A DNA stretch of 64,000 nucleotides from Curtobacterium flaccumfaciens (GTDB lineage Bacteria; Actinomycetota; Actinomycetes; Actinomycetales; Microbacteriaceae), in contig CP121450.1 in the NCBI GenBank assembly GCA_029689965.1, forward strand, positions 2,232,001 to 2,296,000, written 5' to 3'. Under the pieces are notes generated by a model. That model ran no database searches, was not told where the DNA came from, and worked only from the letters and a program-made list of their open reading frames with translations. Positions 1-64,000 of this stretch are shown here, in pieces. Every line of letters starts with the position of its first letter. Positions within the stretch are counted from its first letter, which is position 1. Both the position numbers and the translations under genes were made by a program.

Positions 1-1511
<1,511 letters not shown>

Positions 1512-1520
1512 CACGCGATC

Positions 1521-1569
1521 CGGCCTGGAGGCGCGGCGCGGGTCCGTCCCGCACCGCGCCTCCAGGCCG
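1521..1569. repeat. Dispersed hairpin repeat, family A, copy 1
   Basis: Perfect 16-base arms (1521-1536 and 1554-1569, core GCCTGGAGGCGCGG / CCGCGCCTCCAGGC) around a 17-base loop, 10 bases after the leuA stop. The same arms recur at many intergenic places in this window. No T-run follows, so it is either a T-less terminator or a REP-like element. Confidence 0.8.
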
Positions 1570-1775
1570 TGCGCACCTTGGCAGGGCGGGCCGGTCTGCA
1601 CGCGACTGTGCGAAATGCGGCACTTTCGGCGACGACGACCGACCCGTCCCGCCCGTTCGACGGACCGCAGGCGGCGTGTCCCGCCCGTTCGCGGTGGGGG
1701 CGCGGTGCGGCGTGGGGTGTCGGTGACTCGGCGGGCGCGGCGCGGGGTGTCGGTGCAGAGGGGGATACTGGACGA

Positions 1776-2648
1776 ATGCCGCTGTACCGGGACGAGTGCG
1801 TCGTGTTGCGCACCCACAAGCTCGGGGAAGCGGACCGCATCGTCACGATGCTCAGCCGGCAGCACGGCAAGATCCGGGCCGTGGCGAAGGGCGTCCGCCG
1901 GACCGCGTCGAAGTTCGGCTCCCGACTCGAGCCGTTCATGGTCGTCGACGCCCAGTTCTACGAGGGCCGCTCGCTCGACATCGTCACCCAGGCGGAGTCC
2001 CTCGGGTCGTACGGCGCGCAGATCGTCGCCGACTACGGGGCGTACACCGCCGCGAGCGCCATGGTCGAGACCGCCGACCGGTTGAGCGAGGCGGACGCCG
2101 GACTCCAGCAGTACCTGCTGCTCGTCGGGGCGCTCCGTTCCCTGGCCCGGGGCGAGCACGTGACCAGCGCGACGCTCGACTCGTACCTGCTCCGCGCGAT
2201 GAGCATCGCCGGATGGGCGCCCTCGTTCCGTGACTGCGCCGTGACCGGGGAGCCGGGGCCGCACTCGGCGTTCGTCGTGCAGCTCGGCGGCGTGGTGGCC
2301 GACCACGCCGCGCCTCCCGGGACGCCCCGCCTCGACCGGGAGACCCTGCACCTGCTCGGTTCCCTGCTGGCGGGCGACTGGCCGACGGTGGACGCAGCGG
2401 ACGAGCGGACGCGATCCCGTGCTTCCGGCGTGGTGGCGGCGTACGCCCAGTGGCACCTGGAACGATCGCTCCGCTCGCTGCCGCACGTCGACCGCAGCGA
2501 GCACCCCGCGCCGGTCGCGCCGGCACCAGGCGGTGTCCCGGCCGCGGTCGCCGCAACGCCCGCACCGACGGTCCACGCCGCCACCGGGACCCCGCGCACC
2601 GGCTCGACCGCGACCGAACCGTACGACCCCGAAGGAACGCCTGCATGA
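1776..2648 (+). CDS. recO: DNA repair protein RecO
   Basis: RecF-pathway mediator that helps load RecA on SSB-coated DNA. The N-terminus ([24 protein letters not shown] fold) is diagnostic, with the basic segment [12 protein letters not shown] following. The frame is open further upstream, but the ATG at 1776 gives the family N-terminus. The protein is 290 residues, a little long because of an Ala/Pro/Thr-rich tail of roughly 45 residues. The stop overlaps the uppS start as ATGA, so the two are translationally coupled. Frame intact. Confidence 0.94.
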
Positions 2649-3440
2649 GCCCACGCCGGTACGCCGAACCCGAGCCCCTGCGGCCCGTCGACTGGACGGG
2701 GAGCAGCCTCCCGCGATCCCGGAACAGTTCGTCCCCGAGCACGTCGCGATCGTCATGGACGGCAACGGCCGCTGGGCGAACCAGCGCGGGCTCACCCGGA
2801 TCGAGGGGCACCGGGCGGGCGAGGCCTCGCTGCTCGACGTCGTCGCCGGCGCCGTGCAGATCGGGGTCAAGCACGTCTCGGCGTACGCGTTCTCGACGGA
2901 GAACTGGAAGCGGTCCCCGGAGGAGGTCCGGTTCCTGATGGGCTTCAACCGCGAGGTCCTGCACCGCCGCCGCGACCAGCTGAACGCGTGGGGTGTGCGG
3001 ATCCGGTGGGCAGGGCGTCGGCCCCGCCTGTGGAGGAGTGTCGTCGACGAGCTGCGGACCGCGGAGCGGATGACCGCCGGCAACGACGTCTGCACGCTGA
3101 CGATGTGCGTGAACTACGGCGGACGGAACGAGATCGTCGATGCCGTGCGAGGCATGGCCGACGACCTCGCTGCCGGACGTCTCAAGCCGAACCAGGTCAC
3201 CGAGAAGGCCCTCGCGAAGCGGCTGTACGTGCCGGAGCTGCCCGACGTCGACCTGTTCCTCCGGAGCTTGGGGAGCAGCGCACGTCCAACTTCATGCTGT
3301 GGCAGTCGGCGTACGCCGAGATGGTGTTCCTCGACCGGCTCTGGCCGGACTTCCGGCGCACCGACCTGTGGGGAGCGATCGAGCAGTACGCGCGCCGCGA
3401 CCGACGGTTCGGCGGGGCGGTGGACGCGCCCACAGCCTGA
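2645..3440 (+). CDS. uppS: Isoprenyl (undecaprenyl) diphosphate synthase, two frameshifts
   Basis: Cis-prenyltransferase making the C55 lipid carrier for cell-wall synthesis. It starts at the ATG overlapping the recO stop. The product must be read in three frames: the N-terminus to about 2700, the core to about 3270 with [14 protein letters not shown] (the catalytic Asp and the diphosphate-binding region) and AFSTENWKR, then the C-terminus with [17 protein letters not shown]. Both breaks sit where GGGGAGCAG is present and GGGGGAGCAG would restore Gly-Glu-Gln, so I treat them as lost bases and not as a pseudogene. Restored length is about 265 residues, normal for the family. Confidence 0.92.
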
Positions 3441-3507
3441 CAGGACGTTCTCCACAGGTCCCGCGCCGCGCCTCCAGGCCGGAACGAACGCCGGTAGTCT
3501 TGCCCGG

Positions 3508-3513
3508 TACGAT
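3508..3513 (+). promoter_or_regulatory. Possible -10 element upstream of glyS
   Basis: TACGAT lies 42 bases before the glyS ATG in the 114-base uppS–glyS gap, in the least GC-rich patch there. No convincing -35 is visible. The same gap holds a half-copy of repeat family A (CCGCGCCTCCAGGCC, about 3464-3478). Confidence 0.3.
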
Positions 3514-3554
3514 TCCGCACCGAGCACCCGGCTCGGCGACCTCTGGAGCATTCC

Positions 3555-4938
3555 TTGGCACAGTCCTCCCGTCTCGACAGCGTCATCGCCCTGGCCAAGG
3601 GCCGTGGCTTCGTCTTCCAGTCGGGGAGATCTACGGCGGATCCCGCTCCGCGTGGGACTACGGGCCCCTCGGCGTCGAGCTCAAGGAGAACATCAAGCGC
3701 CAGTGGTGGCAGCGGTTCGTCCGCGGCCGCGGCGACATGGTCGGCCTCGACTCGGCCGTGATCCTGCCCCGCAAGGTGTGGGAAGCCTCGGGCACGTCGC
3801 GACCTTCACCGACCCGCTCGTCGAATGCCTGCACTGCCACCACCGCTTCCGCGCCGACCACCTGGAAGAGGCGTTCGAGGCGAAGAAGGGCCGCAAGCCC
3901 GAGGGCGGCATGGCCGAGATCGCGTGCCCGAACTGCGGCACTCGCGGGCAGTGGACCGAGCCGCGCGAGTTCTCCGGGATGCTCAAGACCTACCTCGGCC
4001 CGGTCGAGTCGGAAGAGGGGCTGAACTTCCTGCGCCCGGAGACCGCGCAGGGCATCTTCGTCGACTTCGCGCAGGTCGTCACGACGAGCCGCATGAAGCC
4101 CCCGTTCGGCATCGGACAGGTCGGCAAGGCGTTCCGCAACGAGATCACGCCCGGCAACTTCATCTTCCGCACGCGCGAGTTCGAGCAGATGGAGATCGAG
4201 TACTTCGTGCCGCCGGCCTCCGCGGACGAGCACTACGAGCAGTGGATCGCGGACTCGGTCGCGTTCTTCACCGACCTCGGCATCGACCCGGAGAACCTGC
4301 GCCGGTTCGACGTGCCGGACGGCGAGCGTGCCCACTACTCCGACGCCACCGCCGACATCGAGTACCGCTTCGGGTTCGCCGGCTCCGAGTGGGGCGAGCT
4401 CATGGGTGTCGCGAACCGCACCGACTTCGACCTCGACAACCACATCGAGTCGTCCGGCAAGGACCTGCGGTACTTCGACCAGGCCGCGAACGAGAAGTAC
4501 GTGCCGTACGTCATCGAGCCGTCGTTCGGCCTGACCCGTGCGCTCATGGCGTTCCTGCTCGACGCCTACCACGAGGACGAGGCACCGAACGCGAAGGGCG
4601 GTGTGGACAAGCGCACGGTCCTCCGGCTCGACCCGCGCCTGGCGCCGGTCAAGGCCGCTGTCCTGCCGCTGTCCCGCAACGAGCAGCTCTCGCCGGTGGC
4701 GCGGGGCCTCGCGGACGATCTGCGGAAGTACTGGAACGTGGACTTCGACGACGCGGGGGCGATCGGTCGCCGTTACCGTCGCCACGACGAGATCGGCACG
4801 CCGTTCTGCATCACGGTGGACTTCGACACGCTCGACGACAAGGCGGTCACGGTGCGGGAGCGCGACACGATGTCGCAGGAGCGCGTGGCGCTCGACCAGC
4901 TGCAGGGCTACCTGGCGGCGAGGCTCCTCGGCGCGTAA
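3555..4938 (+). CDS. glyS: Glycine--tRNA ligase (homodimeric type), two frameshifts
   Basis: Class II synthetase charging tRNA-Gly. The N-terminus ([20 protein letters not shown]) is in one frame to about 3623. The next segment ([20 protein letters not shown]) is in a second frame to about 3791. The remainder, from [20 protein letters not shown] to the stop, is in a third and includes CPNCGT, the motif 2 region [21 protein letters not shown] and motif 3 ([14 protein letters not shown]). A missing G in a GGGGAG context and a missing C in GGGCAC explain the breaks. Restored length of about 460 residues fits bacterial alpha2 GlyRS. The gene is essential, which argues strongly that the frameshifts are sequence errors. 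Confidence 0.95.
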
Positions 4939-4991
4939 GCGCGCGCTGCGCGCGCTGCCCGCGCAGCGCCGCCGCCGCGTGCCGCCCGCCG

Positions 4992-5051
4992 GAACCAGGT
5001 TCCGGACACCACACCGTGATGTTTCGCAGTGCGGTGTCCGGAACCTGGTTC
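4992..5051. repeat. Long inverted repeat between glyS and the DsbA-like gene
   Basis: Perfect 19-base arms, GAACCAGGTTCCGGACACC at 4992-5010 and its complement at 5033-5051, separated by 22 bases. GAACCAGGTTC is itself nearly self-complementary. It could act as a terminator for glyS (no T-run) or be another dispersed palindrome. Confidence 0.75.
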
Positions 5052-5127
5052 GACGTCGTTCGCCGGGGTGCGACGCACGCCACTGCGTGCGCGGGAATGC
5101 GGCCGTGAGCTCCGCGTTGCACCCAGC

Positions 5128-5878
5128 ATGATCGACACCACGCCCACCGACACCGTGAAGGTCGATGTCTGGTCGGACATCGCCTGCCCCTGGTGCTACA
5201 TCGGCAAACGGAAGTTCGAGGCCGGCGTCGCCGCCTTCGCCGCCAGCCCCGGAGCGCAGCCCGTCGAGGTCGAGTACCACTCCTTCGAGCTCAGCCCGGA
5301 CACGCCCGTCGACTTCGAGGGCACCGAGGCCGAGTTCCTCTCCGAGCACAAGGGCATGCCCGTCGAGCAGGCGCAGCAGATGCTCGACCAGGTCACCGGC
5401 ATCGCCGCGAGCGTCGGGCTCGCCTACGACTTCGAGTCGATGCACCACACCAACACGGTGAAGGCGCACCAGGTCATCCACCTCGCGAAGCAGCAGGGCA
5501 AGCAGCTCGAGATGGTCGAGCGGCTCTTCACCGCCTACTTCGAGCGCGGCGAGCACGTCGGCGACGAGTCGACGCTCGCAGACCTGGGGACCGAGATCGG
5601 TCTCGACCGCGACGAGGTCCTCGCCACCCTTCGCGACGACGCACAGCTTCGCGGCCGTCCGCGCCGACCAGGCGCAGGCGCAGTCGTACGGCATCAACGG
5701 CGTCCCGTTCTTCGTCATCGACGGCAAGTACGGCGTCTCGGGCGCGCAGGACCCGGCTGCGTTCGAGCAGGTGCTGACGCAGGTGGTGGCGCTCCGCCAG
5801 ACCACTCCCGAGGAAGTCGCGTCCGCGTCGCAGCGCGCCGCCGACGACGAGGCGGCGGACGCGGCGGTGACCCGATGA
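5128..5878 (+). CDS. DsbA family (FrnE-like) oxidoreductase, one frameshift
   Basis: Thioredoxin-fold protein with a CPWC active site in VWSDIACPWCYIGKRKFE near residue 20, typical of cytosolic FrnE-like DsbA proteins; no signal peptide is seen. The helical insertion (MHHTNTVKAHQVIHLAKQQGK) matches this subfamily. At about 5645 the frame changes; the second frame gives the expected YGINGVPFFVIDGKYGVSGAQ cis-Pro region and ends at 5878. The break lies at CAGCTTCG, one of several GAAGCT/AGCTT indels in this window. Restored length is about 250 residues. It overlaps the next start as ATGA. The substrate is unknown. Confidence 0.9.
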
Positions 5879-6093
5879 CGGTCGCACAGCCGACCGGCGC
5901 GGTCGAGCCGCGCCTCCAGTCCGCGCCGCCGGTCTCGGTGCCGGACGCCCTCACCGGTGCGGTGACCATCAGCGGTCTGGAGGCACGCCCCGCCCTGCTC
6001 ACGCTCGTCACGCCCGGTGGTGCGCCGGTCTGCGAAGGCGACTCGTGTTTCGTCCCCGGCGCGGAGGGTGACTGGACCGAGGTCCCCGACTGA
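5875..6093 (+). CDS. Small hypothetical protein, 72 residues
   Basis: Not recognised. It starts at an ATG overlapping the DsbA-like stop, so it is probably cotranslated with it. It has one Cys pair (PVCEGDSCFVPG, a CEGDSC motif) near the C-terminus. Two stretches (EPRLQS and GLEARP) are the translations of the family A hairpin arms, so part of the coding sequence may derive from a repeat inserted in the gene. The C-terminal half could be the conserved core. No function can be assigned. Confidence 0.55.
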   Translation: MTVAQPTGAVEPRLQSAPPVSVPDALTGAVTISGLEARPALLTLVTPGGAPVCEGDSCFVPGAEGDWTEVPD

Positions 6094-6189
6094 CCGGTCC
6101 CGTGCGGCGATCCACGATGCGGCGCTCGCGCTTCGCGTCCCGTTGCGTACACGGCGCCCCGATGCTGCAGGGCGCGAGCGCGCGGCAAC

Positions 6190-6278
6190 GACCGCGTGAC
6201 CGCGTGACCGCGTGACCGCGTGACCGCGTGACCGCGCGACCGCGTGACCGCGCGACCGCGCGACCGCGTGACCGCGTC
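6190..6278. repeat. Octamer tandem array GACCGCGT/C
   Basis: About eleven head-to-tail copies of GACCGCGT or GACCGCGC between the convergent 5875 gene and the ybaK-like gene, ending at the last codon of the latter. The 8-base period is not a codon multiple, consistent with non-coding DNA. Confidence 0.85.
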
Positions 6279-6762
6279 CTAGCGGAGCGGCTCCTCGTCG
6301 GTGATGTCGGCGAGCGTGGCATCGTACGCGGCGACGAGGTCGTCGGCATCGACGAAGGCGCTCGCGCCGTGCCGCCCGGCGCCCAGCGCCACCCGGCGCC
6401 CCGTGATGCGTTCGTCTGCGTAGACCGGCAGGTCGCCGGTCGCTCCGATCGGCGTGATCGTGCCGCGCTCGTAGCCCGACGCCTCGAGCGCGGTTCCGGC
6501 ATCGGGCATGGAGAAGCTTGTTGACCCCGACGACGGCGCGGAGCTTCTTCCACGCGATGCTCCGCCCGCCGGGCACCAGGGCGAGCAGGAAGCCGCCGTC
6601 GTGGCGCTTCACGACGAGGGTCTTCACGATGTCTCCGGGCTCGATGCCGAGGAGCTCCGCGGCCTCGTGCAGGGAGTTCGCCGCGGGGCGTTCGACGACC
6701 TCGACCCGCAGGCCGCGGGCGGAGGCGTCGGCGTCGAACCGGGTGCTCGCGTCGGTCGTCAT
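6279..6762 (-). CDS. YbaK/EbsC-type aminoacyl-tRNA deacylase, one frameshift
   Basis: Trans-editing protein of the YbaK/ProX family, which hydrolyses mischarged Cys- or Ala-tRNA-Pro. N-terminal half: GIEPGDIVKTLVVKRHDGGFLLALVPGGRSIAWKKL, with the usual conserved Lys-Thr. The C-terminal half lies in another frame (MPDAGTALEASGYERGTITPIG … GDLPVYADERI). The break at about 6512 is one extra base in GAGAAGCTT (GAGAGCTT would restore the frame). Restored length of about 160 residues is normal. It is divergent from dusB across a 47-base gap. Confidence 0.9.
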
Positions 6763-6809
6763 GTGGAGAACGCTACCCGCGTGCACCGACGTGGGAGGAT
6801 GGGACAGGT

Positions 6810-7963
6810 ATGACGATCACACAAGCCCCAGCACGTCCGCTGCGCATCGGCCCCATCGAGGTCGACGTGCCGGTCGTGCTCGCGCCGATGGCGGGCATCA
6901 CGAACATGGCGTACCGCCGGCTCTGCCGCGAGTACGGCGCCGGTCTGTACGTCTGCGAGATGATCACCTCGCGGGCGCTCGTGGAACGCACGCCCGTGTC
7001 GATGCAGCTGATCCAGCACCACGAGTCCGAGACGCCGCGGTCCATCCAGCTTCTACGGCGTCGAGCCGAACACCGTGGCCGAGGCCGCTTCGATCCTCGT
7101 CGGCGAGGACCGGGCCGACCACATCGACCTCAACTTCGGCTGCCCGGTGCCGAAGGTCACGCGCAAGGGCGGGGAGCGGCACTGCCGTGGAAGCTCGACC
7201 TGTTCAAGGACCTGGTCACCAAGACGGTCAGGGCGGCCGGTGACGTCCCCGTGACGGTGAAGATGCGCAAGGGCATCGACGCCGACCACCTCACGTACCT
7301 CGACGCCGCCCGCATCGCCCGGGACGCCGGGGTCGCCGCGGTGTCGCTGCACGCACGCACCGCGAACGAGCACTACTCCGGGCACGCCGACTGGTCGGCG
7401 ATCGCGACGCTGAAGGAGACCATCACCGACATCCCGGTGCTCGGCAACGGCGACATCTGGTCCGCGGCCGACGCGCTCCGGATGGTCGACGAGACCGGGT
7501 GCGACGGCGTCGTCGTCGGGCGCGGATGCCTGGGCCGGCCATGGCTGTTCGGCGACCTCGCGGCGGCGTTCCGTGGCGAGGGACTGCGCTACATGCCGAC
7601 ACTCGGCGAGGTCGCGGTCGCGTTCAAGCGGCACGCCGAGCTGCTCGTCGACTTCTTCGGCTCCGAGGACCAGGGCTGCCGGGACGTCCGGAAGCACGTG
7701 GCGTGGTACTTCAAGGGGTACCCGATCGGCGGCGACGTCCGGTCCGGCCTGTCGACGGCGTCCACGCTGCAGGAGATCGACGACCTGCTCGGGCAGCTCG
7801 ACCACGACGCTCCGTACCCGGGGGCTGACGCAGAGGGGCCCCGGGGCGCGCCGGTCACCCGAAGCGCACGGCGCTGCCCGACCGCTGGCTCGAGAGCCGC
7901 GACGTGGACGCCGAGTTCCGCAAGGTGCTCGCCGCCGCCGAACTGCACCACAGCGGCGGATGA
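6810..7963 (+). CDS. dusB: tRNA-dihydrouridine synthase B-like, three frameshift sites
   Basis: FMN-dependent reduction of uridine in tRNA. The N-terminus has VVLAPMAGITNMAYRRLCREYG and CEMITSRALVERT. Around 7050 the frame shifts to one reading YGVEPNTVAEAASILVG and the catalytic-loop region DHIDLNFGCPVPKVTRKGGG, then back at about 7172 to LPWKLDLFKDLV … SLHARTANEHYSGHADWSAI. A last shift at about 7842 gives the normal tail ending DVDAEFRKVLAAAELHHSGG. Two breaks are G/C-run losses; the first is an extra base in CAGCTTCTAC, a GAGCTG-type site on the other strand. The stop overlaps dgt as ATGA. Confidence 0.94.
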
Positions 7964-9240
7964 GCGCCACCGCCTCGTACGGGCCCGCCGACGCCGAGCG
8001 CTGGCTGCCCGAGACCCACGGGAACCGCCGGTCCGACTTCGCCCGCGACCGCGCCCGGCCGCTGCACTCGAGCGCGCTGCGCCGGCTCGCCGCGAAGACC
8101 CAGGTGCTCAGCCCGACGACGGGGCTCGACTTCGCCCGGAACCGGCTGACGCACTCGCTCGAGGTCGCGCAGGTCGGCCGGGAGCTCGCCGATTCGCTCG
8201 GCCTCGACCCGGACGTCGTCGACACCGCCTGCCTCGCGCACGACATCGGGCACCCGCCGTTCGGGCACAACGGGGAGACCGCCGTGAACGCCTGGGCGGC
8301 CGACATCGGCGGGTTCGAGGGGAACGCGCAGACGCTGCGCCTGCTGACCCGGCTCGAGCCCAAGGTGTACGGCGACGACGGTCGGGCGTACGGGCTCAAC
8401 CTGACCCGGGCCTCGCTCGACGCGAGCTGCAAGTACCCGTGGCCGGCGGCGCAGGGAGTCTCCGAAGCATCGTCGGGACGGACGAAGTTCGGCTTCTACG
8501 ACGACGACCACGCCGCGTTCGAGTGGCTCCGCGCGGGCGCTCCGCGACGGCAGCGCTGCATCGAGGCGCAGGTCATGGACCTCTCCGACGACATCGCGTA
8601 CTCGGTGCACGACTTCGAGGACGCCGTCGTCGCGGGCTTCATCGACGTGGCCGCCCTCGGGGACCGAGTCGGCGAGAACGACATCGTGTCGGCCATGCAC
8701 GCCTGGGTCGGCTCGGACCTCAGCCGCGACGAGCTGCTCGAGGCGTTCGACCGGCTCCGGTCGCTGCCACTGTGGATGACGTCGTACGACGGATCCCGAC
8801 GGGACCTGGCGCGCCTGAAGAACCTCACTTCGCAGCTCATCGGACGCTTCGCGCGGACGGCCACCGCGGCGACGCGCGAGTCCTACGCGTCCGGGTCCCT
8901 GGTGCGGTTCGCCGCCTCGGTCGTCACGCCGCCGGAGATCATCGGCGAGATCGCGGTCCTCAAGGGCATCGTCGCCGCGTTCGTCATGACGCACGGCGAC
9001 CGGCAGCCCGTGTACGAGGAGCAGCGGCGCATCCTGACCGAGCTGCTCGACGCCCTCGCGGCGAGCGGCAGCGCGGACCTCGAACCGGGCTTCGCCGCCG
9101 ACTGGCGTGCTGCGTCCGACGACACCGGGCGGCTGCGTGCGGTGGTCGACCAGGTCGCGAGCCTGACCGACCAGGGTGCGTTGGCGTGGCACCGGCGGCT
9201 CGTGGTCGGGGAGCACGAGAGCGTCCACATCCCGGTCTGA
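7960..9240 (+). CDS. dgt: Deoxyguanosinetriphosphate triphosphohydrolase-like protein
   Basis: HD-domain dNTPase releasing triphosphate from dNTPs. The metal-binding HD pair is in TACLAHDIGHPPFGHNGE near residue 90; NRLTHSLEVAQVGREL supplies the first His, and MDLSDDIAYSVHDFEDAV the later Asp. The frame is intact over 426 residues, a normal length. The start overlaps the dusB stop, and dusB–dgt–dnaG is a common actinobacterial order, so it is probably one operon up to the repeat region after it. Confidence 0.95.
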   Translation: MSATASYGPADAERWLPETHGNRRSDFARDRARPLHSSALRRLAAKTQVLSPTTGLDFARNRLTHSLEVAQVGRELADSLGLDPDVVDTACLAHDIGHPPFGHNGETAVNAWAADIGGFEGNAQTLRLLTRLEPKVYGDDGRAYGLNLTRASLDASCKYPWPAAQGVSEASSGRTKFGFYDDDHAAFEWLRAGAPRRQRCIEAQVMDLSDDIAYSVHDFEDAVVAGFIDVAALGDRVGENDIVSAMHAWVGSDLSRDELLEAFDRLRSLPLWMTSYDGSRRDLARLKNLTSQLIGRFARTATAATRESYASGSLVRFAASVVTPPEIIGEIAVLKGIVAAFVMTHGDRQPVYEEQRRILTELLDALAASGSADLEPGFAADWRAASDDTGRLRAVVDQVASLTDQGALAWHRRLVVGEHESVHIPV

Positions 9241-9650
9241 ACCGGAGTCCGGGGCATCCCGAGGCGTGTCGGGCGGTCGAGACACGGGTCCGGCCGCGAG
9301 ACGCCGGGCAGGCGGCGAGACACCGCCGGAACCGGCGGTGTCTCGCGAACGGGCCGGTGTCTCGCGAACGGGCCGGCGTCTCGACGACGGGCCGGCGTCT
9401 CGACGACGGGCCGGCGTCTCGACGACGGGCCGGTGTCTCGACGACGGGCCGGTGTCTCGACGACGGGCCGGCGTCTCGCGCCCACGCCGGTCTCGACGAC
9501 GCACCCCGTGCCGCGGACGCGACCCGATGCCGTCGGGCGCACCCTCTGGCCGCGCGCCGACGGACGGTGCCGAGCCGCGCCTCCAGGCCATGGCCCGTCC
9601 GCAGGCGAGGCAGTCCGGCGCCGGGCGTCGGCGCCAGGAACTAGGATCGA
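9241..9650. repeat. Non-coding gap with a 19-base tandem array and a family A half-site
   Basis: From about 9280 to 9480 there are seven or more copies of a 19-base unit like CGACGACGGGCCGGCGTCT, with divergent leading copies carrying CGAGACACCGCC. A family A arm (GCCGCGCCTCCAGGCC, about 9573-9588) follows. No credible gene is visible; open frames here are products of the repeat. The dnaG promoter would have to lie in the last 60 bases. Confidence 0.8.
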
Positions 9651-11583
9651 GTGGTGGCTGGCAGGATCGCGCGGAACGACATCGACGAGGTCCGCTCGCG
9701 TGTCAACATCGCGGACGTCGTCGGCGACTACGTCACCCTGAAGTCCGCCGGGGTGGGCTCGCTGAAGGGGCTCTGCCCCTTCCACGACGAACGCTCCCCG
9801 TCCTTCCACGTGCGACCGCAGGTCGGCCGGTACCACTGCTTCGGCTGCGGCGAGGACGGCGACGTCTTCGACTTCGTGATCAAGCAGGACCACACGACCT
9901 TCCAGGAAGCCGTCGAGCGGATGGCCGCGAAGATCGGCTTCACGCTCCACTACGAAGAGGGCGACGGCCCCCGCACCGACTACAACGCCCGGGCCCGGCT
10001 GATCGCCGCGAACGAGGCCGCGCAGCAGTTCTACGTCGCGCAGCTCACGACCGCCGCGGCCGAGCCCGCGAGGCAGTTCCTGGGGGAGCGCGGCTTCGAC
10101 CCGGCGGCTGCGCAGCACTTCGGCGTGGGCTTCGCGCCGAAGTCGTACGACGCGCTCAAGGACCACCTGCGCGGTCGTGGCTTCACCATCGAGGAGATCA
10201 TCTCCGCCGGCCTCGTCAGTCAGGGCGACCGCTCCCCGTACGACCGGTTCCGCGGGCGACTGATGTGGCCGATCCGCGACGTGACCGGGGCGACGATCGG
10301 GTTCGGCGCGCGGCGCCTGCTCGACGACGACAAGGGCCCGAAGTACCTCAACACGCCCGAGACGCCGATCTACCACAAGAGCCAGGTGCTCTACGGCCTC
10401 GACCTCGCCCGGCGGGAGATCTCGAAGCAGAAGCAGGTCGTGATCGTCGAGGGCTACACCGACGTCATGGCCTGCCACCTCGCGGGCATCACCACCGCCG
10501 TGGCCACGTGCGGCACGTCGTTCGGCGTCGACCACATCAAGGTGCTCCGCCCGATGCTCGGCGACTCCGCCGGTGCGCACCTCTCGCAGCTCGGCGACAT
10601 CGTCTTCACCTTCGACCCGGACGAAGCCGGGCAGCGGGCGGCCTCCCGGGCCTTCGCGGAAGAGAGCCGGTTCGCGTCGCAGACCTACGTCGCCGTCGCC
10701 CCGGGTGGACTCGACCCGTGCGACCTCCGCCTCGCACGCGGCGACTCGGCCGTCGCGCGACTCATCGAGACCAAGCGCCCGATGTTCGAGTTCATCATCC
10801 GGCGGCGGCTCGCCACCCACGACATCGAGACGGCGGAGGGACGCGTCGCCGGCCTCCGCGATGCCGCTCCGGTGGTCGCGGGCATCCGGGACCGCACCCT
10901 CGCGTCGGCCTACACGCGGGAGACCGCGAAGTGGCTCGGCATGGACATCCCCGAGGTACGCCGCGCGGTCGACAACGCGCGACAGCGAGCCGGGTCCGGG
11001 TCCGGTGGGCGGCACGAGGACCGGACTGGAGGCACGGGGCAAGGCATGCAGACAGGCCCCGGTGGCGAGAGGGTCGCCCCGCCCGACGAGCCCGTGGCCG
11101 GGCTGCGGCTCCTGCCGAACGACCCGATCACCCGGATGGAGCGCGACGCCGTGATGGCGATGGTGCAGCAGCCCGGGCACGTCGGGCGCCGCTCCTCGGA
11201 CTCGCCGCCGCCGCGACGTTCTCGGCGCCGATGCTCTCGGTCGTGCGGGACGCCGTCGTGGCGAACGTCGACGCCGTGGGCGCGGGGACTGGCTCGAGCG
11301 GCTGCTGCAGGACGTGCCGGCACCCTTCCGTGGGCTCGTGCAGGAGCTCGCGGTCATGCCGATCCCCGCCCGTACCGACGAGGACCTCGCGATCTACGCA
11401 CGGAGCATCGTGGTCGCTCTGGTGGAGCGGGACCTCCTCGCGAGGAAGGCGTCGCTCCTCGGGCAGCTGCAGCGGGCGGACCCGCACGAGCAGGCCGACC
11501 GGCGAGCCGAGATCCAGCGGCAACTCGTCGAGATCGACGCGCAGCGGATGCGGTTGCGCGCCGACGCCGAGGCGGTCTCGTAG
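9651..11583 (+). CDS. dnaG: DNA primase, two frameshifts near the 3' end
   Basis: Synthesises RNA primers at the replication fork. The CHC2 zinc finger is visible (LCPFHDERSPSFHV … YHCFGCGEDGDVFDF), followed by the TOPRIM domain (VVIVEGYTDVMACHLAG, FDPDEAGQRAA). GTG codons at 9651 and 9654 are both possible starts. After residue 500 the frame breaks twice (about 11185 and 11285, each one G short in a G-run); reading across restores APLLGLAAAATFSAPMLS and DWLERLLQDVPAPFRGL, the DnaB-binding C-terminal domain. Near 11030 a family A arm is embedded in the linker. Total length is about 644 residues. Confidence 0.95.
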
Positions 11584-12204
11584 CGCCGATGACCGGCCTC
11601 CTCCGGGGCTGCAGCCCGCGGCTCGGCGCACGGCGTCGCGCGGCTCGGTGCACGGCGGTCGGCTCGGCGCATGGCGTCGCGCGCTTCGGCGCACGGCGGT
11701 CGGCTCGGCGCGTGGCGTCGCGCGGCTCGGCGCACCGCGGTCGGCTCGGCGCGTGGCGTCGCGCGGCTCGGCGCACGGCGTCGGAGCACCGGCCCCGGGC
11801 TCAGCCGGCCGGGGCCCGAGCCCGCTTCCGAGCGCGAGCGGGCGCAACACGCCGCGGGACGTTCGCCGATCGGGCACGATCGGTTGCCAAGGGGCGGCGA
11901 GCGTGACGGATGGTGCCCGCTCGGCGACGCGAGCCGCTCCGCCCGCCCCGTCCCCTTCCGCTCCCTCTCGTCCGATCGGAACTGGGCGTTGCACGACGCA
12001 ACTTTGTTGCGCGGCGCGCCGGTCCGATGCGCACGCATGATGCGCCATGCGACGCTCCCGTGCATTACAGCGGTGTAAACAAAACGTCCTCGGTTCGCTG
12101 CTTTCCGTGACAGGGTGATAGCAATGAGCGTTCCTGGCCGGGCACACAGACGTTCCACCACCGGCCCAGGACCCTTGCATTCATCACCGAGAGAGGCATC
12201 GAAC
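11584..12204. repeat. Non-coding region: tandem array, then control region of the ABC operon
   Basis: From about 11620 to 11790 there are imperfect repeats of CGGCTCGGCGCAYGGCGTCGCG, period about 39. From 11990 the composition shifts to lower GC, with a palindrome (next entry), a TTACAGCGGTGTAAACAAAA patch at about 12063-12082 and then the transporter gene. I see no gene in this stretch. Confidence 0.7.
11988..12011. promoter_or_regulatory. Putative operator upstream of the peptide ABC operon
   Basis: GTTGC at 11988 and GTTGC at 12006 flank an inverted copy; CGCAAC-TTT-GTTGCG (11997-12011) is a perfect palindrome. It lies about 195 bases before the solute-binding protein start. Similar paired GTTGC half-sites occur before genes at 56.5, 60.6 and 63.1 kb. 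The regulator is unknown. Confidence 0.45.
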
Positions 12205-13835
12205 ATGGCATCCGTGTTCAAGAAGCACACAGCCGAGTGGGGCAGGCGCGGCATCGCGCTCGGCGCCGGGGCAGCAGCGACGGCGCTGGTGCTCACGGGC
12301 TGCGCGGGCGGCAGCGTGAGCGACACCGACCTGAACGGCCTGAGCATCGGGACGACCGACAAGATCACGTCGCTCGACCCGGCGGGCTCGTACGACAACG
12401 GCTCCTTCGCCGTGCAGAACCAGGTCTTCCCGTTCCTGATGAACACGCCCGTGGGCAGCCCGGACGTGAAGCCGGACATCGCCACGAAGGGCGAGTTCAC
12501 GAACGACACCACCTACACGGTGACGCTCAAGAAGGGCCTCGAGTTCGCCAACGGCAACCCGCTCACGTCGAGCGACGTGAAGTTCTCGTTCGAGCGCGAA
12601 CTGAAGATCAACAACGAGAACGGCCCGCAGTCGCTGCTCGCCAACCTCAAGAGCATCGACACGCCGAACGACACCACGGTGGTGTTCCACCTCGACCACG
12701 CCGACCAGACGTGGCCGCAGGTGCTCTCCAGCCCCGCCGGGCCGATCGTGGACGAGGACGTCTTCAGCGCGGACAAGCTCACCAGCGCCGCCGACATCGT
12801 GAAGGGCAAGGCGTTCGCCGGGCAGTACGAGATCACCTCGTACAAGGAGAACCAGCTTATCCAGTACAAGGCGAACAAGAAGTACGACGGGCTCCTGGGC
12901 AAGGCGAAGACCGACGAGGTGACCGCCAACTACTACACCAAGGAGACCGACCTCAAGCTCGCCGTGCAGAAGGGCGACGTCGACGTGGCGTACCGCTCGC
13001 TGACGCCGACGGACATCGCCGACCTCCGTAAGGACGACTCCCTGAAGGTCACGGACGGCCCCGGCGGCGAGATCCGCTACGTCGTCTTCAACTTCAAGAC
13101 GCAGCCGTTCGGCACGGGCCAGTCCGGCGCGGACGAGAAGAAGGCCCTCGCGGTGCGCCAGGCGGTCGCGGACGTCGTCGACCGTGACGCCCTCGCGAAG
13201 GAGGTCTACAACGACACCTACACGCCGCTGTACTCGATGGTGCCGGACGGCCTGACCGGAGCGGCGACGCCGTTCAAGTCGCTGTACGGCGACGGCAACG
13301 GTGCCCGGACCTCGACAAGGCGAAGAAGACCCTGTCGGACGCCGGAGTCTCCGGCAAGATCCAGCTCGACATCCAGTACTCCCCGGACCACTACGGGTCG
13401 GCGTCGGACGACGAGTACGCCCTGCTGAAGACCCAGCTCGAGAAGTCGGGCCTGTTCACCGTGAACATCCAGTCGACGGTCTACACGACCTACGCCCAGG
13501 AGCGCACGAAGGACGCCTACCCGGAGTACCAGCTCGGCTGGTTCCCGGACTTCTCGGACGCGGACAACTACCTCTCGCCGTTCTTCACGAAGGACAACTT
13601 CGTGCAGAACCACTACGACGACGCGGTCATCCAGGACCTCATCGCCAAGGAGCAGGCGGAGTCCGACGCCGACAAGCGGGCCGACCTGATCGAGCAGGCC
13701 CAGCAGCGTGAGGCCGAGCAGATCTCGACCCTCCCGCTCCTGCAGGGCAAGTCGGTCGCGGTCGCGAACAAGGACGTCAAGGGCCTGACCCTCGACGCCT
13801 CGTTCAAGTTCCGCTACGCCACCCTCTCCAAGTAA
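12205..13835 (+). CDS. ABC transporter substrate-binding lipoprotein (family 5, peptide/nickel type), one frameshift
   Basis: Extracellular ligand-binding subunit of a DppA/OppA-type importer. The N-terminus has a basic region, a hydrophobic stretch and the lipobox LTGC (Cys near residue 33). It then reads TDKITSLDPAGSYDNG, the usual family 5 opening, with VTLKKGLEFANGNPLTSSDVKFSFER as the family signature. I chose the ATG at 12205 because GAGAGG precedes it. A missing C at about 13305 (GCCCGG for GCCCCGG) moves the frame; the rest reads DLDKAKKTLSDAGV … WFPDFSDADNYLSPFF to the stop. About 543 residues. It heads the operon; the ligand cannot be told from sequence. Confidence 0.93.
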
Positions 13836-13847
13836 CACCGACGACGG

Positions 13848-13879
13848 CCAGGGGGCGTTCTCGAGCAGAACGCCCCTGG
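13848..13879 (+). terminator. Intra-operon hairpin after the binding-protein gene
   Basis: CCAGGGGGCGTTCT / AGAACGCCCCTGG with a 5-base loop (one bulged G), 13 bases after the stop. Such a hairpin between binding-protein and permease genes commonly protects or partly terminates the transcript, so the binding protein is made in excess. Confidence 0.6.
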
Positions 13880-13906
13880 TCACGTCCTCGAAAGGCACCC
13901 CTCCCC

Positions 13907-15004
13907 GTGACCCTCACCACCCCAGAGGCGATCGAGACCGAGCCGACCAAACCCCAGGCACAGCGACGTGCCGGGGGCGGTGGCGGCGGACTCGGCCGGT
14001 ACGTCCTCGTCAGGTTCCTCCTCATCTTCCCGACCGTCTTCATCCTGGTGACGCTCGTGTTCTTCCTGATGCGCGTCATCGGGAACCCGATCACCGCTTC
14101 CGTCGGCGGCCGGCTCACCCCCGACCAGCTGCAGGAACGCCTGCACGCCGCGGGCTACGACCGGCCGGTGCTCGTCCAGTACTTCGAGTACCTCGGCAAC
14201 ATCGTCCGCGGTGACTTCGGCACGACGTCGACCGACCACCGCCCGATCACCGAGATCATCGTCCAGTACGGCGGTGCGACCGCGGAGCTCGTGTTCTACG
14301 CGCTCATCGTCGCCCTCGTCCTCGGCATCCCGCTCGGCATGCTCGCCGCGTACATGCGCGACAAGTGGCCGGACGTCCTGTTCCGCGCCCTGGCGATCCT
14401 GACGTACGCGACCCCGGTGTTCTTCGGCGGTCTGCTGCTCAAGCTGGTCTTCTCGGTGTGGCTCGGCTGGCTGCCGCTCGGCGACCGCGCGTCCACCAGG
14501 GTGGAGCTCGTGCTCGACCGCATCCCCGGTGCGACGGGCATCTACATCATCGACGCGCTGCGGACCGGCAACGCCGAGATCATCACGGACGTGCTGGCGC
14601 ACGCGGTCCTGCCGGCGCTGACGCTCGGCCTGCTGACCGCCGGCATCTTCCTGCGGCTGGTGCGCGCCAACATGATCGGTTCGCTCGGTTCCGAGTACGT
14701 GGACGCGGCCCGCTCGCGCGGTGTCCGGGAGGCACGGCTCGTCCGGACGCACGCGTTCCGTCCGGCGCTGGTCCCGATCATCACCGTGATGGGTCTGCAG
14801 ATCGCCATGCTGCTGGGCGGGTCGGTCCTCACCGAGACCACCTTCGGGTGGCGCGGGCTCGGCTTCGAGCTCAACCAGTACCTGTCGGCCCGCGACTTCG
14901 TCGCCGTCCAGGGCATCGTCGCGATGCTCGCCGTGATCGTCGCGGTCACGAACTTCGTCGTCGACGTCGTCGCGGCACTGATCGACCCGAGAGTGAGGTT
15001 CTAG
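13907..15004 (+). CDS. ABC transporter permease (DppB-like)
   Basis: Inner-membrane channel subunit. After a Gly-rich N-terminal linker it reads RYVLVRFLLIFPTVFILVTLVFFLMRV (TM1), a periplasmic loop, and further hydrophobic segments to about six in all. The EAA loop is EYVDAARSRGVREARLVRTHAFRPALVPI. GTG start at 13907, 365 residues, frame intact. It sits two bases upstream of the second permease gene, in the same operon. Confidence 0.93.
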   Translation: MTLTTPEAIETEPTKPQAQRRAGGGGGGLGRYVLVRFLLIFPTVFILVTLVFFLMRVIGNPITASVGGRLTPDQLQERLHAAGYDRPVLVQYFEYLGNIVRGDFGTTSTDHRPITEIIVQYGGATAELVFYALIVALVLGIPLGMLAAYMRDKWPDVLFRALAILTYATPVFFGGLLLKLVFSVWLGWLPLGDRASTRVELVLDRIPGATGIYIIDALRTGNAEIITDVLAHAVLPALTLGLLTAGIFLRLVRANMIGSLGSEYVDAARSRGVREARLVRTHAFRPALVPIITVMGLQIAMLLGGSVLTETTFGWRGLGFELNQYLSARDFVAVQGIVAMLAVIVAVTNFVVDVVAALIDPRVRF

Positions 15005-15006
15005 AG

Positions 15007-16001
15007 ATGGCTGACACCTCCCTCGTCGACCGCCACGAGCCGCTCTGGAAGCGGCTGCCCGTCGTGGTGCAGCTCCGCAAGAGCACGGGCTGGCAGCGCG
15101 CCATGCTCATCACCGGCGTGGTCATCTGCGCCCTGTACATCGTCGTCGCGATCGCCGCGCCGCTCATCGCCCCGTACGGTTTCGGCCAGCTGCAGGGTGC
15201 GGACGGGCAGCCTTCCCGCGCACCGGCGAGCCGAGCTCCGCGCACATCTGGGGCACGACCGTCGGCGGCTTCGACGTGTTCAGCCGCGTCGTCTACGGTG
15301 CCCGGACCGCGGTCCTCGTGGTCATCGTGGCCGTCGTCGTGTCGATCCTCATCGGCGTGCTGCTCGGCATGGTCTCCGGCTACATCGGCGGCTGGCTCGA
15401 CCGGGTCCTCGTCGTGGTCGCGGACGCGATCTACGCGTTCCCGTCGCTGCTCCTGGCGATCGTCGTGTCGATCGTCATCTCCGGCGGCAACTCGAGCTAC
15501 TCGGGCGGCATCATCGCCGCGGCGATCTCGATCACGGTCGTGTACGTTCCGCAGTACTTCCGGGTCGTCCGGGCAGAGGCGGTGCGGCTGAAGAACGAGG
15601 CGTTCGTCGAGTCCGCGCGCGTGATGGGCACGAACCCGTGGCGCATCATGACGCGGCACGTGCTGCGGAACTCGACGCGCTCCCTGCCGCTGATCCTCAC
15701 GCTCAACGCGAGCGACGCGATCCTGACGCTCGCCGGCCTGGGCTTCCTGGGCTTCGGGATCGGCCCGACCAGCGGGGCGGAGTGGGGCTACGACCTCAGC
15801 CGCGCGCTCTCCGACGTCGCGAGCGGCGTCTGGTGGACCGGTGTCTTCCCGGGTGTCGCGATCGTGGTGCTCGTCCTCGGCGTGACGTTCATCGGCGAGA
15901 GCCTCAACGACATCTCCGACCCGCGCCTGCGCGCCCGCCGACGGCTGAAGCAGCTGGTGTCGCGCAAGCAGGCGACCAGCACGGAAGGGGCGACCGCATG
16001 A
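15007..16001 (+). CDS. ABC transporter permease (DppC-like), one frameshift
   Basis: Partner permease. The N-terminus (MADTSLVDRHEPLWKRLP, then TM1 MLITGVVICALYIVVAIAAP) is in one frame up to about 15211, where CAGCCTTCCC is one C short of restoring QPFPRTGEPSSAHIWGTTVGGFDVFSRV. From there a single frame carries the remaining TMs and the EAA loop (ESARVMGTNPWRIMTRHVLRN) to 16001. About 332 residues restored. Its stop overlaps the ATPase start as ATGA. Confidence 0.92.
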
Positions 16002-17757
16002 CGGACGCGACCAACCACGAGGACGCGGCCACGCGCCTCCAGCCCGACGGGACCGGCCGACCCGACGGGACCGGCCGAGCCGACGGAACAGACGGGCGCA
16101 GCGAACCGGTCGTGTCCGTCGACGACCTGACCGTCACCTTCGCCACCGACAACGGTGCCGTCGACGCCGTCCGGGGCGTCAGCATCGACGTCCGGCCCGG
16201 CGAGGTCCTCGCCCTCGTCGGCGAGTCCGGCTCCGGCAAGTCCGTCACGGCGCGGAGCATCCTGCGGCTCATGCCGGAGACGGCGACCCTCGGCGGTGCG
16301 GTGTTCCTCGACGGCACCGACGTCGTGACGGTCGGCGCGCCGAAGCTGCGGAGCCTCCGCGGCACGGCCGGCGCGATGGTGTTCCAGGAGCCGTCCACGG
16401 CGCTCAACCCGGTCTTCACGGTCGGGTGGCAGATCGCCGAAGGGCTCCGCGCACACGGCGGCGTCTCGAAGAAGGAGGCCCGCGCGAAGGCGATCGACTA
16501 CCTGCGTCGCGTCGGCATCCCCGATCCCGAGACGCGGGTCGACCACTACCCGCACCAGTTCTCCGGCGGCCAGAAGCAGCGCGTCGTCATCGCGAGCGCG
16601 CTGGCCCTCGAACCGAGCGTGATCATCGCCGACGAGCCGACGACGGCCCTCGACGTGACGGTCCAGGCGGAGATCCTCGACCTGCTCCGCCGGTGCCGCG
16701 ACGAGTTCGGCGCGGCGATCGTCATCATCACGCACAACATGGGCGTCGTCGCCGACCTGGCCGACCGCGTCGCCGTGATGTACCAGGGCGAAGTCGTGGA
16801 AGAGGCACCGGTCGCCGAGCTGTTCGCGGCACCGCAGGCCGACTACACGAAGCGCCTGCTCGCCGCCGTGCCCCGGCTCGAGGCCTCCACCGGGGTCGCA
16901 CGTCGTGCCGCGATCAGCGAGGACGTCGAGCCGCTCGTCCGCGCACGCGGGCTCGAGATCGAGTACCCGGCCGACTCGGCGCCCACGCGTTCAAGGCGGT
17001 CAAGGGCGTCGACCTGGACATCCGTCCCGGCGAGGTCCTCGGCCTGGTGGGGGAGTCCGGTTCCGGGAAGACGACCATCGGCCGGGCGATCGCGGGCCTG
17101 ACGAGGGTCACCGGCGGCTCGCTCGAGGTCCTCGGCACCGAGATGCTCGGGTACCGCGAGCGCGACTTCAAGCGGCACCGCAAGGACATCGGGTTCGTCT
17201 TCCAGGACCCGGCGACCTCGTTCAACCCGCTGCTGACGATCGCCGAGTGCGTCGCCGAACCGCTCGTCGTGCACGGCGAGGCGTCGAGCCCGCGCGCGGC
17301 CCGCAAGCGCGTCGGGGAACTGCTCGAGGCGGTGCAGCTGCCGGCGTCCTACGGCGACCGGTACCCGCACGAGCTCTCCGGCGGACAGCGCCAGCGCGCC
17401 TCCCTCGCCCGGTCGCTCGCGCTCCGGCCGAAGCTCCTCATCGCCGACGAGCCGACGAGTGCGCTCGACGTGTCGGTGCAGGCGCGCGTGCTCGAGCTGT
17501 TCCTCGAGCTGCAGCAGGACCTCGGGTTCGCGTCGCTGTTCATCAGCCACGACCTCGCCGTGGTCGGCGCGCTCTCCGACCGGATCGCCGTGCTCTACCG
17601 CGGCGACCTGGTCGAGACCGGCACGACCGCCGAGGTCCTCGGCGCACCGCAGCACCCGTACACGCAGCGTCTCCTGGCGTCGCTTCCGGTACCAGACCCG
17701 GCGGAACAGGCCGAGCGACGGCGTACGCTTGTGGAACTGGAGAACGCCGGGTCCTGA
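15998..17757 (+). CDS. ABC transporter ATPase, two fused nucleotide-binding domains (DppD–DppF type), one frameshift
   Basis: Drives the importer. NBD1 has Walker A GESGSGKS, signature FSGGQKQR and Walker B VIIADEPTTALD. NBD2 has Walker A GESGSGKTT, signature LSGGQRQR and Walker B LLIADEPTSALD. The frame breaks between the domains at about 16983 (GCCCAC for GCCCCAC). Total about 586 residues. The first 35 residues include a DGTGRP/DGTGRA repeat (19-base period) preceded by TRLQP, the translation of a family A hairpin arm, so the N-terminal extension looks repeat-derived. Confidence 0.93.
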
Positions 17758-17770
17758 CCCGACGTGACCA

Positions 17771-17817
17771 GCCTGGAGGCGCGGCTCGCGTCGACGACGC
17801 GCGCCGCGCCTCCAGGC
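17771..17817. repeat. Dispersed hairpin repeat, family A, intra-operon copy
   Basis: Perfect 15-base arms GCCTGGAGGCGCGGC (17771-17785) and GCCGCGCCTCCAGGC (17803-17817), 13 bases after the fused-ATPase stop and about 85 bases before the next ATPase gene. Confidence 0.8.
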
Positions 17818-17903
17818 GGTCGCCTCCACCGCACCACGCACGACGGACGGTGCACCCCGGTCCGTCGCGAACCGCCGCCAGGGGGCGGCGTGGAAGGGGA
17901 CCC

Positions 17904-18836
17904 ATGATCGCGGTGAACGGACCGGCGGTCGTCGCAGACGACGTGTCGATCGAGTACCGGAGCGGGCGGGGCACGGACCCGATCCGAGCCGTCGACGGCG
18001 TGAGCCTGACCGTCCGGCAGGGCGAGATCCTCGCCGTGCTCGGCGAGTCCGGGTCCGGCAAGTCGACGTTCGCCGCGGCGATCGCGGGGCAGCTCGGCAC
18101 CACCGGCGAGGGCGAGGGCGCGCACCGTCGCCACATCGTCGGGGCGAGCTGACCGTGCTCGGACAGAAGACGCGCGGACTCCGCGCGACGTCGCGGAAGC
18201 TTCGAACGACTCAGCGGTCGCATCGGGTACCTGCCGCAGGACGGCGCGGACCGGCTCAGCCCGGACCTGACCGTCGGCGAGGCGATCGCGGAACCCATCT
18301 ACGCACGCGACCGACGGTTCGACCGGAAGGAGGCGGGTCTCATCGTCGCGCGCCTGGTCGACGCCGTGCACCTGCCGCTCGGCGTGATGCGGCTCAACAC
18401 CTGGGAGCTCTCGAGCGGGCAGCGGCAGCGGGTCGCCCTCGCCCGGGCGCTCGTCCTCGAGCCGCAGCTGCTCGTCGCCGACGAACCGGCGCGCGGCGTG
18501 GACGTGCTCGTGCGCCAGTCGGTGCTCGAAGCGCTCGCGACCCTGCAGCGGAACCGGCAGTTCTCGGCCGTGGTCGTGTCGAGCGACCTCCGCGAGGCCC
18601 GTGCCCTCGCCGACCGGGTGGCGATCATGGCGGAGAGCCGGCTGGTCGGGCTCGGCACCTTCGACGAGGTGCTCGACAACCCCGTCGACCCGTACGTCAA
18701 GACGCTCGCGTCGACGGCCGCCCGCCCGGTGAAGCGCCGGCAGCCGGTCGCCGCCGCGCCTCGTCGCTCGACGGCCCCGCGCCGTCCGGTCGGTGCTGGC
18801 ACGGGCCCGCGTGCGGAACGGCAGGAGAACGCGTGA
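17904..18836 (+). CDS. ABC transporter ATP-binding protein, two frameshifts
   Basis: A third NBD in the cluster, about 310 residues. Walker A GESGSGKSTF, signature LSSGQRQRVALARAL, and Walker B LLVADEPARGVD, where ARGVD replaces the usual TSALD. Breaks: about 18142 (GGGGC, one G short, restoring GGELTVLGQKTRGL) and about 18200 (GGAAGCTTCG, restoring FERLSGRIGYLPQDG). ATG at 17904 follows GGAAGGGGACCC. It shares the operon with the fused ATPase, so its partner is not obvious: it may form an alternative motor or a regulatory subunit. Its stop overlaps the next start as GTGA. Confidence 0.88.
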
Positions 18837-19955
18837 ACGCCGACGAGACGACGCCGGCCGGGCACCGTGCCGTCGCGTCCTCCGGTGGGGAACGCGGGCA
18901 TCGTGCCGTCGCGTCCTCCGTCGGGGAACGCGGGCATCGTGCCGTCGCGTCCTCCGGTGGGGAACGCGGGCACCGTGCCGTCGTGACCGACGCGGGGGCC
19001 GCGCTGCCCGTCGCCGCTCCGACGTCGGGGCCGATCGCGATCCTGCCCGCCGGGCGGGGCACCGCGCTCCACGAGGACGCCGTCGCCTCCGCCGGTGGCA
19101 CCGTCGCTCCGCTCGGACCGGACACCGCCGGCCTGGTGTGGCTCGACCCGCGCGACCCCGACGGTCTGTCCGAGGCCCTCGACGCCGCACCGTCCGTCGG
19201 GTGGGTCCAGCTGCCGTTCGCGGGTGTCGATGCCTTCGCGTCGCTCATCCGCTCCCACGGCGAACGGGTGCTGTTCACCTCGGCCAAGGGTGCGTACGCC
19301 GAACCCGTCGCCGAGCACGCGCTCGCGCTGACGCTCGGCACGCTGCGGGTGCTGCAGAAGCGCGCCCGTGCCCGGACGTGGGCGAAGGAGCCCGAAGGCG
19401 TCTCGCTCTACGGCCGGAACGTGGTCGTCATCGGCGCCGGGGGATCGCGCAGGAGTACCTCCGACTGCTCGCCCCGTTCGAGGTGTCGGTGACCGTGGTG
19501 CGGCGCTCGACGTCGCCGGTCGACGGTGCCGACCGCACGGTGACGACCGATCAGCTCGACGAGGTCCTGCCGGACGCCGACGTGGTGATGATCGCCGCAG
19601 CCATGACCTCGGGCACCGCGAAGCTGTTCGGCACGCGCCAGTTCGAACTCATGAAGCCGACGGCGCGGCTCGTGAACATCGCACGCGGTGGGCTCGTCGA
19701 CACGGACGCGCTGGTCGACGCGCTGCGCGTCGGCGCCATCGCGGCCGCCGGTCTCGACGTGACGGACCCGAGCCCCTGCCCGACGGCCATCCGCTGTGGG
19801 ACGAGCCCGGTGCGATCATCACGCCGCACCAGGCGGACACGCCGGAGATGGTGGCGCCGCTGCTCGCGGAACGCGTGCGGACGAACACGGCGGCGTTCCT
19901 CGGCGGTGCGGGCACGGGATTCGTGGGCGTCGTCGACCCGGTGGCCGGGTACTGA
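18833..19955 (+). CDS. D-isomer-specific 2-hydroxyacid dehydrogenase family protein, two frameshifts
   Basis: NAD(P)-dependent oxidoreductase of the PGDH/GyaR fold. Substrate domain GPIAILPAGRGTALHEDAV; Rossmann motif VVVIGAGGIAQEYL (broken at about 19441, one G short in a G-run); catalytic Arg in NIARGGLVDTDAL; the catalytic His region is LWDEPGAIITPHQADTPEM. A second break at about 19770 (GACCCGAGCC for GACCCGGAGCC) precedes the C-terminus. The N-terminus carries three copies of a GHRAVASSGGER repeat encoded by a 36-base tandem array; a GTG at 18982 would exclude it. Coupled to the ABC ATPase by GTGA, suggesting it acts on the imported compound. Confidence 0.88.
18860..18985. repeat. 36-base tandem array at the start of the dehydrogenase gene
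   Basis: About 3.5 copies of a 36-base unit (…GCGTCCTCCGGTGGGGAACGCGGGCATCGTGCCGTC…). The period is a codon multiple, so the frame stays open through it. Another 36-base array with the shared core GTGCCGTC lies at 20862. Confidence 0.8.
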
Positions 19956-20092
19956 GCCGCGGCGCTGCGTCGGTTCGCCGCGGTCGGCGGCCGTGCGGCG
20001 CGCCCGGGATGCGCGTCCGATGCTCCGGGCGGCTCCGGGTTGCTGCTATGCTGTTACCCGTTGTTCAGGCGGCTGCGGTCGCTGAGCAGTGA

Positions 20093-20165
20093 TCCTCGAT
20101 AGCTCAATTGGCAGAGCAGCCGGCTGTTAACCGGCAGGTTGTTGGTTCGAGTCCAACTCGGGGAG
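20093..20165 (+). tRNA. tRNA-Asn (GTT)
   Basis: Full cloverleaf: acceptor TCCTCGA / TCGGGGA, D-arm AGCTCAATTGGCAGAGC, anticodon loop CTGTTAA flanked by GCCGG/CCGGC, T-arm GTTGGTTCGAGTCCAAC. CCA is not encoded. A T-rich terminator follows. Confidence 0.97.
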
Positions 20166-20170
20166 CGAAC

Positions 20171-20200
20171 GGCCCTCACCCTCACGGGTGGGGGCCTTTT
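20171..20200 (+). terminator. Rho-independent terminator of tRNA-Asn
   Basis: GGCCCTCACCC, loop TCAC, GGGTGGGGGCC, then TTTT: the clearest classical terminator in the window. Confidence 0.9.
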
Positions 20201-20227
20201 GCGTGGGCGGCCCGGGGAGGCGGCCCC

Positions 20228-20345
20228 GGGGAGGCGGCCCGAGACTCGGTATGAGCGACACTTCTCGGGCTCTCGCGCGCGAGACTTGTCGCCCAACGTG
20301 AGACTCGGGCGCGCGTACCCGAGTCTCGGGCCCGGCTCGCAGGCT
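20228..20345. repeat. Dispersed repeat family B, copy 1
   Basis: Contains CCGAGACTCGG, then GAGCGACACTTCTCG, CGAGACTTGTCGCCCA, and a closing CCCGAGTCTCGGG that pairs with GAGACTCGGG. The same ordered parts recur at 26648-26770. No coding potential seen. Confidence 0.7.
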
Positions 20346-20376
20346 GCACCCGACCGGAAGCTGTTAGCGTTCACAG

Positions 20377-20861
20377 GTGATCACCGTGCGTCGAGCCCTC
20401 GTCGTGGGCACCGTCGTCGCGGCGATCGGACTCGCCGGCTGCACGGCCGGCGCGGAGTCCGAGCCCGAGGACTCGCTCGACACCGGCGCGACCTCGGACG
20501 TCTCGGCTTCCGGCACAGCACCGATCGTCTTCGCGTTCGTGTGTGCCGCAGGGGCGTCCGACCGCACCGAGACCTACACGACGTACTCCGCGGTGTGGGA
20601 GGACACGCGCACGGACTGCACCGCCGAGCGGATCACCGGGACGGAGATGTCCGCGCAGCAGCGCGCCGCGGTCGACGCCGCCGACGGAGACGCGACGCTC
20701 GAGGAGCTCGCTGCGGCATGTGCGGTGCGGGGTGATGCACCGTGGACGGCGGCGGTGACCTCGTCCGAGCAGGCGCACGTCGCGGCCGGCCTCGTCGCGT
20801 ACTGCCCGGGCACCCGGAGATCGACCACCTGCGCGACGCACTCGCTGCCTGGCGGGGCTGA
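20377..20861 (+). CDS. Small secreted lipoprotein of unknown function, one frameshift
   Basis: GTG start, hydrophobic segment ALVVGTVVAAIGLAGCTAG with lipobox LAGC (Cys near residue 22), then an acidic Ser/Thr linker and a globular part with several Cys (VCAAG, TDCT, AAACAV, YCPG). Without correction the frame runs on into the downstream repeat array. Restoring one G in CTGCCCGGGCACCC at about 20809 gives a tail ending HPEIDHLRDALAAWRG and a stop at 20859. I prefer this end because the array is clearly a separate element. About 161 residues; function unknown. Confidence 0.75.
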
Positions 20862-21043
20862 GCCGTCTGGCGGGAGCGTGCCGTCTGCGGGGACTGAGCC
20901 GTCTGGCGGGACCGTGCCGTCTGCGGGGACTGAGCCGTCTGGCGGGACCGTGCCGTCTGCGGGGACTGAGCCGTCTGGCGGGACCGCGCCGTCTGCGGGG
21001 ACTGAGCCGTCTGGCGGGACCGCGCCGCGCCTCCAGGCCGCTG
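20862..21043. repeat. 36-base tandem array ending in a family A arm
   Basis: About 4.5 copies of GAGCCGTCTGGCGGGACCGT plus GCCGTCTGCGGGGACT (36 bases per unit), closed by GCCGCGCCTCCAGGCC at about 21027-21042. It lies between the convergent lipoprotein and def genes. Confidence 0.85.
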
Positions 21044-21072
21044 CTCGGACGCCGGGAGGGGCGTGAGCCCCG

Positions 21073-21647
21073 TCAGCCCTCGGGTGGTCGCGACCGGGCA
21101 GCCAGGACTTGCCCGGGCCGCCCCAGCAGTTCTTGCGGATCGCCTTGGCGACCTGCTTGCCGAACGGGTGCACGAGCCGGTCGGCGTACAGCCAGCCGTC
21201 CAGGTGGTCGTACTCGTGCTGGAAGATCCGGGCGAGCCAGCCGTGGGCCTCGACCTCGAACGGTTCGCCGTGCTCGTCGAACGCGCGGAGGAGCGCGCTC
21301 TCGGACCGGCGGAGCGGGAATCGCTCGCCCGGCACCGAGAGGCAGCCTTCGGACTCCTCGTCCTCGTCGAGTTCCTCCACAGACTCGGGTACCGGCGGTG
21401 TGATCCACAGGGCCGGGTTCACGGCCGCGCCGCGGTGCAGGACCTCGTCATCATCGGTCCATGAGTACACGAAGAGCCGCTTGCCGACGCCGACCTGGGG
21501 GCCGGCGAGCCCGACCCCGGGCGCCAGGTCCATCGTCTCGTACATGTCGGCGACCAGCTCGCGGAGCGAGTCGTCGAACTCGGTGACCTCGACCGCACGC
21601 TCGTGCAGGACGGGTTCGCCGGTGATGCGGATCGGGAGAACGGCCAT
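21073..21647 (-). CDS. def: Peptide deformylase, frameshift at the last codons
   Basis: Removes the N-formyl group from nascent proteins; Fe/Zn metallohydrolase. All three signature motifs are present: GVGLAGPQVGV, EGCLSVPGE and QHEYDHLDG. ATG start at 21647. The uncorrected frame runs into the tandem array; adding one C at about 21083 gives the short normal tail PGRDHPEG and a stop at 21073, about 192 residues. Divergent from the DMT-like gene across a 39-base gap. Confidence 0.93.
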
Positions 21648-21686
21648 TCACCCAGGTTATCCGGCGGGGAACGGTAGCCTCGACGC

Positions 21687-22600
21687 GTGACGTCGGACCT
21701 CCAGATCCCGGACGCCGTGAGCAACCTCACGCCGTTCCAGGCGCTCATGATCCCCGTTGCGCTCATCGGCGCGGTGTTCCTGTCGCTCGGCGCGCAGTTC
21801 CAGAGCCGCGGGGTGCAGCGGGTTGAGGCCCGTCTGGGGCGCCAGTCGAAGGGGCTCAGCGTCCGACACGTCGTCGGGCTGGTCTCGAGCGGGTACTGGG
21901 TGCTCGGCACGCTCATGCTCGGTGTCGCGGTGGTGCTGCAGCTGGTCAGCATCACGTTCGCGCCGCTCATCGTCGTGCAGCCGCTCGGTGCGGTCGCGCT
22001 CGTCATCACGACGTGGTTCTCGTCGCGGTCCACGGGCGTCCCGCTGGGGCGCCGCGCCCGCCGTGCGGTGTGGACGTGCATCGTCGGCGTCGCGATCTTC
22101 GTCGGCATCGCGGCGTTCGTCGGGCACGAGAGCGCCATCACCCGGCAGCAGTGGTCACGGTGCTCGTGATCCTGGCCGTCGTCCTGGCACTCGTGCTGGT
22201 GTCGTTCCGGTTCGTGGCGAAGCACCGCAACGCGCTGTACTACATCGTCGGCGCCGGGGTCCTCTACGGCTTCGTGGCGACGCTGGCGAAGGTGACCTTG
22301 AACCGGTTCGTCAACCACACGTTCGACTGGTTGACCGTGCTCGCGATCATCGGCGTGATCGTCGCGGCGTCCCTCGGCGGGTACTTCGTGCAGAACGCGT
22401 ACTCGAGCGGCTCGGCCGACCTCGTGATCGCTGGGCTGACGGTGATCGATCCGATCGTGGCGGTCGGCATCGGGGTGATCGTCCTCGAGGAGGCGGCCGG
22501 TGCGCCGTTCGTCGCGGTCGCCGGCTTCGTGGTGGCCGCCGCGATCGCCATCACGGGCGTGTTCCTCCTCGCCAAGCACCACCCGCAGTCGCGGGCCTGA
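21687..22600 (+). CDS. DMT-superfamily (NIPA/EamA-like) integral membrane protein, one frameshift
   Basis: About eight or nine hydrophobic segments. It starts MTSDLQIPDAVSNLTPFQALMIPVALIGAVFLSLGAQFQSRG, like actinobacterial NIPA-type DMT proteins, and ends in HHPQSRA. GTG start at 21687. The frame breaks at about 22151 (CAGCAGTGG for CAGCAGGTGG), after which VVTVLVILAVVLALVLVSF continues the membrane domain. About 305 residues restored. Substrate unknown; NIPA relatives are implicated in Mg2+ transport, but that is only a family hint. Confidence 0.8.
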
Positions 22601-22713
22601 AGCGTCACCCCTGGGTAGGGTCTCCTCAACCGCGAGGCGGACGCGCTGGTCCGGAGTGGTGCGGTAGCGTCGTCGAACGACCAGCAATCGCCCACGAGAG
22701 GACGACGCCAGCC

Positions 22714-23924
22714 GTGTCAGACGACGCCATCACCGCCACCGCCGAGCCGACGGGTGCGACCGGAGGCCGACGACCGCTGCGCGTCATGATCGCGGCGGAC
22801 ACGTTCCCGCCCGACGTCAACGGTGCCGCCACGTTCGCGGAACAGCTCGCCGTCGGACTCGCCGAGCGAGGGCACGAGGTCCACGTCGTGGCACCGGCCT
22901 CGAGCCGGCACTACGGCACGTTCGACGAGGAACACCGCGGCGTCACCCTCGTCGTGCACCGGCTGAAGTCCTACAAGTGGCCGTGGCACGCCTGGCTCCG
23001 TTTCGTGTGGCCGTGGAGCGTCCGGAAGTGGACGGCCCCGATCCTCGACGCCGTGCGGCCCGACGTCCTGCACATCCAGTCCCACGTCATCATCGGCCGC
23101 GGGATCGTGCACGAGGCGAACGCCCGCGGGATCCGCGTGGTCGCGACGAACCACTTCATGCCCGAGAACCTGCTCGAGTACGTGCCGTTCGGGCGCCGGA
23201 CGCTGCCCATCGCGCTCAAGATCGCGTGGAACGACGCCGCCAAGACCTACCGGCTCGCGGACACCATCACGACCCCGACGAACCTCGCGGCCGACTACCT
23301 GCGCAAGGCCATCGCCGGGCAGCGGGTGCTCGCGATCTCCTGCGGTCTCGACGCGTCCCGCTACGTCGCGCGCGAGGGCCGGCCGCCGACGAACGACATC
23401 GTGTTCGTCGGGCGGGTCGCGCCGGAGAAGCACCTCGACGTCCTGATCGGCGCGCTCCCGCACATCCCGGCCGAGCTCGCGGCGCACGTGACCATCGTCG
23501 GCGACGGCGAGATGATCCCGAAGCTGAAGGCACAGGCGAAGGAGCTCGGGCTCGAGGACCGCGTCCGCTTCCTGGGGTTCGTCTCCGACGAGGCCAAACG
23601 GCAGGCGCTCACGAACGCGACCGTGTTCGCGATGCCCTCCACCGCGGAACTGCAGAGCATCTCGTCGCTCGAGGGGATGGCCTCCGGCCTCCCCGTCGTG
23701 GCGGCGGACTCCATGGCGCTGCCGCACCTCATCGACGGCAACGGGTACCTGTTCACGCCGGGCGACGAGCGCGACCTCGCGGCCAAGCTCACGGCGGTGC
23801 TCACGGCCTCCGACGACGACTACGTGGCGATGCGCGAACGCAGTCTGGCCATGATCGAGGCACACGACATCAACCGCACGCTGTCGACGTTCGAGTCGCT
23901 GTATCGTGGCAGCCGGTGGCCTGA
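22714..23924 (+). CDS. Glycosyltransferase family 4 (PimB/MshA-like), end uncertain
   Basis: GT-B fold enzyme: N-terminal domain with RVMIAADTFPPDVNGAATFAEQLAVGLAERGHEVHVV, C-terminal donor domain with FVGRVAPEKHLDVLI, MPSTAELQSISSLEGMASGLPVV (E-x7-E region). GTG start at 22714. As written, the frame continues to 23976 into the tRNA-Met gene. One extra C at about 23912 would give the tail YRGSPVA and a stop at 23922-23924, clear of the tRNA, which I consider more likely. About 403 residues. The acceptor is unknown; relatives add mannose or GlcNAc to inositol lipids or related acceptors. Confidence 0.85.
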
Positions 23925-23937
23925 CGGTCTCCGGCGA

Positions 23938-24012
23938 GGGGCGGTAGCCAAGCTGGTCAAGGCAGTCGGCTCATAACCGAACGATTCGCGGGTTCGAGTC
24001 CCGCCCGCCCTA
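23938..24012 (+). tRNA. tRNA-Met (CAT)
   Basis: Acceptor GGGGCGG / CCGCCCT (G·U at the first pair; one extra G in the run may be an error, since AGGGCGG would pair perfectly), anticodon loop CTCATAA, T-arm GCGGGTTCGAGTCCCGC, discriminator A, CCA not encoded. It lacks initiator features, so it is elongator Met, or less likely the lysidine-modified tRNA-Ile2. Confidence 0.9.
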
Positions 24013-24013
24013 C

Positions 24014-25144
24014 GTGCACTTGCCAAGGAAGCGCGACGCGCCCCAGGAAGACCACAGCCCCACGCCGAACGTGACGTTCGAGGTGACCCGGGGCGGCACC
24101 GGCGTGCGCGTCAACGCCTTCCGGATCGGCTTCATGGGTGCGATCGGCGTGCTCGTCGCCCTCGTCGCGGGCTCGATCGTCCACCAGCTGTCGACGGTCC
24201 TCGTCTACATCGGCGTCGCCCTGTTCCTCGCGCTCGGCATCGACCCCTTGGTGTCGTTCCTCGAGCGGTTCATCCCGCGGTGGGGCGCCATCACGGTCGT
24301 GGTCGTCGGGGTCCTCACCGCCTTCGCCGGCGTCGTGTTCGCCGTCGTCCCGATCCTCGTGCAGCAGGCGACGAACCTCATCCAGAACTTCCCGGACATC
24401 GTGAAGGACATCTCCACGCAGGAGTGGGTGCAGAACCTCTCGAAGCAGTTCTCCGGGTCGTTCGACATCGACCACGCGCTGCAGTCGGTGCAGTCCTTCG
24501 TCGAGAACCCGGGCAACCTGCTGAGCCTCGGCGGTGGGATCCTGGCGGTGGGTAGCGGCATCCTGTCCGGACTGACGGGCGCCGTGATCGTCATCATCCT
24601 GATGCTGTACTTCCTCGCGTCGATGCGCGGCATGAAGTCGATGACGTACCGCTTCGTGCCGGCGTCGCGCCGGCAGAACTTCATCGACGTCAGCGAGCAG
24701 ATCACGCAGGCGGTCGGCCGCTACGTCGTCGGGCAGATCTCACAGGCGCTCATCAACGGCATCCTCAGCCTCGTGTTCCTGCTCATCATCGGTGCCCCGC
24801 TGCCGGTGCTCCTGGCCTCGTTCGCGTTCCTCGGCTCGCTCATCCCGCTCGTCGGCACGCTCGCCGCCGCGATCGTCATCTCGCTCCTCTGCCTGTTCGC
24901 ATCGCCGGCGACCGCCCTCGCCGCCGCGATCTACTACCTCGTGTACATGCAGGTCGAGGCGTACGTCATCTCGCCGCGCATCATGTCGCGTGCGGTCCAG
25001 GTGCCCGGGGCGCTCGTCGTCATCGCGGCCGTCGCGGGCGGCACGATCGGCGGTGTGCTCGGCGCACTGGTCGCCCTTCCCGTCGCGGCGTCGGTGATCA
25101 TCATCGTGCAGAAGGTCATCTACCCGCGACAAGAACAGTCGTGA
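24014..25144 (+). CDS. AI-2E family (YdiK/TqsA-like) transporter
   Basis: Integral membrane protein, 376 residues, frame intact. It opens with paired TMs (GFMGAIGVLVALVAGSIVHQL, VLVYIGVALFLALGIDPLVSFL), has a soluble segment (IVKDISTQEWVQNLSKQF), and a C-terminal half with RYVVGQISQALINGILSLV and QVEAYVISPRIMSRAVQVPGALVVIAAVAGG, the family's conserved end. The first GTG (24014) begins one base after the tRNA-Met 3' end; GTG at about 24072 (VTFEVTRGG) is an alternative. Substrate not established. The stop overlaps the next GTG. Confidence 0.88.
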   Translation: MHLPRKRDAPQEDHSPTPNVTFEVTRGGTGVRVNAFRIGFMGAIGVLVALVAGSIVHQLSTVLVYIGVALFLALGIDPLVSFLERFIPRWGAITVVVVGVLTAFAGVVFAVVPILVQQATNLIQNFPDIVKDISTQEWVQNLSKQFSGSFDIDHALQSVQSFVENPGNLLSLGGGILAVGSGILSGLTGAVIVIILMLYFLASMRGMKSMTYRFVPASRRQNFIDVSEQITQAVGRYVVGQISQALINGILSLVFLLIIGAPLPVLLASFAFLGSLIPLVGTLAAAIVISLLCLFASPATALAAAIYYLVYMQVEAYVISPRIMSRAVQVPGALVVIAAVAGGTIGGVLGALVALPVAASVIIIVQKVIYPRQEQS

Positions 25145-25940
25145 CCGCGTACCAGGACCACGTCGCCGGCCGTGATCGCTGGGCGAAGAGTCCCCGCGGG
25201 CCGCTCGCGCTCGTGAACGCGCAGCATGTGGACCACGCCCAGCCGGTGTGGCCGGTGCCGGGGAGTGGTCTCCGGCTCCGGGCGGCCTGTCGGTCACGGC
25301 GTCGGCGGCCGACGGCGTGGTCGTGGACGGGGTGCCGGTCGACGGTACGGTGCTCGTCGCTGGGAAGAGGCGGTCGTCGCGTCGACCGTGACCTTCCCGG
25401 ACGGGTACGCGGGCACGGTCTCCGGCGGCACGCTGCGCGTGTGGGACCCGGCCTCCGCGGCCACCGCACGGTTCGCGCGCATTGCCCGGTTCGAGCGTTC
25501 CGACGAGTGGGTCGCGTCCGGCAGGTACACGCCGATCGACGGCCTGGAGGAGCGTGGGAGCGTCGTCGACGCCGCCGGCGATCCGCTCGCGGTCGCCGGG
25601 CACATCGAGACGGCCTTCGGCAGCACGACCGTCCGGCTCGTGGCGGTCCGGTCGGCACCGTTCCAGGGGTCGGCGCGGCTGCAGCTCGTCGTCCAGGACG
25701 CCACGAGCGCGCTGCTCGAGGACGACCCGGCAGCACGTACTCGATGGGGCGCTTCCTGTACCTCGACGACCCCGGTACCGCCGTCGACGTCGAGCTCGAC
25801 TGGAACCTGCTCGTCCTGCCGCCGTGCGCGTTCTCGTACCAGTTCGCGTGCCCGATCCCACCGGAGGAGAACCGGATCCCGGCGCCGATCACCGCGGGGA
25901 GCGCCATCCGCTCGACACCGACGAACACGTCTTCCACTGA
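25141..25940 (+). CDS. DUF1684 family protein, copy 1, four frameshifts
   Basis: Restored protein (about 267 residues) begins MTAYQDHVAGRDRWAKSPRGPLAL and ends FACPIPPEENRIPAPITAGERHPLDTDEHVFH; the NLLVLPPCAFSYQFACPIPPEENRI core is the DUF1684 hallmark. Breaks at about 25260, 25373, 25729 and 25897 are each one G short (GGGGAG twice, GGGAAG, CCGGCAGC), which makes it the clearest demonstration of the error mode. GTGA overlap with the AI-2E gene. Function unknown. A second intact DUF1684 gene lies at 52588. Confidence 0.85.
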
Positions 25941-25956
25941 CTCCCGCCGCGGTGTC

Positions 25957-25985
25957 TGGTGTTCCCGGCGCGCAGGCTGCATAAT
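25957..25985 (+). promoter_or_regulatory. Candidate promoter for the DUF3145 gene
   Basis: CATAAT (25980-25985) is a good -10 in a GC-rich background; TGGTGT (25957-25962) at 17 bases is a weak -35. It lies about 100 bases before the DUF3145 GTG. Confidence 0.45.
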
Positions 25986-26087
25986 GGGCGTGTCCGCAAG
26001 GACATCACAATCGGATATCGATGGTTCCGAACGAACCTCCGTGGTCCAGGTCGATGGGGAAGTCGCACCTGACGAATCGGAGGAATC

Positions 26088-26588
26088 GTGAACGGAACGA
26101 CCACCGGGGTGCTCTACGTGCACTCCGCACCACGCGCGCTCTGCCCGCACGTCGAATGGGCGGCAGGTCGCGCCATGAGTCGTGCCGTGAACTTCTCGTG
26201 GCTCGACCAGCCGGCGCAGGACGGAGCTCGTCGTACCGAGTTCACCTGGACCGGCAGCGTCGGCACCGGCGCGGCGATCGCGTCTGCCCTGCGCGGCTGG
26301 GAGCACCTCCGCTACGAGGTGACCGAGGAGCCCACCTCGGAGTCGGACGGCGGCCGCTGGATGCACACGCCGGACCTCGGTGTGTTCTACGCGCAGACGG
26401 ACGTCACCGGCAACATGGTCGTCCCCGAGGACCGCGTCCGCTACGCCATGGAGGTCGCCGGCAGCAACGCACTCGAACTCCACCGCGAGCTCCGGCTGGC
26501 GCTCGGTCAGGCCTGGGACGACGAACTCGAACCGTTCCGGCACGCCGCCGAGGGCAACCCCGTCGTCTGGCTCCACCGCGTCGGCTGA
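26088..26588 (+). CDS. DUF3145 family protein
   Basis: Conserved actinobacterial protein of unknown function, 166 residues, frame intact. It begins MNGTTTGVLYVHSAPRALCPHVEWAAG and has the typical DLGVFYAQTDVTGNMVVPEDRVR segment. The GTG start follows a strong GGAGGA ribosome site (GGAGGAATC-GTG). It has its own candidate promoter and a strong terminator, so is probably monocistronic. Confidence 0.93.
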   Translation: MNGTTTGVLYVHSAPRALCPHVEWAAGRAMSRAVNFSWLDQPAQDGARRTEFTWTGSVGTGAAIASALRGWEHLRYEVTEEPTSESDGGRWMHTPDLGVFYAQTDVTGNMVVPEDRVRYAMEVAGSNALELHRELRLALGQAWDDELEPFRHAAEGNPVVWLHRVG

Positions 26589-26611
26589 CCCCGCGCCGAT
26601 CCCTCCGTCAC

Positions 26612-26643
26612 GAACGCCGCCCGGCTCCCGCCGGGCGGCGTTC
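26612..26643 (+). terminator. Terminator of the DUF3145 gene
   Basis: Perfect 14-base arms GAACGCCGCCCGGC / GCCGGGCGGCGTTC with a 4-base loop, 24 bases after the stop; only two T residues follow. Confidence 0.75.
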
Positions 26644-26647
26644 CTGC

Positions 26648-26770
26648 GTCCGAGAATCGGTTGTGCCGTCCCCGAGACTCGGTTGCGCGGCCCCGAGACT
26701 CGTGCTCAGCGACACTTCTCGCGGCCGGGAGCCCGAGATCTGTCGCCCAGCCCGAGACTCGGGTTGCCGG
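26648..26770. repeat. Dispersed repeat family B, copy 2
   Basis: Three CCGAGACTCG-like units, then CAGCGACACTTCTCGCGG, CGAGATCTGTCGCCCAG and CCCGAGACTCGGG, in the same order as the copy at 20228. Confidence 0.7.
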
Positions 26771-26791
26771 GGTCGGCCACCGGAACGACCA

Positions 26792-26821
26792 AGGCCCGCC
26801 CCGACGACGCGGGGCGGGCCT
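26792..26821 (-). terminator. Terminator of the fab operon
   Basis: Arms AGGCCCGCCCC (26792-26802) and GGGGCGGGCCT (26811-26821) around 8 bases, 21 bases beyond the fabF stop; a family A half-arm (CCTCCAGGCC) abuts it. Confidence 0.65.
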
Positions 26822-26842
26822 CCAGGCCGAGGGTGGACCGGA

Positions 26843-28086
26843 TCAGGCGGTGCGGAACGCGACGACCGCGTTGTGCCCGCCGAAGCCGAACGAGTTGCTC
26901 ACCGCGAGCAGGTCGCCCGACGGCAGCTCGCGCGGAGCGGTCGCGACGTCCATGACGATCTCCGGGTCCTGCTCGGTGAGGTTGATCGTCGGCGGAGCGA
27001 CGCGGTCGTGCAGCGCCAGCACCGTGAAGGCCGCCTCGATCGCACCGGCGCCGCCGAGCAGGTGCCCGGTCGACGCCTTGGTCGCCGACACCACGATCCG
27101 GTCGAGGTGGTCGCCGAAGACCCGACGCATCGCGTGGTACTCCGCGATGTCGCCCACCGGGGTCGAGGTCGCGTGCGCGTTGACGTGCACGACGTCCTCG
27201 CGCGAGGCGCCGGCGTGCTCGAGGGCCTGCAGGACCGCACGGGCGGCAGCGCTGCCCTCGGGGTCCGGCGCGGTGATGTGGAAGGCGTCCGAGGTGATGC
27301 CGGCACCGGCGACCTCGGCGTAGATCTTCGCGCCGCGGGCCTCGGCGTGCTCCTTGGTCTCGAGGATGAGCGCCGCGGCGCCGTCGCCGAGCACGAAGCC
27401 GTCGCGCGTGACGTCGTACGGGCGCGACGCGGTCTCGGGGAGTCGTTGCGGCGGGACAGCGCCTGCATCGCCGCGAACGCCGCGAGGGGCAGCGGGTGCA
27501 GGGCGGCCTCGGCGCCACCGGTGATGACGATGTCGGCGTCGCCGCTCGCGACGTGCCGGTACGCCTCGGCGAGGGACTCGGTCGAGGACGCGCACGCCGA
27601 CAGGTAGGTGCGGGCGCCACCGCGGGCGCCGAACTCCATCTCGATGGCGGCGGCCGGGCCGTTCGCCATGAGCATCGGCACCGTCATCGGCATGACGCGG
27701 CGCGGGCCCTTCTCGCGGAGGGTGTCCCAGGCGTCGAGCAGCGTGTTGACGCCGCCGATGCCGGTCGCCCAGTCGACGATGAGGCGCTCCGGGACGACGG
27801 ATTCGGCGTCGATGCCGGCGTCGGCCCAGGCCTCGCGCGCGGCGACGAGCGACAGCTGCGACGACGGGTCGAGGCGCTTCGTCTCCGGGCGGGTGAGCTG
27901 GTCGGTGAGGAACCGGCGCGCCTGGCCGGCGAACTCGACGGGGAGTTCGAGCTCGGCGTAGCGCGGGTCCTCGATGCGGGTGATGCCGGACTTGCCGGCG
28001 AGCAGCGCCTCCCACGTCTCCGGGGCGGTCGCGGCGAGGGGCGTGATGGCACCGATCCCGGTGACGACGACGGTCTTGTTGGTCAT
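26843..28086 (-). CDS. fabF: Beta-ketoacyl-ACP synthase II, one frameshift
   Basis: Condensing enzyme for fatty-acid chain elongation, about 414 residues. The Cys-His-His triad is visible: Cys in YLSACASSTESLAEAY, His in NAHATSTPVGDIAEY, His in KASTGHLLGGAGA. The frame breaks at about 27438, where the plus strand has CGGGGAG; CGGGGGAG restores RRNDSPETASRPYD. Last gene of the fasR-fabD-fabH-acpP-fabF cluster, minus strand. Confidence 0.95.
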
Positions 28087-28177
28087 GGAACGACGTGCTC
28101 TTTCGTGTGGATGGAACGAGATGAGCGCCGCGGCCCGCGGCTGGTCCGCCGGGGCCGCGGCGCTCAGGAAGCTCGCG

Positions 28178-28426
28178 TCAGGCCTGCGCCTTGACGATGT
28201 AGTCGACGGCGTCGCCCACGGTCTTGAGGTTCTTGACCTCTTCGTCCGGATCTTCACGTCGAACTTCTCCTCGGCGTTCACGACGATGGTCATCATCGAG
28301 ATCGAGTCGATGTCGAGGTCGTCGGTGAACGACTTGTCGGCGGCGACGGTGTCGGTCGCGATGCCGGTCTCGTCGTTGATCAGCTTCGGCCAGGCCGGCG
28401 AGGACTTCTTCGTTGGACAGGGCCAT
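28178..28426 (-). CDS. acpP: Acyl carrier protein of fatty-acid synthesis, two frameshifts
   Basis: Carries growing acyl chains on 4'-phosphopantetheine. Restored sequence is about 82 residues, starting MALSNEEVLAGLAELINDETG; the attachment Ser is in DLDIDSISMMTIVVNAEE; the end is NLKTVGDAVDYIVKAQA. Breaks: at about 28384 an extra A (GAAGCTG where GAGCTG gives Glu-Leu), and at about 28249 a missing base (ATCCGG for ATCCCGG). An essential 249-base gene with two lesions is strong evidence for sequence error. Confidence 0.93.
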   Translation of the reverse strand: MALSNEEVLAGLAEADQRRDRHRDRHRRRRQVVHRRPRHRLDLDDDHRRERRGEVRREDPDEEVKNLKTVGDAVDYIVKAQA

Positions 28427-28522
28427 GGGGATTCTCCTTGAGGGGGTGTCGTTTGACCGTGGACCAGCCTAGGGCACGAGCGGTGCGCGCGCCCGGAGGC
28501 GGGCCGGGCCGGATGCTGCGGG

Positions 28523-29577
28523 CTAGGGGAGGACGACCACCTGCGCGCCGAACACGAGTCCGGCGCCGAACCCGATCTGCAGGGCGAGGCCGCCCGACAG
28601 GTCCGGGTGCTCGTCGAGCAGGCGGTGCGTGGCGAGCGGGATGCTCGCGGCGGAGGTGTTGCCGGTGGTCGTGATGTCGCGGGCGATCACCACGGAGTCG
28701 GGCAGGCCGAGCTGCTTCGCGAACTCGTCGATGATGCGGATGTTCGCCTGGTGCGGGACGAACGCCGCGAGGTCCGACGGCTCGACACCGGCCGTGGCCA
28801 GTGCTTCACGCGCGACCTTGACCATCTCCCAGACGGCCCAGCGGAACACGGTCTGACCGGCCTGCCGTATCGTCGGCCGCGCGGCCCCCGCTTCCCACTC
28901 CTTGTAGGTCGAGGTCATGCCGATGGCGTCCCACTTCGACCCGTCCGATCCCCAGATCGTCGGGGCGATGCCGGGGAAGTCGCTCGGTCCGACGATCGCA
29001 GCACCCGCGCCGTCGCCGAGCAGGAACGAGATGGAGCGGTCGGTCGGGTCGACGATGTCGCTCAGCTTCTCGGCGCCGACGACCAGCACGTGGTCGGCGA
29101 CGCCGGACTTGACGAAGGAGTCCGCCTGGGCGATGCCGTACGCGTAGCCGGCGCACGCGGCGCTGATGTCGTACGCCGCTGCGGGGGCTGCACCGATCCG
29201 CTCGGCGAGCAGCGACGCCATCGACGGCGTCGCCACGGTGTGCGTGACGGTGCTGACGAGGACGACACCGATCTGCGACGGCTCGATGCCGGCCTTCGCG
29301 ATCGCGTCGAGCGCGGCGGCCTCGGCGAGGTCGACGGCCTCGACGTCCTTCCCGGCGCGCATCCGGCGATGATCCCGGTGCGCTGGCGGATCCACTCGTC
29401 GGAGGAGTCGATCGGACCGACGAGGTCGTCGTTCGGCACGGCGTTCTCGCCGCGCGCAGCACCGAACGCGAGGATGCGGGTGAACTCGTGGCCGCGTCGC
29501 TGCTGCAGCTGCGGACGCGTCGCCGGGGCGGCCTGGAGGCCCGTGGGGGCGTCCGTCGTGTCGGTCACGTCGGTCAT
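28523..29577 (-). CDS. fabH: Beta-ketoacyl-ACP synthase III, one frameshift
   Basis: Initiates fatty-acid synthesis from acyl-CoA and malonyl-ACP. Catalytic Cys in DISAACAGYAYGIAQ, His in FVPHQANIRIIDEF, Asn in TGNTSAASIPLA. The ATG at 29577 overlaps the fabD stop. The frame breaks at about 29361 (GGATGCGC; GGAATGCGC restores IIAGMRAGKDVEAVDL). The first 22 residues (including PTGLQAAPATRP) are unusual for FabH, and the GCCTGGAGGCCC under them is a family A arm, so the extension may be repeat-derived. About 352 residues. Confidence 0.94.
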
Positions 29578-30537
29578 GCGGTGGCGTCTGCTTCCTGGGT
29601 GCTGTCGTCGTCCTCGGGTGCGGTCGCGCTCTGCAGCAGGTCGATCGCGGCCGGCAGGTCGTCGGGGTCTTGATCGCGACGGTGGGCGTCCCACGCAGAC
29701 CGCGCTTCGCCAGACCGACGAGGGCACCGGCCGGGCGAGCTCGACGATGCCGGTCACTCCGGCGCCCGCGAACGACTCCATGACGGCGTCCCAGTGCACC
29801 GGGTTCGCGATCTGCCGCACCATGAGGTCCACGAAGCGGCGGCCGTCGTCGACGCGGGAGCCGTCGGCGTTCGTCCAGATCGGGAGTGTGGGGTCCTGTA
29901 CCGTCGCAGCGGCGGCCACGGGGGCGAGGCGCTCGACCGCGGGTGCCATGTACCGGGTGTGGAACGCCCCGGCGACGGCGAGCGGGACGACACGGGCCTT
30001 CGCCGGCGGTTCGGCCGCGAGGGCGGCGATCGCGTCGGACGAGCCGGCGACGACGGTCTGGCCGCCGCCGTTGTGGTTCGCGGGGACGAGCCCGTGGGTG
30101 TCGAGCGCGGCGGCGACCGCGTCGGGGTCGCCTCCGAGGACGGCGGCCATCGAGGTGGGCTCGAGTGCGGCGGCGTCCGCCATCGCCCGGCCGCGCTCCG
30201 CCACCAGGGCGAGGGCGTCCGTCGGCTCGAGGATCCCGGCGACCGCGGCGGCGGTGAACTCCCCGACCGAGTGCCCGGCGACACCGCCGGCGAGCGCGCG
30301 ACGCCCGTCGGCGAGCAGCGCGCCGGCGGTCACGAGCCCGGCGGCCACGATGAGGGGCTGAGCCAGCGCCGTGTCCTTGATGGTGTCGGCGTCGGACTCG
30401 GTCCCGTGGGCGATCAGGTCGACGCCGATGGCCTCGGACCACGCTCCGACACGGTCACGGACGGACGGCTCCTCGAGCCAGGGGGCGAGGAAGCCGGGGG
30501 TCTGGGAGCCCTGTCCGGGCGCGACGACGACGATCAC
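29574..30537 (-). CDS. fabD: Malonyl-CoA:ACP transacylase, two frameshifts
   Basis: Loads malonate on ACP. VIVVVAPGQGSQTPGFLAPWL at the N-terminus, nucleophile Ser in GHSVGEFTAA, His in AVAGAFHTRYMAPA. The GTG at 30537 follows GGGAGGATTGTCCG. Near the 3' end the frame breaks at about 29733 and 29665 (each one C short on the coding strand), restoring VELAPAGALVGLAKRGLRGTP and KTPDDLPAAIDLLQS; the stop overlaps the fabH ATG. About 322 residues. Confidence 0.93.
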
Positions 30538-30571
30538 CGGACAATCCTCCCGGCAGGGCCGCGTCCTGCCC

Positions 30572-30588
30572 GTGTGGGCATCCCACAC
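30572..30588. promoter_or_regulatory. Perfect palindrome in the fasR–fabD gap: candidate operator
   Basis: GTGTGGG-CAT-CCCACAC, 7-base arms and 3-base centre, centred 43 bases upstream of the fabD start in the only non-coding DNA (78 bases) between regulator and operon. It may be a FasR site or a fabD operator. Confidence 0.5.
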
Positions 30589-30615
30589 GAATCGCGAGGG
30601 AACATTGTGGAGTTC

Positions 30616-31818
30616 CTAGCGGCGGTGCGGGATCCGTCGGCGTCCGGCCGTCGACTCCGACATCGCGCCGAGGATCAGCGCCGACTGCACGATGAGGGCG
30701 TCGCGGGCGTGCGTGGCGTCCCATCCGATGATGTCGGCGACGCGGCGGAGACGGTAGCGCACGGTGTTCGGGTGCACGAAGAGCTCCCGTGCCGTGGCCT
30801 CGAGCGAGCGTCCGGTGTCGAGGTAGCACCACAGCGTCTGGAGGAGCTCGGTCGACTGGTCCTTCAGCGGGACGTAGATCCGCTGCACGAGGGCGGACCG
30901 CGCGAGCGGGTCGCCCGCCAGTGCGCGCTCGGGCAGCAGGTCGTCGGCGAGTGCCGGACGCGGTGCGCCGCGCCAGGCCCTGGCGACGGCGAAACCGGCG
31001 AGGGCGCCCTTCGCGCTCGTCGACGCGTCGACCACACCGGGGACCTCGTTGCCGAGCACCAGGTGTCCCTCGCCGAAGGAGGGCTCGAGCGACTGCGCGA
31101 TGGCGGTGAACGAGACCGGCTCCTCGCCCTCGGGGACGTCGTCCCTGGGGGTGGCCCGACCGATCACCACGACGAGCCGGGAGCCCTGCACGCCGATGAG
31201 CACGTCGGCGTCCATGTGCCGGGCGGTGCGGCGGATCTGGTCGACCTCGAGCTGCTTCGGCGCGTTGCCGACCAGCACGGAGACCTCGCCGTGACCGTGC
31301 CAGCCGAGCGCCGCGATCCGGGACGGCAGCTCGTCGTCGTACTCACCCGACAGGATCGAGTCCACCACGAGCGCCTCGAGCCGGGCGTCCCACAGCCCCC
31401 GGGCCTCGGCCGCGCGGGCGTAGACGTCGGCGGCTGCGAAGGCGATGTCCCGCGAGTACTTGAGGATCGCCTCCTGCAGCATCTCGTCGTCCTTGGCACG
31501 CTCCTCGACCACGGTGACGACGACGCGGATGAGCTGGAGCGTCTGCTGCAGGCTCACCGAGCGCAGGAGCTCACGCGGTGCCGAGCCGAACACGTCGGCC
31601 GCGGCGATCCAGGGCGTCGACGCGGTTCCCTCGAGCCAGCTGATGAAGGACGTGATGCCCGCCTGGGCCACGAGCCCCACCGCCGAGCGGCGCCCCGGCG
31701 GCATCTCGCTGTACCAGGGGAGCGTCTCCTCGAGTCGCTTGATGGTGGCGGTGGAGAGTTCGCCCGACACCTGCCGGAGCCAGGAGAGTGCGCGTTCGCG
31801 GTCGCTCTCCCGGCCCAC
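30616..31818 (-). CDS. fasR: PucR-family regulator of fatty-acid synthesis (FasR-like)
   Basis: In Streptomyces and relatives, FasR activates the adjacent fabD-fabH-acpP-fabF operon. The C-terminal PucR helix-turn-helix is clear: TGRSLEATARELFVHPNTVRYRLRRV. The rest is a long N-terminal domain and a middle GGDEF-like region. GTG start at 31818, 400 residues. One lost C just upstream (CTGCCGTGGGC) could extend it to a GTG at about 31842 reading VTTPAPTLP. The gene symbol rests on synteny plus family. Confidence 0.88.
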   Translation of the reverse strand: MGRESDRERALSWLRQVSGELSTATIKRLEETLPWYSEMPPGRRSAVGLVAQAGITSFISWLEGTASTPWIAAADVFGSAPRELLRSVSLQQTLQLIRVVVTVVEERAKDDEMLQEAILKYSRDIAFAAADVYARAAEARGLWDARLEALVVDSILSGEYDDELPSRIAALGWHGHGEVSVLVGNAPKQLEVDQIRRTARHMDADVLIGVQGSRLVVVIGRATPRDDVPEGEEPVSFTAIAQSLEPSFGEGHLVLGNEVPGVVDASTSAKGALAGFAVARAWRGAPRPALADDLLPERALAGDPLARSALVQRIYVPLKDQSTELLQTLWCYLDTGRSLEATARELFVHPNTVRYRLRRVADIIGWDATHARDALIVQSALILGAMSESTAGRRRIPHRR

Positions 31819-31851
31819 GGCAGGGTCGGTGCGGGTGTCGTCACCGGCAGA

Positions 31852-34597
31852 TCAGCTCTCGCCGCCCGCGCTGCCCGTGGTGCCGGCGGTCACGTCGTGC
31901 AGGCGGTACTTGTCGATCGCCTGCTGGACGAGCGCGCCGTCGACCTTGCCCTGGCGTGCCAGCTGCTGCAGCGTCCGCACGACGACCGACGGGCCGTCGA
32001 TGTGGAAGAAGCGGCGGGCCGCCGGACGGGTGTCCGAGAAACCGAAGCCGTCGGCGCCGAGGGTGGCGTAGTCGGTCGGGACGAACGGGCGGATCTGCTC
32101 CTGGACCTGGTGCATGAAGTCGCTCACGGCGACGACCGGGCCCTCGGTGCCGAGGAGGCGCTCGGTGACGTACGGCGTGCGCGGTGCCTCGTTCGGGTTG
32201 AGGAACGCGTGCTGCTCCGCGTCGAGTCCGTCGCGGTACAGCTTACCCCAGCTCGTGACGCTCCAGACGTCCGCCGACACGCCCCAGTCCTCGGCGAGGA
32301 GCTGCTGCGCCTCGAGGATCCACGGCACGGCGACGCCCGACGCGAGCAGCTGGGCCTTGGGGCCGTCGTGCTCGCTCGGCTTGAGCAGGTACATGCCCTT
32401 GACGATGCCCTCGGCGTCGACGCCCTCGGGCTCGGCCGGCTGGACGAGCGGCTCGTTGTAGACCGTCAGGTAGTACATGACGTTCGGGTCGGCGTGCTTC
32501 GCGGAGCCGTCCTCGTTCGTGCCGTACATCCGCTCGAGGCCGGCCTGCACGATGTGGCCGATCTCGTAGCCGTAGGCGGGGTCGTACGACACCACGGCCG
32601 GGTTCGTCGCCGCGAGGAGCAGCGAGTGGCCGTCGGCGTGCTGCAGGCCCTCGCCCGTGAGCGTCGTGCGACCTGCGGTGGCACCGATCATGAAGCCACG
32701 GGTCATCTGGTCGCCGGCGGCCCAGATGGCGTCGCCGGTGCGCTGGAAGCCGAACTGCGAGTAGAAGACGTACACCGGGATGAGCGGCTCGCCCTGCGTC
32801 GAGTACGAGGTGCCGACCGCGGTGAACGCCGCGAGGGCGCCCGCCTCGTTGATGCCGACGTGGATGATCTGGCCCTGCGGGCTCTCCTTGTAGGCCAGGA
32901 GGAGCTCGCGGTCGACCGACGTGTAGTGCTGGCCGTTCGGGTTGTAGATCTTCGCGGTCGGGAAGTACGCGTCCATCCCGAACGTGCGCGCCTCGTCCGG
33001 GATGATCGGGACGACGCGGTCGCCGAAGTCGGGGGAGCGGAGCAGGTCCTTCAGCAGACGGGCGAACGCCATCGTCGTGGCGACCTCCTGCTTGCCGGAG
33101 CCCTTCTTGACGACCTGGTACTTCGAGTCGTCCGGCAGCGTGAACTGCGTGTACTTCGTCCGGCGCTCCGGCACGTACCCGCCGAGCTCGCGACGGCGCT
33201 CGTGCATGTACTGGATCGCCTCGTCGTCGTTCCCGGGGTGGTAGTACGGCGGCGTGTAGGGGTTCTCCTCCAGCTGCGCGTCGGAGATCGGGATGCGCAT
33301 CTCGTCGCGGAACTGCTTGAGGTTGTCGAGCGTGAGCTTCTTCATCTGGTGGGTCGCGTTGCGTCCCTCGAAGCTCGGGCCGAGGCCGTAGCCCTTGACC
33401 GTCTTCGCGAGGATGACGGTGGGCTGGCCCTTGTGCTCGGTCGCGGCCTTGAACGCGGCGTAGACCTTGCGGTAGTCGTGCCCGCCGCGCTTGAGGTTCC
33501 AGATCTGGTCGTCCGAGTAGTCCTTGACCAGCTTCGAGCGCCTTCGGGTCGCGCCCGAAGAAGTTCTCTCGGACGTACGCGCCGTTCTCGGCCTTGTACG
33601 TCTGGTAGTCGCCGTCGGGCGTCTGGTTCATCAGGTTGAGGAGCGCGCCCTCGGTGTCGCGGGTGAGCAGGTCGTCCCACTCACGGCCCCAGACGACCTT
33701 GATGACGTTCCAGCCCGCACCGCGGAAGAACGCCTCGAGCTCCTGGATGATCTTGCCGTTGCCGCGGACCGGGCCGTCGAGCCGCTGCAGGTTGCAGTTG
33801 ATCACGAAGTTCAGGTTGTCGAGCCCGTCGTTCGCGGCGACCTGCAGCTGTCCGCGGGACTCGACCTCGTCCATCTCGCCGTCGCCGAGGAACGCCCAGA
33901 CCTGCTGGTCGGAGGCGTCCTTGATGCCGCGGTTCGAGAGGTACTTGGCCTGCTGCGCCTGGTAGATCGCGTTGATCGGGCCGATGCCCATCGACACGGT
34001 CGGGAACTGCCAGAAGTGCGGCATGAGGCGCGGGTGCGGGTACGACGAGAGCCCGCCGCCGGCGTGCGACTTCTCCTGACGGAAGCCGTCGAGCTGGTCC
34101 TCGCTGAGGCGGCCCTCCATGAACGCGCGGGCGTACATGCCCGGCGAGGCGTGACCCTGGAAGAAGACCTGGTCGCCGCCGGACGGGTGGTCCTGCGCAC
34201 GGAAGAAGTGGTTGTAGCCGACCTCGTACATGGCGGCGCTCGAGGCGTAGGTCGAGATGTGTCCGCCGACGGCGATGCCGGGGCGCTGCGCGCGGTGCAC
34301 CGTGATCGCGGCGTTCCACCGGATCCACCGGCGGTAGCGGCGCTCGAGCTCCTCGTCGCCCGGGAACTCGGGCTCGTTCTCCGGCGCGATGGTGTTGACG
34401 TAGTCCGTGGTCGGGACCATCGGCACACCGAGGTGCAGTTCCTTGGACCGCTTGAGCAGGCTCAGCATGATCTCTCGGCCGCGCTGGTGGCCGTGGGTCT
34501 GCACCAGACCGTCGAGGGACTCACGCCACTCGGCGGTCTCCTCCGGGTCCTGGTCGTTGCTGCCGTGGCTGTACGGGTCCTGGTCGTTCACCGTCAC
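31852..34597 (-). CDS. aceE: Pyruvate dehydrogenase E1 component (homodimeric), one frameshift
   Basis: Thiamine-diphosphate enzyme feeding acetyl-CoA into the TCA cycle and fatty-acid synthesis. N-terminus [26 protein letters not shown] motif [24 protein letters not shown] (GDG…N); [14 protein letters not shown]. The frame breaks at about 33534 with an extra A in CTCGAAGCTGGTC (CTCGAGCTGGTC restores [14 protein letters not shown]). About 915 residues, normal. GTG at 34597 or 34591; the latter is better placed after AAGGGTG. It ends 34 bases before the fasR start, so readthrough into the fab cluster is possible. Confidence 0.95.
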
Positions 34598-34733
34598 CCT
34601 TGACCTCGTTCGTTCTCGTGGTGGTGGACATGGCGGGCCACCGGTGGTCGGGTCACGACCGGATGGGGCCCCGACCACTCTAGGCCCACTCACCGACCGA
34701 CGGCCTGATGGTGACGTGCACGTGGACAGGTGC

Positions 34734-34761
34734 TTGCATTCGGGTGACGTCGGCGTACGAT
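34734..34761 (+). promoter_or_regulatory. Promoter of the peroxiredoxin gene
   Basis: TTGCAT (34734-34739), 16-base spacer, TACGAT (34756-34761), 80 bases before the ATG. ACGTGCACGT, a perfect 10-base palindrome just upstream (about 34714-34723), could be an operator. Confidence 0.55.
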
Positions 34762-34840
34762 TGCCGATCGTGCACACGCGACCCGTGCGTGCACGAGGAC
34801 ACCGGGCACACCCCACGCCCGAGGAAGAAGCACCGCACCG

Positions 34841-35329
34841 ATGGCGCTGGAGATCGGCTCACTCGCGCCGGACTTCGAGCTCCCGAACCAGTTCGGCGAG
34901 CACGTCCGTCTCAGCGACTTCCGCGGCGTCCGCCCGGTCGCGCTCGTCTTCTTCCCGCTCGCGTTCTCGTCCACGTGCACGAACGAGCTCTGCGCCCTCC
35001 GGGACAACATCGCGATGTTCCAGGACCAGCGCGTCGAGCTGATCGGCGTCTCGGTCGACTCGAAGGCGACGCTCCGCTCCTTCGCCGAGGGGAACGGGTA
35101 CGACTTCGAGCTGCTCGCGGACTTCTGGCCGCACGGCGCCGTGTCGAAGGAGTACGGCGTGTTCCTCGAGAAGAAGGGGTTCGCGAACCGCGCGACCTTC
35201 GTGATCGACGTGCAGGGCCGCATCCGCGCCTCCATCATCTCCGAGCCCGGCGTGGCCCGGGACGTCACGGAGTACCGGGCCGCTCTCGACCGCCTCGCGG
35301 CCTGCACCGCTCCCGTCCCGGTCGGCTAG
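34841..35329 (+). CDS. Peroxiredoxin (AhpE/BCP-like)
   Basis: Thiol peroxidase, 162 residues, frame intact. The peroxidatic Cys is residue 46 in [19 protein letters not shown], with a second Cys five residues on (C46, C51), a spacing seen in atypical 2-Cys BCP enzymes; AhpE itself lacks it. [21 protein letters not shown] is the conserved C-terminal half. Divergent from aceE. The reducing partner is not in the window. Confidence 0.92.
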
Positions 35330-35402
35330 CTGCCCCGTTCCGGCGCCGCACCGTCGTAGGAGCTCCGGCACCGCGCCGTCGCAGGAGCGGGGCCCCGGCG
35401 CG

Positions 35403-36989
35403 TCAGGCGTGCACCGGGAAGGTCGCGGCGACGCGTGAGCGGACCTCGGCGAGCACCGCTGCTCGCATGACGGGTGAGAACAGCGAGTGGTCGCCGTCGG
35501 GTACCCGCACGACGTCGACGCTCCCCGTCCGCCCGCCCACGGGCCAGCGGCGTACGGCCCGCCGGCCGCCCAGCCGGTCGAAGAAGCTCGACGTCCGCCG
35601 GGGACGCGATCACGACGACGTCGGTGCCCTGTTCCACGAGCGGCCGCAGGTGCGTCACCACGCCGCCGACGCGGTCCCGTCGCGCGACCCGCTCCCGCAC
35701 GCCCTTCGGCACCGCACGGTTCCACCAGCCGCGGACGCGCAGACGCAGCGCCGAGGGCTCGTCGATCGCACGGAGGGCATCGGCGTAGGCGCCCGCCGCC
35801 GCCGCCACGCGACGGTAGTCGTTCGGGCTGATCTCGACGACGAGGCGCGGTGCCACGTCCGCCGATCGTCCGGCGAGCCACGCCCCGGCGCACATGCCGA
35901 CGAGGACCAGCCGGTCCGGTGGCACGCCCAGAGCGCCGACGACCGCGCTCTGGTCGTCGACCCAGTCCTGCGTGAACATCGGCGACCGCTCGTCCTCGTG
36001 GACCGTGGAGCTCTCGCCCGTGCCGCGTCGATCGACGCGGACCACCCGGGCGCCGTCGCGCGCGAGGCCGCGGGCGAGGGCGACCTGGTAGTCGGCGGCC
36101 CCGACGCGGTGCTCGGCGGCACCGTTGTGCAGCACGACGACCGGCGCGTCCTCGGTCTGCCCGGACGCGACGGTCTCGATCGCGAAGAGCTTGTCCGGAC
36201 CGAGCCGGACGATGCGCTCGGACACGCGGCTGTCGACGTCGAGCACCTCGGTCAGGCGGGGTGGCACGGTGGGCCGCGCGATCGCCGGCGCCCAGTCGTC
36301 GACCCAGGCCACGACCGCGTCCATCGCGGTTCCCGGGATCCGGGCGACCATGCTCGTGCCGTCGAGGAGCTCGGCGCCCCCGGCACCTCGAGCGTCGGGA
36401 CCGGCCCGAGCGCCCCGGGCGCAGCGGTTCCGGGACGCACGAGGGCGACGGTCGGGCCGCCGCGCGGTGCGTGGGTCAACGCGGACAGCGCGGCGGCTTC
36501 GGCCGGCTCGACGTCGATGCCGACGAGGCTCTCGACGTCGCCGAGCACGCGCTCGTGCCCGATGCTGATCGTCGCGAGCGCACGTTGCTTCCGGAGCCAG
36601 GCGCGACCGGATGCCGGAGCGTCCCACAGCACGAGTCCGTCCCCGTCCTCGGCCGCTGCACCGGCGACCAGGGCGGCCGACGCGAGGCCGACGAACGCGA
36701 CGCGGTCGACCCCGGTCGACCGCAGCAGCGCTGCGGCCCGCCGTGCCGAACCCACCTGCGCGTCCGGGTCGGTGTCGGGCGCGGCGTCTCCACGTCCGGA
36801 CGGGTCGTAGCGGACCGAGGCCACGCCACGCGCCTCCAGGCGGTCTGCCAGCAGGCGGAGCGTGCGGTACGCGATCACGCCCTCCTGCCCGAGCGGCGGA
36901 CAGATCACGACGCCCGCCCGCGCGGCGGCGGGGAGCTGGACCGCGACGCGCAGGGCGGGGTGCCCCGACCAGCCGTGGAGCGTGGTCAC
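35403..36989 (-). CDS. Large alpha/beta hydrolase protein of the carrier-protein cluster, two frameshifts
   Basis: About 528 residues. The N-terminal half resembles a serine hydrolase lacking a confident nucleophile (VVICPPLGQEGVIAYRTLRLLADRL, YDPSGRGDAAPD, AFVGLASAALVAG). The C-terminal half is a second alpha/beta-hydrolase domain (VVVLHNGAAEHRVG, RVDRRGTGES, VLVGMCAGAWLAGRSA with Cys at the GxCxG nucleophile elbow, and late His in VPDGDHSLFS). Breaks: about 36378 (one G short) and 35584 (an extra base in GAAGAAGCTC). GTG overlaps the ligase stop. It is likely a thioesterase or acyltransferase acting on the carrier-bound product; this is inferred from context. Confidence 0.75.
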
Positions 36990-37952
36990 AGCGCCAGGGC
37001 CCCGCGGACCGGCGCCGGCCAGGCGTCCGGGTCCGTCCCGTGCGCTGCGAACAGGGCGATCGTGACTCGCTCCAGGCCGAAGGCGACGCAGGCGCTGTGC
37101 GCGACCTCGCCGTCGGCGGTACGGATGGCGAACGACGTGCCGAAGTGGTCCTCGTGCAGGTTCGCGGACCCGATCGCGGTCCACGGGTGGTCGTGGCCGT
37201 ACACGGGTGTGACGAACTCGAACTTGAGCGCCTGGTCGACCTGGTTCCGGGCGAGCATCTGCCCGACGCGTCCGAAGAACGGGTCGTTCGCCGGCACGAC
37301 GTCGATCTCGAGGCCGAACGACTCGAGCAGCGCACGCATACCGGGGATCCGGCCGTCACGGTGCTGCCTCGCCGACTGGGGGTGCCGACGTGCACGAACT
37401 CGTGCATGTGGAACGCCTGCAGCCGCATCGGATCGAGGGACGGTTCGCGGCGGAAGGAGTCGCCGAGGACGTCGAACGTGCGTCCGCCGGCCGGGAGCGT
37501 CCCGGACAGCAGGCCGTACAAGGGATGGCAGACCGCCGGCGTGAGCATCAGGTCCGCGGGCTCGAGGAACGACTCCCAGCGTTCGCCGCGCTCCCGGGCC
37601 GCGAGCAGCGCCCGATGGGTCCGGTCGTCGCCGGTGAAGCCCGAGATCGACGCCGCGAGGTCGGGGAAGGACGCGATGTAGTCGGTGCGCTCGAAGGCCG
37701 TCAGCGGCTCCACGGGCGGAACCGGAGGACCTCGGCGTCGAGGTCCGCGTGGATCCGCACCTCGGCGGCGTCGACGGCGGCGTACACCCGCTCGAAGACG
37801 CCGGTCCGGCCGTACAACCCGGGGGAGCCGAGGTCGACGAGGACACCGTCGGTGAGCAGGCGTGCGCGGAGGTCCGCGCGGGCCGCGTCGAGACCGGTGG
37901 CGGCTGTCACTGCGGCGGTCGGTTCGGCGGCGGTCGGTTCGGTGACGGTCAC
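36986..37952 (-). CDS. Amino acid--[carrier protein] ligase (class II aaRS-like), two frameshifts
   Basis: Homologue of the atypical seryl-tRNA-synthetase catalytic core that loads an amino acid onto a carrier-protein phosphopantetheine instead of tRNA. Restored length is about 322 residues. Candidate zinc ligands Cys~140 (TPAVCHPLYGLL), Glu~183 (FHMHEFVHVGTP) and Cys~287 (HSACVAFGLERVTIALF) have the Cys-Glu-Cys order and spacing of characterised Bradyrhizobium ligases; motif 3 is GLERV. Breaks at about 37717 (FRP/PVEPL) and 37380 (VGTP/QSARQH) are single C losses. No tRNA-binding domain. GTGA overlaps on both sides tie it to the ACAD-like and hydrolase genes. Usual cognates are Gly or Ala; unknown here. 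Confidence 0.85.
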
Positions 37953-39163
37953 AGGATCGCTCCGGTCATGAGGGCCATCCCGGCGTCGTTCTGGAGGAGA
38001 CGGTCGTTGCTCACCATGACGGCGGCGCCGTGCGCGTCCCGGAGGTGCCGGGCGATGCTGAGCGGTCCGGTGGCGGCGAACCCGGCGATGCCGACGATCC
38101 GCAGCGCCTTCGTGACGAGGTCGGTGACCCGCTCGGAGGCGCCGATCTTCAGGGCGTTCGCGGCGAGGGCGTACGCGGTCGACTCGAGGACCTCGGCGTC
38201 GTCCGCGACGGCGTCGAACCGCGCGGCCGCGTGGCGGACGGCGTCGGCGAGCGCCTGCAGGTCGACGAGGAGCTCGGCGAGCCGGAGTGCTCCCGGCGGG
38301 GTCTGCCCGACCGTGGCACGGGCCTGCTTCCGGACGGCCCGTCGCGCGCGGTCGGCGGCGTCCGTCGCGATGCCGAGCCACACGGACGCCCAGAGGACGT
38401 GCGAGACGGGGAGGACCGTCCGGGCGGAGATCGCCGCGTAGTCGTCGCGGAGGATCCGGTCCTCGTGGGTCTCGGCGTCGAGCACCCAGCCGTTGCTGCA
38501 GGTGCCGCGGAGCCCGAGGGTGTCCCACGTCGAGGTCTGGGTCAGGGTGGTCTCGGCGGGCAGGCAGATGACGAGCCGCTGGTCGGAGGGTGCGGCGTCC
38601 GGGTCGCGCCGGGCGGTGACGAACACCGCGTCGGCCTCGGTCGCGTACGAGATGACCGGTGCGTCCTTGCGGAGCCGGATGCGCCCGGCCGGTCCGACCT
38701 CGATGGCGCACGTGCTGCGTCGGGCGTCTCCGCCGATGCCCCGCTCGGTGGTGGAGGACGCGACGAGCGCCCCTGCCTTCACCGCCTCGATCGTCTCGGT
38801 GACACCGATGGCCACGCCGCCGTGCCGCCACAGCGCCATCGCCTGCCCGTGGTGCATCGCGAAGACCATCGCCGTCGCCGCGCAGGCACGGCCGAGTTCG
38901 GTCGCGATGACGGAGAGCTCCGCGAGGGACGCGCCCTCGCCGCCGAGCTCGGTCGGGACCGCGGCAGCCAGGAGCCCGTGCTCCTTCATCGCGGCGATCG
39001 CCTCGCGCGGGGGTCGGGCGTCACGGTCGACCTCGTCGGCGAACCGCGCGGCGACGTCCGCGACGAGTGCGGTGCGGGCCGCGAACCGTCCGGACGCCGG
39101 GACGCCGGGCGTGTCCGCGACGGTGTCCGCGGGCGCCGGCGCGGTCCGCTCGTCCGTGATCAC
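37949..39163 (-). CDS. Acyl-CoA dehydrogenase-like flavoprotein
   Basis: 404 residues, frame intact, ACAD fold: N-terminal helices (PREAIAAMKEHGLLAAAVPTELGGEGASLAEL), middle beta domain, C-terminal helical domain (KALRIVGIAGFAATGPLSIARHLRDAHGAAVMVSNDRLL). The usual C-terminal catalytic Glu in a YEGT-type segment is absent; MVSNDRLL stands in its place, so it may oxidise an aminoacyl or acyl thioester by another base, or act as a monooxygenase. GTG start overlaps the carrier-protein stop. ACAD-like partners oxidise carrier-bound prolyl groups in pyrrole biosynthesis, a useful precedent. Confidence 0.85.
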   Translation of the reverse strand: MITDERTAPAPADTVADTPGVPASGRFAARTALVADVAARFADEVDRDARPPREAIAAMKEHGLLAAAVPTELGGEGASLAELSVIATELGRACAATAMVFAMHHGQAMALWRHGGVAIGVTETIEAVKAGALVASSTTERGIGGDARRSTCAIEVGPAGRIRLRKDAPVISYATEADAVFVTARRDPDAAPSDQRLVICLPAETTLTQTSTWDTLGLRGTCSNGWVLDAETHEDRILRDDYAAISARTVLPVSHVLWASVWLGIATDAADRARRAVRKQARATVGQTPPGALRLAELLVDLQALADAVRHAAARFDAVADDAEVLESTAYALAANALKIGASERVTDLVTKALRIVGIAGFAATGPLSIARHLRDAHGAAVMVSNDRLLQNDAGMALMTGAIL

Positions 39164-39447
39164 GAGGCCGTCTCCGCCGCTGCCGCGATCGACTCGATCG
39201 TCGCGAACGTCGACCGGTGCAGCACCGCGTCGGGGAACTCGACGTCGAGTTCGTTCTCGACCGCGAGCATCACGTTGACCGTGGCGTGGGAGGTCAGTCC
39301 GAGGGTGTAGAGGTCGGCGATCGATGCCACGTCCATGGCGTCGACGGAGAGGCGCCCGTGGTCGGCGAGTGCCCGCCGGACGGCCTGCTCGGTCGTCGGG
39401 GTAGCGAGGGCGACGGAGGTCGCCGCGGTGATCGGGTCCTGGTGCAT
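39160..39447 (-). CDS. Atypical acyl carrier protein of the ligase cluster
   Basis: 95 residues. The phosphopantetheine Ser is residue 53 in LYTLGLTSHATVNVMLAVENEL; GLTS replaces the DSL motif of AcpP, as in carrier proteins paired with amino acid:CP ligases. It is clearly distinct from the fatty-acid acpP at 28178. ATG at 39447. Coupled by GTGA to the ACAD-like gene. Confidence 0.88.
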   Translation of the reverse strand: MHQDPITAATSVALATPTTEQAVRRALADHGRLSVDAMDVASIADLYTLGLTSHATVNVMLAVENELDVEFPDAVLHRSTFATIESIAAAAETAS

Positions 39448-39529
39448 GCTCGCAACCATAAGGAAGAGCACGGGCCGGAAAACCGCTGTGTGGCTGCGCG
39501 AAACCGCATGGGGTCCCGAGCGCGGCGGG

Positions 39530-39906
39530 TCAGCGCTCGGTGAGCGCCACGGCCGTCGCGATCGCGAGCCCACGCTCGTGCGACAGCGAGACGGCGATCG
39601 TGTCGCAGCCGATCGCGCCCGCGAGCTCCGCCGCACGTCCGGTCAGCTCGACGACCGGGGCTCCGGCGTCGTCGTGCACGACGGCCACGTCGGTCAGCGG
39701 GATCGCCTCGGAACGCTCCGGCCGGAGCAGCTTCAGCACGGCCTCCTTGCCGGCGAAGCGCGCGGTGAGACGCTCGGGTCGTCGCCGGTGTCGGCCCGTT
39801 CGCGCGGGGTGAACACGCGGGACAGGTACCGTTCGCCGTGCGCGGTGATCCCGGCGACGACGTCCTCGACGGCCGCGAGGTCGGTGCCGGTCCGGATGGT
39901 GGCCAT
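39530..39906 (-). CDS. acpS: Holo-[acyl carrier protein] synthase, one frameshift
   Basis: 4'-phosphopantetheinyl transferase, about 126 residues. GTDLAAVEDVVAGI at the N-terminus has the metal-binding Asp, FTPRERAD follows, and ARFAGKEAVLKLL supplies the Glu-Lys pair. A missing G at about 39776 (CCCGAGCG for CCCGGAGCG) splits it. It lies 82 bases upstream of the carrier-protein gene on the same strand, so it probably activates that protein. It may also be the housekeeping enzyme, as no other copy is in view. Confidence 0.9.
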
Positions 39907-39950
39907 GGCCGCAGCGTACGCGGCGCGCGGCATTCTCCTCCCGCAGGCGC

Positions 39951-40017
39951 ACGGTGCGAGGTTCCGCCCTCGGTGCGAGGTCTCGTGGGTCGCACCGCGC
40001 GCGGAACCTCGCACACT
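39951..40017. repeat. Dispersed repeat family C, copy 1
   Basis: GTGCGAGGTTCCGC at the left and GCGGAACCTCGCAC at the right form a hairpin with an inner GGTGCGAGGTCTCGTGGGTCGCACC. The same arms recur in several copies at 62740-62990. It separates acpS from the aldo/keto reductase. Confidence 0.75.
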
Positions 40018-40053
40018 GCGCCAGAGGGGAGCGAGCGAGCGAGCGCGGCTGGG

Positions 40054-41033
40054 TCACCAGCGGTCGTGGACGGGGCGCGGAACCACTCGTCGTAAAGCTC
40101 GCGGACGGTCTCGTCGAGGCCCGGGACCTCCGGCAGCTCGCCGGCACCGGCGTTGGAGCGCGCCTGGGCGGGGTTGCGGGCACCGGGGATCGCGGCGGTC
40201 ACGCCGTCCTGGGCGATGATCCACGAGATCGCCGCCTGCGGGACCGAGACGCCCTCCGGCAGTGCGGCGGCGAACGCCCGGGCGGCGCGCACGCCGTCCT
40301 CGAAGTCGACGCCGCTGAAGGTCTCGCCCTGGTCGAACGCCGCACCGTGCCGGTTGTAGTTGCGGTGGTCGCCCTCGGCGAAGGACGTCTGCGTCGTGTA
40401 CTTGCCGGAGAGCAGCCCCGAGGCCAACGGGACGCGCGCGAGGATGCCGACCCCTGCCTCCAGGGCAGTCGGCAGCACGCGGTCCAGCGGCTTGAGCCGG
40501 AACGCGTTGAGGATGATCTGGACCGTCGCGACACCGGGCCGGGCGATCGCGGTGAGCGCCTGCTCGGCGGTCTCGACGCTGACGCCGTAGGCGGCGACCG
40601 AGCCGTCGGCGACCAGCTCGTCGAGTGCGTCGTACACCGTGTCGTCCTCGAACACCGGCGTCGGCGGGCAGTGCAACTGCACCAGGTCGAGGGTGTCCTG
40701 GCCGAGGTTCCGGCGGGAGCGGTCGACCCACTCGCGGAAGTTCGCGGCGACGTAGTTCGACGGGACCTGGTCGGCGCGACGGCCCATCTTCGTCGTGACC
40801 GTCAGCGGGACGTCGGGGTTCGCCACCCGCCAGGCGCCGATGAGCTGCTCGCTCCGGCCGTCGCCGTAGACGTCGGCCGTGTCGAACAGGGTGACGCCGG
40901 ACGCGACGGACGCGTCCATCACGGCGTTCGCGTCGGCGTCGGAGACGGGTCCCCAGTCACCGCCGAACTGCCAGGTGCCGAGGCCGACGACGGACACGGG
41001 GCGGCCGGTGCGGCCGAGGGTGCGACTCTGCAT
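40054..41033 (-). CDS. Aldo/keto reductase, one frameshift at the end
   Basis: NADPH-dependent oxidoreductase, about 326 residues. MQSRTLGRTGRPVSVVGLGTWQFGG; catalytic Asp and Tyr in LFDTADVYGDGRSE; Lys in TVTTKMGRRAD; His in LVQLHCPP. The last residues need one more C at about 40073 to read EWFRAPVHDRW and stop at 40054. It resembles YghZ/YajO-type enzymes of broad specificity. Divergent from the AsnC-type regulator. Confidence 0.92.
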
Positions 41034-41120
41034 GGTGGCGAGCGTAGTCAGGTGCCCCTCGGAGGACCCGTCACCGAATGAAAACATCGTGTTACAGGCT
41101 TGCAGTGACGAAAAAGTCCG

Positions 41121-41149
41121 TTGACGTCGAGACGGTGACTGATTACGTT
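41121..41149 (+). promoter_or_regulatory. Promoter of the AsnC-type regulator, probably leaderless
   Basis: TTGACG (41121-41126), 17-base spacer, TACGTT (41144-41149). The ATG at 41157 lies 8 bases past the -10, where transcription would start, so the message would have no leader. Confidence 0.6.
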
Positions 41150-41156
41150 GTCCGTC

Positions 41157-42260
41157 ATGACGATCACGGATGCTCGCCCGGGCGGTGCCGACGACGTCGA
41201 CCGTGCGGTCCTCCGAGCCCTCGCGCACGACGGCCGGGCATCGTGGGCCACGATCGGCGAACTCGCGGGCTGCTCCACCTCGACCGCCCAGCGTCGCGTG
41301 ACCCGCCTCGTCGAGGACGGCACGGTCCGGATCATCGCCGCGTCCGACGTCCTCGCGGCGGGCTTCGGCGTCTCGACGAAGGTCCGCATCAGGTCGGGGG
41401 CCGCCCGAGCCGATGCCCTGGCCGACGCGCTCGCCCGCCGTCCCGAGGTCCGGTTCGCCGCGACGCTCACCGGGTCCGCGGACTGCACCGCCGAGGTCGT
41501 CCTGCCCCGTGTCGGCGACCTCACGGCGTTCCTCAGCACGATCGAGGTCGACGGGCGACCCGTCGAGACCGAGGCCCTGCCGATCGTCCGCACCTTCACC
41601 GCGCCGTTCACCGTCTTCCCCGGCGACGCGCTCGCGCCGACCGCGCGAGCAGCGGACCCGGGCGCTCCGCGATCGGCGACCGCCAACGCGCCCGCGCCCG
41701 ATCCGTCCACGCGGGAGGGCGTGCCGCCGCTGCACGCCGACGCGACGCCCGAGGAGCGAACGGTCTTCACCGCGCTCGTCCGCGACGGCCGGAAGCCGCT
41801 CACCGATCTCGCGCGTGAGGTCGGCCGGTCCGAGGCCGCGACCCGCCGCACGCTCGAGGACCTGGTGCAGAGCGGACGACTCCGGATCGGCCCGCTCGTG
41901 GCACCGGCGCTGCTCGGTCGGGCGACCGAGCTCGAGGTGTGGATCTCGGTGGCGCCGGACCGGCTGTCGGACGCCGCCGCGCAGCTCGCCGGCCATCCCT
42001 CCGTGCACTACGCGGCCGCGTCGCTCGGCCGCTTCAACCTGATCGGACAGGCGTTCCTGCCGGACTTCGCCTCCGTCTACACCTTCACGACCGACGTCCT
42101 GGGCGCGCTGCCCGGCGTCCGCGAAGTCGACGTGACCGTGCAGCTCCGCACCGTGAAGCGGATGTGGAGCCGTATCGAGGACGGCCGGTTCGTCCCCGCC
42201 AGCGACACGTCGGCCCCGGCGATCACGTCGATGACAGGCCGGGCGACCGTCACCGCGTGA
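41157..42260 (+). CDS. Lrp/AsnC family regulator with two tandem AsnC modules
   Basis: 367 residues, frame intact. Module 1: helix-turn-helix WATIGELAGCSTSTAQRRVTRLVEDG, then an effector-binding beta domain (VRFAATLTGSADCTAEVVL). Module 2: HTH LTDLAREVGRSEAATRRTLEDLVQSG, then VHYAAASLGRFNLIGQAFLPD. A Pro/Ala-rich linker of about 30 residues joins them. Single proteins with both modules are common in actinobacteria. It stands directly before a catabolic operon on the same strand and probably senses its substrate. Confidence 0.9.
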   Translation: MTITDARPGGADDVDRAVLRALAHDGRASWATIGELAGCSTSTAQRRVTRLVEDGTVRIIAASDVLAAGFGVSTKVRIRSGAARADALADALARRPEVRFAATLTGSADCTAEVVLPRVGDLTAFLSTIEVDGRPVETEALPIVRTFTAPFTVFPGDALAPTARAADPGAPRSATANAPAPDPSTREGVPPLHADATPEERTVFTALVRDGRKPLTDLAREVGRSEAATRRTLEDLVQSGRLRIGPLVAPALLGRATELEVWISVAPDRLSDAAAQLAGHPSVHYAAASLGRFNLIGQAFLPDFASVYTFTTDVLGALPGVREVDVTVQLRTVKRMWSRIEDGRFVPASDTSAPAITSMTGRATVTA

Positions 42261-42295
42261 CCGACGTCCCGACCACCAGACCCGAGGAGGACACC

Positions 42296-43245
42296 ATGCC
42301 CAGCCCGACCCCCAGCAGCCCTGGCAGTGGGACGAACTCACCTGGCGCGGCCACGTCGAGCAGGTCCGCGCCGGACGGAACCTGCTGCCGCCGGCGGGTC
42401 CCGCCCGCTGGCCCGGCGGCGCCCGCGTCGCGGTGGCGATCTCGTTCGACTCCGACCACGAGACCCCGTCCCTCCGCGACGGCGAGACCTCGCCCGGGCG
42501 GATGGCGATGGGGGAGTACGGCGCACGCGCGGCAGTCCCGCGGATCCTGCGCCTGCTCGACCGGTACGAGGCCCCGTCCTCGTTCTACATGCCTGCCGTC
42601 TGTGCGCTGCTCCGTCCCGACGAGGCCCCGACCTACGTCGAACACGGTCACGAGGTCGCCGTGCACGGGTGGATCCACGAGCGCAACACCCTGCTCGGCC
42701 ACGACGACGAGCTCGACCTGCTCGGTCGCGCGGTCGACGTGCTGACGTCCCAGACCGGCGTGCGCCCGACCGGCATCCGGACCCCGTCGTGGGACTTCAG
42801 CGACTCCACGCTCGACGTCGCCCGGGAGCTCGGCTTCCGCTACGACTCCTCGCTGATGGCCGACGACGACCCCTACGAGATCCTGCACCGCGGGGAACCG
42901 ACCGGGATCGTCGAGATCCCCGTCGACTGGATCCGCGACGACGCCCCGTACCTGATGATGGAACGCTTCCAGTCGCTGCGGCCGTACACCCCGCCGCACG
43001 AGGTCGGCCGGATCTGGCGCGACGAGTTCGACGTCGCCCGCGCCGAGGGCGGCGTGTTCCAGCTCACCATGCACCCGCACTTCATCGGGCACCGCTCGCG
43101 CCTCGTCGTCCTCGAAGCCCTGCTCGCCCACATCCGCTCGTTCGACGACGTCTGGTTCACCACCCACGCCGGACTCGCCGAGCACGTCGCGACCGCGAGC
43201 GGTCTCGACCCGGTCGTCGCGTCCGCGACGGACGCGACCGTCTGA
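42296..43245 (+). CDS. Polysaccharide deacetylase (CE4)-family hydrolase, frameshift near the start
   Basis: NodB-homology fold of the HpPgdA/PuuE-like group, which act on small amides or imides as well as polymers. Motif 1 is SFDSDHETPSL; AVHGWIHERN supplies the metal His pair; RTPSWDFSDSTLDVARELGFRYDSS is motif 3; the late His is LTMHPHFIGHRS. The ATG follows GAGGAGG. One C is missing at about 42311 (ACCCCCAGC), after which TWRGHVEQVRAGRNLLPPAGPA continues. About 316 residues; no signal peptide, so a cytosolic small-molecule amidase is likelier than a wall enzyme. Confidence 0.82.
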
Positions 43246-43289
43246 CGGACTGGAGGCACGGGTCGTCCCCGCCCCGTGCCTCCAGTCCG
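43246..43289. repeat. Dispersed hairpin repeat, family A, after the deacetylase gene
   Basis: CGGACTGGAGGCACGGG / CCCGTGCCTCCAGTCCG, perfect 17-base arms and a 10-base loop, beginning right at the deacetylase stop. Confidence 0.8.
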
Positions 43290-43358
43290 CTGTCCCGCCC
43301 TGTTCCGCACCCCCGTTCCGTACCTCCCGCTCCTCCCACCCAGGAAGTCGACGCAACG

Positions 43359-44709
43359 ATGACAGCAGAAGCAACCAACCCGAGGCTCGGCGCCGACGGC
43401 GCCGACGGCGCCGAGCCGACAGCCGTCCACGAGACACGGCTCACGGCCCGCGGCCGCAAGGCGATCGTCGCCGGCGGCATCGGCAACACCGTCGAGTGGA
43501 TCGACTGGGCCGTGTACACGACGTTCTCGTCGGTGTTCGGCCACCACTTCTTCCCGCCGGGAAACGACGCCGCGGCGCTCCTCGCGACCCTGGCGGTCTT
43601 CGCCGTCGGGTTCGTCATGCGCCCGATCGGAGCAGCGGTGCTCGGCGCCTACGCCGACCGGCACGGCCGCAAGAAGGGCCTGATGCTGACGATCGGCCTG
43701 ATGGCGGCGGCGTCGCTCGTCATCGGCATCACGCCGGACTACGCCACCATCGGGATCATCGCCCCGATCGTCCTGCTCCTGGCACGACTCGTGCAGGGTT
43801 CTCGGCCGGCGGCGAGTTCGGCTCCTCGTCGGCGTTCCTCGTCGAGTCGGCCGCGCCGAGGCGCCGTGCCTTCGCCGGCTCCTGGCAGCAGGTGTCGGTC
43901 GGCGCGGGCGTCCTGATCGCGTCCGGGATCGGCGCGATCATCACCTCCGCACTGTCGGCGGACGCACTCGACGCGTGGGGCTGGCGCCTCGCCTTCGTGT
44001 TCTGCGCGCTCATCGGCCTCGTCGGCATCTGGCTGCGGACCTCCGTCGAGGAGACCGACTCGTTCACCGCCCAGCGGGCCGGGACGAGCAGCACGCGGTG
44101 CCCAAGCGCAACGCCGTCGTCGCGATGTTCCGCGACCACCCCGGCGCGACCGCACGCGTGTTCGGCATCACGATCGCGGGGACGCTGCTCTACTACATGT
44201 GGGTCTCGTACATGCCGACCTACGCGCACGTGACGACCGGGCTCCCGCTCAACCAGGCCCTCATCGCCAACGTGATCGCCATGGTCGTCTTCCTCGTACT
44301 GCTGCCCTTCGCCGGCATCCTGTCCGACAAGATCGGACGCAAGCCCACGATGTCGATCTTCGCCGGCGGGTTCCTGCTGTTCGCATGGCCGGCGTTCACC
44401 TTCCTGAGCGGCACGTTCTGGTCGCTGCTCGTCATCCAGGTCATCGGGATCCTGTTCCTGCTCGGCTACTCGGCGAACTGCGCGGTGATCATGGCCGAGC
44501 AGTTCCCGCCCGAGGTCCGAGCCACCGGCATCGGTCTGCCCTACGCCCTCGCCGTCGCGATCTTCGGCGGCACCGCCCCGTACATCACCACGTGGATGAG
44601 CGGCGCTGGACTCGGGAACCTGGTGTGGGTGTACTGCGCAGTCGCCGCCGCGATCGGCCTCGTCGTGTACCTGACCATGCCGGAGACGAAGGGCAAGGTG
44701 CTCCGGTGA
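43359..44709 (+). CDS. MFS transporter, metabolite:H+ symporter type, two frameshifts
   Basis: Twelve-TM importer of the ShiA/KgtP-like group: GGIGNTVEWIDWAVYTTFSSVFG, loop 2-3 motif GAYADRHGRKKGLM, GFSAGGEFGSSSAFLVESAAPRRR. Breaks at about 43799 (one T short in GGGTTCTC) and about 44081 (one C short) are followed by NAVVAMFRDHPGATARVFGITIAGT and the rest to NETKGKVLR-like PETKGKVLR. About 450 residues. GTGA overlap to the SDR. Substrates of this group are small carboxylates or zwitterions; the one here is unknown. Confidence 0.9.
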
Positions 44710-45563
44710 CGCGGCACGTGCTGGTGACGGGCGCAGCGAGCGGCATCGGGCTCGCCGTCGCGCAGCGGTTCGCGGCCCTCGGCGACCGGCTGACCCTCGT
44801 CGACCACCGGGCGGAGGCGCTCGCCGCAGCGGCGGCGCTCGCGGGACCGGCCGGGTCCGGCTCGCCTGCCGGCTCCGGCTCGCCTGCCGGGCTCGTCGTC
44901 GCCGACCTGCGCGACCCGGAGGCCCCGCCCGCGCCGTGACCGCCGCCTGGGAGCAGGCACCGGTCGACGTGCTCGTGAACGCCGCCGGCGTCTACCCGGC
45001 GACACCGTTCCTCGAGCTCGACGCGACCACGTGGGACTCCGTGCAGGACGTCAACGTCCGCGCGCCGCTGCTCGCCACCGTCGCCCTCGCCCGGCTCGCC
45101 ACCGAGGCCGGACGGACCCCCGCGGTCGTCAACATCACCTCGGGTGCCGCGCTCCGCGCCCGGCCCGGTGCCGCGCCGTACAGCACCTCGAAGGCGGCGC
45201 TCGAGATGGTGACCCGGGCGAGCGCCCTCGAACTCGGAGCGGCGGGCATCCGGGTGAACGCGGTCGCGCCCGGGTTCGTCGTGGTGGACAGCGAGGTCAA
45301 CCGCGTCAGCGACGAGTACGCCGCCGCCGTCTCGCCGAACCCCCTCGGGCGGCCCGGCGAGCCGTCCGACATCGCGAAGGCCGTCGTCTGGCTGGCCGAC
45401 CCGGAGCAGTCCGGGTGGGTCACGGGGACGATCCTCCGCGTCGACGGCGGATCGTCGACCGGCGCCCACACCCTGCCGCTCAGCACCCGTCCCACCCCGC
45501 ATCGCCCAGCGCCACGTCGCCCCACCCCGCATCGCCCAACCCCGGACGGAGGACGCCCACGCA
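44706..45563 (+). CDS. Short-chain dehydrogenase/reductase, one frameshift, end unclear
   Basis: Classical SDR: TGAASGIGLAVAQRF cofactor motif, NAAGVYP, catalytic Ser in NITSGAAL and YSTSK Tyr-Lys, NAVAPGFV, and GTILRVDGGSS near the end. A missing C at about 44925 (GAGGCCCCG) splits it; GSPAGSGSPAG before the break is a short repeat. Past GGSSTGAHTLPL the frame runs without a stop through PTPHRPAPRRPTPHRPTP, a tandem repeat, into the next gene; a lost stop by indel in the repeat is likely, with TGA at 45565-45567 overlapping the next ATG. Confidence 0.85.
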
Positions 45564-46591
45564 TGACCGAACCCACCCCGTACACGATCGTCGGCGCCGG
45601 CGCGATCGGCGGCACGCTCGCCGTCCACCTCGCCGCCGCCGGCATCCCGGTCCAGCTGATCGACGCCGACCCGCAGCACGTCGAAGCCGTACGGACCGAC
45701 GGCCTCCGGCTCCGCACCGCGGACGGCGAACGCGTCGCCCGGATGCCGATCTGGCACCTCGACGACCCGGACGCGCCGACCGTGCTCGGACCGGTGCTGC
45801 TCGCGGTGAAGGCACTCGCCACCGACTCGGCGGCCGCGTGGATCGCCCCGCGCCTGGCCGCCGACGGCTGGGTCGCGTCGCTGCAGAACGGTCTCAACGA
45901 AGCGACGATCGCGCGGCACGTGGGAGCGGACCGCACGGTCATCGCGTTCGTCGACCTGTTCGCCGACGTCATCGCACCCGGCGTCGTCCAGGACGGCGGA
46001 CTCGGCGCCATGGCACTGGGCGAGTACGCCGGCGGGACGAGCGACCGGAACCGCCGGCTCGCCGCAGACCTGGAGCGCTGGGGCAGCCCCGTGGTGACCG
46101 ACAACGTCGCCGGGTACCTCTGGTCGAAGCTCGCCTTCGGCGCGATGCTGACCGCGACGGCGCTCGCCGACGACGACATGAGCGTGCTCATCGACCGCAA
46201 CCGGGACGTGATGGCTGCCCTCGCACGCGAGGTCCTCGCGGTCACCGAGGCCCAGGGCATCGCGCCCGAGGCCTTCGACGCGTTCGAACCGGCCGCGTTC
46301 GCACCCGGCGCCGACCCGGCCACGACGGCATCGGCGCTCGACGGCCTCGTCGCGTGGCTCGCCACCCAGTCCAAGACGCGCTCCGGGATCTGGCGCGACA
46401 TCGCCGTGCGACACCGGAAGACCGAGGTGCCGCTGCACTACGGCCCCGTCGTCGACGCCGGTGAGTCGCTCGGCGTGCCGACGCCCGGGATCCGCGCACT
46501 GGTCGCGGAGATCGTCGCCGTCGAGGAGGGCGCTCCGATGCACGAGGACCGGATCCGCGGGCTCGTCGCAGCCGTGGGGGCAGCACGATGA
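45564..46591 (+). CDS. Ketopantoate reductase (PanE/ApbA)-family oxidoreductase
   Basis: NADP-binding N-terminus YTIVGAGAIGGTLAVHLAAAG, LLAVKALATD, SLQNGLNEATIARHVG, and C-terminal PanE domain with YLWSKLAFGAMLTATAL (conserved Lys). 342 residues, frame intact, ATG preceded by GGAGGAC. Its place in a catabolic operon suggests it acts on a substrate-derived 2-keto acid and is not pantothenate PanE. Confidence 0.88.
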
Positions 46592-47756
46592 CGACGACCG
46601 CCGTCGAGGGCGGCCTGCTCGAAGCCGCCGCCGCCCGCCGCAGCCGAATGGTCGACGACCTCGTCGGGTACATCGAGACGGAGACGCCGTCGGACGACCT
46701 CGCACTGCTCCACGCCGGACTCGGCCACGTCGAGCGCTTCCTCGGCGACACCGTCGGACCGTTCGCCGCACGGGCAGTGCACGAGCCCGAACGCCACGGT
46801 CCCGTCGTCGTCGGTGACCTGGCGGCACCTCGCCCCACCGAGCGCTGGGCGGTGGTGCTGTGCCACTACGACACCGTCTGGCCCGCCGGGACGCTCGCCG
46901 ACTGGCCCGTCCGAATCGAGGGTGCGTGCCTGGCCGGTCCCGGCGCGTACGACATGAAGGCCGGCCTCGTGCAGTTCGCCCACGCGGTCGCCCTCCTCGA
47001 CGAGCGCGACCTCCCGCGCCCGAACATCCGGCTCGTCCTGAACGGGGACGAAGAGGTCGGCAGCATCGGCTCCCGCCCGATCATCGAGGACGTGGTGCGT
47101 CGGACACCCGGTCCGGTGCTCGTGTTCGAGGCGTCGGCCGGTCCTGACGGAGCGCTCAAGACGGCACGGAAGGGCGTCGGGCTCTTCGACGTGCACATCC
47201 ACGGGGTCGAGGTGCACGCCGGCCTCGACCCGGCCGGCGGTGCCAGCGCGGTCGACGAGCTCGCCCGCGTCGTCCTCGCCCTGCACGGCGCGGCCGACCT
47301 CGACGCGGGGACGTCGCTCAACGTCGGGGTCGTCCGCGGCGGGACGCGGCCGAACGTCCGGGCCGGAGCCGCGACGGCGGCGCTGGACGTCCGGGTGTCG
47401 TCCGACGCCGAGGCCGCACGGATCGACCGTGTGCTCGCCGACCTGCGGCCGGCCGCGCCCGCTGCGTCCATCACCGTGACCGGCGGCTGGAACCGACCGG
47501 TCATGGAGCGCACGGACGCGAACGTCGAACTGTTCCGGACGGCGCAGGCCGCCGCCGAGGCGCTCGGCCTGACGGTCACCGAGACGAGCGTCGGGGAGCG
47601 AGCGACGGGAACTTCGCGGCAGCCCTCGGTGCTCCCGTGCTCGACGGGCTCGGCGCCGTCGGGGACGGCGCGCACGCCCGGCACGAGTGGGTCGACCTCG
47701 ACCGGATGGTGGAGCGGACGGCGCTCGCCGCGGGGGTGTTGCAGCGCCTGGCGTGA
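46588..47756 (+). CDS. M20 family metallopeptidase/amidohydrolase, one frameshift
   Basis: Glutamate-carboxypeptidase-like zinc hydrolase: LCHYDTVWPAGTL (His and Asp), GPGAYDMKAGLVQFAHAV, LNGDEEVGSIGSRPII (Glu-Glu), VHAGLDPAGGASAVDELAR dimerisation domain. The frame breaks at about 47594 in GTCGGGGAGCG (one G short); then ASDGNFAAALGAPVLDGLG and the final metal His in DGAHARHEWVDLD. ATGA overlap with the preceding gene. About 389 residues. Last gene of the operon. Confidence 0.92.
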
Positions 47757-47800
47757 GTGCGGCGGCCGCTGCGCCGGTTGCGCTCTAGAATCGTCGCGAG

Positions 47801-47873
47801 GGGCCTTTAGCTCAGCTGGTAGAGCGCCACGTTTACACCGTGGATGTCGTCGGTTCGATCCCGGCAGGGCCCA
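47801..47873 (+). tRNA. tRNA-Val (TAC)
   Basis: Acceptor GGGCCTT / AGGGCCC, D-arm AGCTCAGCTGGTAGAGC, anticodon stem CCACG/CGTGG with loop TTTACAC (TAC), T-arm GTCGGTTCGATCCCGGC. CCA not encoded (ACCG follows). Confidence 0.96.
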
Positions 47874-47958
47874 CCGGGTGCAGCACGACCTCGGAGTGCC
47901 CGTCCGCTCGTCCGTCGCGTCGCGACGGGTCGTGGGCGAGGTGAGGACGATGCCACGG

Positions 47959-48135
47959 TCAGCCGGCTACCGAGTCGAGATCGCAGTCGTCGAGGCGCCC
48001 CGTCGCTGCGATGCCGAGCTCCGCCGGGAGGACCGTCGTGCGGACCGTCCCGAACGGGCTCAGAGGCCGTACGCCGACGACAGCGACCACCGCGAGGACA
48101 GCGGACACAGCGAGCACGGCACGTCCGGGGTTCAC
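47959..48135 (-). CDS. Small putative membrane or secreted protein, 58 residues
   Basis: Begins VNPGRAVLAVSAVLAVVAVVGVRP, one hydrophobic segment near the N-terminus, then about 35 polar residues ending DDCDLDSVAG. GTG start with AGGA nine bases before it. Just upstream of and on the same strand as the VOC gene's 3' end. Not recognised; could be spurious. Confidence 0.35.
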   Translation of the reverse strand: MNPGRAVLAVSAVLAVVAVVGVRPLSPFGTVRTTVLPAELGIAATGRLDDCDLDSVAG

Positions 48136-48144
48136 TCGATGATC

Positions 48145-48599
48145 CTACGGAGTCCCCGCGGCGCGTCCCTTCCGGAGGTCCTGCGCGAGCATCACGATGA
48201 TCCCGCTCGGTCCGCGCACGTACGCGAGCCGGTACACGTCCTGGTAGGTGGCCACCCCGCGCAACGGCACGTACCCGTGCCGCTCGACGGCCGCGAGCGA
48301 CACGTCGATGTCGTCGACGGAGAACGCGACACGATGCATCCCGATCTCGTTGGGCCGCGTCGGTTCGGTCTCGATCGCTTCGGGTGGATGTGCTCGAACA
48401 GCTCGAGCCGCCCCTGACCGTCCGGCGTCTGCAGCATCGCGATCCGGGCGTGGTTGCCGTCGAGCCCGACCGCGGTGTCGGCCCAGCTGCCGCTGACCTC
48501 GTCGCGGCCGACGAGTGCCAGACCGAGGTCCGCGAAGAACGCGATGGTGGCGTCGAGGTCGCGGACGGCGATGCCGACGTTCTCCAGTGCGATAGCCAT
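48145..48599 (-). CDS. VOC/glyoxalase family protein (methylmalonyl-CoA epimerase-like), one frameshift
   Basis: Two beta-alpha-beta-beta-beta modules: ALENVGIAVRDLDATIAFFADLGL and MHRVAFSVDDIDVSLAAVERHG, with GIIVMLAQDLR near the end. The break at about 48383 is one C short (ATCCACCCGAAG), restoring HPEAIETEPTRPNEIG. About 152 residues. Substrate unknown; many relatives are annotated as lactoylglutathione lyases without test. Confidence 0.87.
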
Positions 48600-48643
48600 G
48601 GCGTGCAGGCTAGTCGTCGGTCTTCGCGGTCGTACTGGTGCGC

Positions 48644-48814
48644 TCAGCCGCTGGTGTCGGCGTGGGACGAGCGACACGCAGGCGCCGACGCCGGCGCCCG
48701 TTCGCCGAGACCACGCTCCCGAAGCAACTCCTGGTCGGTCCGCGCGACCTCCGGGACCTCGTCCGGACCGAGGGGCTCCGCCCGCGCCGCCGAGCGGCTC
48801 CCGAGCATCGTCAC
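48644..48814 (-). CDS. Possible small protein, 56 residues, perhaps longer
   Basis: Minus-strand frame reading VTMLGSRSAARAEPLGPDEVPEVARTDQELLRERGLGERAP…; an upstream frame (GVRPTAAAVVGAAVAAVRRW, about 48811-48880) gives a TM-like segment that would fuse to it across one indel, making a membrane-anchored small protein. Low-complexity composition makes this tentative. The rest of 48600-49016 holds only this and a family A hairpin. Confidence 0.3.
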   Translation of the reverse strand: MTMLGSRSAARAEPLGPDEVPEVARTDQELLRERGLGERAPASAPACRSSHADTSG

Positions 48815-48973
48815 CAGCGACGGACGGCCGCGACCGCGGCCCCCACGACCGCGGCCGCGGTCGGCCGGACTCCCCGCACCCCTCCACGATGACGCGGCGG
48901 CGCGTGCCGCGCATCCGCCGGAGGGATGAAGCGCCGATGGCCACGCAGCGAGGGCAGCTGACCTGCACCGAGC

Positions 48974-49018
48974 CGGACTGGAGGCGCGGGGCGGCCCGAC
49001 ACCGTGCCTCCAGTCCGA
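48974..49018. repeat. Dispersed hairpin repeat, family A, at 49 kb
   Basis: CGGACTGGAGGCGCGGG and CACGGTGCC-type complement ending GCCTCCAGTCCG; 12-base perfect outer arms with imperfect inner part. Confidence 0.7.
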
Positions 49019-49753
49019 CGGATGGGCGCGTTGCGGGCCGCCGCAGGACAGCCTCCGTCTCAGTCGCTCGCCCCGCCCGGCGGAGCAGGCGCGCGTCCGC
49101 CGCGGCCAACCCGTCGCGCATCCGCGCCGCGTCGCCCGCGGCCCAGCCGCCGGAGCTCGCCAGCGGCAACTCCGTCATGTGCCGCCGCAGGCGCTCCGGG
49201 TAGTCGCGGACGACCCGGTCCGGGTCAGCGCGCACCGTCGCGTACAGGGCGGGGCCGTCGGCGTAGAACAGGTCCGCGACGACGAGCCTGCCGCCCGAAC
49301 CGCGCATCACGTTCGCGGGGTTGTCGTCGAGCGGTCCCCACCACGGCTGCTCCCGGGCGCCCGGGCGTGCACCTCGTCGATGTGCCGCGCGAGCGTCGCC
49401 ACAGCCGGCTCCCGCGCGGCGAGCGACCGCTGGAACGCCGCGCCGTCGTCCTCGGACACCGGGGACAGGTACTCCATCACGGTGAGGTCCGCGCCGCCCT
49501 CGAGGACGCGGTGGTCGACGAGGACGGGGACCTGCCGGGTGTGCGCCGCCTGCCGGTAGAGCATCGCCGAGTACGGCGCGGCGGGGTCGAACGGGCTGAT
49601 CCGGGCGGCGAGACCACCGGAGGGTGACCGCAGCGCGTACGCCCAGTCACCCGTCCCGCACGGCGTCCAGCCGAGCCGTTCGAGCACGGCCACCACCTCC
49701 GTCCACGGCATCCGGGCGGTCAGGTGCTCCTCGAACGCATCGTCGGGGTCCAT
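49017..49753 (-). CDS. Phosphotransferase-like protein, one frameshift, end uncertain
   Basis: ATG at 49753 (MDPDDAFEEHLTARMPWTEVVAVLERLGW). The fold looks kinase-like: VMEYLSPVSEDDGA, then after the break a catalytic-loop-like DDNPANVM and a DLFYADGPALY segment that could be the DFG equivalent. The break at about 49353 is one G short in CCGGGAGCAG (restoring APGEQPWWGPLDDNPANV). The C-terminus near 49020 has no clear stop before the family A hairpin, so the end is approximate. Substrate unknown (aminoglycoside-phosphotransferase-like at best). Confidence 0.65.
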
Positions 49754-49862
49754 CGCCCCATCGTGCCCGTCTTCGGACTGGTCTTCCGTGCCGGGCCCCG
49801 CTCTGGGACGATGGGCGCGACACGGACGACGACGTCCGTGCACCAGCCGCGAGGAGACCACC

Positions 49863-50281
49863 ATGACCGTCCGCCTCAACCCGTACATCGGCTTCCGCGA
49901 CCAGGCGCGCGACGCGCTCGGCTTCTACCACGGGGTGTTCCGCGGTGAACTCACCATCGGCACGTTCGGCGAAGCGGGCATGGCGCAGGACCCGCCGACG
50001 CCGACAAGGTCATGCACGGGCAGCTCGAGGGCGAGAACGGCCTGCTGCTCATGGCGTCGGACGCGCCCGCCGGCATGGAGGGCCCCGACGTCAGCAACAT
50101 CTCCGTGTCGTTGAGCGGCGACGACGAGGAAGCGCTCAGCCGCTACTGGAACGGCCTCGCCGACGGCGCGAAGGCGATCATCGAACCGCTCACCAGGGCG
50201 CCGTGGGGCGACACCTTCGGCATGCTCACCGACCGGTACGGGGTGACCTGGCTCGTCAACATCAGCGGCGGGGCGGGCTGA
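49863..50281 (+). CDS. VOC family protein (PhnB-like), one frameshift
   Basis: Begins TVRLNPYIGFRDQARDALGFYHGVFRGEL, the PhnB/3-demethylubiquinone-methyltransferase-like pattern, and ends with DTFGMLTDRYGVTWLVNI. One C missing at about 49992 (CAGGACCCGCC) separates the parts (restoring QDPADADKVMHGQLEGENGLLL). ATG preceded by GGAGAC. About 140 residues; function unknown. Confidence 0.87.
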
Positions 50282-50423
50282 TCGCGTCCGCTCCCGTGCC
50301 ACGCCACCGCGCGCGCGTGTTCCTCGTCTCGTCGCTGTCGGTACGACGATCACGCAACCCCGGACCGACCGGGTCGTCGTCCAGGCGCGGGCAGCATCGA
50401 CGAGCCGCGCGTAGTCTCCGGGC

Positions 50424-50678
50424 ATGCCGAACCGATTGAAGAAGCCGGACATGTACGAGGAGCTCCGGAAGGAGGGCGACTCGAAGCAGAAGGCGGCCCG
50501 GATCAGCAACGCCGCGGCGGCACGGGGCGAGAAGGCCGTCGGGAAGAAGGGCGGCGAGTCCGGTTCGTACGACGACTGGACGGTCGCGGACCTCCGGAAG
50601 CGGGCGAAGGAGCTCGGACTGTCCGGGTACTCGTCGAAGCGGAAGTCCGAACTCATCGAGGAGCTCCGGAACCACTGA
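50424..50678 (+). CDS. Small basic protein with Rho-N/SAP-like C-terminus
   Basis: 84 residues, frame intact. The N-terminal half (RLKKPDMYEELRKEGDSKQKAARISNAAAARG) resembles actinobacterial DUF7218/ChaB-like leaders. The C-terminal WTVADLRKRAKELGLSGYSSKRKSELIEELR is a Rho-termination-factor N/SAP-type helix-extended-loop-helix, suggesting nucleic-acid binding. Stand-alone gene. Confidence 0.8.
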   Translation: MPNRLKKPDMYEELRKEGDSKQKAARISNAAAARGEKAVGKKGGESGSYDDWTVADLRKRAKELGLSGYSSKRKSELIEELRNH

Positions 50679-50700
50679 TCGCATCCGGCACAATGGAGGC

Positions 50701-50919
50701 GTGAACGAGACGGGCATGCCGCGCTTCCGACGGATCTGGTCGACGGTCCAGGTCGGTGTGCTCGCCGTGGCCGTCGTGTTCTGCGTCGTGATGCTCGTGA
50801 TCGGGCAGGGCAAGCTCGACCGGGTCTACGCCGTCGCGGCCGTGTTCTTCGGCCTGGCGCTCATCGGACACAGCACCTACCTGTGGCTCATCGCCAGGAA
50901 CGGTCGCGCACGCCCCTGA
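50701..50919 (+). CDS. Small two-TM membrane protein, 72 residues
   Basis: GTG start. TM1 VQVGVLAVAVVFCVVMLVIG and TM2 VYAVAAVFFGLALIGHSTYLWL. 22 bases after the preceding stop, possibly cotranscribed. Not recognised. Confidence 0.65.
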   Translation: MNETGMPRFRRIWSTVQVGVLAVAVVFCVVMLVIGQGKLDRVYAVAAVFFGLALIGHSTYLWLIARNGRARP

Positions 50920-50928
50920 GCACGGTCG

Positions 50929-51189
50929 TCAGCCGAACCGGACGGCGAGCGGCACGAGCAGCCCGGCGACCCAGACGAGCACGAGGAGCAGGGCGCCGAT
51001 CGCGATGAACCGTCGGCGACGGCGGAGCTTCGGACTCCGCTCCTCACCCCACATCTGCGCGCGGACGAGGGTCCGGTTGGCCTGGTCGACGACCTTCCGG
51101 ACCTCGGGGTCGTCGAGCTCGAGCACGCCGTCGCGGGCATGCTGGGCGATGACGGTCGCCTCGTCGACGGTCAGGTCGTCCTTGCGCAT
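50929..51189 (-). CDS. Small single-TM protein, 86 residues
   Basis: MRKDDLTVDEATVIAQHARDGVLELDDPEVRKVVDQ, a basic stretch RSPKLRRRRRF, then TM IAIGALLLVLVWVAGLLVPL at the C-terminus (tail anchor). Convergent with the preceding gene and divergent from the TDT gene. Function unknown. Confidence 0.65.
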   Translation of the reverse strand: MRKDDLTVDEATVIAQHARDGVLELDDPEVRKVVDQANRTLVRAQMWGEERSPKLRRRRRFIAIGALLLVLVWVAGLLVPLAVRFG

Positions 51190-51309
51190 GCGTCTATGGT
51201 CCCATCCGCCCGCTCGCGGCGCACGCCGTCGCGCTCCACGGCCACGCGGTTCGACGCGCGGGCGGTGCGTCGTCGCGGCGGGCCCGGTCGACCGGGAGAA
51301 TGGGGAGCC

Positions 51310-52332
51310 GTGCCACGACCCACCACCCGCATCCCGCTCAACACCCTCGCCGTGCCGTTCGGCCTCGCCGGGTTCGCCGAGACCTGGTCCTCAGCTGCCC
51401 CCGTCCTGCAGCTGCCGGCGTTCCTCCCGCAGGTGTTCTGGGCGGTCGCGGCGGTCGCGTGGGTGTGGATGCTCGGGGCGCACCTCGCTCGAGGTCTCCG
51501 GGTCCGCGAACGGCTCGTCGACCAGCTCCGGCACCCGGCGCAGGGCCCGCTCGGCGCACTGGCGCCAGCGACGGCGATGCTGCTCGGCGTCGATGTCGCC
51601 CGGTTCTGGCCGGTCGGCGGCGAGGTCCTGGTCCTGCTCGCGGTCGCGACCGCAGCGGGGTTCGCCGCATGGCTGCTCGCGACGTGGTTCGAGGGGCGAC
51701 TCGCACTCGAGTCCGTGCACGGCGGGTACCTGCTGCCGACCGTCGCGGCGGCGCTCGTCGGGTCGGTGGCGACCCACGAGGTCGGTGCCGCGTGGCTGTC
51801 GTGGGCGTGCTTCGGGGTGGGCGTGTTCTTCTGGGGCGTGATGACCGGTCTCCTGCTCCTCCGGCTGTGCTTCCGGCCGACGCTGCCCGGCCCCCTCCTG
51901 CCGACGATGGCGATCCTCGTCGCGCCGCCGGCGGTGGCGACGGTGTCGCTGTTCGCCCTGACGGACGATGCCGTGACGCTGCCGGTGCAGGCGATCGCGG
52001 GACTCGGGGCGCTGCTGTTCCTCGTCCAACTGGCACTGCTGCCGCGGTACGCCCGGCTGTCGTTCTCGCTGGGGTTCTGGTCGTTCACGTTCCCCGCGGC
52101 GGCGGTCGCGACGGCGGCGGTCGAGTGGATCCGGGTGCTCGACGTCCCTGCCGCCTGGATCCCGACGTCGGCGATCCTGGCGCTGCTGTCCGTCCTCGTC
52201 GCGGTCGTCGGAACGCGGTCGATCGGGCTCGCGGTGCACCACCTGCTCGGGCGGGCGGAGGACGTCCTGCACGCTGCCGACGACGAGGACGCCGAGCCGG
52301 GGGTGGTGACCGGCGCGACCCGCGTCGTTTGA
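51310..52332 (+). CDS. TDT family transporter (TehA/SLAC1-like)
   Basis: Ten-TM protein, 340 residues, frame intact: RIPLNTLAVPFGLAGFAETWSSAA, FWAVAAVAWVWMLGAHLARGL, through SLGFWSFTFPAAAVATAAVEWI, the conserved TM9 region. GTG at 51310 gives the family N-terminus. Relatives export C4-dicarboxylates, sulfite or confer tellurite resistance, or act as anion channels; the substrate cannot be told here. An acidic tail (AADDEDAEPG) follows the last TM. Confidence 0.88.
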   Translation: MPRPTTRIPLNTLAVPFGLAGFAETWSSAAPVLQLPAFLPQVFWAVAAVAWVWMLGAHLARGLRVRERLVDQLRHPAQGPLGALAPATAMLLGVDVARFWPVGGEVLVLLAVATAAGFAAWLLATWFEGRLALESVHGGYLLPTVAAALVGSVATHEVGAAWLSWACFGVGVFFWGVMTGLLLLRLCFRPTLPGPLLPTMAILVAPPAVATVSLFALTDDAVTLPVQAIAGLGALLFLVQLALLPRYARLSFSLGFWSFTFPAAAVATAAVEWIRVLDVPAAWIPTSAILALLSVLVAVVGTRSIGLAVHHLLGRAEDVLHAADDEDAEPGVVTGATRVV

Positions 52333-52587
52333 GCGCTGCTGCTCCCGACCACGTACGACATCGCCGACGTGGAGCGGCGTCGGGTGTGTCGCTCCGGGGC
52401 GGAGCCGGGGTGGACCGCGGTCAGGCCGCGCGGAGGTCCGACCTGAGGCCTCCATGAACGTCAGACGGTGCGTCGAGAGCATGGCCCGCCGGGTCACCGC
52501 CACAGCCCCGCCATCGTGAACAGACCACGTGACGTACCGAGACGACGGCCGTCGCGGCACGACCCGCCGACGACGTAGCGTCGTCCC

Positions 52588-53397
52588 ATGACCACGACGA
52601 CGTCGACCGCACCCGACTTCCAGGCCGCGTGGACCGCCTGGCACGACGAGCACGAGCGCGCCCGGGCGAGCGAGCACGGGTTCCTGGCGATCACGAGCAT
52701 CCGGTGGCTGACCGGGACGCCGGAGCGGTTCGACGACGCTCCGGGGACGTGGTCGACCTCCGACGACGGGCCCGTGGTGGTGCTCGAGGAGGGCGAGTCG
52801 ATCGAGGTCGACGGCGCTCGGGTCACCGGCACGCACCGCTTCGGTCCGCTGCCCGAGCGGTCGAGCACGGCCGTCGTGTGGCGGGACGGCGACGAGACCG
52901 TGGTGGTCGAGGTCGCACGCCGCGGCGGCAACGACGTCATCCGGCCGCGCCACCCCTCGAACGCGACGCGGGTGTCCTACCCCGGGACGCCTTCGTACGC
53001 TCCGGACCCGGCGTTCGTCGTCGACGCGCACTTCGAGCCGTTCGAGTCGCCGCGGTCGGTGACGGTCGGGTCCGTGGTCGACGGTCTGCAGCACGTCTAC
53101 GAGGCGCCCGGTGTGGTGACGTTCGACCTCGACGGGCCACGGTCGCTCCTGGCGTTCAACGGGCACGGGGACGGGCTGCACGTGCTCTTCACCGACCGGA
53201 CGAGCGGGGTCACGACGTACGCGGCCAACCGGAGCCTGGACATCGCGGCGCCCGACGCCTCGGGTGCGACGACGATCGACTTCAACCGCGCGACGAACCT
53301 GCCGTGCGCGTACACCGTGCACGCGACGTGCCCGCTGCCGCCGGCGGAGAACCGGCTCGACGTGGCGGTCGAGGCAGGGGAACGGCTGCCCGCCTGA
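52588..53397 (+). CDS. DUF1684 family protein, copy 2
   Basis: 269 residues, intact. Core: FLAITSIRWLTGTPERFDDAPGTW, PRHPSNATRVSYPGTPSYAPDPAF, and the hallmark FNRATNLPCAYTVHATCPLPPAENRL near the end. It is a paralogue of the broken 25141 gene, but the ATNLPCAYTVHATCPLPPAENRL segment is closer to the commonest DUF1684 form. It stands alone. The 255 bases before it show no gene. Function unknown. Confidence 0.88.
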   Translation: MTTTTSTAPDFQAAWTAWHDEHERARASEHGFLAITSIRWLTGTPERFDDAPGTWSTSDDGPVVVLEEGESIEVDGARVTGTHRFGPLPERSSTAVVWRDGDETVVVEVARRGGNDVIRPRHPSNATRVSYPGTPSYAPDPAFVVDAHFEPFESPRSVTVGSVVDGLQHVYEAPGVVTFDLDGPRSLLAFNGHGDGLHVLFTDRTSGVTTYAANRSLDIAAPDASGATTIDFNRATNLPCAYTVHATCPLPPAENRLDVAVEAGERLPA

Positions 53398-53444
53398 GCG
53401 TCGGGAGCAGGGCGGGGCGGACGATCTGGAACGACATGGCCGCT

Positions 53445-53527
53445 GTCGTACGACGTCGACCGAGTCGGTCCTTGCATCCGCGCGCAGTTGCGGACGCGCG
53501 GTGACGACGACGTCGATGTCGTACGAC
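53445..53527. repeat. Two copies of GTCGTACGACGTCG flanking a short IR
   Basis: GTCGTACGAC (perfect palindrome) at 53445-53454 and 53518-53527, each followed by GTCG; between them CCGCGCGCAGTTGCGGACGCGCGG is a hairpin. It lies in the convergent gap between DUF1684 and the phosphatase gene, so a joint terminator or a binding region is possible. Confidence 0.5.
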
Positions 53528-53609
53528 GTCGGTGTTGTCGCTCGGCCGCGGCCTGGAGCCGGCCGCCGCCGCACAGCCACCGGCCGCCGCGCGAGCCACG
53601 CGCGACCGG

Positions 53610-54169
53610 TCAGAGCACCGAGACGCGGGACCAGCCGCTCGTCGCCCGCCATGCCCGCGGGTCGAACGTGAACACGCTGCCCATGCCCGGCTGGTCGAGC
53701 GCGCGGGAGATCGGCACGCCCCGCAGGTCGGCGAGCAGCGGTGCCCGACCGCACCGTGCGAGACGATGGTGACGTCGCCGTCGGCGGTCAGCGCCCGGAC
53801 CGCACCGACGATGCGCGCCCGGGCGTCGACCGCCCGCTCCCACCCGCGCACCGAGTCGTCCGGCGTGGCGAAGAACGCGTCGACGACGCCCTCGAACTCG
53901 TCCAGCGGAAGGTAGCCCGTCGCACTGCGGTCGATCTCACCCAGCGTGGCGTCCGTCGAGGGGACGAGCCCCACCGCGTCCGCCACGATCCCGGCCGTGT
54001 CGATCGCCTTCTGTTCGGTGCTCGACACGATGCGCCGGACACCGGGATGCCAGGCGACGGCGGCGGCTCGGTCAGCACGGGCACGACCGTCGGCCGAGAG
54101 CCGCCACGACTCGATCGGCTGCGCGGGGTCCACGACGACCTCGGCGTGGGTCAGGAAGTACGAGACCAC
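53610..54169 (-). CDS. Histidine phosphatase superfamily protein, one frameshift
   Basis: About 187 residues. The N-terminal LTHAEVVVDPAQPIESWRLSADGRARA is a variant RHG-type motif with His-Ala-Glu; the arginine of RHG is not at the usual place. SSTEQKAIDTA and GEIDRSATGYL follow; the second His is in TIVSHGAVG. One G is missing at about 53743 (GGTCGGGCACC), restoring VGAPLLADLRGVPIS. Starts 5 bases after mgtC ends, so is cotranscribed with it. Confidence 0.85.
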
Positions 54170-54173
54170 GGCG

Positions 54174-54890
54174 TCACTCCAGGTCGTCCGCGGCCGACGG
54201 ATCGACGATCCGCACGCCGTCGACCTCGCCGATCCGGGCGATGAGCCGCGATCCGTCCGCGGGACCGGCGACGTCGATGCGCACCGCGGTCGCGTCCACC
54301 CGGTCGGTGTCCTGCTTCACCAGGCGCGCCACCCGCCAGCCGCCGGCCGTCACGAGGGCGAGCACGTCGGGCAGTACCCCGCGTCCGGCGTCGTAGACCA
54401 CGTCGAGCGTCATCGACTGCTCCGCGGACCGGGACAGCGCCCGGACGACAGCGGTGTAGCCGAACACCACGACGAAGTGCAGCGCGGTGACGACGAGGGC
54501 GAGCAGCCAGAGTCCCGCACCCGCCGCCATGCCGATCGCCGCCGTCTCCCACACCGCGGCTGCCGTGGTGAGGCCCCGGACGGCTCCGCGGCGGGTGAGG
54601 ATGAGTCCGGCACCGAGGAACCCGACCCCGGAGACGATCTGCGCCGCGACGCGCGAGGGATCGAGGACGACGTGGTCCGGCACGAGGACGTCCCCGAAGC
54701 CGTACTTGCTCACGAGCAGCATCAGGGCCGAGGCCGTGCCGACGATCGCCTGGGTGCGGATCCCGGCGCTCTTGGAACGGAGCTGCCGCTCGAGGCCGAT
54801 GAGCGACGCGAGGGCGAAGGCGAGCAGGACCTCGCCGATCTGCACCCACCCCTGCCCGGCCAACGGTTCGGTGAGCTGTTCGATCGTCAC
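54174..54890 (-). CDS. MgtC/SapB family membrane protein
   Basis: 238 residues, intact. Four N-terminal TMs with the diagnostic GEVLLAFALASLIGLERQLRSKSAGIRTQAIVG and SGVGFLGAGLILTRRGAVRGLTTAA; a C-terminal ACT-like cytoplasmic domain follows (VVYDAGRGVLPDVLALVTAGGW). GTG start. MgtC proteins modulate ATP synthase or membrane potential under Mg2+ limitation in pathogens; the role here is unknown. Confidence 0.9.
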   Translation of the reverse strand: MTIEQLTEPLAGQGWVQIGEVLLAFALASLIGLERQLRSKSAGIRTQAIVGTASALMLLVSKYGFGDVLVPDHVVLDPSRVAAQIVSGVGFLGAGLILTRRGAVRGLTTAAAVWETAAIGMAAGAGLWLLALVVTALHFVVVFGYTAVVRALSRSAEQSMTLDVVYDAGRGVLPDVLALVTAGGWRVARLVKQDTDRVDATAVRIDVAGPADGSRLIARIGEVDGVRIVDPSAADDLE

Positions 54891-55046
54891 GCCGATCGAC
54901 GCTACCCCGCACTGTGTCGCCCCGTGACGTCTGGTGTCCGTCCGTGACGGGGAGCCTCGACGTGGCGCGCCGATCGAGCAAGGGTCGACGGGACCACCGC
55001 ACGACGAGACCACTGCACGAGACCACCGCACGACGAGGGGACCCGG

Positions 55047-56514
55047 ATGGCCGACCACGATCCGGCCCGGCGCGCCGACCGCCTCGCCCTCGCCGCCTGC
55101 CTCGGCGCCGGGTTCGCCACGCTGCTCGACCAGGCCGTCGTGAGCTACACCGTTCCCTCGCTCTCCACCGAGCTGCACGCTCCCACGGGCGCCGTGCAGT
55201 GGTTCCTGGCGGTGTACTCGCTGACGTTCGGCATCGGGCTCGTCCCGGCGGGCGGCTCGGCGACGCGTTCGGACGGCGGGGTCTGTTCGTGGGCGGACTT
55301 GCCCTGTTCGCCGTCGGCGCCCTCGCCGCGGTGCTCGCGCCGACCATCGGGTGGGCGATCGTCGGGCGGTCCGTCCAGGGGTTCGGTGCCGGCGTGGTGT
55401 CCGCGCAGGTGCTCGGAGTCATCCAGGACCTGTTCCGTGACCGGGAACGCGTCCGGGCGCTCTCGGCATACGGGGCCGCGGCGTCGGCCTCGGCGATCGT
55501 CGGACCCCTCGCCGCCGCCGGGGTGCTCGCCGTCGCACCACCGTCGACGGCGTGGCGGTTCGTCCTCGCGATCAGCCTGCCGTGGGTGCTCGCGACGGGG
55601 CTGCTCGCCCTGCGCTCCGTCCCGGCCCGCCAGCCCGAGGAACGCCGCCGTCCGCTGCTCGACGTCCCCGGCATCGTGCTCACCGCGCTCCTCGTGGTGT
55701 TCATCACCGTGCCCGTCATCGACCCGGGGGTCGGCGGTGGCGTCATCACCGCGGTCGTCCTCGGCGTCGTCTGCACGGTGCTCGCCCTCGTGTGGTGGGA
55801 ACGTCGAGCCCGCGGGCCGCTGTTCGCTCCGGCGCTCGTCCGGTCGGGCGGCTTCGTGCGGGGCAACGCGGTCGCGGCGATGTGGTTCGGCGCGGGCGTG
55901 GCGCAGTCCTCCGTCGTGACGGTGTTCCTGTTGCAGGGGTTCGGGCTGGCCCCGTTGGCCGTGGCGCTCGTCCTGGCCCCTGGTGCGGCTGCCCGGATCG
56001 CTGGTTCGTGGGCGAGCACCCGCGCCCACACCCGGTTCGGCACACGTCTGCTTCCCGTGTGCCTGGCGGTGCAGGGCACCGGCCTCGTGGTCCTCGCCGT
56101 GGCGGCCGGCTCCCTCGACGGCACGGCACTGTTCGCCACGGTGCTCGGCGTCGAACTCGTCGTCGGCGCATCGAGTGGCGTGTTCGAGCCCGCGATGCGG
56201 CACACCACGCTGCAGCACGCGCTCCCCGGCGGGCACGGTCTCGCAGCGTCGTTCCTCCAGCTCACCCAGCGGCTCGCTGCCACGTTCTGCGTGGCTCTGG
56301 TCACCGGCGTCTCGTTCGCGGGCGGGGCCGGGTGATCGTGACGCCCGGCGGCATGCGCGCTGCCCTCGTCGTGTGCGCCGTGTTGCTCGCCGGGTCGTTC
56401 GCAGCCTCGGTCGTGCCACGCGGGGTAACACGTCGTCGTCGTTCGCAACAGACGATCGGGGACGGCACGGTGCTGCCTAGGGTCGCCCCAGACGGACTCC
56501 GGGAGGAACGATGA
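55047..56514 (+). CDS. MFS transporter, DHA2 (drug export) type, two frameshifts
   Basis: About 14 TMs: LAACLGAGFATLLDQAVVSYTVPSLSTELHAPTGAVQWFLAVYSLTFG; motif A-like GGRLGDAFGRRGLFVGGL (broken at about 55255); WRFVLAISLPWVLATGLLALR. A second break at about 56332 (GCCGGGTGATC, one G short) opens the last TM (MRAALVVCAVLLAGSFAASVV). The restored frame then runs to 56514; the true stop is probably sooner, since the stretch after about 56420 looks like promoter DNA of the next gene. Substrate unknown. Confidence 0.8.
56425..56446. promoter_or_regulatory. Candidate operator before the first LLM module
   Basis: On the minus strand GTTGCGAACG … GTGTTAC: two GTTGC/GTTAC half-sites 17 bases apart, about 65-85 bases before the ATG at 56511. 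Compare 60461-60485 and 63045-63069. Confidence 0.35.
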
Positions 56515-57608
56515 CCACAGCCCCGTTCGCGATCGCGATCGAACTCGACGGCGACGGCGCACACCCCGCAGCGTGGCGGGCGGTCGACCACGCGCCGGCC
56601 GACCTGCTCAGCGGGGAGCGCATCGCCGCCACCGTGCGGGCGGCCGAACGGGCCGGGTTCACCGCCGTGACGTTCGACGACGCCGCCGTGCCGCCCGGGT
56701 CCGGCCCGACCGGTCGCCTCGACGCGGTCCAGCGCGCTGCCTTCGCCGCCCCGCTGACCGCCGCGATCGGCCTCGTCCCGGTCGTGCCCGCGGTCCACGC
56801 CGAGCCGTTCCACGTCTCGACGCAGCTCGCCACCGTCGACCTGGCCGCCGCCGGCCGGGCCGGGTGGATCGCCGCCACCGACCCGGACCCGCGATCGGCT
56901 GCCGTGTACGGCCGCCCGGCGGTGGACGCCGTCGAGGCCGTGGCGACCGTGGCCGACGCGATCGAGGTCGTCCGGCAGCTTCTGGGACAGCTGGGAGGAC
57001 GACGCCGTGATCAGGGACACCACGACCTGGCGGTACATCGACCGCGACCGCCTGCACCGGGTGACGGTCGAGTCGCCGCGGTTCTCGGTCGCCGGGCCGA
57101 GCATCATCCCGCGTCCGCCGCAGGGACAGCTGCCCGTGTTCGCGCCGCTCGAGGACGAGCTGCCGGCCGGGACGGACGTGGCACTGGTCACATCGAGCGC
57201 TCAGGCCACCCGCCGGGTCGCGACCGAGGCCGGGCGACCCGGGTGTGGCTCGAGCTCGAGGTCGCCCTCGACCGCGCCGGTGTCCCCGCCGCACGCCGGA
57301 TCGCCGGACTCGACGCGCACGAGCCGTGGGTGCCGGGCGCCGTCGGGCGGTACGTCGGCGACGCCGCCGGCCTCGTCGACCTGCTCACCGACCTCGTCGG
57401 CCAGGTCGACGGCGTGCGGCTCCACCCCGCGGTCCTGGACGACGACCTCGACGAGATCGGCCGTGCCGTGCTGCCCGCCCTCCGCGAGGCCGGGCTCTTC
57501 CGATCGCCCCGGCCCGGTGACCAGCTGCGCGAGGTGCTCGGGCTCCCCGTCGCCGTCAACCGTCACACCGCGGCACGCACCGCGACCCTCGAGGAGGTCA
57601 GCGCATGA
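56511..57608 (+). CDS. Luciferase-like (LLM) flavin-dependent monooxygenase, module 1 small member, two frameshifts
   Basis: About 366 residues, TIM-barrel LLM fold: IAATVRAAERAGFTAVTFDD, LDAVQRAAFAAPLTAAIGLVPVVPAVHAEPFHVSTQLATVDLAAAGRAGW, the family's 'HPFHVA…LDHLS.GRAGW' pattern. Breaks: about 56979 (an extra base in CAGCTTCTGGG, restoring VRQLWDSWEDDAVIRD) and about 57240 (one C short). ATGA overlap with the NtaA-like gene. It would use FMNH2 from a separate reductase, not seen here. Confidence 0.83.
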   Translation: MTTAPFAIAIELDGDGAHPAAWRAVDHAPADLLSGERIAATVRAAERAGFTAVTFDDAAVPPGSGPTGRLDAVQRAAFAAPLTAAIGLVPVVPAVHAEPFHVSTQLATVDLAAAGRAGWIAATDPDPRSAAVYGRPAVDAVEAVATVADAIEVVRQLLGQLGGRRRDQGHHDLAVHRPRPPAPGDGRVAAVLGRRAEHHPASAAGTAARVRAARGRAAGRDGRGTGHIERSGHPPGRDRGRATRVWLELEVALDRAGVPAARRIAGLDAHEPWVPGAVGRYVGDAAGLVDLLTDLVGQVDGVRLHPAVLDDDLDEIGRAVLPALREAGLFRSPRPGDQLREVLGLPVAVNRHTAARTATLEEVSA

Positions 57609-58970
57609 GCACGCCCACCCCGCGCAACCAGATCCAGTTCGGCGTCTTCTTCCAGGGCGTCAACTCGACTACAATCTGGACCGAGCCGGAGTCCGGCTCG
57701 CAGACGGCGTTCGAGTCCTTCCGTCGCATCGCGCAGACCGCCGAGCGTGGACTGTTCTCGGCCTTCTTCCTCGGCGAGGGGCTGCGTCTCCGCGAACACC
57801 TCGGGCAGGTGCACGACCTCGACGTCGTCGGCCGCCCGGACGCCCAGACGCAGCTCGCCGCCCTCGCCGCGATCACCGAGAAGATCGGTCTCGTCGCCAC
57901 TCAGAACACCACCTACAACGACCCGGTCGACCTCGCACACCGTCTGCAGAGCCTCGACCTGCTGTCCGGCGGGCGGGCGGCCTGGAACGTGGTCACGACC
58001 GACAACGCGTGGACCGGTGCGAACTTCCGCCGCGGCGGCTACCTCGACCACGCCGACCGGTACACGCACGCCGAGCGGGTCGTCGAGACGGTCCGCGCCG
58101 TCTGGGACTCGTGGGACGACGACGTCGTCGCCACCGACCGTGACGCCGCGAGCTGGGCGGACCGGTCGGGCGTCCACGTCGTCGAGCGCGACCTCGGGCA
58201 CTACGCCGTCCGCGCCGAGGGACGACTGCCGCGCAGCGCCCAGGGACACCCGGTGCTCTTCCAGGCGGGCGACTCCGACGAGGGCCGTGACTTCGCCACC
58301 CGGGCCGCCGACGTCATCTTCAGTGCTCACCCCGAGTTCGAGGACGCCAAGGCCTTCGCCGCGGACATCCGCCGCCGCACCGTCGCGGCCGGCCGCCCCG
58401 CGGACGACGTGAAGATCTTCCCCGGCCAGCAGTTCGTCCTCGCGGACACCGACGCCGAGGCCGAGGAGAAAGCCCGCTGGGTCGCCGAGCACCAGATCAC
58501 GCCGGCCACCGCGATCGCCTACCTCGAGAACATCTGGGCACGTCGCTGCAGACGTACGACCCGGACGGCCCGCTGCCGGACATCGACCCGTCGTCGAGGT
58601 CACCGGTTCGACGCGCGGCTCCGGCTTCCAGTTCCAGAAGTCGCAGGAGCTCGCGACGCAGTGGCGCGCACTGTCCGAGGCCGAAGGGCTCTCGATCCGC
58701 CAGCTCGTCACCCGCGTCGGCGTCCGCCGCGGCGGCATCGTCGGCGGCTACTCGAGCGTCGCGGACCGGCTGGCCGAGTACGCCGACGCCGGGGCCGTGC
58801 ACGGGTTCAACGTCTCGCCGTGGCTCGTCCCGTCCGGCCTCGACGACATCGTCGACCGCCTCGTGCCGCTCCTGCAGGACCGTGGCGTCTACCCGACGGA
58901 GTACCGCGGCGACACGCTGCGCGAGCACCTCGGCCTGCGCGGTCCGCTGACGCGACGCGCGGCCGCCTGA
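57605..58970 (+). CDS. NtaA/DszA/SnaA-type FMN-dependent monooxygenase, module 1, two frameshifts
   Basis: Group of nitrilotriacetate, dibenzothiophene sulfone and pristinamycin monooxygenases. Signatures: TQNTTYNDPVDLAHRLQSLDLLSGGRAAWNVVTT, ANFRRGGYLDHADRYTHAERVVETVRAVWDSWDDD, SAQGHPVLFQAGDSDEGRDFA. Breaks at about 58536 and 58589 (TGGGC and CCCGTCG, each one G short) restore NIWGTSLQTYDPDGPLPDIDPVVEV and RGSGFQFQKSQELATQW. About 455 residues, normal. Substrate unknown; an S- or N-containing xenobiotic by analogy. Confidence 0.9.
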
Positions 58971-59019
58971 CAGGGGTGGGTCCCGGGGAGCGGCGCACGG
59001 CCGTCGCGGCGACCGACCG

Positions 59020-59065
59020 ACGGACGGGAGGCGCGGTGCGGGCCCGCCCGTGCCTCCCGTCCGTC
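59020..59065. repeat. Hairpin repeat, family A variant
   Basis: GACGGACGGGAGGCGCGG … TGCCTCCCGTCCGTC, 50 bases after the NtaA-like stop. The core is GGGAGGC in place of GGAGGC with compensating change in the other arm, showing that the stem is conserved. Confidence 0.7.
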
Positions 59066-59240
59066 AGGGGTCACCGTAGGGTGAGCGCGTGGAGTTCCCG
59101 GGGAGGCGGCCGACGCGCGCGCGGCGGTTGCGCGACGAGTTCGCCCGCATCACGTGGTGATCCGGCGCGTCCTCGTGCGGGTGTGACGCCGGGTTGCGGT
59201 GAGCACGAGCAGGACGCCCGCCCGCCGGTAGCGTGCCGCC

Positions 59241-60464
59241 ATGTGCCCGAGTGAGATCCCGGCGGACGCCCGCTACGAGGAACTGATCGCGCCGTTGCGA
59301 CCGGTGATCGAGCGGATCGCCGTCGACGCCCGGCAGCGGGAACGCGAGGAGCGGCTCGCCACCGACCAGCTCGGCTGGCTCGTCGACGCCGGGTTCGCCC
59401 GTTGGCGGACCCCCGTCGAGTGGGACGGGGTCGGCGCACGGCTGTCGGACGTGTTCCGGGCCGTCGCGGAGATCGCGGAGGTCGATCCGAACCTCGCGCA
59501 CGTGTGGCGGAACCACTTCTCGTTCATCGAGGACCGGGTGCACGCCGAGGGGAGTCCGTTCGACCGGGAGATCGTCGCGCGACTCGGTGGCGGCGAGTTC
59601 GTCGGCGGCGGGTGGAGCGAGACCCCGAGCACCGCCGGCGTCGACATCACCACCCGGATCACCCGCGACCCGGACGGCGGCTGGCGCGTGACCGGCCGGA
59701 AGTTCTACTCGACGGGCAGCGTCTACGCGCGGTGGATCACGGTGCTGGCGCTCGACGACACCGGAGCGCGGTTCGTGGCCCTGGTGGACGCCCAGGATCC
59801 CGGCGTGCAGATCGGCGACGACTGGGACGGTTTCGGCCAGCGGGTCACCGGCAGCGGGAGTGTGACGTACACCGACGTGCGGGTCCCCGACGAGCGGGTG
59901 CTGCCGTACGCGACGCGCTACCCGTACCAGGAGCAGTACTACCAGACGGTGATGCACGCGATCCTCGTCGGCATCGGGCGGGCGGCGCTCCGTGAGGGGA
60001 TCGCGGCGCTGCGCTCCCGGTCCCGCGGGCACCACAACGGCACCGCCGAGGACCCGACGCAGGACCCCGAGCTGCTCGCCACGATCGGCACCGTGGCGGC
60101 CCGGGTGTACGCCGCCGACGCAGCGTTCACCGCGAGCCTCGGGCCGGTGGACGCCGCCGTCGAACGGCACACGGAACTCCGGGCGACCGGGGCGGACCCG
60201 TCGACGGACCCGGTCCTGCGCGCAGCCCTCGAGCGGAGCTGGATCGCGGTCGCCCAGGCGCAGACGGTCGTCACCGACGCCGTGCTCGACGCGACGACGC
60301 TCGTGTTCGACGCCCTCGGGTCGAGCGGCACCTTCCGCGCCCTGGGTCTCGACCGGCACTGGCGGAACGCGCGGACCCTGGCGTCGCACAACCCGCGCGT
60401 GCACAAGCGACGCATCGTCGGAGACCTGCTCGTGAACGGTGCCAGTCCGCTCGACCGCGCGTAA
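59241..60464 (+). CDS. SfnB/DszC-like flavin-dependent monooxygenase (ACAD fold)
   Basis: 407 residues, intact. ACAD-fold protein of the type used as FMNH2/FADH2 monooxygenase in sulfone and dibenzothiophene pathways: WRNHFSFIEDRV, GGGWSETPSTAGVDITTRI, TGRKFYSTGSVYARWITVLAL, and the C-terminal LDRHWRNARTLASHNPRVHKRRIVGD, where the ACAD catalytic Glu is missing as in this subgroup. ATG at 59241 (MCPSEIPAD). Stands between the two LLM modules. Confidence 0.88.
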   Translation: MCPSEIPADARYEELIAPLRPVIERIAVDARQREREERLATDQLGWLVDAGFARWRTPVEWDGVGARLSDVFRAVAEIAEVDPNLAHVWRNHFSFIEDRVHAEGSPFDREIVARLGGGEFVGGGWSETPSTAGVDITTRITRDPDGGWRVTGRKFYSTGSVYARWITVLALDDTGARFVALVDAQDPGVQIGDDWDGFGQRVTGSGSVTYTDVRVPDERVLPYATRYPYQEQYYQTVMHAILVGIGRAALREGIAALRSRSRGHHNGTAEDPTQDPELLATIGTVAARVYAADAAFTASLGPVDAAVERHTELRATGADPSTDPVLRAALERSWIAVAQAQTVVTDAVLDATTLVFDALGSSGTFRALGLDRHWRNARTLASHNPRVHKRRIVGDLLVNGASPLDRA

Positions 60465-60485
60465 CCCGCCGTCACGAGCCGCAAC
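60461..60485. promoter_or_regulatory. Candidate operator before the second LLM module
   Basis: On the minus strand GTTGCGGCTCGTGACGGCGGGTTAC: half-sites 20 bases apart. Located 146 bases before the GTG at 60631, overlapping the end of the SfnB-like gene. Confidence 0.35.
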
Positions 60486-60630
60486 CCGACGACACCTGCA
60501 CCCGGCGAGCCCGCTCCGCCCCGTACGGTCGTCGGCAACGGCCCGCCACGGACGCAGGGGAGGCGGGGTGGCGGGCCGCTCTGGACGCAACGAGCGCGCG
60601 TACCGAGCGTGCGCACCGGGAGGGGCCACC

Positions 60631-61426
60631 GTGACCGAGACACCCGTACCGACGATCGTCACCGTGCCGGACGCCCAACTCGCGGCCGCCGTCGCCCGGC
60701 CCGGCGGGATCGCCCGGCTCGCCGACCGGATCCGGGCCTCGGGCGCCGTGGCCGTCGCGATCGGCACCGACCGCTTCGACGCCGAACGCGGTCGTGGTCA
60801 CCGGCTCGACCCGACCACCGCGGCGCTCGCCCTCGGCCGCGCACTGCCCACGCACGGGCTGCTCGTCGCCGCAGCCCCGCCCGGGAACACCCGTACAACG
60901 TCGCCCGACGGGTGCTGTCCCTCGACCACGTCCTGGACGCCCGGGTCGGACTCGTCGTCGGCGCGCGGGACCACGGGCTGCCGGCGACGGGGGAGCAGCA
61001 CGACCCGGCCGAGTTCGCCGAGGTCGTGCGCGGCCTCTGGCGGACGTGGCCGCTCGACAGCATCATCGGCGACCGCGAGGCCGGCCGGTTCGCCGACACG
61101 ACCCGGATCCACCCGCTCGACCACGACGGCGGACCGGGCGGGTACCGGGTCCGGGGGCCGCTGACGACGCCGTCGAGCCGGCAGGGCGAACCCGTCCTCG
61201 CGGTCTGGCACGACGTCGCGTACGAGGGCGCCGACCTGGTGCTCGGTGCGCACCGGGACGACACCGGGGTCGCGCACCCGCTCGCGCGCCCACTCGTCCC
61301 GTTGCCGGCCGCGGCCGACGCGTCGGAGCCGAGCCGCGCCTCCCGGCCCTCGACCGGTCCCGCGACCCACCGGCGGACGCTCCGTGACCTGCTCGGCCTG
61401 CCCGTCCCGCGACGGTCGGCGCATGA
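60631..61426 (+). CDS. Short LLM-family protein, module 2, two frameshifts
   Basis: About 265 residues, shorter than the 56511 relative. PAREHPYNVARRVLSLDHVLDARVGLVVGARDHG corresponds to the LLM 'P…lA…L..LS.GR.g' segment, but the active-site part is reduced; the TIM barrel seems incomplete, so it may be inactive or a partner of the following enzyme. GTG after GGGAGGGG. Breaks at about 60877 and 61409 (C-run and G-run losses; the second gives the tail LPVPATVGA). ATGA overlap with the next gene. Confidence 0.7.
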
Positions 61427-62692
61427 GCGCCGAGGCCGACGCCGGGCTCGTCCTCGGCGTCAACCTGCAGGGCTTCGGCCAGCGGCCGGCGGCCTGGCGG
61501 ACCCAGGACGTCGAACCGACCGATCTGCTCTCCGCCGAGTTCTGGGGCGACCTCGGCCGGATCGCGGAGCGCGGGCTGCTCGACATGGTGTTCTTCGCCG
61601 ACCACCCCGCGCTCGGCGACCCGAACGTGCGTGCGTACGGGCTGCTCGAACCGTTCGTGGCGCTGGGGCGATCGCCGACGCGACCACCCACCTCGGGCTC
61701 GTCGGAACCGCGTCGACGACCTACAACGACCCGTGGACCTCGCCGAGCGGCTGCTGTCGCTCGACACGGTCTCCGGGGGCCGGGTGGCGTGGAACGCGGT
61801 GACGACCTACGACCGGTCGGTGTCGGCGAACTTCGGCGTCGCGACGAACCCGGAGCGACCCGAGCGGTACGCCCGTGCCGGGGAGGTCGTCGACCTCGTC
61901 CAGGCGCTCTGGCGGTCCGCCGCCACCGGGGTCCCGGTGGACCACCACGGCGAGTTCACCGAGTTCGCGGGACGATCAGCGTCCCGCCGTCGGCGCAGGG
62001 ACACCCCGTGGTGTTCCAGGCCGGGGGATCGCCGCACGGCCGGGACCTCGCCGCCCGGGTCGCAGAGGGCGTGTTCGCCGTCGAGCTGACGCCCGAGCCT
62101 GCCCGGGAGCACTACCGTGCCGTCAAGCAGGCGGCCGAGACGTACGGTCGGCGTGCGGCGGACGTGGCGATCGTCCCGGGGCTCTCCCTCGTGCTCGGCA
62201 GCACCGAGGCCGAGGCACAGCGACGGTTCGACGAGCTCGAGGCCCTCGCCCCGGACGGCTACTCGCTCCGTGCGCTCGGGACGCACCTCGACGCCGACCT
62301 CACCGACCTCGACCCGGATGCGCCGATCCCCGCGGCGATCCTCGACCGCGAGGTCGACCCCGTGACGTACGGCCCCTCGCTCGGCTACCACGAGACCGTC
62401 GTGCGCTGGGTCCGCTCGCACAACACGTCCCTGCGCGAGGTGCTGCGCGGTTTCGGCGGGTACGGCGCCGGATCGTGGTCGGCACCCCCAGCAGGCCGCC
62501 GACACCATCGAGGAGTGGTACCGCACCGGGGCCGCCGACGGGTTCAACCTGATGGTCGACGAGTTCCCGCGGGGCCTGGAGACCGTGGTCGACGAGCTCG
62601 TGCCGATCCTGCAGCGCCGCGGGGTGTTCCACCGCGAGTACGAGGACGTCACGTTGCGCGGGCGGCTCGGCGCGCGGGCGCGCGGGGTGTAG
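61423..62692 (+). CDS. NtaA-type FMN-dependent monooxygenase, module 2, five frameshifts
   Basis: Paralogue of the 57605 enzyme. VNLQGFGQRPAAWRTQDVEPTDLLSAEFWGDLGRIAERGLLDMVFFADHPA; after breaks at about 61667 and 61732, HLGLVGTASTTYNDPVDLAERLLSLDTVSGGRVAWNAVTT; after 61970, ISVPPSAQGHPVVFQAGGSPHGRDLA; after 62470 and 62487, IVVGTPQQAADTIEEWYRTGAADGFNLM. All five are single G or C losses. About 424 residues restored. Highest density of indels in the window. Confidence 0.88.
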
Positions 62693-63110
62693 CGCGGGGC
62701 GGGGCGGCGTCGCGCGGGGCCGGCGTCGCGCCGGCGCTGCAGTGTGCGAGGTTCCGCGCACGGTGGGATCGTCTGGGCCTCGCACACTGCGCGGAACCTC
62801 GCACCGTACGTCGCCCTCGCACCGTGCGAGCCACTGCGGCCTGGAGGCGCGTGGCGGCGCCGCCACGCGCCTCCAGGCCGCAGTGTGCGAGGTCTCGTGC
62901 ACGGTGCGAGCCGCGTGGGCCCGCACACTGCGCGGAACCTCGCACGGTACGGCGTCTTCGCACGGTGCGAGGGCGCCGTGGCGCGCGCCGCGCCGGCGCG
63001 TGACGTCGTGTGACGCCGTGCCGGCGGGCGCCGCGTCACACGGCGCAACGCCCGGTCACGCTCCGCAACACCCGTCGTCCCCGGGCCCGGTCGGTCATAG
63101 CGTCGCCACC
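62693..63110. repeat. Non-coding gap packed with repeat families A and C
   Basis: 62742-62830 and 62883-62965 hold about six arms of family C (GTGCGAGGTTCCGCGCA or its complement). Between them 62832-62885 is a perfect 54-base palindrome containing the family A core. From 63001 the GC-rich control region of the AhpD-like gene follows. No gene seen. Confidence 0.85.
63045..63069. promoter_or_regulatory. Candidate operator before the AhpD-like gene
   Basis: On the minus strand GTTGCGGAGCGTGACCGGGCGTTGC: direct half-sites 20 bases apart, 42-66 bases before the ATG at 63111; very similar to the 60461 site (shared GTTGCGG…GTGAC). Confidence 0.4.
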
Positions 63111-63470
63111 ATGACCGACTACCTCGACCGCGAGCACGACAAGACCTTCACGAAGGTCTACAAGCAGCAGACCCCGGACATCCTCAAGGCCTTCGTGCAG
63201 TTCGACGAGTCGGTGTTCCAGGCCGAGGGTCGCGAGATCCCGCTGAAGTACCGGGAGCTCATCGCGCTGGCGGTCGGCATCACCACGCAGTGCGTCTACT
63301 GCATCGACGGCCACAGCCAGCGCGCGGTGAAGGCCGGCGCGAACGAGGCCGAGCTCGCCGAGGCCGCCTGGGTCGCCACGGCCATCCGCGCCGGCGGTGG
63401 GTTCGCCCACGGCCGCCTCGGTTTCAAGTTCGGCGCCGACGCCGCGGCTCCCGTCCCGCACGAGCACTGA
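63111..63470 (+). CDS. Carboxymuconolactone decarboxylase/AhpD-like protein
   Basis: 119 residues, intact. FVQFDESVFQAEGREIPLKYRELIALAVGITTQCVYCIDGHSQRAVKAGA carries the CxxC-x3-H redox motif of AhpD-like alkylhydroperoxidases; LAEAAWVATAIRAGGGFAHG is the closing helix pair. Such proteins often accompany LLM clusters, perhaps removing peroxides from uncoupled flavin turnover. Starts a unit with the next gene. Confidence 0.92.
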   Translation: MTDYLDREHDKTFTKVYKQQTPDILKAFVQFDESVFQAEGREIPLKYRELIALAVGITTQCVYCIDGHSQRAVKAGANEAELAEAAWVATAIRAGGGFAHGRLGFKFGADAAAPVPHEH

Positions 63471-63508
63471 CCACCGCCCACCGACCACACCCGACGGAAG
63501 CGCACCCC

Positions 63509-64000
63509 ATGCCCGACCGCATCACCCTCGTCTCCGCCCTGCAGGGCGCCGGCTGGCACCCGCCGCCTGGCGCACCGCCGGCCCCGCGGCGCAGCGCCTC
63601 ACCAGCCTCCGGCACTGGCGCGACGTCGTCGTGGAGCAGGACCGACTCGGCGTCGACGCCGTCACGATCGAGGACTCCTTCACCGCCGGTCCGGTCGACG
63701 CGGCGGGAGAAGCTCGACACCAGCAGCGTCGTCGGCCGCCTCGACGCCCTCCTCGTCGCGAACGCGGTCGCCCCCGCGACCCGCGCGATCGGTCTGGTGC
63801 CGACCGTCTCGGTGACGCACACCGAGCCCTTCCACGTCGCCACGGGCCTCCAGACCCTCGACCACGTCTCGCAGGGGCGAGCCGGGTGGCGGGTCCAGGT
63901 GAGCCCGACGCCCCGCGAAGCGGCGCTCTTCGGCGCCGTCCCGGCGGCGACGAGGCCGCGGTCCTGTTCGACGAGGCGCGCGAGGTCGCCGAGGTCGTCT
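63509..64000 (+). CDS. LLM-family flavin monooxygenase, module 3, truncated by window end
   Basis: Begins MPDRITLVSALQGAGWHPAAWRT (one C short at about 63560). After a second break near 63707 (GGGAGAAGCTC) it reads VVGRLDALLVANAVAPATRAIGLVPTVSVTHTEPFHVATGLQTLDHVSQGRAGWRV, closely parallel to the 56511 protein; a third break is at about 63947. The remainder is outside the window. Third small LLM member in 7.5 kb. Confidence 0.82.
   Translation, partial: MPDRITLVSALQGAGWHPPPGAPPAPRRSASPASGTGATSSWSRTDSASTPSRSRTPSPPVRSTRREKLDTSSVVGRLDALLVANAVAPATRAIGLVPTVSVTHTEPFHVATGLQTLDHVSQGRAGWRVQVSPTPREAALFGAVPAATRPRSCSTRRARSPRSS

What the first reader, a model, noticed from the sequence alone, without database searches (positions are those of the whole stretch)
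35403..39906. Dedicated amino acid:carrier-protein pathway in one coupled operon
Five minus-strand genes in order: holo-ACP synthase, atypical carrier protein (Ser in GLTSHATV), ACAD-like flavoprotein lacking the usual catalytic Glu, aaRS-like amino acid:CP ligase with Cys-Glu-Cys zinc-ligand spacing, and a two-domain alpha/beta hydrolase. The last four are linked by GTGA stop-start overlaps. Amino acid:CP ligases are known to charge carrier proteins with small amino acids, but their physiological product is not known to me. Here the set suggests: pantetheinylate, load the amino acid, oxidise or modify it, release or transfer it. The oxidation step parallels PltE-type oxidation of prolyl carriers.
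Basis: partly seen in the sequence, partly recalled or inferred. Interest (0 to 1): 0.85.

Follow-up and report, generated by a model that had tools for sequence, protein, structure and literature searches.

The report
Operon loading amino acids on carrier
Five neighbouring genes look like a small assembly line that attaches an amino acid to a carrier protein, oxidises it and passes it on; relatives of the same set occur in several bacterial phyla, often beside genes for cell-surface sugars, which gives a test of what these long-mysterious amino acid:carrier-protein ligases are for.

Summary
Window 35403-39906 (-) encodes AcpS, carrier protein (CP), ACAD-fold flavoprotein, synthetase-like amino acid:CP ligase and a two-domain alpha/beta hydrolase; GTGA overlaps join the last four. 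AcpS, ligase and hydrolase are frame-broken here, as is aceE, so assembly error is likely. The genus is Curtobacterium: the ligase passes its family cut-off in 48 of 66 genus genomes; CP, flavoprotein, ligase and hydrolase follow each other in 48 of 49 other positives. The CP-flavoprotein-ligase core recurs in several phyla, with this hydrolase and/or DUF1839 plus GH2. The hydrolase's second domain has a Cys nucleophile in 70 of 70 aligned sequences, while its first mostly lacks a nucleophile: this favours acyl transfer. The flavoprotein lacks both usual catalytic Glu, and its nearest solved relatives include a flavin monooxygenase: PltE-type desaturation is not supported. Elsewhere the ligase lies near exopolysaccharide priming genes more often than chance (15 of 34 picked genomes within 30 kb, 1.24 expected). 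In Curtobacterium the acceptor is unknown. No activity is shown.

The parts
39530..39906 (-). acpS, holo-ACP synthase (frame change near 39775 in this assembly)
   Evidence: Two pieces match AcpS models and an intact genus relative at 82-83%
39160..39447 (-). carrier protein; pantetheine serine in GLTSHATV; open frame
   Evidence: NF005480 86.7 bits over cut-off 72; Ser invariant in 104 of 104 aligned relatives
37949..39163 (-). ACAD-fold flavoprotein without either usual catalytic Glu; open frame
   Evidence: Pfam ACAD N and C domains; model pLDDT 91.9; alignment with other ACADs
36986..37952 (-). aminoacyl-tRNA-synthetase-like amino acid:carrier-protein ligase (three frame pieces in this assembly)
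   Evidence: NF005479 and PDB 4h2w/3mey matches for the pieces; Cys, Glu and Cys all present in the pieces
35403..36989 (-). two-domain alpha/beta hydrolase: first domain with GLASA, second domain with Cys nucleophile (GMCAG) and Asp-His pair (three frame pieces in this assembly)
   Evidence: model of the Leaf183 relative
39160..39163 (-). GTGA overlap, CP stop / ACAD start
37949..37952 (-). GTGA overlap, ACAD stop / ligase start
36986..36989 (-). GTGA overlap, ligase stop / hydrolase start

Best explanation
A tRNA-free, NRPS-free aminoacyl assembly line. AcpS adds phosphopantetheine to the dedicated CP (inferred from family). The ligase activates a small amino acid (glycine or alanine in the studied Bradyrhizobium relative, recalled) with ATP and loads it on the CP thiol (family strongly supported; activity inferred). 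The ACAD-fold flavoprotein oxidises the CP-bound aminoacyl group, by dehydrogenation with a different base or by flavin-dependent oxygenation, perhaps on nitrogen (inferred; kind of oxidation open). The two-domain hydrolase takes the acyl group onto its second-domain cysteine and passes it to an acceptor, like the aminoacyl shuttles CmaE and SyrC; its first domain is a mostly nucleophile-less partner (inferred from residues). In a good part of the other genera the acceptor is probably an exopolysaccharide or its precursor; in Curtobacterium it is unknown.
For: CP, ACAD, ligase and hydrolase in the same order and strand in 48 of 49 other genus positives, acpS before them in 47 of these; none of the five genes at 11 of 12 ligase-negative sites read; median dN/dS 0.21-0.34 for the five genes. 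CP-ACAD-ligase adjacent on one strand in 56 of 79 relatives; of 58 with at least 7 kb of DNA on both sides, CP in 57, ACAD in 54, hydrolase or DUF1839 in 54. Ligase Cys/Glu/Cys 116/116, CP Ser 104/104, hydrolase Cys 70/70, His 70/70, Asp 69/70, first-domain nucleophile position Arg 51, Ala 13, Gly 3, Ser 3 (up to 12 of the 70 hydrolases are Curtobacterium). Exosortase-A hydrolase 1 relatives also have Cys there (7 of 7 read: six over the TIGR03100 cut-off, one just under), and two of these loci (L215, L217) hold a small gene that I read as a carrier protein. Ligase within 30 kb of an EPS priming glycosyltransferase in 15 of 34 genomes, 1.24 expected. In Bradyrhizobium a table of phaR-mutant changes lists bll0957 (the ligase) and bll0958 (acd) next to each other, each with FC 3.0 (PMC10888616, one passage).
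Against: No substrate, activity or product is shown. No glycan gene was recognised next to the Curtobacterium operon (not every neighbour was searched by family), and in the one Curtobacterium genome tested the priming genes lie on another contig (G879). In 19 of 34 genomes no priming gene lies within 30 kb: 11 have none on the ligase contig, 8 only farther off. ACAD is missing in 4 of 58 well-flanked relatives and in the Tsukamurella plasmid stretch, so oxidation is not obligatory for the wider system. L100, L111, L117 and L133 have neither hydrolase nor DUF1839. A Cys nucleophile does not exclude hydrolysis. The 79 relatives are the best 80 of 575 matches to a query led by a sequence of this type, so co-occurrence may be inflated.
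Confidence: 0.5

Rival explanations
1. The hydrolase is a thioesterase: the pathway makes a free oxidised amino acid or a small released metabolite (for example a signal or siderophore part), with no glycan role.
For: The Curtobacterium operon stands beside aceE and a peroxiredoxin, with no recognised glycan gene; fold matches of the hydrolase model are mostly esterases, lipases and peptidases.
Against: Cys instead of Ser nucleophile in 70 of 70; the hydrolase relative on the Tsukamurella plasmid lies among glycosyltransferase genes and the ligase is often near EPS priming genes.
Confidence: 0.25
2. The flavoprotein is a dehydrogenase giving an alpha,beta-unsaturated or imino-acyl carrier, like BolQ or ColB1 (this narrows the best explanation rather than opposing it).
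Against: Glu absent at both usual places; top phmmer matches are 5gj7 and 5z8t, the latter titled flavin-containing monooxygenase, with DnmZ and KijD3 in the first nine.
Confidence: 0.4
3. The operon is decayed and non-functional in this organism.
For: Three of five genes are frame-broken in the window.
Against: aceE is broken as well and the assembly rates 65.5% complete; ligase over cut-off in 48 of 66 genus genomes; low dN/dS in the relatives.
Confidence: 0.05
4. The ligase is a tRNA synthetase paralogue acting in translation.
For: Match of the C-terminal piece to archaeal-type SerRS (1.1e-11).
Against: Much better match to the amino acid:CP ligase (1.4e-33); genus relatives are 307-336 aa against 527 aa of the SerRS chain; a CP gene in 57 of 58 well-flanked relatives.
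Confidence: 0.03

Closest known systems
Amino acid:[carrier protein] ligases (Bll0957 of Bradyrhizobium; PDB 3mey, 4h2w)
   Same: Class II synthetase core, Cys/Glu/Cys positions, separate small CP gene; bll0958 (acd) is listed beside bll0957 in a table
   Different: Here set in one short operon with AcpS and a Cys hydrolase; DUF1839 and GH2 of many relatives were not detected. PMC9437257 (passages) says the biological role remains unknown
CmaE / SyrC aminoacyl shuttles
   Same: Alpha/beta hydrolase with Cys nucleophile (recalled for CmaE/SyrC); PMC8748450 passages describe CmaE moving an aminoacyl group between carriers
   Different: Here two domains, the first mostly lacking a nucleophile; no NRPS domain found among the five genes; sequence homology to CmaE/SyrC not tested
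Exosortase-A-associated hydrolase 1 and 2 (TIGR03100, TIGR03101)
   Same: Both window halves hit these models weakly; hydrolase 1 has a Cys nucleophile in 7 of 7 read; one fused 620-aa frame has Arg then Cys like this family
   Different: Scores far below curated cut-offs (35.4 v 168.45 and 29.0 v 202.75); exosortase genes were not looked for here
PltE/RedW prolyl-PCP dehydrogenase; ColB1; BolQ
   Same: ACAD-like flavoproteins acting on carrier-bound amino acids (PltE/RedW recalled; ColB1 and BolQ)
   Different: Window protein lacks both Glu positions; RedW model 19.7 bits against 650
KijD3 / DnmZ flavin N-oxygenases
   Same: ACAD fold, 24% identity over 362-366 aligned residues to KijD3; both among the first nine phmmer rows
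   Different: KijD3 is crystallised with a nucleotide amino sugar (entry title), not a carrier-bound amino acid; the similarity is distant
DltC/DltA D-alanylation
   Same: Carrier-bound amino acid destined for a cell-surface polymer (recalled); CP hits DltC models weakly
   Different: Different ligase fold (recalled); DltB/DltD not sought

Membership tests
Amino acid:[carrier protein] ligase (NF005479) | Sequence over the curated family cut-off | tested here: met
   Met by genus relatives (48 of 66 genomes); the window's own pieces score 45.5, 137.2, 158.2 apart, each under 357
Amino acid:[carrier protein] ligase (NF005479) | Cys/Glu/Cys zinc ligands | tested here: met
   Present in window pieces; invariant in 116 of 116; that these are the metal ligands is recalled
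Amino acid:[carrier protein] ligase (NF005479) | No tRNA-binding domain | tested here: met
   Genus relatives 307-336 aa, matching the catalytic part only; not testable on the broken window gene itself
Amino acid:[carrier protein] ligase (NF005479) | Charges a CP, not tRNA | not testable with these tools
   needs enzyme assay
Acyl-CoA dehydrogenase (dehydrogenating) | ACAD fold | tested here: met
Acyl-CoA dehydrogenase (dehydrogenating) | Catalytic Glu at either of the two known positions (positions recalled) | tested here: not met
   Ser/Ala/Thr in 19 and Arg in 1 of 20 rows at the first, Val/Ile at the second (3 of 12 reference frames were wrongly picked and dropped)
Prolyl-PCP dehydrogenase (RedW/PltE) | Over NCBIfam NF045652 cut-off | tested here: not met
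   19.7 bits against 650
CmaE/SyrC-type aminoacyltransferase | Alpha/beta hydrolase fold with Cys nucleophile | tested here: met
   Cys in 70 of 70, His 70 of 70; model pLDDT 91.5
CmaE/SyrC-type aminoacyltransferase | Sequence homology to CmaE or SyrC | not tested
   their sequences were not fetched
Exosortase-A hydrolase 1 | Over TIGR03100 cut-off | tested here: not met
   35.4 bits for a window piece against 168.45
NRPS | AMP-binding and condensation domains | tested here: not met
   No such Pfam hit in nine pieces of the five genes; the last stretch of the hydrolase, 35403-35604, was not in that call

The most novel reading that the evidence does not exclude
A cross-phylum, tRNA- and NRPS-independent route that makes oxidised (possibly N-oxygenated) amino acid thioesters and hands them, through a Cys alpha/beta hydrolase or the papain-like DUF1839, to cell-surface glycans or their precursors, with Curtobacterium keeping a five-gene minimal form. 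This would answer what amino acid:CP ligases are for.
Probability: 0.3. Interest if true: 0.82.

Novelty: new variant of a known kind. Interest (0 to 1): 0.63.

Why it matters
Amino acid:CP ligases have had solved structures for over a decade (recalled), yet a 2022 review still calls their role unknown (PMC9437257, passages). A recurring partner set (CP, odd flavoprotein, Cys acyltransferase-like protein, DUF1839, GH2) and an EPS link give a direct, cheap test in soil bacteria such as Azospirillum. If right, it adds a new way of putting amino-acid-derived groups on bacterial surfaces or small molecules.

Tried and rejected

Limits: the EPS test used 34 genomes, being 34 of 35 isolates that I picked from the 79 loci (L131 not held); they are partly related, so the tail value 1e-13 is nominal. 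Length filters dropped short sequences before the residue counts (kept: HYD 70, ACAD 91, LIG 116, CP 104). Gene presence means a profile hit anywhere in the locus on either strand.
Full report
What is there. The minus strand of window 35403-39906 carries acpS, a carrier protein (CP), an ACAD-fold flavoprotein, an amino acid:CP ligase and a two-domain alpha/beta hydrolase. CP/ACAD, ACAD/ligase and ligase/hydrolase each share GTGA. CP scores 86.7 bits on NF005480 (cut-off 72); the flavoprotein passes Pfam ACAD N and C cut-offs; ligase pieces match NF005479 and PDB 4h2w/3mey. AcpS, ligase and hydrolase are split between frames in this assembly. aceE, the gene at 31855-34597 (914 aa in the relative used; named from recall, its family was not searched), is split too, and the genome is rated 65.5% complete, so I read the breaks as assembly errors.

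Genus and linkage. Locus L149 is titled Curtobacterium sp. Leaf183; its genome G879 has the ligase at the same contig coordinates as same-genus genome G024, so the genus is Curtobacterium. The ligase is found in 50 of 66 genus genomes including the window's (48 over cut-off). I read the surroundings in all 49 positives other than the window. In 48 of them CP, ACAD, ligase and hydrolase follow each other on one strand; acpS precedes in 47 of these, in two overlapping pieces in L175 (in L154 the contig starts at CP). The 49th (G014, L047) has the parts in broken or partial frames. In 36 of the 38 loci the aceE gene is close by; L154 is too short and L185 shows none of the usual flanking genes. 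Of 16 genomes without a ligase match, two of them under 80% complete, 15 lack the hydrolase too. Of 12 such sites read, 11 hold none of the five genes; G039 keeps the hydrolase alone. DUF1839 and GH2 were not detected in the 49 genus stretches. Median dN/dS of the five genes is 0.21-0.34. The unit mostly comes and goes as a block.

Beyond the genus. It is rare in sampled relatives: 9 of 395 other genomes in the order sample (none over the cut-off) and 9 of 395 others in the phylum sample have any ligase match. A scan of genome contigs found 575 relatives, of which the best 80 (79 loci, L072-L150) were kept. Among the 79: CP 76, ACAD 70, DUF1839 55, hydrolase 52, GH2 49, AcpS 34; CP-ACAD-ligase adjacent on one strand in 56; the five-gene order acpS-CP-ACAD-ligase-hydrolase on one strand in 8 (L097, L110, L122, L131, L137, L138, L141, L149). 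Of the 58 with at least 7 kb on both sides, 54 have hydrolase or DUF1839; L100, L111, L117 and L133 have neither. Loci with CP, ACAD and ligase bear titles such as Nocardioides, Azospirillum, Thiomonas, Verrucomicrobiaceae, Pirellula, Gemmatimonadetes and Myxococcales. The set is biased towards relatives of the query.

Glycan link. [quoted passage not shown] In the Tsukamurella plasmid L067 ligase, CP, PPTase and hydrolase lie among glycosyltransferases and a polyprenyl glycosylphosphotransferase, without ACAD in the stretch. By my own reading of representative sequences (no family search), GT4-like glycosyltransferases recur in 17 and a priming transferase in 8 of the 84 loci clustered. In 34 genomes the ligase lies within 30 kb of a PF02397 gene in 15 (1.24 expected), within 20 kb in 11 (0.83), within 10 kb in 6 (0.41); 8 have one only farther off on the same contig and 11 none on it. 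The Curtobacterium genome in that set is among the 11. So the glycan acceptor is a proposal for other genera and only a possibility here.

Verdict. The best reading is load, oxidise, transfer; loading is well supported by family, the other two steps by residues and context only. The pathway looks like a new variant of a known kind. Interest 0.63.

Noticed in passing
window 31855-34597: aceE is split between two frames near 33533, like three of the five operon genes; the assembly seems error-prone.
   Followed up: partly
L189 6101-7681: One Curtobacterium genome (G039) keeps only the hydrolase, next to the aldo-keto reductase, with acpS, CP, ACAD and ligase not detected there.
   Followed up: partly
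L072, L049-L051: Arsenicicoccus and an unnamed genus of the order carry two ligase-CP pairs about 10 kb apart: one with AcpS, one with ACAD, DUF1839 and GH2.
   Followed up: partly
L213-L219: Exosortase-A-associated hydrolase 1 has a Cys nucleophile (GxCD), 7 of 7 read, though named hydrolase; L219 is a fusion with Arg in the first domain.
   Followed up: partly
L120, L128: MAG records titled Klebsiella pneumoniae carry the CP-ACAD-ligase-DUF1839-GH2 set with a hydrolase upstream, like the deltaproteobacterial MAG L108; probably mislabelled.
   Followed up: no
L069 14024-15885: Two genes annotated as tail fiber protein lie just behind the Azospirillum operon.
   Followed up: no
L053-L056: Distant ligase relatives (91-138 bits) in the order sit among other genes without the partner set; 82-aa genes of carrier-protein size stand beside two of them; possibly other carrier-protein pathways.
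   Followed up: no
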